NCBI GenBank assembly: GCA_028823885.1
Contig: JAPPFK010000114.1
Span: 1 to 40,367 of the forward strand
Source: Rhodospirillales bacterium
Lineage (GTDB): Bacteria; Pseudomonadota; Alphaproteobacteria; Rhodospirillales; UBA2165
Length of the DNA: 40,367 nt
Reading direction: 5' to 3'
In this document: one piece after another, positions 1 to 40,367 of the stretch
Layout: each line of letters starts with the position of its first letter
Position numbering within the stretch: the stretch's first letter is position 1
The notes under the pieces: generated by a model
The model's database searches: none
Seen by the model: the letters and a program-made list of their open reading frames with translations, nothing else
What the model was told of the DNA's origin: nothing
Position numbers and translations under genes: made by a program

Positions 1-1467
1 GCCCTTGGTCTGGGCGTGGGCTATCACCTCGTCCTGGCGGGTGGGGGGGGGCAGGGCATCGGAGACGGGCTCCGGGGGCGGCGGGGTCGCGGGTTCGGCG
101 GCAACGGCGCCGGCGGGCGCGCCGGCAGGTGCGCCGGACGGCCTCGGCGCCGAGGCTGCCGGGGCCGGCGGGGAGCCTGGTCCCTTACTTGATCCCTGGG
201 CGGAACCGCCGCCGTCGAGTTTCCTGAGCGCTTCCTCCGGCGTCGGCAGTTCGGACGCATAGGTCAGCCGGATCAGGATCATTTCAACCGCCTGAACAAC
301 CGAAGGCGCGCCCTGGGCTTCCTTGACGCCCTTCAGCAGCATCTGCCAGGCCCGGGCCAGGGCGCCCATGCCCAGACGGCCCGCGAGTTCGGAACCGCGT
401 TCGGATTCGGCCTCCGGCACGCCCGCCGCCTCCGCCGCCGCCGGCACCAGCTTGATCCGGGTAAGCCAGTGCGTGATCTCCAGCAAATCCTGAAGCACCT
501 GCATGGGATCGGCGCCGTTGCGGTAATCGTCTTCCAGGATGTCGAGGGCACGAACCGCATCGCCCGCGAATACGGCCTCGAGCAGATCGAAGCTCCGGGT
601 CCGGTCGGCCAGTCCCAGCATGTCGCGGACCTGATCTTCGGAAATTTCGCCGTCGCCGCCGGTGCCGGTGGTGATCACCTGGTCCAGGATGGACAGGCCG
701 TCCCGGTGGGAGCCGTCCGCCGCGCGGGCGATGAGCTGAATGGCGCGGTCCGAGATCGCCGCCCCCTCGGATGCGGCGATACGCGCGAAGTCGGCGCTCA
801 GGTTCTCCGCGCCGATCCGGCGGAGATCGAAACGCTGGCACCGGCTGAGAACGGTGATCGGCACCTTGCGGATTTCCGTCGTGGCGAAGATGAACTTCAC
901 GTGCTCCGGCGGCTCCTCGAGGGTCTTCAACAGCGCATTGAACGCATTGCGGGACAGCATGTGCACTTCGTCGATGATGTAGACCTTGTAGCGGGCCGAG
1001 ACCGGCCGGTAGCGCACCCCCTCGATCAGTTCCCGGATGTCGTCGACGCCGGTGCGGCTCGCCGCGTCCATCTCCAGCACGTCCACGTGCCGGTCTTCGG
1101 CGATCGCCTTGCAATTTTCACAAACGCCGCAGGGCTCGATGGTCGGTCCGCCGGTCCCGTCGGGTCCGACGCAATTCAGCGCCCGGGCGATGATCCTCGC
1201 CGTGGTGGTCTTGCCGACCCCCCGGACCCCGGTGAGAACGAAGGCGTGCGCCAGTCGTCCCGAGGCGAAAGCGTTGGTGAGCGTCCGGACCATGGCCTCC
1301 TGGCCCACCAGATCCGAAAACCTCGACGGCCGGTACTTGCGCGCCAGCACCCGGTATTGGCCGGCGGCCCCTTCGTCTCCGAGGTCCAATCCGGGCAGCG
1401 CGGCGGTCAGGCCGTCGGTTCCGCCTTCTGTCTCTTCACGGGTGTCTGGGCTGGCGTCGTCGGTCAT
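1..1467 (-). CDS. dnaX: DNA polymerase III subunit gamma/tau (C-terminus truncated by window edge)
   Basis: Manual minus-strand translation from ATG at 1467: MTDDASPDTREE...YRVLARKYRPSRFSDLVGQEAMVRTLTNAFASGRLAHAFVLTGVRGVGKTTTARIIARALNC...CGVCENCKAI...DVLEMDAASRTGVDDIRELIEGVRYRPVSARYKVYIIDEVHMLSRNAFNALLKTLEEPPEHVKFIFATTEIRKVP; Walker A and Zn-finger cysteines. Open to the edge, so absent from the ORF track. Confidence 0.96.
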   Translation of the reverse strand, partial: MTDDASPDTREETEGGTDGLTAALPGLDLGDEGAAGQYRVLARKYRPSRFSDLVGQEAMVRTLTNAFASGRLAHAFVLTGVRGVGKTTTARIIARALNCVGPDGTGGPTIEPCGVCENCKAIAEDRHVDVLEMDAASRTGVDDIRELIEGVRYRPVSARYKVYIIDEVHMLSRNAFNALLKTLEEPPEHVKFIFATTEIRKVPITVLSRCQRFDLRRIGAENLSADFARIAASEGAAISDRAIQLIARAADGSHRDGLSILDQVITTGTGGDGEISEDQVRDMLGLADRTRSFDLLEAVFAGDAVRALDILEDDYRNGADPMQVLQDLLEITHWLTRIKLVPAAAEAAGVPEAESERGSELAGRLGMGALARAWQMLLKGVKEAQGAPSVVQAVEMILIRLTYASELPTPEEALRKLDGGGSAQGSSKGPGSPPAPAASAPRPSGAPAGAPAGAVAAEPATPPPPEPVSDALPPPTRQDEVIAHAQTKG

Positions 1468-1493
1468 GAACGCTGTCGGATTAGAGGATCGGG

Positions 1494-1591
1494 TGGAAGG
1501 CCGGACACGCGACCCGAGCGGAACTCGTTACGGCTGCTTCCTTCCGGACCTGACCGGGTTGGCGAGCGGCTCGTCCGCGGCCGACCTTCCA
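1494..1591 (-). ncRNA. ffs: Bacterial small signal recognition particle RNA (4.5S-type)
   Basis: Minus strand contains GGTCAGGTCCGGAAGGAAGCAGCC, the conserved SRP RNA apical domain; ends pair (TGGAAGGTCGGCC ... GGCCTTCCA). Located just upstream of dnaX. Boundaries approximate. Confidence 0.93.
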
Positions 1592-1763
1592 CGGCGAGTA
1601 TAGCAGGTGAGAGGCGATGAGTCGCAAGTCACGTTGACGCCGCCTGCCCGAAAACGGCACCCGAGTGAAGGGTTTGGCCGGGGCCATTGCCTGAAACCGC
1701 CCGCTGTGTCAGGTTCCGCGCACCCGAACAGGACAGGCCGGAAGCACGGCCGCTTGCAGCCGC

Positions 1764-2687
1764 ATGATCGATTTCGTCTTCACCAACATGATTCTGGACC
1801 GCGCCCACCACCTGCGCACCGATCAGGCGTGGATTGCCGAGCAGATCGCCGCCGGGCAGGCGCGGACGGTGACCGTTTGGCGGGACAAGGTGCTGATCCG
1901 AAACGCCGGCTCCGGCGAAGCGCTGATCGTCGAGGGCGCAAGCACGCTCCATGACGAAGCCTCCGAACTGGTGTTTCTCGGCATGGACGGCGATACGGCC
2001 TATTTCGCCGCCGACATTTCGCATTTGGAGGAGCCGTTTTCGGCCGCCATCCCCGGCGACGGCGATTTCGCGGACCTGAGGGCCCTGGCCCCCAACCTCG
2101 AGCACGGCATCGCGTCCATGCTGGCCCACGCCCGCGCCCTCGGCTACTGGCACCGGACCCATCAATTCTGCGGCGTCTGCGGGTCGCCCACCGAAAGCCG
2201 CAAGGCGGGCCACGAACGGAAGTGCGCCAACGAAACCTGCGGCAAGACCCATTTTCCGCGGACCGACCCGGCGGTGATCATGCTGGTGACCCATGACGGC
2301 GGCTCGGGCCCCTGCGCCCTGCTGGCCCAGAACAAGCGGTTCCCCTCGGGCATCCGGTTTTCCACCGTCGCCGGATTCGTCGAGCCGGGCGAGACGCTGG
2401 AACAGGCCGTCGCCCGCGAGGTCAAGGAAGAGACCGGCGTCGATGTGACCGATGTCGTCTATCAGGCATCCCAGCCCTGGCCGTTTCCCGCGTCCATCAT
2501 GCTGGGGTTCCGAGCCCGCGCGCTCACCACTGAGATCACCATCCAGGATGACGAACTGACCGACGCGCGGTGGTTCACCCGGGATGAGGTGGCGGAACTG
2601 GCGGCCCAGGACGGTGTGCTGCCGCCGAGCAAATTCTCCATTTCCCGCTGGCTGATCGACACCTGGCTGGACGAGACGGCGGCTTAG
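1764..2687 (+). CDS. nudC: NADH pyrophosphatase (Nudix, zinc ribbon)
   Basis: Zinc ribbon CGVCGSPTESRKAGHERKCANETCG followed by Nudix box GFVEPGETLEQAVAREVKEETGV. Confidence 0.93.
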   Translation: MIDFVFTNMILDRAHHLRTDQAWIAEQIAAGQARTVTVWRDKVLIRNAGSGEALIVEGASTLHDEASELVFLGMDGDTAYFAADISHLEEPFSAAIPGDGDFADLRALAPNLEHGIASMLAHARALGYWHRTHQFCGVCGSPTESRKAGHERKCANETCGKTHFPRTDPAVIMLVTHDGGSGPCALLAQNKRFPSGIRFSTVAGFVEPGETLEQAVAREVKEETGVDVTDVVYQASQPWPFPASIMLGFRARALTTEITIQDDELTDARWFTRDEVAELAAQDGVLPPSKFSISRWLIDTWLDETAA

Positions 2688-2693
2688 CCGGCG

Positions 2694-3551
2694 CTAATCC
2701 CCATTGAGCTCCTTGCGCGCCGGACTGGCCGGGAAGACGCCCAATATCTTCACTTCGTGCGAGAAGAATTCGAGCTCCTCCAAGGCGAATTTGAGCCCCC
2801 GATGGTCCGGGTGGCCGTCCACCTCGGCGTAAAACCGGGTCGCCGAAAAGCCGCCGCCGATCATGTAGCTTTCCAGCTTGGTCATGTTGACATTGTTGGT
2901 CGCGAACCCGCCCAGCGCCTTGTAGAGCGCCGCCGGGACGTTGCGGACATTGAACACGAAGCTGGTAACGACGGCCTCTTCGTCCGGCGAGGCAGTCACC
3001 TCGTCCGGGGACATGATGAGAAACCGGGTGGTGTTGTGTTCGGCGTCCTCGACGTTTTCCCGGAGAATTTCCAGACCGTAAATCTCGGCAGCCAGTTCGG
3101 AGGCGATAGCGCCCTGGGTCGGATCCCCGGCGGCCGCGATGTCGTGGGCGGCCCCCGCCGTATCCGCGTGGACCACCGGCCCGACCCCCAGCTCCCGGAT
3201 CATGTTCCGGCACTGATTGAGGGCATGGACATGGCTGTGGACATGGGTGAGCTGGTCTTCGGCGGCGCCCCTTATCGCCAGGAGAGTGTGTTCCACCCGC
3301 TGGAAATGCTCACCGACGATGTGAAGTCCGGAATCCGGGAGTAGATGGTGGATGTCCGCGACCCGCCCGGCAACGGAATTGTCGATCGGGATCATGGCGA
3401 GCTTCGCCGCGCCCTCGGCCACCGCGGCAAATGCGTCCTCGAAGGAGGTGCAGGCGAGCGGCGTCATTTCCGGATGCACCGCCCGGCACGCCATATGAGA
3501 ATTGGCGCCGTCCATCCCCTGAAAAGCGATGGCATGCAACCCTTCGGACAT
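2694..3551 (-). CDS. pheA: Prephenate dehydratase (PDT plus ACT domain)
   Basis: IAFQGMDGANSHMACRAVHPEM...FAAVAEGAAKLAMIPIDNSVAGRVADIHHLL...HNTTRFLIMS; C-terminal ACT-like region with LESYMIGG. Confidence 0.92.
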   Translation of the reverse strand: MSEGLHAIAFQGMDGANSHMACRAVHPEMTPLACTSFEDAFAAVAEGAAKLAMIPIDNSVAGRVADIHHLLPDSGLHIVGEHFQRVEHTLLAIRGAAEDQLTHVHSHVHALNQCRNMIRELGVGPVVHADTAGAAHDIAAAGDPTQGAIASELAAEIYGLEILRENVEDAEHNTTRFLIMSPDEVTASPDEEAVVTSFVFNVRNVPAALYKALGGFATNNVNMTKLESYMIGGGFSATRFYAEVDGHPDHRGLKFALEELEFFSHEVKILGVFPASPARKELNGD

Positions 3552-3858
3552 CGGACCTCTCCGTCTTACAACGCCTTGCGGAACGCATTGATATTCAAGT
3601 CGTTTTCACCGGCCGTCTAGCCCGGCAAGACAATGGGCCGCCCCGTATATCCTGTTTTTTCCGGTTTTCCCATCCCCTAGATCGGCTCTAGGCGTGAAGC
3701 GGCCGGGCGGTCCTTCGGACCGGCGGTCCCCATATGATTGACAGGGCCCCGGCGACGGGCTAAACGCGAGGCCGGCTCTCGCTTTCGGCTCATGCATTCG
3801 CGGGCCCGGCCGGGTCCGGAAACAGAATCAAGACCCATACAGGATTTAGGATTGCCTC

Positions 3859-4386
3859 ATGTGGAGTATGAAAACCAATGTCGTCTTCGGCGCCATCCTC
3901 ATGGCCGCATGGATGATCTGGGGAACGAACTATGTCGGCAATATCCTGATCCCGCACATCGAGATCGTGCATTCGGACGAGGACGCCGCGGCGCCCGCGG
4001 CGGCGCAAAAGGCGCCGGAGCCGGTCGTACCGTTCCCGGTCCTGCTGGCCGAAGCGACCGTCAAGCGCGGCGAACGGGTCGCCAAGAAATGCATCTCCTG
4101 CCATACCTTCGCCAGCGGCGACAAGAACAAGGTCGGTCCCAATCTGTGGTCGGTCTTTACCCGCGACCGGGCCGGAGCCGACGGCTTCTCCTACTCGTCC
4201 GCCATGGCGGGCCTGGGCGGCAAATGGACGCTGGAGGACATGGACAAGTTTCTCTTGAAGCCGAAGGCCTTCCTCAAGGGCACAAAAATGGCGTTCGCCG
4301 GCCTTCGGAAACCCACGGACCGGGCGGCGGTCATCGTCTACATGCGGGGCTTCGACGACTCCCCGGTCCCGCTGCCCGCACCGTAG
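3859..4386 (+). CDS. Membrane-anchored class I cytochrome c family protein
   Basis: N-terminal hydrophobic segment, heme motif CISCH with AKKCISCHTFASGDKNKVGPNLWSV, and the distal Met region KGTKMAFAGL. Confidence 0.92.
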   Translation: MWSMKTNVVFGAILMAAWMIWGTNYVGNILIPHIEIVHSDEDAAAPAAAQKAPEPVVPFPVLLAEATVKRGERVAKKCISCHTFASGDKNKVGPNLWSVFTRDRAGADGFSYSSAMAGLGGKWTLEDMDKFLLKPKAFLKGTKMAFAGLRKPTDRAAVIVYMRGFDDSPVPLPAP

Positions 4387-4398
4387 GCGGGGCGCCCG

Positions 4399-5172
4399 GT
4401 GAGTTCGCCCGGGGACTTCGTTGACTTCGCCCACAGGCTGGCCGATGCGGCGCGGCCCATCATCGCCAAGTATTTCCGCACCTCCGCCGGGCTGAGCGAC
4501 AAACCCGATTCCACGCCCGTGACCCTCGCCGACCGGGAGGCCGAGGCTGCCATGCGCGCGCTGATCGAGGCGGAACAGCCCGAGCACGGCATCCTGGGCG
4601 AGGAGGAAGGCGGTGTCCGGGAAGACGCCGAATGGCTCTGGGTTCTGGATCCTATAGACGGCACCAAGGCGTTCGCCACCGGCAAACATTCCTTCGGGAC
4701 CCTGATCGGCCTTGCCCGCGACGGGGTTCCGGTTCTCGGCGTGATCGATCAGCCGGTGCTGGACGAGCGTTGGATCGGCGGCGAGGGCGTGCCGACGACA
4801 CTCAACGGCATGCCGGCGCGGGTACGGGACTGCCCCTCGGCATCGGAGGCCTGGATGTACGCAACCTCGCCCTACATGTTCCGGGGAGACGAAAAGACCG
4901 CCTTCGAACGCCTCGCGGAAACGGTCAAGCATCCCTTGTTCGGCACCGACTGCTACGGGTATGCGCTGCTCACTTCCGGCTTCGTCGATCTGGTCTGCGA
5001 GGCGCGTCTCAAACCGTGGGATTTCTGTGCGGTGGCGCCGGTGATCCAAGGCGCCGGCGGGGTGATGACGGACTGGTCCGGCGCCGGGCTGACCCTGGGC
5101 TCCGACGGCCGGGTCTTGGCCGCCGGCGATGCCCGCTGTCATGCGGACGCATTGGAATTACTTGCGGGTTAG
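4399..5172 (+). CDS. hisN: Inositol monophosphatase family protein, probable histidinol-phosphatase (HisN-like)
   Basis: GTG start; motifs GILGEEEGG, WVLDPIDGTKAFATGKHSFGTLIGL, KPWDFCAVAPVIQGAGG. HisN rather than IMPase is a family-level inference. Confidence 0.8.
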   Translation: MSSPGDFVDFAHRLADAARPIIAKYFRTSAGLSDKPDSTPVTLADREAEAAMRALIEAEQPEHGILGEEEGGVREDAEWLWVLDPIDGTKAFATGKHSFGTLIGLARDGVPVLGVIDQPVLDERWIGGEGVPTTLNGMPARVRDCPSASEAWMYATSPYMFRGDEKTAFERLAETVKHPLFGTDCYGYALLTSGFVDLVCEARLKPWDFCAVAPVIQGAGGVMTDWSGAGLTLGSDGRVLAAGDARCHADALELLAG

Positions 5173-5256
5173 CCCGAAATCGACCGGAATCCCTTGCCGA
5201 TTCGTTGGTTAACGGACAAATTGAACGTCAAGAACGTGCATCCGGGAGAGACCATC

Positions 5257-7092
5257 ATGCGCCGCACATTGTTTGCCGCCGCCGCCCTCGCCGCGGCCGC
5301 CCTGCCCCTCGCTTCCGTCGCCCAGGACGTAAAGCCCGTCCACGGCATCGCCATGCACGGCAGTCCCAAATACGGCCCGGACTTCAAGCATCTCGACTAT
5401 GTAAATCCAAATGCGCCCAAGGGCGGCAGCGTCCGGCTGTCGGCCATCGGCACCTTCGACACCTTCAATCCGTTCACCCTCAAGGGCGTCCCGGCGGCGG
5501 GCGCGGGATCGGTCTTTGAAAGCCTGATGACCGGCACCCAGGATGAGGCCTTCACCGAATACGGGCTCTTGGCCGGGTCCGTCGAGATGCCGGAAGACCG
5601 GTCCTGGGTCGCGTTCACCATTCGGGACAATGCCCGCTGGCATGACGGCAAACCGGTGACCGTCGACGACGTGCTGTTCAGCCTAAATGCGCTCAAGACG
5701 CAGGGCCGGCCCTTTTTCCGCTTCTATTACGGCAACGTCGCCACCGCCGAGAAGGCCGGCCCCCGCAAGGTCAAGTTTACGTTCTCCGGCGGGGAGAACC
5801 GGGAACTGCCGCTGATCGTCGGGCAGCTCCCAATCCTGCCGAAGCATTTCTTCGACGGCCGAGACTTCACCAGCACCATTCTGGAGCCCATCCCCGGCAC
5901 CGGCCCGTACAAGATCAAAACCTTCGAGCCCGGCCGCTCGGTGACCTACGAGCGGGTGAAGGATTACTGGGCCCGCGACCTGCCGATCAAGCGGGGCAGG
6001 AATAACTTCGATGAAATGCGCTACGACTACTACCGGGATGCCACGGTGGCCCTGGAAGCGTTCAAATCGGGCGAGTACGACTTCCGGGTCGAGAACACCG
6101 CCAAGGTCTGGGCGACGGGCTATGATTCGCCGGCATTCGAGCGAAAGCTCTACCTCAAACAGGATATCCGCCACGAGCTGCCGACCGGCATGCAAGCCTT
6201 CGCTTTCAATACCCGGAAGGCCATCTTCAAGGACCGGCGGGTGCGGCGCGCCATGGCCTACGCCTTCGACTTCGAATGGACCAACAAGAACCTGTTTTTC
6301 GGCCAATACGCGCGGACCACGAGCTTCTTTTCGAACTCGGAGCTTGCCGCGAGCAAGCTGCCGTCACCGGAAGAGCTGAAAATCCTCGAGCCGCTCCGCG
6401 GCCAAATCCCCGGCGAGGTGTTCACCGAGGCCTACTCCGTCCCCGTGACCAACGGCGACGGCCGCATCCGCTCCAACCTGAGGACGGCACGGAATTTGCT
6501 CCAGGAGGCGGGCTGGACGATCAAGAACAAGAAACTGGTCAACGCGCAGGGCCGGCCGTTCGAGTTTGAAATCCTATTGGTCTCGCCGGCCTTCGAGCGG
6601 ATCGCGCTGCCGTTCAGGAAAAACCTCGAGCGGCTCGGCATGAATGTCCGGGTCCGCACCGTCGATACCTCCCAATACCAGAAACGAACCGACGAGAAGG
6701 ACTTCGACATGATCGTGTCCTCGTTCGGTCAGTCCCTGTCTCCCGGTAACGAACAGCGGGATTTTTGGGGCAGCGTAGCCGCCGGCCGGCCGGGCAGCCG
6801 CAATGTCATCGGCATCAAGGACCCGGCGGTGGACAAGCTCATCGAACTGGTGATCTCCGCCTCCGACCGGAAGAGCCTCATCACCCGGACCCGCGCCCTC
6901 GATCGGGTGCTGTCCTGGGGCCACTATGTAATCCCCCAGTGGCATATTCGTACGTTCCGGGTCGCCTACTGGGACAAGTTCGGCCGGCCCGCAACGACCC
7001 CTCGATATGGCCTCGGGTTCGACGGCTGGTGGGTGGATGCCAGGAAGCAAGCGGCCCTCAACGAGCGGAAAAATCTAGCCAGCGGGAAATAG
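5257..7092 (+). CDS. yejA: Extracellular solute-binding protein family 5 (YejA-like peptide ABC transporter)
   Basis: Signal peptide MRRTLFAAAALAAAALPLASVAQ; HGIAMHGSPKYGPDFKHLDYVNPNAPKGGSVRLSAIGTFDTFNPFTLKG; followed by yejBEF. ORF extends upstream to 5194 but the signal peptide indicates start at 5257. Confidence 0.9.
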   Translation: MRRTLFAAAALAAAALPLASVAQDVKPVHGIAMHGSPKYGPDFKHLDYVNPNAPKGGSVRLSAIGTFDTFNPFTLKGVPAAGAGSVFESLMTGTQDEAFTEYGLLAGSVEMPEDRSWVAFTIRDNARWHDGKPVTVDDVLFSLNALKTQGRPFFRFYYGNVATAEKAGPRKVKFTFSGGENRELPLIVGQLPILPKHFFDGRDFTSTILEPIPGTGPYKIKTFEPGRSVTYERVKDYWARDLPIKRGRNNFDEMRYDYYRDATVALEAFKSGEYDFRVENTAKVWATGYDSPAFERKLYLKQDIRHELPTGMQAFAFNTRKAIFKDRRVRRAMAYAFDFEWTNKNLFFGQYARTTSFFSNSELAASKLPSPEELKILEPLRGQIPGEVFTEAYSVPVTNGDGRIRSNLRTARNLLQEAGWTIKNKKLVNAQGRPFEFEILLVSPAFERIALPFRKNLERLGMNVRVRTVDTSQYQKRTDEKDFDMIVSSFGQSLSPGNEQRDFWGSVAAGRPGSRNVIGIKDPAVDKLIELVISASDRKSLITRTRALDRVLSWGHYVIPQWHIRTFRVAYWDKFGRPATTPRYGLGFDGWWVDARKQAALNERKNLASGK

Positions 7093-7209
7093 CCTTCCTG
7101 GATGATCGGGCGGCACCTGATCCACGGGGCCGCGCGCCACTCTTTTCAAGCCTGCCCCAGCGGTCATAATGCGGTCTCGAACGGAACGGCCGTATCCAGG
7201 GAGAAAGCG

Positions 7210-8775
7210 GTGAAAATTCAGAACCATGTCCACGGCGAATGGGTGGACGGCAACGGCGAGGGAACGCCTCTGGTCGATCCCGTCTCCGGCGAGGAAATCG
7301 CCCGTGCCACATCCGACGGCGTCGATCTCGGCAGGGCCCTGGATCACGCACGCACCGTCGGCGGTCCGGCACTCCGCGCCATGACCTACGCCGGGCGGGG
7401 CGAAATGCTGGGCAAGATCAACGAAACCCTCGCCGCCAACCGGGACAAGTACGCCGACATTGCGCTCCGGAATTCGGGCAATACCAAGATCGATGCGGCC
7501 ATCGATATCGACGGCGGCACGGGCACTGTGTTCTTTTACGCGCGCCTCGCCGGAAAACTGGGCGAGGCGAATTACCTCCGGGACTCCGGATTTGAACGCA
7601 TGGCCAAGGACGAGGCCTTCCAGGGGATGCACATCTGGGTGCCGCTGAAAGGCGCCGGCGTTCATATCAATGCGTTCAACTTCCCCTCCTGGGGGTTGTG
7701 GGAGAAAGCCGCGGTCAGCTTGCTCGCCGGCGTTCCGTTTCTCGCCAAACCGGCCACCGCCACCTGCCTGCTGTCCTACGAAATGATCAAGGACGTCATC
7801 GAGGCGGGCGCCGTGCCGGACGGCGCCATCAGCCTGATCTGCGGCGGCGGGCGCGATCTGATGGATCACGTCACCGGCCGGGACGCGGTCGCCTTCACCG
7901 GCTCGGCGGACACCGCCACCCTGCTCAGGGGCAACGCCAACGTCATCGCAAGCTCGGTCCGGTTCAACGCCGAAGCCGACAGCCTGAACATGAGCCTGCT
8001 GGGCCCGGATGCCCGGCCGGGAGCCGCCGAGTTCGACCTGTTCGTCAAGGAAGTGTCCCGGGAAATGACCGTCAAGGCGGGTCAGAAATGCACCGCCATC
8101 CGCCGCGCCTTCGTGCCCGCGAGCATCCTCGACGAGGTTGTGGGCGCCCTGGAAGCCCGGCTCGCCAGGACGGTGACCGGCGATCCCCGCAACGAGACCG
8201 TCCGCATGGGTCCGTTGGTCAACAAGGCGCAACAGCAAACCGCTCTGGACGGAATTGCCCGTTTGGCCGAGGAAGCGGACGTCATCACCGGGGATGACGG
8301 TTTCGAGCCCGTCGATGCCGACCCCGAAATCTCGTCATTCGTGCCGCCGACGCTCCTCAAGTGCGCGGACCCCAAGGGCGCCAAGGCGGTCCACGAGGTG
8401 GAAGTGTTTGGCCCCGCCTGCACGGTGATGCCCTATGAGACCGCCGAGGAGGCCGTCGAACTCGCCTCCCGGGGCGGCGGATCGCTGGCTGCGTCCGTGT
8501 TCACCGCCGATGACGAATTCGCCAATGCCGCGACGCTGGGCATCGCCGCCGATCACGGCAGGGTCCTGGTGGTCGACGAGCAGGTCGCCGAGAGCCAGAC
8601 CGGACACGGCATCGTCATGCCCATGTGCACCCACGGCGGACCCGGCCGTGCCGGCGGCGGGGAGGAATTGGGCGGCACGCGCGGCTTGCGGTTTTATCAT
8701 CAACGGACCGCCGTGCAGGGCCGCCTCGACCGGTTGGAAGCATTGGCGGGCGCCGGCGCCGAGGTCGCGCTATAG
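7210..8775 (+). CDS. Aldehyde dehydrogenase, PaaZ N-domain / BoxD (3,4-dehydroadipyl-CoA semialdehyde dehydrogenase)-like
   Basis: KIQNHVHGEWVDG...INAFNFPSWGLWEKAAVSLLAGVPFLAKPATATCLLSYEM...catalytic KAGQKCTAIRRAFVP; about 520 aa with no MaoC hydratase domain. GTG start at 7210 assumed. Confidence 0.82.
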   Translation: MKIQNHVHGEWVDGNGEGTPLVDPVSGEEIARATSDGVDLGRALDHARTVGGPALRAMTYAGRGEMLGKINETLAANRDKYADIALRNSGNTKIDAAIDIDGGTGTVFFYARLAGKLGEANYLRDSGFERMAKDEAFQGMHIWVPLKGAGVHINAFNFPSWGLWEKAAVSLLAGVPFLAKPATATCLLSYEMIKDVIEAGAVPDGAISLICGGGRDLMDHVTGRDAVAFTGSADTATLLRGNANVIASSVRFNAEADSLNMSLLGPDARPGAAEFDLFVKEVSREMTVKAGQKCTAIRRAFVPASILDEVVGALEARLARTVTGDPRNETVRMGPLVNKAQQQTALDGIARLAEEADVITGDDGFEPVDADPEISSFVPPTLLKCADPKGAKAVHEVEVFGPACTVMPYETAEEAVELASRGGGSLAASVFTADDEFANAATLGIAADHGRVLVVDEQVAESQTGHGIVMPMCTHGGPGRAGGGEELGGTRGLRFYHQRTAVQGRLDRLEALAGAGAEVAL

Positions 8776-8796
8776 AGGGAAAGGCCGCCCGACGAC

Positions 8797-9918
8797 ATGT
8801 TCGCTTACATCATCCGCCGGCTGCTGTTCGTCATCCCGACGCTGTTCGTCATCATCCTGCTGAACTTCGTCTTCGTGCAGTTCGCCCCCGGCGGACCGGT
8901 GGAGCAAACCATCGCCCAACTGCAAGGGACGGCGGTGGACGCGACGGCGAGGGTCAGCGGCACCTCTCAGGGCGAAACCGTCGGCAGCGGCGACCAGGGC
9001 CGGCAACAGGTCGGCGGTGAAGGCGCCGGGGCCAGCAAATACCGGGGCGCCCGCGGCCTCGATCCCGAGCTGATCGCCGAGATCGAAAAGCTCTACGGGT
9101 TCGACAAGCCGGCGCACGAGCGCTTCTGGATCATGCTGAAGAACTATCTCCGCTTCGATTTCGGCGAGAGTTTCTTCCGCGACAAGACCGTGATCGAATT
9201 GCTGATCGAGAAATTGCCGGTCTCCATCTCGCTTGGGCTATGGACCACCCTCCTGACCTATCTGATTTCCATTCCGCTCGGCGTTCGCAAGGCGGTGCGC
9301 GACGGGTCCAACTTCGATCTTTGGACCAGCGCGGTGATCATCATCGGCACCGCGATCCCCGGCTTCCTGTTCGCCATTCTTCTGGTGGTGCTGTTCGCCG
9401 GCGGCAGCTATTTCGACATCTTCCCCCTGCGCGGCATCGTATCGCCCAACTGGGACGAGCTCAGTCCGGTCGGCAAGGTTTTGGACTACTTCTGGCACAT
9501 GGCGCTGCCCATCACCTCCATGGTCATCGGCTCGTTCGCCGTTTTGACCATGCTGACCAAGAATTCATTCCTCGACGAGATCAATAAACAGTACGTCCAG
9601 ACGGCGCGGTCCAAGGGGCTTGCGGAGAACAAGGTGCTCTACGGGCACGTGTTCCGGAACGGCATGCTGCTGATCATCGCCGGCTTCCCGTCGGCCTTCA
9701 TCTCCATCTTCTTCACCGGCTCGCTTTTGACGGAGATCATCTTCTCCCTCGACGGGATCGGACTCCTCGGATTCGAGGCCGCCATCAACCGGGATTATCC
9801 GATCGTTTTCGGCACCCTCTACATGTTCACCTTGCTGGGCCTGATCATGGGGATCATCGGCGACCTTGCCTACCACGTGGTCGATCCGCGGATCGACTTC
9901 GAGGCGCAGGAGGTCTAG
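8797..9918 (+). CDS. yejB: Peptide ABC transporter permease YejB
   Basis: [37 protein letters not shown] with YejB-type insert; [26 protein letters not shown] permease EAA-like motif. Confidence 0.94.
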
Positions 9919-10971
9919 ATGGAGGACGGGCGCCTGCTTGGCATGCGGGTTACGCCGCTGAATGCGCGGCGGATCGAGAATTTCAAGGCCAACCGGCGCG
10001 GTTACTGGTCCCTATGGATCTTCATCGCCGTCTTCTTCGTCACGCTGTTCGCGGAATTTCTGGCTAACGACAAGCCGCTGCTGGTCCGCTACGACGGCGC
10101 GTTCTATGCGCCGGTCTTCGTCGCCTACCCCGAAACCGCTTTCGGCGGCGACTTCGAGACCGAGGCCGAATATGCGGACCCCGAGGTTCAGGAACTGATT
10201 GAGGAAAAGGGCTGGATCCTCTGGCCGCCGGTTCCCTATTCCTTCGACACCATCGTCTTCGACCTGCCCCAGCCCGCGCCCTCTCCGCCGACGCTACGGA
10301 ACTGGCTCGGCACCGACGATCAGGGCCGGGACGTGGTGGCCCGGCTGATCTACGGCTTCCGAATATCGGTGCTGTTCGGGCTCGTTCTCACGGTCGTCTC
10401 CTCCATGGTGGGGATCGCCGCCGGCGCCTGGCAGGGCTACTCCGGCGGCTGGACCGACCTCTTGTTCCAGCGCTTCATGGAAATCTGGTCGAGCATGCCG
10501 CAGCTCTTCATGCTGATCATCCTGGCGAGCTTCATCGAACCCAATTTCTGGATCTTGATGGTCTTCCTGCTGCTGTTCAGCTGGATGGGGCTGGTGGGCG
10601 TGGTCCGCGCCGAGTTCCTCCGCGGCCGCAACTATACCTATGTGATGGCGGCCCGGGCATTGGGCGTCTCCGACCGCAAGATCATGTTCAAGCACATCCT
10701 GCCCAACGCCATGGTCGCCACGGTGACATTGATGCCTTTCATCCTCACCGGCTCCATCACCAGTCTCACGGCCCTCGACTTCCTGGGCTTCGGATTGCCG
10801 CCGGGCTCGCCGTCGCTCGGCGAGCTGCTGAACCAGGGCAAGGCCAACCTGCAGGCGCCGTGGCTCGGCATTTCGGCGTTCCTCATCCTGGCGGTGATGC
10901 TGAGCCTGTTGATTTTCATCGGCGAGGCGGTTCGCGACGCCTTCGACCCCCGCAAGACGTTCAGGGCCTAG
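9919..10971 (+). CDS. yejE: Peptide ABC transporter permease YejE
   Basis: N-terminal RRIENFKANRRGYWSLWIF, LGTDDQGRDVVARLIYGFRISVLFGL, YVMAARALGVSDRKIMFKHILPNA. Confidence 0.94.
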   Translation: MEDGRLLGMRVTPLNARRIENFKANRRGYWSLWIFIAVFFVTLFAEFLANDKPLLVRYDGAFYAPVFVAYPETAFGGDFETEAEYADPEVQELIEEKGWILWPPVPYSFDTIVFDLPQPAPSPPTLRNWLGTDDQGRDVVARLIYGFRISVLFGLVLTVVSSMVGIAAGAWQGYSGGWTDLLFQRFMEIWSSMPQLFMLIILASFIEPNFWILMVFLLLFSWMGLVGVVRAEFLRGRNYTYVMAARALGVSDRKIMFKHILPNAMVATVTLMPFILTGSITSLTALDFLGFGLPPGSPSLGELLNQGKANLQAPWLGISAFLILAVMLSLLIFIGEAVRDAFDPRKTFRA

Positions 10972-10986
10972 GGGAGAGCAAATCCG

Positions 10987-12615
10987 ATGAGCGAACCCCT
11001 CCTCCGGATCAAGGACCTGTCGGTAAGCTTCGGCGGCGGCGAGCGCGAGGTGCGGGCGGTCAAGAACGTCTCAATCGATATCCATCCGGGCGAGACCATC
11101 GGACTGGTGGGCGAATCCGGCTCCGGCAAGTCGGTCACCGCCCTGTCGGTCCTCAAGCTGCTCCCTTACCCCGTCGCCTGGCACCCGTCCGGCGAGATAT
11201 CCTTCGACGGCTACGATCTGATGGGCGGTGACGAACGGGAGATCCGCAAAGTCCGGGGCAACAACATTTCGATGATTTTCCAGGAGCCCCTCAACTCCCT
11301 CAACCCGCTTCATTCCATCGCCAAGCAAATCGGCGAGATCATCCGCCTCCATCAGAGCATGAGCGACGAAAAGGTCGAGGCGCGGACCAGGGAACTCCTG
11401 GGCCTGGTCGGGCTGGAGGACGCGGTCGGGCGCATGCACTCCCTGCCCCACGAGTTTTCCGGCGGCCAGCAGCAGCGCATCATGATCGCCATGGCGCTCG
11501 CCAACGAGCCCAAACTGCTGATCGCCGACGAGCCGACAACGGCCCTCGACGTCACGGTCCAGGCCCAGGTTCTGAAGCTGATGAAGGGCCTCACCCGGGA
11601 GCTCGACATGGCGATGCTGCTGATCACCCATGATCTCGGCATCGTCGAAGCGCTATCCGACCGTACCTACGTGATGAACCAGGGCGAGGTGGTCGAGACC
11701 GGAGAGACAAGGAAGATTTATGCCAATCCGGAACATGCCTACACCCGCCACCTCCTGGACAGCGAACCCAAGGGCCGGCCCGATCCGGCGGACCCCAACG
11801 CCAAGCCGCTGCTGACCGCCGACAACATCAAGGTCTGGTTCCCGATCAAGAAGGGGGTCATCCGCCGCACCGTCGGCCACGTGAAGGCGGTGGACGGCAT
11901 CACCGTCGATCTCCGCGAGGGCCGCACGCTGGGTGTGGTCGGCGAATCCGGCTCCGGCAAGTCGACCCTCGGCCGGGCGCTGCTGCGGCTCGAAAAAAGC
12001 GACGGCGATATCCAGCTTGACGGCCGGACCATCCAGGGCCTCGGTTTCAAGGAGCTGCGCCCGTTGCGCCGGGACATGCAGATCGTTTTCCAGGACCCGG
12101 TGGGCTCCATGAGCCCCCGCATGTCGGTCTTCCAGGTGATCGAGGAAGGCCTGCTGGTGCAGGAGATCGGCGAAACCTATGACGAGCGCCGGGCAATGGT
12201 CGCCGACGCGCTCCGCGAGGTCGACTTGGATCCCGACACCATGGACCGCTACCCCCACGAATTTTCCGGCGGCCAGCGCCAGCGGATCGCCGTCGCCCGG
12301 GCGCTGGTGCTGCGGCCCAAGGTGATCGTCCTGGACGAGCCCACTTCGGCCCTCGACATGAGCGTCCAGTCGCAGATCGTCGAGCTGTTGCGCGGACTGC
12401 AGGTGAAGCACGGGCTCTCCTACATATTCATCAGTCACGATCTGAAAGTGGTGCGCGCGCTGTCCCACGACGTGATCGTCATCCGCGACGGCGTGGTGGT
12501 CGAACACGGCCCCGCCGAGCAGGTCATCGACAACCCCCAGGAGCCCTACACCAAGGCGCTGATGGCCGCGGCTTTCGAACTGGTCGCCGACGAGACGGGG
12601 GTGGTGAAAGGTTAG
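10987..12615 (+). CDS. yejF: Peptide ABC transporter dual ATP-binding protein YejF
   Basis: Two ABC modules: two GESGSGKS Walker A motifs, two signature motifs (FSGGQQQR, FSGGQRQR), two Walker B motifs (LLIADEPTTALD, VIVLDEPTSALD). Confidence 0.95.
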   Translation: MSEPLLRIKDLSVSFGGGEREVRAVKNVSIDIHPGETIGLVGESGSGKSVTALSVLKLLPYPVAWHPSGEISFDGYDLMGGDEREIRKVRGNNISMIFQEPLNSLNPLHSIAKQIGEIIRLHQSMSDEKVEARTRELLGLVGLEDAVGRMHSLPHEFSGGQQQRIMIAMALANEPKLLIADEPTTALDVTVQAQVLKLMKGLTRELDMAMLLITHDLGIVEALSDRTYVMNQGEVVETGETRKIYANPEHAYTRHLLDSEPKGRPDPADPNAKPLLTADNIKVWFPIKKGVIRRTVGHVKAVDGITVDLREGRTLGVVGESGSGKSTLGRALLRLEKSDGDIQLDGRTIQGLGFKELRPLRRDMQIVFQDPVGSMSPRMSVFQVIEEGLLVQEIGETYDERRAMVADALREVDLDPDTMDRYPHEFSGGQRQRIAVARALVLRPKVIVLDEPTSALDMSVQSQIVELLRGLQVKHGLSYIFISHDLKVVRALSHDVIVIRDGVVVEHGPAEQVIDNPQEPYTKALMAAAFELVADETGVVKG

Positions 12616-13442
12616 AAAGTGAAGCCCGGCGCCACATAGGCGACCCAGAGCAGGAACACGCCGAGGATCAGCCGGTAAATGACGAACGGCGTAAAGCCCG
12701 AATGCCGGAGCCAGGCCATGAACCCGGCGATGGTAACGATGGCGAAGGCGAACGAGATGGCGATTGCCGTGAACACCGTATTGGTCAATTGCACGTCGCC
12801 CACCTGATAGAGTTCCCACCCCTTGAGCGAGCCTGCCGCGATGATGATCGGGATCGACAGCAGCATGGAAAACCGCGCCGCCTCGATCCGTTCCATGCCG
12901 AGGATGCGCGCCGCCGTGATGGTGATGCCGGTCCGCGAGGTGCCGGGGATCAGCGCCAGCGCCTGGAACAAACCGATGAACAAGGCGCCGGCGAAACCCA
13001 GATGGTCGAGCCGCTTGATGGTCAGGCTCAGCTTGTCGGCCAAGTACAGAAGAATGGCAAAGCCGACGGTCGCCCAGGCGATGATCTCGAGCCCCCGGAA
13101 GATGTCCTGATTGAATTCGTTGATCGCCCATCCCGCGGCTACCGCCGGGACCGTCGCGGCGACCACCAGCATGGCGATGCGGAACTCGTCGCCGCCGCGG
13201 CGGCGGCGCCGCCCGGGCCGGAACTGGCGGCCGGTGGCGGCGATCATCCCCCAGACATCACGCCGGAAATAGATCACCACGGCGAGCAATGTCCCCACAT
13301 GGACCGCGACGTCGATGATCAGGCCCTGGTCGGGCCAGCCGGTGAAAATGGGAACCAGGACCAGATGGGCGGACGAGGAGACGGGCAGGAACTCGGTGAT
13401 GCCCTGGACCGCCGATAGGACGATGATGTTCAAGAGGGGCAA
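12612..13442 (-). CDS. uppP: Undecaprenyl-diphosphatase
   Basis: AVQGITEFLPVSSSAHLVL and ALIPGTSRTGITITAARILGMERIEAARFSMLLSIP, diagnostic UppP/BacA motifs. Confidence 0.95.
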   Translation of the reverse strand: MPLLNIIVLSAVQGITEFLPVSSSAHLVLVPIFTGWPDQGLIIDVAVHVGTLLAVVIYFRRDVWGMIAATGRQFRPGRRRRRGGDEFRIAMLVVAATVPAVAAGWAINEFNQDIFRGLEIIAWATVGFAILLYLADKLSLTIKRLDHLGFAGALFIGLFQALALIPGTSRTGITITAARILGMERIEAARFSMLLSIPIIIAAGSLKGWELYQVGDVQLTNTVFTAIAISFAFAIVTIAGFMAWLRHSGFTPFVIYRLILGVFLLWVAYVAPGFTF

Positions 13443-13614
13443 GCGTATCCCCTAATCCGTTTGGGCCTTGCGCGATTTGCGCCTGTATATCACTTTTCCT
13501 TTAAGTACAGGAAGTTAACCGAGCGTAGGCGCTGGATTCGGCGAAACCGGTCTCCCGCCCAAGTTGCGCATTACGGAACTGTTTCAGCGGCCCCGATTTG
13601 GCTATAAGGGGCGG

Positions 13615-14283
13615 ATGCGCACCCTCTACCACCTGTGGCTCAATCCGTTTTCGCGCAAAGTTCGAATCGTGCTGGCCGAGAAAGACCTGGGCTTCGACAT
13701 GGTCGTCGAACAAGTCTGGGACCGGCGGCGGGAATTCCTCGCCATCAACCCGGCGGGAGATGTGCCGGTAATCATCGAGGATGACGGCACGGTATTGGCG
13801 GATTCCGGGGCCATCTGCGAGTTTGTGGAGGAAATCGCGCCGGAACCGCCGATGATCATGGGCAATCCCCATGAACGGGCTGAAATCCGCCGGCTGGTGT
13901 CGTGGTTCGACCGCAAGTTCGACGCCGAAATTTCCGCGCCGCTGGTCGATGAAAAGGTGATGAAGCGGATCAAGGGACTGGGCTCACCGGATTCGAAGGT
14001 TATCCGCGCGGCCCACGCCAACATCCACACCCACCTGGAATATATCGGCTACCTCACCGGGCGGCGCCACTGGCTGGCGGGCGAGAAGTTTTCCCTCGCC
14101 GACATTGCGGCCGCCGCGCACCTCTCGGCGGTGGATTATCTGGGCGATGTGCCGTGGGCCGACCACGAGGCGGCCAAGGACTGGTACGCGCGGATCAAAT
14201 CCCGGCCCAGCTTCCGGCAGATACTGGCGGACGCCATCCCCGGGCTGCCGCCGCCCAAACACTACGCGAATCCGGATTTTTAG
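13615..14283 (+). CDS. Glutathione S-transferase family protein
   Basis: YHLWLNPFSRKVRIVLAEKDLGFDMVVEQVW...INPAGDVPVIIEDDGTVLADSGAICEFVEE; GST C-terminal SLADIAAAAHLSAVDYLG. Confidence 0.9.
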   Translation: MRTLYHLWLNPFSRKVRIVLAEKDLGFDMVVEQVWDRRREFLAINPAGDVPVIIEDDGTVLADSGAICEFVEEIAPEPPMIMGNPHERAEIRRLVSWFDRKFDAEISAPLVDEKVMKRIKGLGSPDSKVIRAAHANIHTHLEYIGYLTGRRHWLAGEKFSLADIAAAAHLSAVDYLGDVPWADHEAAKDWYARIKSRPSFRQILADAIPGLPPPKHYANPDF

Positions 14284-14287
14284 CGGC

Positions 14288-15040
14288 TCACTTCGGCCCG
14301 TCCATGCGTTCGAGATTGGCCTGGGCCGCCTTGGCCGCAGGACTGTCCGGCGCCACCTCGATCACCCTCAGCCAATCGGCCCGGGCGCCGGCCTCGTCAC
14401 CCGCCTGGCCCAGCAGGATGCCCCTTTCCAGCAGCGCTTCCGGATGGGCCGGGTCCTGAGAGAGCGCCAATTCCACATCCCGCATGGCCAGCCCCGCCTC
14501 GCCGGTCTGCCGGTAGGCACTGGCACGGAACACCCGCGCATCGTTGAATTTGGAATCCAGTCGAAGCGCCCGGGACAAATCCTCGATGGCCGGGCCCATA
14601 TCGCCGCCCTCGGCATGGGCCTGGGCCCGGTCGGCGAATATCTCCGGGTTTCGATCATCGAGGCTGATCGCCGCGTCAAGTACGGCCAGCGCGGCCGGCG
14701 GGTTGTCCGCCTGCAGCCACGCTTGGCCCGATTGGCCCAGAAGGTCGGCCTTCACGGCTGCATCCGCGTTTATCACGCGGGCCAGTTCCTCGAGCCGGCG
14801 GGCAGCCACTTCGTGATGACCGAGCCGCATCAGCGCCACGGCGACGCAATGGCGGGCCGGGTCGCCGCCGCCCAGGCTTTCCCAACCGATGGCATATTCG
14901 AAACCCCGTTTGGCGCTGCGTTCCACTTCGGTGATGCACGCCCGGTACTCGGCGGCATCGGCGGCCGTCGGCGGCTGCGATTGTGCCTGTGCCGGAAATG
15001 CGGCCATCATTGCGACGGCGGTGATTGCCCAAATCTTCAT
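14288..15040 (-). CDS. TPR repeat-containing secreted protein
   Basis: Signal peptide MKIWAITAVAMMAAFPAQAQ; tandem TPR-like helices (NPEIFADRAQAHAEGGDMGPAIEDLSRALRLDSKFNDARVFRASAYRQTGEAGLAMRDVELALSQDPAHPEALLERGILL). Confidence 0.8.
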   Translation of the reverse strand: MKIWAITAVAMMAAFPAQAQSQPPTAADAAEYRACITEVERSAKRGFEYAIGWESLGGGDPARHCVAVALMRLGHHEVAARRLEELARVINADAAVKADLLGQSGQAWLQADNPPAALAVLDAAISLDDRNPEIFADRAQAHAEGGDMGPAIEDLSRALRLDSKFNDARVFRASAYRQTGEAGLAMRDVELALSQDPAHPEALLERGILLGQAGDEAGARADWLRVIEVAPDSPAAKAAQANLERMDGPK

Positions 15041-15060
15041 GCCGTGACCATATAGGAGCC

Positions 15061-15921
15061 ATGGCGGGCACATCCACGCTTCTTTGTTTCGGCTACGGCT
15101 ATTCCGCTCGCGCCCTGGCGAAACACTTGATTCCCGCCGGCTGGCGGGTCATCAGCACCTACCGGCGGGAGGAGGCCGCCGCCTTGATCGAAGCGGACGG
15201 CGCCGAGCCGGCGGCCTTCGATCGGGTCGATCCGGCCCAAGCCACCCATATCCTGATTTCGATTCCGCCGGGCAGCGACGGGGATCCCGTACTGAACGCC
15301 TTTGGTGCCGCCATTTCGGAGACCGGACTGGCCTGGCTGGGCTATCTCTCGACCACCGGGGTCTACGGCGATACGGGCGGCGGGGCGGTCGACGAAACAT
15401 CACCCCTCAACCCCGCCTCGGATCGCTCGGCACGGCGGGTCGAAGCCGAAGCGGGCTGGCTCTCTCTCGACGGCGTACCGGCTCACATATTCCGCCTCGC
15501 CGGCATCTACGGGCCGGGGCGCAGCGCCCTCGACCACATCCAGGCCGGACGGGCGCGGCGGATCGACAAGCCCGGATTTGCGTTCTCGCGCATCCACGTG
15601 GAAGACATCGCCGGCGTGCTCGCCGCCTCCGTCGGCGCACCCAATCCCGGCGCCGTCTATAATGTGTGCGACAACGAACCGGCGCCCCAGGCCGACGTGA
15701 TCGCCTATGGCTGCGAGCTGCTGGGCGTCGACGCGCCCCCGCTGATCCCTTACGACGAAGCCCAAAGGGACATGACCGGGATGGCACGGTCTTTCTGGCA
15801 GGACAATCGCCGGGTCAGCAACGCCCGCATCCGAAACGAGTTGGGATATCCGCTCAAATACCCGACCTACCGGGAAGGCTTGCGCGCCATTCACATGGCC
15901 GAGGGTGGCCTAACCTACTAA
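15061..15921 (+). CDS. NAD(P)-dependent epimerase/SDR family protein (YeeZ-like)
   Basis: LLCFGYGYSARALAKHL; YLSTTGVYGDTGGGAVDETSPLNPASDRSARRVEAE; FRLAGIYGPGRSALD; VYNVCDNEP. Confidence 0.85.
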   Translation: MAGTSTLLCFGYGYSARALAKHLIPAGWRVISTYRREEAAALIEADGAEPAAFDRVDPAQATHILISIPPGSDGDPVLNAFGAAISETGLAWLGYLSTTGVYGDTGGGAVDETSPLNPASDRSARRVEAEAGWLSLDGVPAHIFRLAGIYGPGRSALDHIQAGRARRIDKPGFAFSRIHVEDIAGVLAASVGAPNPGAVYNVCDNEPAPQADVIAYGCELLGVDAPPLIPYDEAQRDMTGMARSFWQDNRRVSNARIRNELGYPLKYPTYREGLRAIHMAEGGLTY

Positions 15922-16002
15922 TTGCAGCAATGGTTCAGAATTTGTGATGCCCGACACATTTTGTTAACCTAGAAAAGTGTAGAAAAATGTTGAAACTGAA
16001 CT

Positions 16003-16016
16003 TGCCCAAATGGGCA
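16003..16016. promoter_or_regulatory. Short palindrome (TGCCCA-AA-TGGGCA) upstream of the Fic operon, possible operator
   Basis: Perfect 6-bp arms, 23 bp before the small ORF start. Function is inference. Confidence 0.3.
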
Positions 16017-16038
16017 CCACCAAGCGAGCAAGTATCAG

Positions 16039-16215
16039 ATGACCAACGACCTTAAAACATTGTTAGAAAAAGCAAAATTGGCCCAAATGACTGCTGAAGA
16101 ATCTGAGCAGCAGCGCCAGAGTTTCGCGTTTGGCAACACCAACATTGAAAATCCGCGGATAACCAAAGAAACCATTCGCAAAGAAGCCGAGGCCATCAAG
16201 TCCGGGGATGAATGA
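16039..16215 (+). CDS. Small protein (58 aa) upstream of and overlapping fic; candidate Fic antitoxin
   Basis: Manual translation MTNDLKTLLEKAKLAQMTAEESEQQRQSFAFGNTNIENPRITKETIRKEAEAIKSGDE*; overlaps the fic start by 8 nt. Below the length cut-off of the ORF track. Confidence 0.72.
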   Translation: MTNDLKTLLEKAKLAQMTAEESEQQRQSFAFGNTNIENPRITKETIRKEAEAIKSGDE

Positions 16216-16876
16216 ACCGCCGGGTTTTGAACGACATAGCGAAGCCGAAGCAGCCGAGTTAATCGCCGATCCCGATGAACGGGCTCGCCGAGAGGCAGCC
16301 AATGGCCTTCGACAATTTGACCATGTGCTTGAGCTGATTGAGTACAGCTTGGACCCTGAGCGACCATTTCGCCTCAGGCTTTCCACGATTCTAGGCCTTA
16401 ATAGAGTTGCTTTGGAGGGTATTCACCCAAACGCAGGAGGCTTTCGCCCAGCAGGAGTTGAAATAAAAGGGAGCAAGCACGAGCCTCCACCAAACTATTT
16501 GCTTCCATCTTTACTTGAAGAGCTTTGTGACTACGTCAATGACAATTGGGATGGTCAGTCGGCGATCCACTTGGCCGCATACGTGATGTGGCGAATTAAC
16601 TGGATTCATCCGTTTGCCGACGGGAACGGGAGAACATCAAGAGCGCTATCCTACCTCATACTTTGTGTTCGATTGGGTTACAGGTTACCTGGCGGCCTAA
16701 CGATCCCCGAGCTTATCGCGGATAACAAGAAGCCATATTATGATGCACTGGAGGCTGCAGATGTGGCTTTCGATAACGGCGCGGTGGACGTGTCCGAGAT
16801 GGAAAATCTCCTGGACGGCCTTCTCGCGAAACAGTTAATGGAGATTCACCGTTCGGCTACTGGCGCCGAAGACTGA
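16208..16876 (+). CDS. fic: Fic domain-containing protein (probable AMP-transferase)
   Basis: Canonical Fic motif HPFADGNGRTSR (HxFx[D/E]GNGRxxR), preceded by the IHLAAYVMWRINWI helix. Confidence 0.92.
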   Translation: MNEPPGFERHSEAEAAELIADPDERARREAANGLRQFDHVLELIEYSLDPERPFRLRLSTILGLNRVALEGIHPNAGGFRPAGVEIKGSKHEPPPNYLLPSLLEELCDYVNDNWDGQSAIHLAAYVMWRINWIHPFADGNGRTSRALSYLILCVRLGYRLPGGLTIPELIADNKKPYYDALEAADVAFDNGAVDVSEMENLLDGLLAKQLMEIHRSATGAED

Positions 16877-16882
16877 TTGTTT

Positions 16883-17659
16883 CTACTCAATTTTGTCCAA
16901 CAGCCGCGCCACCGTCGCCGTCAGCCGGTCGAGATCGTGCGGTTCGCTGAGGCGGTGATCGCCCCCTTTGACGAAAGTTATCTCCACATCGTCCGAGCGG
17001 AGCTTCTCCTGGATGGCGAGGCTGGTCCGCCACGGCACCGCGTCATCCTCCATGCCGTGGATCAACCGCACCGGGCAGTCGATGGAGATTTCTCCGCCCA
17101 GTAAAAGGTGGTCCTTGCCGTCATCGATCAAGGCCTGGGTGAAGGTATAGTCGTCCTCATAATCGCTGGGGACGATCACCTTGCCCTCGGCCTTCATCAC
17201 ATCCCGCTGCTCCCGGGTCAGTTCCTCGGCGTAAAGCCGCTCGGTAAAGTCGGGTGCCGGCGCGATGCCCACCAACCCGGCAATGCGCCCGGGACGGGCC
17301 AGCGCCGCGACCAACATGATCCAGCCGCCCATGGAGGACCCCACCAGCACCTGGGGTCCGTCGGTGAGCTCATCCAAGGCCGCCAGCGCGTCCGCCGCCC
17401 AGGAACCAATGGTGCCGTCGGCGAACGCGCCTTCGGACTCCCCATGGCCCGCATAATCGAAGCGGAGACAGGCGTTGCCCCGATCCCGGCATAGCTCCTC
17501 GAGCGCCAGCGCCTTGCCGCCCGACATGTCCGACATGAAACCGGTCATAAAGATGACGCCGGGGCTTCGGCCCGGCGTTCTGCGGTAAGCAATGGACGGC
17601 TCGGAACCGCGTGTTAATATTTCGGCCTCAAGGTCGGGGGTGGACGCATGGTCGGACAT
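16883..17659 (-). CDS. Alpha/beta hydrolase
   Basis: Nucleophile elbow VGSSMGGW, oxyanion region VIFMTGFMSDMSGGKA, RFDYAGHGES, LIHGMEDDAVPW, GGDHRLSEP. Confidence 0.88.
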   Translation of the reverse strand: MSDHASTPDLEAEILTRGSEPSIAYRRTPGRSPGVIFMTGFMSDMSGGKALALEELCRDRGNACLRFDYAGHGESEGAFADGTIGSWAADALAALDELTDGPQVLVGSSMGGWIMLVAALARPGRIAGLVGIAPAPDFTERLYAEELTREQRDVMKAEGKVIVPSDYEDDYTFTQALIDDGKDHLLLGGEISIDCPVRLIHGMEDDAVPWRTSLAIQEKLRSDDVEITFVKGGDHRLSEPHDLDRLTATVARLLDKIE

Positions 17660-17676
17660 TCTTGTTCCCGTGCGAA

Positions 17677-18900
17677 GTGGCGGCGAAGAGATTGAACCAG
17701 GACATTAGCACCGAAGGCAGGCTGGCGGTATTCGCCGCGAGCGGAAAAACCATCGCCGGTGGCGCCACCGTCTTGCAGGTCCTGCCGGCACTGGAGACGG
17801 GCGGGGTTGAACGCGGCACGGTCGATGTCGCCAACGCCGTCGTCGCCGCGGGCGGGCGTTCCATCGTCGCCTCGGCCGGCGGACGCATGGTGCACGAACT
17901 CAGCCGGGGCGGCGCCGAACACGTCACCCTGCCGGTGGATTCCAAGAACCCGCTGGTCATGCGCGCCAACATCCGCCGGCTGGTCCGGATCATCAAATCA
18001 GAGAACGTCGACGTGGTCCACGCCCGCTCCCGGGCGCCGGCCTGGAGCGCCATTGCCGCCGCCAATAAAACCGGCCGCCGCTTCGTCACCACCTTTCACG
18101 GCACTTACGGTCGCAGCAACGTGTTCAAGCGCCGCTACAACAGTGTTATGACCCGGGGCGAACGGGTCATCGCCATCTCCGACTTTATCGCCGGACACAT
18201 GCGCGAGGCCTACGGCGTTCCGGCCGGCAAGATCCGTGTCATCCACCGCGGCGTCGACATTGCCCGCTTCGACCCCGCCAAAGTGTCCCAGGAACGGATC
18301 ATCGCGCTCTCCGAACGCTGGCGGCTGCCCGACGGCATGCCCGTGGTGATGCTGCCCGGCCGGCTCACCCGCTGGAAAGGCCAGCGGGTGTTCATCGAGG
18401 CGGTGAAACTGCTGACGGACCACGACGTCCGGTGCCTGATTGTCGGTGCCGACCAGGGGCGGGATACCTACCGCAAGAAGCTGATCAAGGAAATCGAAGG
18501 CGCTGGGCTTGGCGGCAAGATACATGTGATCGACCATTGCGACGACATGCCGGCCGCCTACATGCTGACCGATGCGGTGATCTCCGCCTCCATCGAACCG
18601 GAAGCCTTTGGCCGCGTCGTGACCGAGGCCCAAGCCCTCGGCCGGCCCGTCATCGCCACCGATCACGGCGGCGCCCGCGAGACCATTGTCGACGGCCGGA
18701 CCGGATGGCTGACGCCGCCGGGCGACGCCCGGGCGCTCGCCGCCACGATCGCCCGGGTCCTCGATCAGGACCCGTCGGCCCGGGGGAACTACGCGGCCCG
18801 GGCGGTCGCCCATATCCGCGACAACTTCACCAAGGACGCCATGTGCGCCAAGACCATTGCCGTCTATGACGAGCTTCTCGGCGGCGCACCGGCGGGCTGA
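17677..18900 (+). CDS. Glycosyltransferase family 4
   Basis: VLPALETGGVERGTVDVANAVVAAGG...VDVVHARSRAPAW...FHGTYG...GRLTRWKGQRVFIEA...EAFGRVVTEAQALGRPVIATDHGGARETI. GTG start at 17677 assumed. Confidence 0.9.
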   Translation: MAAKRLNQDISTEGRLAVFAASGKTIAGGATVLQVLPALETGGVERGTVDVANAVVAAGGRSIVASAGGRMVHELSRGGAEHVTLPVDSKNPLVMRANIRRLVRIIKSENVDVVHARSRAPAWSAIAAANKTGRRFVTTFHGTYGRSNVFKRRYNSVMTRGERVIAISDFIAGHMREAYGVPAGKIRVIHRGVDIARFDPAKVSQERIIALSERWRLPDGMPVVMLPGRLTRWKGQRVFIEAVKLLTDHDVRCLIVGADQGRDTYRKKLIKEIEGAGLGGKIHVIDHCDDMPAAYMLTDAVISASIEPEAFGRVVTEAQALGRPVIATDHGGARETIVDGRTGWLTPPGDARALAATIARVLDQDPSARGNYAARAVAHIRDNFTKDAMCAKTIAVYDELLGGAPAG

Positions 18901-18917
18901 GCCCGGAGCCCGAGCAA

Positions 18918-19853
18918 ATGGCCGGCCGGATACTGGTGATCAAGCTCGGGGCGCTAGGCGACTTCCTGCAGGCCGCCGGGCCCTTCGCCGCCATCCGCGC
19001 CCATCACCCGGACGCCCGCATCACCCTGCTGACGACCCGGCCATTCGCCGACTTCGCCGCCGCATCGCCGTGGTTCGACGAGGTGTGGACCGATGTCCGG
19101 CCCAAGCTTTGGCAATTTATTGAATGGATGCGTCTTCGGGGCCAACTCAATGGCGGCCGGTTCAACCGGGTATATGACCTCCAGACCTCCGACCGCTCGT
19201 CCGGCTATTACCGGCTATTCGGAAAAAAGCCCGAATGGTCGGGAATCGCCCGGTCCTGCTCCCACCCCCACGCCAACCCTCGGCGCGACTTCATGCACAC
19301 CATGGAACGCCAAGCCGAACAGCTGAAAATGGCGGGACTCGACGCGGTTCCGGCGCCCAGTTTTTCCTGGGTCGACACCCGGATCGAACGCTTCGGGCTC
19401 GCCGAACGCCATGCCCTGCTGGCACCCGCGGGCGCCCTTCACCGGCCCGAAAAACGCTGGCCCACGGACCGCTTCGCCGATCTCGCCAACTGGCTTCAGG
19501 ACCGGGGCGTTCAGCCGGTGCTTCTGGGCACGGCGGGCGAAGCGCGGATTCTGGACGAGATCGTTTTCCAGGCGCCGGGGTCCCGTTCCCTTGCCGGCGA
19601 AACAAGCCTGTCCGATCTGATTGCGCTCGGCCGGGGCGCGCTCGCCGCCATCGGCAACGACACCGGCCCCATGCACGCCGCCGCCATGGTCGGCTGCCCG
19701 ACGGTTGTGGTCTACTCCAAGGCGTCCGACCCGGCGCTGTGCGCCCAGCGGGGACCGCATGTGAGTATCCTGCGGCGGGATGACCTCAAAACCCTGGAGC
19801 TCGCCAATGTCACCGATGAACTCTCGGAACCCATCCTTCGGACCCTTGACTAG
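18918..19853 (+). CDS. Glycosyltransferase family 9 (heptosyltransferase-like)
   Basis: ILVIKLGALGDFLQAAGPFAAIRAHHPDARITLLTT; PEKRWPTDRFADLANWL; AAIGNDTGPMHAAAMVGCPTVVVYSKASDP. Confidence 0.9.
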   Translation: MAGRILVIKLGALGDFLQAAGPFAAIRAHHPDARITLLTTRPFADFAAASPWFDEVWTDVRPKLWQFIEWMRLRGQLNGGRFNRVYDLQTSDRSSGYYRLFGKKPEWSGIARSCSHPHANPRRDFMHTMERQAEQLKMAGLDAVPAPSFSWVDTRIERFGLAERHALLAPAGALHRPEKRWPTDRFADLANWLQDRGVQPVLLGTAGEARILDEIVFQAPGSRSLAGETSLSDLIALGRGALAAIGNDTGPMHAAAMVGCPTVVVYSKASDPALCAQRGPHVSILRRDDLKTLELANVTDELSEPILRTLD

Positions 19854-19860
19854 GCGCTCC

Positions 19861-19889
19861 TTGACAGGCGAAGCCGGATTGCCGATATA
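19861..19889 (+). promoter_or_regulatory. Putative sigma70-type promoter for the thr leader / thrS
   Basis: TTGACA at 19861-19866, 17-nt spacer, GATATA at 19884-19889. Confidence 0.65.
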
Positions 19890-19898
19890 AGCGCCGTT

Positions 19899-19958
19899 AT
19901 GACGCATGACCGTGCCACTACCACCGCCACGACCACGACCCTCCACGGGGGGCCGTGA
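19899..19958 (+). CDS. Threonine-rich leader peptide upstream of thrS
   Basis: ATGACGCATGACCGTGCCACTACCACCGCCACGACCACGACCCTCCACGGGGGGCCGTGA = MTHDRATTTATTTTLHGGP*; 8 Thr in 19 residues, directly followed by alternative-pairing segments and a terminator. Confidence 0.83.
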   Translation: MTHDRATTTATTTTLHGGP

Positions 19959-19990
19959 CGTCCGGCGCGTGTGCATAGACGGACTCACAG

Positions 19991-20020
19991 CCCTCCTCGC
20001 AGACGCAAGGGGGGTTTTTT
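19991..20020 (+). terminator. Rho-independent terminator (attenuator) in thrS leader
   Basis: CCCTCC (19991-19996) pairs with GGGGGG (20009-20014, one G-U), followed by TTTTTT (20015-20020). Confidence 0.78.
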
Positions 20021-20057
20021 GATGCAATGTCTTGAGTGACGACGAGGGATCAGACCG

Positions 20058-22076
20058 ATGGCGAACGGAGCAGAAGCAGGCGCGAACGTGAAGCTGACGC
20101 TGCCCGATGGCAGCGTCCGGGACTACACGGCGCCGGTAACCGGTGCCGCGGTGGCCGCCGACATCGGCCCCTGCCTCGCCAAGGCGGCGCTGGCCGCCCG
20201 GATTGACGGCGAAATGTGGGATCTCAACCGGGCAATCCCGGGTGACTGCGATTTCTCCATCGTCACCGCCAAGGACGAGGATGCGTTGGAACTGTTGCGC
20301 CACGATGCCGCTCATGTGCTGGCCCAATCCGTCCAGGAACTGTTCCCCGGCACCCAAGTGACCATCGGCCCGGCCATCGAAAACGGCTTCTATTACGACT
20401 TTGCCCGCGACGAGCCGTTCTCGACGGATGATTTCGAGGCCATCGAAAGGCGGATGGCGGAGATCGTCGATCAGGACCTGCCTATCGAACGCCAGGTCTG
20501 GGACCGGGCCGAAGCGATCGCGCATTTCAAGTCCATCGGCGAAATCTACAAGGCGGAGATCATCCGGGACCTGCCGGAAGCCGAAGAGATCACCATCTAC
20601 CAGCAGGGCGGCTGGAAGGACCTCTGCCGGGGCCCTCACCTGCCCTCGACCGGCAAGCTGGGCAAGGCGTTCAAGATGCTCAAGCTCGCCGGCGCCTACT
20701 GGCGGGGCGACAGCCGGAACGAGATGTTGCAGCGCATGTACGGCACGGCGTGGGCCGACGAGAAACAACTCAAGTCGTACCTCACCATGCTCGAGGAGGC
20801 GGAGAAGCGGGATCACCGGCGCCTGGGCCGGGAAATGGAGCTGTTCCACCTCCAGGAAGAGGCCATCGGCTCGGTGTTCTGGCACGAGAAAGGCTGGTCC
20901 CTATACCGCACCATTGAGGCCTATATGCGCCGCCGGCTGGAAGATGCCGGCTATGTGGAGGTCAAGACGCCGCAGTTGGTGGACCGCGCGCTGTGGGAGG
21001 ATTCCGGCCACTGGGACAAGTTCCGCGACAACATGTTCATCGCCGAGGTGGACGAAGGCAAGGCGGTGCAAGCGAGCGAAAGCCATGGCGCTTCCGGTGA
21101 CGGCGCGCCCTCGGACGGCGGCAACGACACCAAGAAACACCTGGCCTTGAAGCCCATGAACTGCCCCTGCCACGTTCAGATCTTCAAACAGGGCATCAAG
21201 AGCTACCGTGCCCTGCCCTTGCGCATGGCCGAATTCGGCTCCTGCCACCGTTATGAACCGTCGGGCGCGCTGCATGGCCTGATGCGGGTGCGCGCCTTCA
21301 CCCAGGACGATGCGCACATCTTCTGTACCGAGGATCAAATCGAAAGCGAGACGGCGGCGTTCATCGAACTGCTGTCGTCGATCTACCAGGACTTCGGTTT
21401 CGAGGACTTCGTGATCAAGTTCTCCGACCGGCCGGATGTGCGGGCCGGCGAGGATGCGGTATGGGACCGGGCGGAGCAGGCCTTGCAGGAGGCAACGGAC
21501 GCCGCCGGGGTCGAGGTCGAGTTGAACCCGGGCGAAGGCGCATTCTACGGGCCGAAACTGGAATTCGTGCTCCGCGACGCCATCGGGCGGGACTGGCAGT
21601 GCGGCACCCTTCAGGTGGACTTCGTACTGCCGGAACGCCTGGACGCCAACTACATCGGCGAGGACAACGAAAAGCACCGCCCGGTGATGCTTCATCGCGC
21701 CATTCTCGGTTCGTTCGAGCGGTTTATCGGCATATTGATCGAGAACTACGCCGGGCGCTTCCCCCTGTGGCTGGCGCCGGTGCAGGCGGTCGTGGCGTCC
21801 ATCACCAACGATGCGGACGATTACGCCAGCGAAGTGGCCGACGCCCTCAAATCGGCCGGCATTCGGGTGGAGACGGACCTCCGGAACGAGAAGATCAACT
21901 ACAAGATCCGAGAGCACAGCCACGCCCATGTGCCGCTGATCGCCGTCGTCGGCGCCCGGGAGGCGGAGGAAAAGACCGTGGCACTCCGCCGTTTGGGCGG
22001 CAAGGCTCAAGAAATTGTTGCGCTGGATGAGGCAGTCGCTAGACTTGTCGGCGAAGCGGCCGCACCGGGAGCCTGA
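20058..22076 (+). CDS. thrS: Threonyl-tRNA synthetase
   Basis: TGS domain followed by [97 protein letters not shown]. Confidence 0.98.
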
Positions 22077-22156
22077 GCTGGGGCAAGACCGGGGCGGCTA
22101 GTCGAGTTTAAAGTCCTTTTTCATAACCAGGGGTCCAACGCGTGACAGCATCATGA

Positions 22157-22190
22157 TCTATCGGCACCTGGGGAGGCAAAGGCCGATAGA
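22157..22190 (+). promoter_or_regulatory. Perfect 9-bp hairpin in the infC leader
   Basis: TCTATCGGC (22157-22165) and GCCGATAGA (22182-22190), 16-nt loop containing GGGGAGG; abuts the GGAG Shine-Dalgarno at 22191. Confidence 0.6.
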
Positions 22191-22202
22191 GGAGTTGCGT
22201 CA

Positions 22203-22739
22203 ATAGCCCGCCCACCCATGCAGGCCAGGCCCGAGAAAGAGGGCCCCCGCGTAAACGAAGACATCGATAACGCCCAAATCCGTCTGGTGGATGCCGACGG
22301 AGAAATGATCGGCGTCGTACCCACCGAAGAAGCCCTGGACCGTGCCGCGGATGCGGGCCTCGATCTGGTCGAGGTGTCGCCCAATGCGGATCCGCCGGTG
22401 TGCAAGATTCTCGATTTCGGCAAGCTCAAGTACGAGAACCAGAAGAAGAAGGCCGAGGCGCGGAAAAAGCAGAAGACCATCGACGTCAAGGAAATCAAGA
22501 TGCGCCCGGGCATCGAGGAGCACGACTATCAGGTCAAGATGCGCTCCATGCGCCGGTTTATCGACGATGGCGACAAGGTGAAGGTGACCTTGCGCTTTCG
22601 CGGCCGCGAGATGGCCCACCAGGATTTGGGCGCCAAGGTGCTGGACCGGGTGCGGGACGATATGGACGAGCTGGCCAAGGTGGAGCAGTTCCCCCAACTG
22701 GAAGGCCGCCAGATGACCATGGTGTTTGCGCCGAGGTAA
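22203..22739 (+). CDS. infC: Translation initiation factor IF-3 (probable ATA start; first in-frame ATG is 22218)
   Basis: [78 protein letters not shown] is 8 nt before ATA at 22203; the ATG at 22218 lacks a good SD. Confidence 0.93.
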
Positions 22740-22803
22740 TCCCGGCCAAACCCGCATGGGACAGCACGCCCGTTTCGGCCTACTATTCGGGGCAAGGGAG
22801 GAC

Positions 22804-23646
22804 ATGATGAACCGCGACTTGCTGCATCCCATAACCGAAGACGAAAAGCGGGCCTACGAGGAGGATGGCGCAGTCTGCATTCGCGGCCAGTTCGACCGGG
22901 AATGGATCGATCACATGCTGGCGGTGTGTACCGGCAACGACGTAAATCCGGGCGGCGCGCGCCATGAACAGAGCGACGCGGACGATCCCGGCCGCTTCGT
23001 CGCCGCGACCCATATGTCGCGCGACAACAAGGACATATGGAATTTCGCGCTGAACTCGCCGGCCGCCGAGATCGCCGCGACCCTGATGGGCGTGGACGAG
23101 GCGCGGTTCTTCTACGATCAACTCTTCGTCAAGGAGCCCGGCACCCTGGCGCCGACGGCCTGGCACAACGACTTGCCGTTCTGGCCCTTCGACGGCGAGG
23201 ATGTCGCCTCGGTCTGGGTCGCGCTGACGCCGACGCCCAAGGAAAACAGCGGCCTCGTCTATGTCGGCGGCTCCCACAAGTGGAACAAGATGTATTACCC
23301 GGAACCGGCGACACCCCGGGACAACTTCACCATGCCCGAGGCCGAGACCTTTGAACGCTGCCCCGCCTTCCACAAGGAATTCGACAATCCCGACTACCGG
23401 TTCCTGAGTTGGGACATGGAGGCGGGCGACTGTCTGGTGCATCACCCGATGGCCGTGCACGGATCAGGCAAAAACGCCTCCCTCGATATGACGAGGGTCG
23501 CCCTCTCGGTCCGCTATTTCGGCGGCGACGCCACCTGGCACGGCAAACGCACCGTTTTCGAGGTGCCCGGCACATCGGACGATATGTTCCAACTCGGCAA
23601 GATGCCCGTCAACGATGACATCTTCCCGGTGGTCTGGCGGGCCTGA
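22804..23646 (+). CDS. Phytanoyl-CoA dioxygenase (PhyH) family protein
   Basis: FYDQLFVKEPGTLAPTAWHNDLPFWPFDGEDVASVWVALTPTPKENSGLVYVGGSHKW with HxD; MEAGDCLVHHPMAVHGSGKNASLDMTRVALSVRY distal His/Arg. Confidence 0.85.
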   Translation: MMNRDLLHPITEDEKRAYEEDGAVCIRGQFDREWIDHMLAVCTGNDVNPGGARHEQSDADDPGRFVAATHMSRDNKDIWNFALNSPAAEIAATLMGVDEARFFYDQLFVKEPGTLAPTAWHNDLPFWPFDGEDVASVWVALTPTPKENSGLVYVGGSHKWNKMYYPEPATPRDNFTMPEAETFERCPAFHKEFDNPDYRFLSWDMEAGDCLVHHPMAVHGSGKNASLDMTRVALSVRYFGGDATWHGKRTVFEVPGTSDDMFQLGKMPVNDDIFPVVWRA

Positions 23647-23670
23647 TCGTCGTCCCAGGCCGTCACCCGC

Positions 23671-24996
23671 CTATGGGTTCCGACTAGGATCCCATTCGAT
23701 CAACAGCCGCTGAATTCCCCGGAATGCCAGCGTCGGGATGTATTCCCACTCCTGACCGGGGACGAGCTTCATATGAGGCAATCGCCTGGTTAGTTCCTCG
23801 AGGATGATTTTCATCTCCAGCCGTGCCAGCGGCGCGCCCATGCAGAAGTGCGCCCCATTGCCGAACGCCAGGTGCTTTTTCTCCTGTTTGCGCAGGATGT
23901 CGAATTTGTCGCCGTCGGCAAACGCGGCTTCGTCCCGGCTGCCGGATCCGATCGCCAGCAGAATCTTGGCGCCTTTTGGAACGTCGAAGTCCCCGATCTT
24001 CGCATCCTTGGTGGCGATGCGCCTCCAGGTGAAGATGGAGGAGTCGTAGCGGAGAATTTCCTCGACCGCGCCCGGGATCAGAGAGGGATCGTTGCACAGC
24101 GCCTCCCACTGCGCCCGATCCTCCAGCAGCGCCCGCATCCCGTTGGCGGAGGCCTGAGTCGTGGTCTCATGCCCCGCGAACTGCATCAGGAACATGACGT
24201 TGCAGAGGTAGTTGATGGTGAACTTGTCCGGATCGGCCTTGTGGAGACGCACCATGTCGCCGAGATAATTGTCACCCGGGTTCTCGTAGGCATCGTCGAC
24301 CAGCTTCTTGGTAAACGCCCAGTGCTCGCCCATGTCATGCATGATCGCGACCTGCTCGGCCTCGCTGGGACGTCCCCAGTTGACGACGCCCCGTGCCGAG
24401 CCCAGCTGTTTGACCCTCACCGCATGATCATCGGCGGCGCCCAGGAAGATGAAGATCGCCAAGGCGGGCACCTCGTAAAGCATCTCCGCAACCAGATCGG
24501 CCTCGCCCTTGGCCGCAAACCGGTCGATGAAGCCGCTGACGATCGACCGGATCCGCGGCTCGACCTGTTCGACCCGTTTCGGCGTAAACGCGTCTCCAAA
24601 GACCTTGCGGTGCGCCCGGTGGGTCTCCGGATCCTCGTCCACAAGGGACGGTTCCACCGAGATATCGAGGCTGTCCCGCACGTCGGCGGCGGCCGGGCAC
24701 AAGGGCGTTACCGGGTGGCGCGCCAGGGCGGCGGAAAAAGTCTCGGGATCGCGGAACACGCGGACGATCTCGTCGTACTTGGTCACCACCCAGTAGCCGG
24801 ATTTGGGATCATGGAATATGGGCTCGGCCGACCGCGCCTTGCGGAAGAACGCGAACGGATTGGCGATGTAGGCGTCGTCGAAAGGCTCGAACTCCGCCGC
24901 CATCCCCGTCACCGGGCAGCGGGCGCGGGCATCGGAATCGGCATCGAGCTCTTTCGGCGTCGACTGAAACATGCCGAGATTTAGGTCGTTCGACAT
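23671..24996 (-). CDS. Cytochrome P450
   Basis: Heme motif FGNGAHFCMGAPLARLEM; I-helix FAGHETTTQ; ExxR-like EEILRYDSS region. Start at the second Met (24996) preferred. Confidence 0.93.
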   Translation of the reverse strand: MSNDLNLGMFQSTPKELDADSDARARCPVTGMAAEFEPFDDAYIANPFAFFRKARSAEPIFHDPKSGYWVVTKYDEIVRVFRDPETFSAALARHPVTPLCPAAADVRDSLDISVEPSLVDEDPETHRAHRKVFGDAFTPKRVEQVEPRIRSIVSGFIDRFAAKGEADLVAEMLYEVPALAIFIFLGAADDHAVRVKQLGSARGVVNWGRPSEAEQVAIMHDMGEHWAFTKKLVDDAYENPGDNYLGDMVRLHKADPDKFTINYLCNVMFLMQFAGHETTTQASANGMRALLEDRAQWEALCNDPSLIPGAVEEILRYDSSIFTWRRIATKDAKIGDFDVPKGAKILLAIGSGSRDEAAFADGDKFDILRKQEKKHLAFGNGAHFCMGAPLARLEMKIILEELTRRLPHMKLVPGQEWEYIPTLAFRGIQRLLIEWDPSRNP

Positions 24997-25058
24997 TTTC
25001 TGGCCTCCCACATTCAGGCACGGAATTTCGAGACCCTATCCGATAATTATGTGAGATG

Positions 25059-25069
25059 TCAAATATTGA
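25059..25069. promoter_or_regulatory. TCAAATATTGA palindrome in the AT-rich P450/MarR divergent intergenic region, possible operator
   Basis: Interrupted palindrome TCAA-ATA-TTGA between divergent genes, one encoding a MarR regulator. Confidence 0.3.
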
Positions 25070-25125
25070 TTTATCATAGATATGGTGTATTAGTCGCTCC
25101 GTTGTTTCAGTTGAATACGGCCGGC

Positions 25126-25596
25126 ATGTCCAAACCTCAACATCCCCTGGAGCTCGACCGACATCTCCCCTCCTTGATTCAGACTTTGGGGAACAAGATT
25201 TCGCTCCATGCGCTCCGTGAAGGCGCCCGTCCGCATGACCTGGACCTGCGGGAGTTGAGGGTGATCTTGATCTTGGGCGCCGAGGGGCGCTCCACGATCA
25301 ATGACGTGGCGGACCGGATCGCCATGGATCGGGGCGGCACCAGCCGCGCCATCAGCCGGTTGGAAAAGCGGGGATACATTGCGCGTTCCGATGACCTGCG
25401 CGACCGACGGCGCTCCTTGGTCGATCTGACCGATCAAGGGGTCCGGGTTCACGACGAGCTGGCTTCATTCGCCCTTACCCGGGAAGAACTGCTCCTCAGA
25501 AACCTCTCCGAGTCCGATCGGGTTCACCTCAACGAACTCCTACGGCGGGTCGTCGGGAATGTGGACACCATGCTGACAAGCGGCGAGGCACGATGA
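25126..25596 (+). CDS. MarR family transcriptional regulator
   Basis: LRELRVILILGAEGRSTINDVADRIAMDRGGTSRAISRLEKRGYIARSDDLRDRRRSLVDLTDQG, a typical MarR wHTH and wing. Confidence 0.92.
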   Translation: MSKPQHPLELDRHLPSLIQTLGNKISLHALREGARPHDLDLRELRVILILGAEGRSTINDVADRIAMDRGGTSRAISRLEKRGYIARSDDLRDRRRSLVDLTDQGVRVHDELASFALTREELLLRNLSESDRVHLNELLRRVVGNVDTMLTSGEAR

Positions 25597-25669
25597 TTCC
25601 ACGCTGGCCATTGGTACGCTCATCCCTGATCATCCGGCTGTACCGCAGACCGCGACCGGAGGCACAAGA

Positions 25670-26617
25670 ATGAAAATTTGCGTTGCCGGCGCGCCCGGCG
25701 CCTTCGGGCGCAGGCACCTGGATGCCCTCGGCGCGATCGACGGCGTGGAGGTCACCTCCGTCGTCGGTGGTGAGCCGGACGACATCGAAGGCTTCGCCGG
25801 GGACCGGGGCATCGGACACTGGACCAAGGATCTCGGAGACAGCCTTGCCCGGGACGATGTCGACGCGGTGATCCTGGCGACCCCGACCCAGCTGCATGCC
25901 GAACAGGCCGTCGCCGCCATGCGCGCCGGCAAGCATGTGATGATCGAAATTCCCATGGCCGACAGCCTGAAGGACGCCGAGGACATCGCCCGCGTCCAGC
26001 AGGAAACCGGCCTAGTCGCCATGGTCGACCATGTGCGGCGGTTCAACCCGAGCCATCAGTGGGTCCACAACCGGATCGAGGCCGGGGAACTGACCCTTCA
26101 GCAACTGGATGTGCAGACCTTCTTCTTCCGGCGCACCAACATCAACGCCGAGGGAACGCCCCGCACCTGGACCGATCACCTGCTATGGCATCATGCCTGC
26201 CACACGGTGGATCTGTTCCAGTATCAGACCGGCGGCGAGGCGGCCGAGTGCTTCGGGCTGCAGGGGCCGCCTCACCCGGAGCTCGGCATCGCCATGGACA
26301 TGTCCATCGGGCTGAAAGCGGCAAACCGGGCCATCTGCACGCTGTCCCTGTCGTTCAACAACGATGGGCCGCTCGGCACCTTCTTCCGCTACATCTGCGA
26401 CAACGGCACCTATATCGCCCGCTATGACGATCTGGTGGACGGCAACGAGAACCCCATCGACCTGAGCGGCGTGGCGGTTTCGGACAACGGTATCGAACTC
26501 GCCGACCGGGAATTCCTCGCCGCCATCGCCGAGAGCCGCGAGCCCAACAGCAGTGTGGCGCAGGGATTGCCGGCCATGCGCACCCTGGACCGGATAGAAA
26601 AGTCGTTCGGCGGATAG
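25670..26617 (+). CDS. Gfo/Idh/MocA family oxidoreductase
   Basis: MKICVAGAPGAFGRRHLDALGAIDGVEV N-terminal Rossmann region; DVDAVILATPTQLHAEQAVAAMRAGKHVMIEIPMADSLKDAE. Confidence 0.88.
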   Translation: MKICVAGAPGAFGRRHLDALGAIDGVEVTSVVGGEPDDIEGFAGDRGIGHWTKDLGDSLARDDVDAVILATPTQLHAEQAVAAMRAGKHVMIEIPMADSLKDAEDIARVQQETGLVAMVDHVRRFNPSHQWVHNRIEAGELTLQQLDVQTFFFRRTNINAEGTPRTWTDHLLWHHACHTVDLFQYQTGGEAAECFGLQGPPHPELGIAMDMSIGLKAANRAICTLSLSFNNDGPLGTFFRYICDNGTYIARYDDLVDGNENPIDLSGVAVSDNGIELADREFLAAIAESREPNSSVAQGLPAMRTLDRIEKSFGG

Positions 26618-26624
26618 GAGCGGC

Positions 26625-28322
26625 GTGGTGGGCGCGGTCAGGAACATACTATTCATCATGTGCGACCAGCTTCGCTGGGATTACCTGTCCTGCTACGGCC
26701 ACCCGAAACTGGATACCCCGAACATCGACGGGCTCGCCGCCCGCGGCGTGCGGTTCGACGGCGCCTATTGTCAGTCCCCGGTGTGCGGTGCGTCGCGCAT
26801 GAGCTTCTATACCGGCCGGTATGTGAATTCTCATGGCGCCAGCTGGAATTTCGTCCCGCTCAGGATCGGCGAACAGACCATCGGCGACCATCTGCGGCCC
26901 CGCGGCATCCGCGCCGCGCTGGTCGGCAAGACCCATATGCGCGCCGACTTTGCCGGAATGGCGCGACTGGGGATCGATCTTCATTCCGACGAAGGCGTGC
27001 TGGCGGCCGAATGCGGATTCGAGCCCTTCGAGCGGGACGACGGCGTCCATCCCAGCTCGAGTCACGATCCCAACCCCCGGTACAACCGGTATCTCCGCGA
27101 TCACGGCTTCGAGGCCGACAACCCGTGGGAGGATTGGGCGAACTCGGCGGAAGGTCCGGACGGCGAACTGCTGTCCGGCTGGTATCTGGAAAACTCGAAC
27201 AAACCGGCGCGGGTTCCGGCCGAGCACTCCGAGACCGCGTACATGACCGGACGCGCCATCGACTTCCTGGACGATGCGGGGGACGAGCCCTTCTGCCTCC
27301 ACCTCTCCTACATCAAGCCGCACTGGCCCTACATGGCGCCGGCCCCCTACGCGACCATGTACGGCCCCGAGGACACCTACCCGGCCGTCCGCAGCGACGA
27401 GGAGAAACGGGACCCGCATCCGGTCTTCGGCGCGTTCATCGATCAGCGCGTGTCACGGACCTTGTCGCGGGATGAGGTCCGCGATGCGGTGCTTCCCGGC
27501 TACATGGGCATGATCAAACAGATCGATGATGAGATCGGCCGCCTGCTCGAAGCACTCGAGGCACGCGGGCGGATGGACGATACGATGATCGTCTTTACCT
27601 CGGATCACGGCGACTACCTGGGCGACCACTGGATGGGCGAAAAGGACCTGTTCCACCAGCCCAGCGTCCGAATTCCGCTCATCGTCCATGACCCGTCGCC
27701 GGAGGCCGACGCGACCCGCGGGTCGGCAAGCGATGCGCTGGTTGAAGCGATCGACCTCGCGCCGACATTCGTCGAAGCCATCGGCGGGTACCCCCAGCCT
27801 CATATTTTCGACGGCCGCTCGCTGACCCCGCTGCTGCACGGCGAAACGCCGGACGGCTGGCGGAGCTACGTCATCAGCGAATACGACTACGCGTTCATGG
27901 ACCCCCGGCGCGCGCTGGGAACCAAGCCCCGGGATTGCTGGCTCCGCATGGTGTTCGACGGCCGGTTCAAATATGTCGACTGTGGCGACTACCGTCCCAT
28001 GCTGTTCGACCTGAAGGAAGATCCCCAAGAACTGCGGGATTTGGGCGCCGACCCGGCCTGCGAGAGCGAGCGCGCGCGGCTGAAGGACCTGCTCTTCGAC
28101 TGGGCGATGAAACCCCGGCACCGGGTGACCGTGACCGACGGCATGCTGGAAACCGTCGATGTCCAGCGAAACATCACCGAGGCCGGCGTTCTAATCGGCT
28201 ACTATGACCGGAATGATTTGGAGAAAGCCGCCGCATCGTGGCAGGATCGTCCGATATTCGCGGCGTTCAACCCGGTTTGGGCCAAGGCGCAGAAGAAACT
28301 TCGCGGAGAGGACTCATCATGA
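26625..28322 (+). CDS. Sulfatase-superfamily hydrolase (arylsulfatase / phosphonate monoester hydrolase type)
   Basis: NILFIMCDQLRWDYLSCYGHPKLDTPNIDGLAARGVRFDGAYCQSPVCGASRMSFYTGRY (formylglycine motif C-G-A-S-R); FTSDHGDYLGDHWMGEKDLFHQPSVRIPLIVHDP. Confidence 0.92.
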   Translation: MVGAVRNILFIMCDQLRWDYLSCYGHPKLDTPNIDGLAARGVRFDGAYCQSPVCGASRMSFYTGRYVNSHGASWNFVPLRIGEQTIGDHLRPRGIRAALVGKTHMRADFAGMARLGIDLHSDEGVLAAECGFEPFERDDGVHPSSSHDPNPRYNRYLRDHGFEADNPWEDWANSAEGPDGELLSGWYLENSNKPARVPAEHSETAYMTGRAIDFLDDAGDEPFCLHLSYIKPHWPYMAPAPYATMYGPEDTYPAVRSDEEKRDPHPVFGAFIDQRVSRTLSRDEVRDAVLPGYMGMIKQIDDEIGRLLEALEARGRMDDTMIVFTSDHGDYLGDHWMGEKDLFHQPSVRIPLIVHDPSPEADATRGSASDALVEAIDLAPTFVEAIGGYPQPHIFDGRSLTPLLHGETPDGWRSYVISEYDYAFMDPRRALGTKPRDCWLRMVFDGRFKYVDCGDYRPMLFDLKEDPQELRDLGADPACESERARLKDLLFDWAMKPRHRVTVTDGMLETVDVQRNITEAGVLIGYYDRNDLEKAAASWQDRPIFAAFNPVWAKAQKKLRGEDSS

Positions 28323-28804
28323 GCGTTAGTGCGCGGGACATCGATCGGATCGTCAACGAGGCGAAGCCCGTCGGCGGTATGGTGTGGAACGTGATGGGAC
28401 AGATCTACATTCCCAAACAGGTCGACGAAAAGACGATCTGGTGGGAAGCCATCATGCCCGAGGAGAGCTACATTCCGCCCCATTCCCATTCCACCCAGGA
28501 TGAATTTCTCTATATCACCGAGGGCGAGCTTCAGATGATCCTCGATGGCAAGGAGTTTGTCGCGGGCGCGGGCGAGGTGCTTCCATTTCCCAAGTACTCG
28601 ACCCACGCCCTGTTCAACAACAGCGGCGAGACGGTGAAAGGGGTTTTCTGGGCGGAGCCGACCAACAAGCTGTTCGATCTCTTCAAGGCGCTCCACAATG
28701 TCGCCGACGCGCACGAGGTCATCCGTATCTCCGATGCCCACGACATCCATTTTCAGCTGCCGGGCGAAGAGCCCCGCACCGGGCCCCTGGCGGCCGCGGA
28801 ATAG
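28319..28804 (+). CDS. Cupin domain-containing protein
   Basis: PEESYIPPHSHSTQDEFLYITEGELQMILDGKEFVAGAGEVLPFPKYSTHALFNNSGE; ATGA overlap with the sulfatase stop. Confidence 0.88.
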   Translation: MSVSARDIDRIVNEAKPVGGMVWNVMGQIYIPKQVDEKTIWWEAIMPEESYIPPHSHSTQDEFLYITEGELQMILDGKEFVAGAGEVLPFPKYSTHALFNNSGETVKGVFWAEPTNKLFDLFKALHNVADAHEVIRISDAHDIHFQLPGEEPRTGPLAAAE

Positions 28805-28927
28805 CCCGCGCCCCTTGCAATCCAGGGGCGCCGCCGCTATAAACCGCGCCTTCGCCGAGCGAAACGGCCGGAGTTTGATCCGAGGGCATGCCGGACGCTC
28901 ACAGAAAACTCAAACGAGGATGAGGAA

Positions 28928-29134
28928 ATGCCCAAGCTGAAGACCAAATCCAGCGCCAAGAAGCGCTTCTCCCGCACGGGCACCGGAAAGATCAAGGGCA
29001 GCCCGGCATTCAAGCGACACAATCTGCGCAAGCGCACCCAGAAGATGAAACGCAAGGCCCGCGGCACCATGATCATGGCCGATGCCGATGCGAAGATCAT
29101 CAGCGGCTACATGCCGTACGCCCGGGGGAAATAA
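28928..29134 (+). CDS. rpmI: 50S ribosomal protein L35
   Basis: [50 protein letters not shown]. Confidence 0.98.
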
Positions 29135-29136
29135 AC

Positions 29137-29502
29137 ATGTCGCGATCCAGATCCGCCGTCGCCAGCCGAGCCCGGCGCAAGAAGGTCGTCGCCCGGGCCA
29201 AGGGCTATCAGGGCCGGAGCAGCAACAACTTCCGCCTCGCCAAACAGCGGACCGACAAGGCGCTGCAATACGCCTACCGGGACCGCCGGACCAAGAAGCG
29301 CTCGTTCCGCCGCCTGTGGATTCAGCGGATCAATGCCGGCGCCCGTCTGCACGGCCTGACCTATTCCCAGTTCATGAACGGCCTTTCGAAGGCCGGGGTG
29401 GAGATCGACCGCAAGGTGCTGTCCGATCTCGCGATCACGGAGCCGGATTCGTTTAAAAGCTTGGTTGAACAGGCCCAGGCCGCCCTCGCCAGCACTGCTT
29501 GA
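29137..29502 (+). CDS. rplT: 50S ribosomal protein L20
   Basis: [70 protein letters not shown]. Confidence 0.98.
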
Positions 29503-29527
29503 AGCAGGATCGAACGGAGATTTTTTT

Positions 29528-29560
29528 AAAAGGGGGCGGCCCGGACGGCGGCCCCCTTTT
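29528..29560. terminator. Strong terminator-like hairpin between rplT and pheS
   Basis: AAAAGGGGGC (29528-29537) and GCCCCCTTTT (29551-29560), perfect 10-bp arms; T-run on the 5' flank too, so potentially bidirectional. Confidence 0.8.
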
Positions 29561-29581
29561 GATTTGGAGTACGGAAACGAC

Positions 29582-30658
29582 ATGCAAGACCTGGAGGCAC
29601 TGAAGAGCGAATTGACGGCGGCCATTGACGGCGCCGGCGATTTGGATGCCTTGGAGGCGGTGCGCGTCGCCGCCCTCGGGCGGAAGGGCAGCGTCACCGG
29701 CCTGATGAAGACCTTGGGCCGGCTGGACGCGGACGAGCGAAAAGCCGCCGGCCAGGCGTTCAACGCACTGAAGGATGAGATCGCCGGGGCCATCGAGGCG
29801 CGCAAGACCGCGTTGTCGGCGTCCGGACTGGATGCCCGGCTGGCCGAGGAGAAGATCGACGTCACGCTCCCCGTCCGGCCCGAGCGCAAGGGCTACGTCC
29901 ACCCAATCAGCCAGACCATCGACGAGGTGATCTCCATCTTCGGCGAGATGGGTTTCACCGTCGCCGAAGGGCCCGACATCGAAGAGGACTGGTACAACTT
30001 CACCGCCCTGAACATCCCCCAGGATCACCCGGCCCGCCAGGAACATGACACCTTCTACATCAATGCCGAGAAGGAAGGGCGCCGGATGGTGCTCCGTACC
30101 CATACCTCGCCGGTACAAATTCGCACCATGCAGTCCCGGAAGCCCCCCATCCGGATCATCGTGCCGGGCCGCACCTACCGCAGCGATCACGATGCCACCC
30201 ACTCGCCAATGTTCCATCAGGTCGAAGGATTGGTTGTGAATGAGACCACCCACATGGGGCACCTCAAGGGCTGCCTGATGGAATTCTGCCGCGCCTTCTT
30301 CGGCATCGACGACCTGCCGGTCCGCTTCCGGCCCAGTTACTTCCCCTTCACCGAACCCTCGGCGGAGGTGGATATCGGCTGCACCCGCGAAGGCGGCGGG
30401 CTGAAAATCGGCGCCGGCGACGACTGGCTGGAAATTCTCGGCTCCGGCATGGTCAATCCGGCGGTTCTGGAGAATTGCGGGATCGACTCGGCCAAATATC
30501 AGGGCTTCGCCTTCGGTATGGGCGTCGAGCGATTGGCAATGCTCAAGTACGGCATTCCCGATCTTCGGACGTTCTATGATTCGGACATCCGCTGGCTGGA
30601 GCATTTCGGCTTTGCGCCCCTGGATGTGCCGTCTCTGCTCGGGAGGGCCGTCGGATGA
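29582..30658 (+). CDS. pheS: Phenylalanyl-tRNA synthetase alpha subunit
   Basis: [117 protein letters not shown]. Confidence 0.98.
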
Positions 30659-33060
30659 AGTTCTCCCTGACATGGCTCGAGCAGGAGCTGGAGACGGACG
30701 CCGGCCCCCGGGAAATCGCCGATGAACTGACCATGATCGGGCTCGAACTCGAGAGCCTCGACGACCCCGCCGACAAGCTCAAGGACTTCGTCGTCGGTCA
30801 TGTGGAAGACGCCAGGCCCCATCCGGACGCCGACCGGCTCCAGGTGTGCCGTGTAAACAACGGCACCGAGACCTTCGAGGTGGTGTGCGGCGCGCCCAAT
30901 GCCCGGACCGGCATGAAAGGCGTGTTCGCGCCGGAAGGCAGCTATATCCCGGGCATCGACACGGTGCTGAAGAAAACGAAGATCCGCGGCGTTACCTCCA
31001 ACGGCATGCTGCTGTCGGAACGGGAAGTCGGCCTTTCGGACGAGCATGAAGGCATCATCGAGCTCGGCGGCGACGCGGTCCCGGGCGCCCCGGCGGCCGA
31101 GGCCCTCGGCATGTCCGATCCGGTGTTCGATATCGGCATCACGCCCAACCGGGGCGACTGCCTCGGCGTCCGCGGCGTCGCCCGCGATTTGGCGGCGGCC
31201 GGCATCGGTACGCTGAAGCCGCTGCTCATCGAGCCCGTCGAAGGCAAATTCGAGAGCCCGATCAAGGTTCATCTCGATCTCGACGATGAAACCATGAGCG
31301 CCTGTCCCTATTTCGTCGGGCGCTATTTCCGCGGCGTCAAGAACGGCCCGAGCCCCGACTGGCTGCAACAGAAGCTGCTCGCCATCGGTCTCCGGCCCAT
31401 CTCGGCGCTGGTCGACATCACCAACCTGCTCACCATGGCCTACGGCCGTCCGCTGCACGTCTTCGATGCCGACAAGGTCCATGGCGACATTCACGTCCGG
31501 CTGTCCAGAAAGGGCGAGAAAATCCTCGCCCTCGACGGCAAGGAGTACGAACTCGACGACGAAATGACGGTCATCGCCGACGAGAAGGAACCGGAAGCCC
31601 TTGGCGGCGTCATGGGCGGCGAGATCTCCGGTTGTACCGGGGAGACGGTCAACGTGTTCCTCGAAAGCGCCTACTTCGACCCAATCCGTACGGCGGCCAC
31701 GGGACGCAAGCTCAACCTGACCTCCGACGCCCGCTACCGGTTCGAGCGCGGCATCGACCCGGACTTCGTGCTCGACGGCGCGGAACTCGCCTCCAGGCTG
31801 GTCTTGGACCTGTGCGGCGGCGAAGCCAGCGACATCGTCATCGCCGGCGAGAAGCCTGATGTCTCCCGGTCCTATCCGCTGCGCAAGCACCGGGTGAAGG
31901 AACTGGGCGGCGTCGAGGTGTCCGAGGAAGAGACCGTCCGGATCCTCAACGTGCTGGGCTTCAACGTCACCGACAACGGCGACGCCTGGGAGTGCGGCGT
32001 GCCGTCCTGGCGCCATGATGTGGTTGGCGAGGCCGATCTGGTCGAAGAGGTGGCGCGCATCCACGGCTTTGACAATATCCCCGCCGTCCCGCTGGTGCGC
32101 GAGACCAACCTGCCGAGCCCGGCGGTGTCGCTGCCGCAGGCACGGCGCGCGCGGGCACGGCGCGCGTTGGCGGGCCGCGGCCTCACGGAGTCGGTGACCT
32201 TCTCGTTCCTGCCCCGCAAACACGCGGACCTCTTCGGCGGGGTGCCGGACGCCGTCAATCTGGTGAACCCCATCTCCGCCGATCTCGACGTGATGCGGCC
32301 GTCGCTGCTGCCCAACCTGATCGACGCCGCGAGGCGCAACGCGGACAAGGGCTTCGGCAACGTCTCCCTCTACGAGGTGGGACCGCAATTCGCCGGCGAG
32401 AACCCCGAGGATCAAGCGACGGTGGCCTCCGGCGTCCGGGCCGGGCTCACCGGCCCCCGCAACTGGGCCGGAGGCTCCCGTGAGGTGGACGCGTTCGACG
32501 CCAAGGCGGACGTCATGGCGGTGTTCGAACAGCTGGGCGTTTCGGCGGGTTCGGCCCGCATCTCCACCGACGCGCCGGCGTGGTATCACCCGGGCCGGTC
32601 GGGCACCATCGCTTTCGGGCCCCAGCAGGTGCTCGCCCATTTCGGTGAGATTCACCCCGGCATTCTTCAGGCCATGGATGCCGGCGGCCCGATGGCCGGA
32701 TTCGAGATTTACCTCGAAAACCTGCCTCGGCCCAAGGACGGCAAATCCGCCATGCGGCCGCCCTTGACCCTTTCCGCCTTCCAGCCGGTGGAGCGGGATT
32801 TTGCCTTCATCGTCGATGACGGCGTCGCGGCGGACGATCTCGCCAAGGCGGCCCAGGCGGCGGACAAGAAGCTGATTTCAGGGGTCCGGGTGTTCGATGA
32901 GTTCCAGGGCGGCGATTTGGAAGCCGGCAAGAAGTCCCTGGCCATCGCCGTCACCCTCCAGCCCACCCAGGCCACCCTCACCGACGAGGAGATCGAAGCG
33001 GTTTCCGGCAAGGTAGTGGCCAACGTGGCAAAGCACACCAAGGGTGTGCTCAGGGGGTAG
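30655..33060 (+). CDS. pheT: Phenylalanyl-tRNA synthetase beta subunit
   Basis: [34 protein letters not shown]; tRNA-binding domain [38 protein letters not shown]5 and FDX-ACB C-terminal region. Confidence 0.98.
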
Positions 33061-33068
33061 CCTCTAAA

Positions 33069-33104
33069 TTTCAGTTAAGATCACAATGTTGATCTTAACT
33101 GAAA
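33069..33104. repeat. Palindrome 1 upstream of DUF4143-type ATPase
   Basis: TTTCAGTTAAGATCA-CAATGT-TGATCTTAACTGAAA, perfect 15-bp arms. Confidence 0.92.
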
Positions 33105-33109
33105 AATCT

Positions 33110-33145
33110 AATAAATTAAGATCAATCAATTGATCTTAATTTATT
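33110..33145. repeat. Palindrome 2 upstream of DUF4143-type ATPase
   Basis: AATAAATTAAGATCAA-TCAA-TTGATCTTAATTTATT, perfect 16-bp arms, ending 3 bp before the ATG at 33149; shares TTAAGATCA with palindrome 1. Confidence 0.92.
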
Positions 33146-33148
33146 CAT

Positions 33149-34567
33149 ATGCTCCAAGTATCTGAAAAAGAAATAAAAAATCGTCTCGCGTTCGATAACC
33201 CTTGGTGGAATTCTTCGGAGGGAATCGATTCGGACGTCCGCAACCTGCCAAAACGCGCCTATTTCCGTCCATTCATGGAACTGGTTTCGCAAACCGACGT
33301 TAACCGGGCGGTCATACTGCTGGGTCCTCGGCGCGTGGGAAAAACCGTGATCCTGAAGCAAACGGTTCAAGCGCTCCTGGACCGCGGCGAACAGGCAGAG
33401 AGAATATTCTACGTTTCCATAGACAATCCAATCTACACCGGCCTCGGACTTGAAAGGCTGTTGGAGCTATTCGTTGACCAACACGGTCATGAAAAATTTT
33501 CCCAACTCTTCTTGCTGTTTGACGAAATACAGTACCTGAAGGACTGGGAAGCACACCTCAAGTCGCTGATCGATTCCTATCCTCAATTCAGATTTGTCTG
33601 CTCGGGCTCCGCGGCGGCGGCCCTGCGCCTAAAAAGCCAGGAATCAGGCGCTGGGCGGTTTACGGAGTTCATGCTTCCGCCGTTGATGTTCTCCGAGTAT
33701 TTGAGCTTCATCGGTCAAGAGGACAGGTTATTCGGGCTCAACACCGAGGATGACGAGCCGACAATTCGACTATTGCCCGACGATGTCGAGGAGCTGAACC
33801 AAGAGTTCGTGAGGTATCTGAACATAGGCGGGCTGCCCGAAGTCGTTTATTCGAAAACGATCCGACAGAACATGGAGCGATATGTACGAGAAGATATTGT
33901 CGACAGAGTGCTGCTCAGTGATCTTCCGAGTCTGTATGGGATTGCCGACACTCAGGGATTGAACCGGCTATTCGCAATGATTGCCTACAACACGGGTTCG
34001 GAGGTTTCGCTCGAGGGGCTCTCTCAGGCGTCGGGAATAGCCAAAAACACAATCCGCCGATACCTGGACTACTTGGAAGCCGCGTTTCTGATTCATCGGG
34101 TCCGTCGAATTGACGAGAACGCCAAAAACTTCGAACGGATCACCCGCTTTAAGCTCTACCTAACCAACCCATGTTTGCGCACCTCCCTGTTTGGACCCGT
34201 CAACCCGGATGATGAGGCGATGGGCCGCCTCGCGGAGACCGCGTTATACGCTCAAATTTGTTATTCCCGGTTGCGCAAAGGATTGCGATACGCACGGTGG
34301 CGCAACGGTGAGGTCGATCTTGTGTTGTTGGATGCCGCGAGGCAGAAACCTGAAGTCGCCGTCGAAATAAAATGGTCGGATCGGCAAGCCGATCAGCCGG
34401 AAGAACTCGAACAATTATTGCATTTTTGCAAGAGCAACCGGCTTGAGGAAGCATATGTGACGACAAGATCCAAAATCGAAATGTTCACAACGGATGGAAT
34501 CGCAGTCAGGTTCTCGCCGGTCGCATATTGGTGCTACTCGATAAACAAGCAGACTATGGAGCCATAG
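33149..34567 (+). CDS. AAA family ATPase with DUF4143-like C-terminal domain
   Basis: Walker A LLGPRRVGKTVIL, Walker B LFLLFDEIQYLKDW, SGSAAAALR, wHTH-like LSQASGIAKNTIRRYLDYLEAAFLIHRVRR, C-terminal nuclease-like LRYARWRNGEVDLVLLDAARQKPEVAVEIKWSD. Confidence 0.88.
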   Translation: MLQVSEKEIKNRLAFDNPWWNSSEGIDSDVRNLPKRAYFRPFMELVSQTDVNRAVILLGPRRVGKTVILKQTVQALLDRGEQAERIFYVSIDNPIYTGLGLERLLELFVDQHGHEKFSQLFLLFDEIQYLKDWEAHLKSLIDSYPQFRFVCSGSAAAALRLKSQESGAGRFTEFMLPPLMFSEYLSFIGQEDRLFGLNTEDDEPTIRLLPDDVEELNQEFVRYLNIGGLPEVVYSKTIRQNMERYVREDIVDRVLLSDLPSLYGIADTQGLNRLFAMIAYNTGSEVSLEGLSQASGIAKNTIRRYLDYLEAAFLIHRVRRIDENAKNFERITRFKLYLTNPCLRTSLFGPVNPDDEAMGRLAETALYAQICYSRLRKGLRYARWRNGEVDLVLLDAARQKPEVAVEIKWSDRQADQPEELEQLLHFCKSNRLEEAYVTTRSKIEMFTTDGIAVRFSPVAYWCYSINKQTMEP

Positions 34568-34613
34568 CCTGTACGAGGGCTTCACCCAGCCACCGGTTAC
34601 CAGTCCGCGCTGC

Positions 34614-35612
34614 CTACCCAATCGCCACCGGCTTCCTGCCGGCCGCGCTCTCGGTGATGGCTTCCAGAATCTGGGCGTTCTGCACCCGCTGCCCGGGGGT
34701 GAACCGGTACTCGGCCGTGCCGGCGATGGCGTCGGCCCAATGGTGGAGATTTCGCTCCACCGTCGAGGGATCCCAGGGATAGGTCCGGGTATGAATCACC
34801 ATATCTATGCCCCGCCAAGTGAGCAGCGCCTCGTCCGGGATATCCACGTTCGAGATTTCCCGCGCTTCCGCCCAGGCCTCATCTCCGAAGATGCTCATCC
34901 GCTGATAGAACGGCGTGGTCGCCAGATTGACCAGCGACGCGGTCACGCCGCTCTCGAACAGGAACTGGACCGTCAGCACGTCCTCGTTGGGGAACTTGTC
35001 GGAACGGGAGTTGAGATGGGCGTAGACCTCGGTCACCGGGCCGGCAAGGGACAGCATCAGGTCAGTCACGTGTACGCCCAGGGCCGTCATGGCGCCGGCG
35101 GGCGCCTCCGCCGGGTCCTGCCGCCAGCCCGACGGCGGCTTGATGGCCATGTTGTTGTAGGACGAGTTGAGTTCCAGATGGAGAATTTTGCCGAGTTCCC
35201 CGGCATCGGCCATCCGTTTCAATTCTTCCCAGGCGCCCTCGAACCGGCGTTCGTGGCCGATGCCCATGACCAGGCCTTTTTCCTCGCAGGCCGCCATCAT
35301 TTTCTTGGCCCCGCCGCCGGAGAGCGCCATGGGTTTCTCGCAGAAGATGTTTTTGCCCGCCGCGGCCGCCGCCAGAACCATGGGCTCATGCAGGGAGTGG
35401 GGCGTCGCGATGATCACCGCATCGACGTCCGGGTCGTCGAGCGCGTCTTCGAAACTGGAGGAAAACGGCAGGCCGCGCTCGGCACAGAACGCCGTCGGCG
35501 CGTCCTGGTCGATATCGACCCCCCGGACCACATTGATTTTGTCCGAGCCTTCCAGCGACCTGACGATGGTTGTGCCCCACCATCCCAAACCGATAACCGC
35601 GGCGTTGAGCAT
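34614..35612 (-). CDS. Gfo/Idh/MocA family oxidoreductase
   Basis: MLNAAVIGLGWWGTTIVRSLEGSDKINVVRGVDID; DPDVDAVIIATPHSLHEPMVLAAAAAGKNIFCEKPMALSGGGAKKM. Confidence 0.9.
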   Translation of the reverse strand: MLNAAVIGLGWWGTTIVRSLEGSDKINVVRGVDIDQDAPTAFCAERGLPFSSSFEDALDDPDVDAVIIATPHSLHEPMVLAAAAAGKNIFCEKPMALSGGGAKKMMAACEEKGLVMGIGHERRFEGAWEELKRMADAGELGKILHLELNSSYNNMAIKPPSGWRQDPAEAPAGAMTALGVHVTDLMLSLAGPVTEVYAHLNSRSDKFPNEDVLTVQFLFESGVTASLVNLATTPFYQRMSIFGDEAWAEAREISNVDIPDEALLTWRGIDMVIHTRTYPWDPSTVERNLHHWADAIAGTAEYRFTPGQRVQNAQILEAITESAAGRKPVAIG

Positions 35613-35643
35613 GTATGTCTCCCTGATTTGAAGAAATATCTTA

Positions 35644-35657
35644 GCGATCATGATCGC
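35644..35657. promoter_or_regulatory. Perfect 14-bp palindrome GCGATCATGATCGC in the divergent Gfo/Idh-MFS intergenic region
   Basis: Self-reverse-complementary sequence about 32 bp upstream of the minus-strand gene start. Operator role is inference. Confidence 0.4.
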
Positions 35658-35752
35658 CGGAGGAAGCACACTTTGACGGGCCTTGGGGCTTTCCGCACCC
35701 GTATCCGGCGATTAGGCTGAAGCCCCCAAACAGCGCGGCACCGGCCCCCCGC

Positions 35753-36997
35753 ATGCAACCATCGCTCATCGTCCGGGTGTTCCTGCCCTTCGCGCTCGGC
35801 TTTTTCCTGGGCTTCTTCTACCGCACAGTGAACGCCGTGATGGCGCCCGATATCGCTGCCGAGGTGGGTGTCGATGCGGAGGGTCTGGGCCTGCTGACCT
35901 CGGTCTATTTCCTGACCTTCGCGCTGTTTCAAATCCCCTTGGGCGTGCTGCTCGACCGCTACGGCGCCAGACGGGTGCAGGCCGGCCTGTTCTGCGTCAC
36001 CGCCGCGGGCGCGATCCTGTTCGCCACCGCCGATACGCTCGGCCTCCTGATCGCCGGGCGGGCTCTCATGGGTCTCGGCATGTCGGCGGGCCTGATGGCG
36101 GCTTTCAAGGCGATCATCGAATGGTTCCCCAAGGAGCGCCTCGCCTTCTGGCAAGGAACCCTGATGGCGGTGGGTAGCCTGGGCGCCATCGCCGCCACGG
36201 TTCCCGTCGAGGCGTCCCTCGCCTTCACCGACTGGCGGGGCGTGTTCCTGTATCTCGGGGGATTCACCTTTCTCACCGCCGTCATGATCCTGCTGACGGT
36301 GCCCGAGAAGCCGGGCGAGCGGGAAATGCGGACCGCCAGCCTCACCGGTCAGCTGAGAGACTTCGCCGAGATCATGGGAGACTTCCGGGTCTGGCGGGTG
36401 GTTCCGCTGGCCACCGCGTCCTTGGGCGCCTTCATGGGGCTGCCGAGCCTATGGGCGGGCCCGTGGCTCCGGGACGTGGCCGGGTTCGAACGCTTCGGCG
36501 TCGCCAACGGACTGATGGTCATCGGCATTGCCATCATGCTCGGCTACATCGCCACCGGCGTGTTCGCCGAGCGGTTGGCCCGCGCCGGCGTCTCGGCGCT
36601 TACCGTTTCCTATTGGGGGATCGCCGTCTATACCGCCCTCCAACTCCTGCTGGCCGCCAATCTGGGGCCTTTCGATGTGGTGCTATGGGCCATGTTCGGA
36701 TTTGTCGGCGCCTCGGCGATCCTGATCTTTACCGGCATGGCGCAGCTCTATCCCGCCAACAAGGCCGGCCGCATCAATGCCGCCCTCAACCTGCCGGTGC
36801 TGACAGGCGCCTTCGCCATTCAATGGGGCATGGGAGCGATCATCGATCTCTGGCCGGAAGGACCCGGCGGCACCTACGCCGTCGACGGCCACCGGGCGGC
36901 GATCGCCGCCGTCGCCGGGCTCCATGTGCTGGCCTTCATCTGGCTCTGGGTCAGCGGACTGATGGCCGGGCGGTCTCGGGACATGCCCGCCGAATAG
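35753..36997 (+). CDS. MFS transporter
   Basis: About 12 hydrophobic segments; FALFQIPLGVLLDRYGARRVQAGL (MFS loop 2-3 motif), LIAGRALMGLGMSAGLMAAFKAI. Confidence 0.9.
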   Translation: MQPSLIVRVFLPFALGFFLGFFYRTVNAVMAPDIAAEVGVDAEGLGLLTSVYFLTFALFQIPLGVLLDRYGARRVQAGLFCVTAAGAILFATADTLGLLIAGRALMGLGMSAGLMAAFKAIIEWFPKERLAFWQGTLMAVGSLGAIAATVPVEASLAFTDWRGVFLYLGGFTFLTAVMILLTVPEKPGEREMRTASLTGQLRDFAEIMGDFRVWRVVPLATASLGAFMGLPSLWAGPWLRDVAGFERFGVANGLMVIGIAIMLGYIATGVFAERLARAGVSALTVSYWGIAVYTALQLLLAANLGPFDVVLWAMFGFVGASAILIFTGMAQLYPANKAGRINAALNLPVLTGAFAIQWGMGAIIDLWPEGPGGTYAVDGHRAAIAAVAGLHVLAFIWLWVSGLMAGRSRDMPAE

Positions 36998-37010
36998 CGG
37001 CCCGCACCGC

Positions 37011-37547
37011 TTAGATGCCCTCGAGGGCGCGCTCCAGCTGCCGCCGGTTCAGGTAGTGCCGGCCGGGCGGGCCCGGATCGCCGCCGACCCGGAAGATCTC
37101 GTTGCCTTGCGGATCGAACAGATAGGCCGCCGGGATCGAGTGCACGCCGTCGAAGTCCTTGCCGATCTGCGGGGTGCCGTCGATCACATGGACCGGCGCC
37201 GGAATGGTCCGCCTGATCATCCGCCGTAGGCGCTTGTTGCCCTCGGCGTTCTCCTGCCAGTCCACCGCGATGATGGTGAGCTTGCCGGGTCCGTGTTTGC
37301 CGATGAATTCCGCGAGTTCCCCGAACTCGGTATGGCAGGGGGGTCACCAACTGGCGAAGAAGGTCACCAGGACCGGCTTGCCGTTGAACGCCTCGCGGGT
37401 GACGCCGTCACCCTTCAGGGGCGGCGCATCGATCAGCCGCTGTTTGATTTCGTCGGTGAGCGTAATCTTGTTTTGGGCCTCGGCCGGAACGCCCGCCAGC
37501 ACGAAGGCGGCGAGGATTAGCCCAAGGAATGACAAACGCTTAGTCAT
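37011..37547 (-). CDS. TlpA-like thioredoxin-fold protein with in-frame TGA at the first active-site Cys position; candidate selenoprotein (Sec68)
   Basis: Two listed ORFs (37344..37682 and 37011..37265) share one frame (37344-37011=333 nt). Read-through gives MTKRLSFLGLILAAFVLAGVPAEAQNKITLTDEIKQRLIDAPPLKGDGVTREAFNGKPVLVTFFASW-U-PPCHTEFGELAEFIGKHGPGKLTIIAVDWQENAEGNKRLRRMIRRTIPAPVHVIDGTPQIGKDFDGVHSIPAAYLFDPQGNEIFRVGGDPGPPGRHYLNRRQLERALEGI. TGA = 37346-37344. Confidence 0.8.
37313..37329 (-). promoter_or_regulatory. Candidate bacterial SECIS stem-loop downstream of the TGA
   Basis: mRNA 5'-UGA CCCCCCUGCCAUAC CGAGUUC GGG GAACUCG-3': perfect 7-bp stem, GGG apical loop starting at nt 22 after UGA. 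Confidence 0.65.
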
Positions 37548-37636
37548 GGTCGTATCAACGCGCATGGCGGGGATGTATTCCACCGCCCAAGCCCGGTCAA
37601 TCAACAAGAATGTGAGGTGGTCACGGCAATATGATT

Positions 37637-37835
37637 CGTCATGCCCCGGCCCACCGGACCGGCCTCGCCGACCGGAGGACAAGCTACCTCCGGGGTATCC
37701 ACATTCTCAATTTTTGAACCACAGAGACAGCGAGACGGTGAGGAGCACCGAGATCGAAACTCTCCTCTCAAGCTCTTAGTCTCTGTGTCTCTGTGGTGAA
37801 TGTCCTGAATGCCCCGCATAAAGCGGGGCATGACG
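37637..37835. repeat. Composite inverted-repeat intergenic element
   Basis: Outer 12-bp IR CGTCATGCCCCG (37637-37648) / CGGGGCATGACG (37824-37835); inner 11-bp IR ACCACAGAGAC (37718-37728) / GTCTCTGTGGT (37787-37797); hairpin ATGCCCCGC-ATAAA-GCGGGGCAT (37809-37831). Confidence 0.7.
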
Positions 37836-37844
37836 ATGAAGACA

Positions 37845-39059
37845 TTATTTGTTGCGTTGCCGCCCGGCGATGCGGAGGCGCAGCGCCTGGAGCTTGATGA
37901 ACCCTTCGGCGTCCCGCTGGTCGTAGACGCTGTCCTCTTCGAAGGTCACAGTCGCTTCGTCATAGAGGCTGCCCGGCGCCTTCCGGCCCAGGACCGTGAT
38001 CCCGCCCTTGAACAGCTTCAGGCGCACCGTGCCGGTGACGTTCTCCTGGCTTTTGTCGATGGCCGCCTGGAGCATTTCCCGCTCGGGCGCGAACCAGAAT
38101 CCGTTGTAGATCAGCTCCGCATAGCGGGGCATCAGTTCGTCCTTGAGGTGCGCGGCGTTGCGGTCGAGGGTCAGGCTCTCCATGGCCCGGTGGGCGGCCA
38201 GCATGACGGTGCCGCCGGGCGTCTCGTAGACGCCGCGCGATTTCATGCCGACGAACCGGTTTTCGACGATGTCGGCCCGGCCGATCCCGTGGTCGCCGGC
38301 TGCCTTGTTCAGATGGGTGAGCAGCGTTGCGGGGCTCATCGCCTGGCCGTCGACGGCGACGGGATCGCCCTTCTCATAGTCGATCTCGACGATCAGCGGC
38401 TCGTCCGGCGCGTTTTCCGGCGCCACGCTCCGGGTGAACATGTCCTCGTCGGGCGCCACGTCCGGGTCCTCCAGCGCCTTCCCCTCGTAGGAGATGTGCA
38501 GCAGGTTGGCGTCCGTCGAATAGGGCGGCTCATCCTCCTTGTCCTTGGGGATGGGAATCTGGTGCTTCTGGGCGTAGTCGATGAGCTGGGTGCGGGACTG
38601 AAGGTCCCATTCCCGCCACGGCGCGATGATCTCGATGTCCGGATTGAGGGCGTAGTAGCCGAGTTCGAATCGCACCTGGTCGTTGCCCTTGCCGGTGGCT
38701 CCGTGGGAGACCGCGTCGGCGCCGACTTCCCGGGCGATCTCGATCTGGCGCTTGGCGATCAGCGGCCGGGCGATGGAGGTGCCCAACAGGTACGTCCCCT
38801 CATAGAGGGCGTTGGCCCGGAACATGGGAAACACGTAGTCGCGGACGAACTCCTCCCGGAGGTCCTCGATGTAGATTTCCTCGATGCCCAGCATCTCGGC
38901 CTTGGCCCTGGCCGGCTCCACTTCCTCGCCCTGGCCGAGATCGGCGGTGAAGGTCACCACCTCGCAGCCCTTCTCCTCCTGCAGCCACTTCAGAATGACC
39001 GAGGTATCGAGGCCGCCCGAGTAGGCCAGCACCACTTTCTTGACGTCGTCCGCCATCAC
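37845..39059 (-). CDS. argG: Argininosuccinate synthase
   Basis: [40 protein letters not shown]...[45 protein letters not shown]. Confidence 0.98.
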
Positions 39060-39148
39060 GAAAAACCCTTAAGTCTCAGCGGATTATGACCCGCCGTCGA
39101 ATCGCCGGCGCAGTATAGGGATTGAGGCGTGCGCCTCAAGTCCCGCCC

Positions 39149-39808
39149 CTACTCCGCCGCCTGCTGCTGGCGCTCAAGCCGGTCGGTGAGCCACGCCTCG
39201 ACGATGGGCTCCAGTTGCTCGTAGGGCTGCCAGCCGACGGTGAGGTAGGCGTAGCCGGTGCGGTCGTTGACCACCACGGTGGGGAAACCGGTGACGCCCA
39301 TGCGCTGGGCGAACTGGAAGTCGCGCATGGTCTCGGCCTTCATTTCATCGGAGTTGAAGAGCCGGGCGAACTTCTCCTTGTCGAGGCCGAACTCGGCCGC
39401 CAAGCCGATCAGTACGCCTTCTTGGGTAACGTCCCGGTTCTCGGCGTAGAAAGCGGTCTGCAGGCGGGTGAAGAACTCAAGCGCCGTGCCGTTGCCTTCC
39501 ATCATCCGCGTGGTGACGGCGGCGCGGCAGGCGGCCTCGGTGTTGTAGACGAAGTCGGTGCGTTCCAGGATGTCGAACTTGAATGGCTGGCCGGTGCGCT
39601 GGTTGATCTCCTCCCAGTGCTCGCGCAGGAAGTCGATGCGCTGCCGGTCCTGGGGCTCGCTCCAGTCGATATGCAGCCCGCCGGCGACGAACGTCACCGC
39701 GGCGCGGCCCCGGCACTGGTCCTCCAGCCTGGTCTTGGCAGGCGCGAACCCGTAGCACCACGAGCACATGGGATCGCCCACATAGATCAGTTCCCGATCG
39801 ACGGCCAT
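39149..39808 (-). CDS. DsbA family protein
   Basis: ELIYVGDPMCSWCYGFAPA (CSWC redox motif), MGVTGFPTVVVNDRTGY cis-Pro region. Confidence 0.88.
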   Translation of the reverse strand: MAVDRELIYVGDPMCSWCYGFAPAKTRLEDQCRGRAAVTFVAGGLHIDWSEPQDRQRIDFLREHWEEINQRTGQPFKFDILERTDFVYNTEAACRAAVTTRMMEGNGTALEFFTRLQTAFYAENRDVTQEGVLIGLAAEFGLDKEKFARLFNSDEMKAETMRDFQFAQRMGVTGFPTVVVNDRTGYAYLTVGWQPYEQLEPIVEAWLTDRLERQQQAAE

Positions 39809-39878
39809 TTGAATTCCTCCGCGATAAGCGGTGAGACACCTACACGTTTTAGTCCGGTTGGGAAAGGCCCGCCGCGCC

Positions 39879-40367
39879 CTATTGGCCGGAGGATTGCGCG
39901 GCGGTCAGTTTCCCGTAGGCGACGGACAGAACCGAGACGCCCAGCGCGATACCGACAAACCCGATGAACTGGGCGACCAGGGAGATGGCCAGGGACCCCG
40001 ACAAGGTCCCGCCGGCGCCGGTCGCGGCCACGATGCCGGCCGCGATCATCATCGGGACGGCGCCCAGAACCGCGGTAATGATACCGGCGACGATCATCGC
40101 GCCGACCACCTGCCAGCCATTGCCCTGGCTGAGCACCAGTACGTCGCGGAGGCCCAGATCATGGTCGACGCAGGTAGCGGGAAGAATCAGGATCAACCGG
40201 CCGGTCAGCCACAGAAACGCCACGGCGCCGGCTCCGATGGGCGAGCCGGACACGCCGAGGAAGACAAGCACGAAAAAGAAACCGACGACGCCAAAGATGA
40301 TGAACAGCTTCAGGTACTGGATGACGAACCTGGTCGTCCGCATCCGCCAGAGATAGCACTCCAGCAC
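39879..40367 (-). CDS. Integral membrane protein of unknown function (may extend past the window edge)
   Basis: Several hydrophobic segments (YLKLFIIFGVVGFFFVLVFLGVSG, VVGAMIVAGIITAVLGAVPMMIAAGIVAATG, FIGFVGIALGVSVLSVAYG). The reading frame reaches the window end. Confidence 0.7.
   Translation of the reverse strand: MLECYLWRMRTTRFVIQYLKLFIIFGVVGFFFVLVFLGVSGSPIGAGAVAFLWLTGRLILILPATCVDHDLGLRDVLVLSQGNGWQVVGAMIVAGIITAVLGAVPMMIAAGIVAATGAGGTLSGSLAISLVAQFIGFVGIALGVSVLSVAYGKLTAAQSSGQ

Follow-up and report, generated by a model that had tools for sequence, protein, structure and literature searches.

It is an established general principle that selenocysteine (Sec) can take the attacking position in CxxC proteins of the thioredoxin fold. 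Reports of UxxC thiol-disulfide isomerase-like selenoproteins date from 2005, beginning with Sargasso Sea data (PMC1088965), and the Trx-like 1 group (COG0526, UxxC) comprised 321 sequences in 2008 (PMC2398784). A 2026 review lists UxxC and UGC types of cd02966, includes the thiol-disulfide isomerase-like selenoprotein and gives the name "TlpA disulfide reductase family" to a further cd02966 entry (PMC13188914). UxxC TlpA-like selenoproteins are thus catalogued, and their kind is known. We take cd02966 to be the TlpA-like family, which agrees with the naming used in the review.

The window analyzed here is a stretch of 40,367 nucleotides from a Rhodospirillales bacterium whose assembly comprises 3.63 Mb in 208 contigs and is 99% complete. 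On its minus strand lies a thioredoxin-like gene with a TGA codon in frame. Likened by published descriptions, this gene and its relatives share with the cd02966 UxxC and Trx-like 1 proteins the attacking Sec, a TlpA-like domain, the bacterial host and a hairpin after the UGA, but form a pair of putatively signal-peptide-bearing branches (WUPPC and WUxTC-type) from one alphaproteobacterial order. The UGC-containing TlpA-family selenoproteins and those of model NF041054 (WAxxUGC_long) also have a ResA-like domain and carry Sec close to their active site; their Sec position and motif are different, and the window protein reaches only 20 bits against the cut-off of 300. The Prx-like thiol:disulfide oxidoreductases (PF00578, UxxC/UxxU) share the UxxC motif, and PF00578 matches the window protein (P0001) with 40.9 bits, whereas its fold and profile ranking favor ResA/DsbE over peroxiredoxins. 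ResA, StoA, DsbE (CcmG) and TlpA provide the best structure matches and share with the window protein the predicted fold, a putative signal peptide, the W-x-x-x-C motif and the cis-Pro position. Unlike these proteins, the window protein has Sec in place of the first Cys and NCBIfam scores below cut-off, and its gene has no cytochrome c maturation neighbors. The window gene may be the first member of an exported selenoprotein subfamily that has yet to be described, with WUPPC and WUxTC branches that are both present in its genus. Such a subfamily would be characteristic of a single alphaproteobacterial family, escape current curated models and act as a dedicated periplasmic selenol reductase. 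We hold this joint proposal tentatively, with the balance tipped slightly against it.

An in-frame TGA at the attacking position of a UxxC motif

The window gene and its key residues are located as follows.

37011..37547, minus strand: coding sequence of a TlpA/ResA-like thiol:disulfide oxidoreductase, 178 residues plus a TAA stop, with a single in-frame TGA (Sec68), assigned from Pfam matches, alignment, model and structure matches
37476..37547, minus strand: putative signal peptide spanning residues 1-24 (MTKRLSFLGLILAAFVLAGVPAEA), from visual inspection
37344..37346, minus strand: Sec codon TGA at the N-terminal (attacking) position of WUPPC, from translation and homologue alignment
37335..37337, minus strand: Cys71 (TGC), the resolving Cys of UxxC, which does not vary across the alignment
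37131..37133, minus strand: Pro139 (SIPA), an invariant alignment column

The minus-strand letters around the codon are CTGGTGACCTTCTTCGCCAGTTGG TGA CCCCCCTGCCATACC. When TGA is read as U, the lone TGA becomes residue 68 in the context FFASW-U-PPCHTEF. The earlier note had placed this TGA exactly on the first Cys of WCPPC in an otherwise intact frame, and translation of the minus strand bears this out. It had also described a frame of 179 codons; the frame from 37547 to 37011 is indeed open, but 179 counts the stop, and the protein has 178 residues. An alternative start is possible at an in-frame ATG upstream, at 37565. Pro139 occupies what we take to be the cis-Pro position of the thioredoxin fold.

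Without recoding, the frame falls into two open reading frames, one that stops at the TGA (37344-37682) and one with a GTG start (37011-37265), so that standard calling splits the gene into two broken pieces, as had been expected. No NCBIfam model covers the subfamily of the window gene by profile comparison, and annotation pipelines therefore probably split or truncate both this gene and a paralogue described below, which leaves an annotation gap in these uncultured bacteria. We consider it almost certain that this apparent internal stop specifies selenocysteine in the reactive site of the protein.

Conservation of the TGA codon and selenocysteine machinery

We searched 297 genomes of the order for homologues of the window gene. 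Two congeneric MAGs labelled Rhodospirillales, with 92% and 90% identity, carry TGA at the same codon and show none of the further inactivating mutations that would mark a decaying gene. In total, 21 homologous genes from 18 genomes have TGA at this site, with identities from 33% upwards, and the Cys homologues found in the same search have TGC or TGT instead. In the alignment, TGA always lies opposite the N-terminal Cys of CxxC, in every Cys homologue as the earlier note had anticipated, and neither the Sec/Cys column nor the second Cys varies. Since the TGA is conserved in the congeners and across the 21 genes, its occurrence in the window gene by chance is excluded. Downstream of the TGA, dN/dS is 0.15-0.33 among the three congeners and 0.06-0.33 in pairs from the second branch; purifying selection thus acts on what is translated beyond this codon.

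A lone stop in one MAG contig could also come about through a nonsense mutation in a dying Cys thioredoxin or through a miscalled TGC in an intact one. A frameshift-split WCPPC copy of the window's branch does exist in another genome (G069 contig C29, L060:1190-1700, minus strand), where it is either a pseudogene or an assembly error. However, the same TGA recurs in separately assembled genomes, selection persists downstream of it, further lesions are absent and the codon is followed by a covarying hairpin. We give virtually no weight to a pseudogene or sequencing error, which is refuted by the conservation of the TGA.

The Sec forms fall into two branches. The one that includes the window gene has the motif WUPPC, and the other has WU[STMGVI][TASV]C; the window's genus carries both. 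In the tree, the Sec forms lie on one side of a branch that is modestly supported (87/62, recovered in 83% of bootstrap trees), and one Cys homologue from the same family sits just outside them. Among 385 sampled genomes of the class, no internal TGA was present in matches from outside the order, and relatives in viral contigs and plasmids are distant. This compact family with Sec and Cys versions could serve for studying Sec gain and loss.

The earlier note had reasoned that Sec machinery must be encoded elsewhere in the genome. All of the genes sought were found, together with other selenoproteins.

C163:1537-2895: selA, 589 bits
C163:2934-4817: selB, directly downstream of selA, 468 bits
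Contig C168 (L062:964-1905), plus strand: selD, 407 bits, itself read with Sec (U17, HGGGUGCK)
C174:1027-1118: tRNA-Sec, anticodon UCA, 78 bits
Contig C25 of the window genome, G000 (L056:1321-1848), minus strand: paralogous selenoprotein with WUMTC, 44% identity over the matched part
Contig C163 of the window genome (L002:132-1334), minus strand: PrdB/GrdB-related open reading frame adjoining selA, with an in-frame TGA in VUPMC

With selA, selB, selD and tRNA-Sec present, the Sec trait of this genome is complete. U17 of SelD (GGGUGCK) is a known Sec site of that protein. The WUMTC paralogue is also found in both congeners. The PrdB/GrdB-related frame scores 146 bits against a cut-off of 300 and is probably another selenoprotein rather than a classical D-proline reductase.

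We compared the occurrence of selA with the form of the protein. A selA match above cut-off was found in 15 of the 18 genomes with a Sec form versus 2 of the 22 with Cys forms only (Fisher p = 2.5e-6, which is only a guide because related genomes are not independent). Among Sec-form genomes that are at least 90% complete, all eight have selA; the three Sec-form genomes in which selA was not found are only 57%, 78% and 88% complete.

These data also bear on whether the UGA is decoded as something other than Sec, through general readthrough with Trp or Cys or through a genome-wide change of code. Some lineages do read UGA as another residue. Here, however, the genome encodes the entire Sec machinery, which occurs together with the Sec form, and the site always corresponds to the catalytic Cys. 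Moreover, the same gene terminates in TGA in two congeners (L027 and L028), and UGA thus also works as a normal stop. On these three grounds we reject an alternative code, which we consider highly improbable. Judged from sequence, we are highly confident that the window gene is a genuine selenoprotein, predicted to be exported and TlpA/ResA/DsbE-like, with Sec encoded by UGA at the attacking position of UxxC. What the computations show is the TGA codon and how it is conserved, a Sec machinery in the genome, a hairpin that covaries, purifying selection and the fold. The proposal of a UxxC thiol oxidoreductase selenoprotein made in the earlier note is likewise supported by the machinery, the alignment with Cys homologues, the hairpin and the tracking with selA.

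A hairpin downstream of the TGA codon

Published rules for bacterial SECIS elements (bSECIS) require a loop of 3-9 nt with a G in its first two positions, at 16-37 nt from the UGA, and set an energy limit of -7.5 kcal/mol (PMC13188914). The window gene contains one candidate.

37313..37329, minus strand: putative bSECIS hairpin CGAGTTC-GGG-GAACTCG (or, read differently, a stem of 6 bp closing a CGGGG loop), located 20-21 nt past the UGA

This hairpin fits the published geometry, and its core of -7.0 kcal/mol narrowly misses the energy limit. In each of the 21 Sec genes, a stem of 5-9 pairs whose loop contains G can form 20-21 nt past the UGA. Of the pair cells across the alignment, 95.7% hold standard pairs, versus 26-49% after the partner is displaced by one, two or three columns. 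Compensatory changes are seen in the pair formed by columns 18 and 34, which is GC in 8 cases, UA in 5, CG in 3 and AU in 1. One gene (L029) keeps a 7-bp stem despite altered bases, with a one-base shift. The mean stem of the Sec family is 7.6 bp, versus 3.5 bp in synonymous-codon shuffles, of which the maximum among 2000 was 4.4. The wobble positions under the stem are frozen (TTC in 21 of 21, CTC in all 20 Leu codons, GTG in 18 of 18 and CAA in 16 of 16), and the invariant Phe codons upstream of the hairpin vary between TTC and TTT. More than five pairs at this place were found in none of 15 Cys homologues. A bSECIS-like hairpin, for which the earlier note had proposed a search, thus covaries across the family.

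These position-specific, family-wide tests took the place of single-sequence folding and of an unrestricted shuffle test. When the window gene is taken singly, its stem is equalled at that position by about 10% of synonymous shuffles (p about 0.10), 63% of shuffles fold equally well somewhere in the allowed range when position is unrestricted, and single-sequence folding after the TGA, including wider folds, gave no significant z-score. By itself, the hairpin in the window gene is therefore weak evidence for Sec. As a short putative bSECIS with visible covariation, this element could serve for studying bSECIS variation outside E. coli.

A Cys version from another genome (G162; WCPPC, L030:1498-1872, plus strand) still has a hairpin of 5 bp where the bSECIS would lie, which is possibly the relic of a change from Sec to Cys.

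Fold, likely role and gene neighborhood

Read with Cys68, the window protein matches the Pfam families AhpC-TSA, Redoxin, Thioredoxin_8 and Thioredoxin above their cut-offs, with AhpC-TSA and Redoxin on top. Its AlphaFold model has a pLDDT of 87.6, with low values over residues 1-20, and the structures that match the model are DsbE of Chlorobium, ResA, StoA, DsbF and CcmG. The C-terminal thioredoxin fold that had been noted is thus recovered by Pfam, model and structure matches alike. Among NCBIfam profiles, dsbE, ResA, StoA and TlpA rank highest, all far below cut-off (best, dsbE with 49.5 bits versus 123). The window protein is predicted to have the thioredoxin fold of the TlpA/ResA/DsbE-like group; with this fold and sub-cut-off scores, it would thus work like this group but outside its named subfamilies. 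Its N-terminus resembles by eye a signal peptide ending in AEA-Q, and the N-termini of its homologues are also signal-like.

The window protein is most likely a periplasmic selenol-disulfide reductase. SelB with Sec-tRNA(Sec) would read the hairpin just past the UGA and insert Sec, and the signal peptide would direct secretion of the protein. In the periplasm, a membrane relay of the DsbD/CcdA type would keep the selenoprotein reduced. Acting by way of a Sec68-Cys71 selenenylsulfide (Se-S), the selenoprotein could then reduce disulfides or comparable bonds in envelope proteins. The genome encodes one DsbD_TM protein, on contig C105; in the likely role, envelope disulfides would be reduced via the selenenylsulfide and the enzyme recharged by this DsbD-type protein.

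The selenoprotein might instead have an oxidative or isomerase-like role (DsbA/DsbG-like), or detoxify peroxides or selenium compounds. The sister branch with WUxTC/WUSTC rather than PP, the top Pfam matches and a FrnE/DsbA-like CSWC gene just beyond argG, though with no sign of a functional link, point in this direction. However, fold and NCBIfam ranking favor the reductive DsbE/ResA/TlpA group, of which WCPPC is the typical motif, and the TxxC/U motif of peroxiredoxins is absent. We thus regard a non-reductive role as unlikely, although it retains appreciable weight, and prefer disulfide reduction.

In the congeners, the selenoprotein gene is flanked by argG and an MFS gene. Its neighbors differ in other genera, and there is thus no conserved operon that points to a partner. 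The DsbA/FrnE-like gene with CSWC (window positions 39149-39808, minus strand) adjoins argG on its upstream side and is two genes away from that of the selenoprotein; it is also found in one congener (L065).
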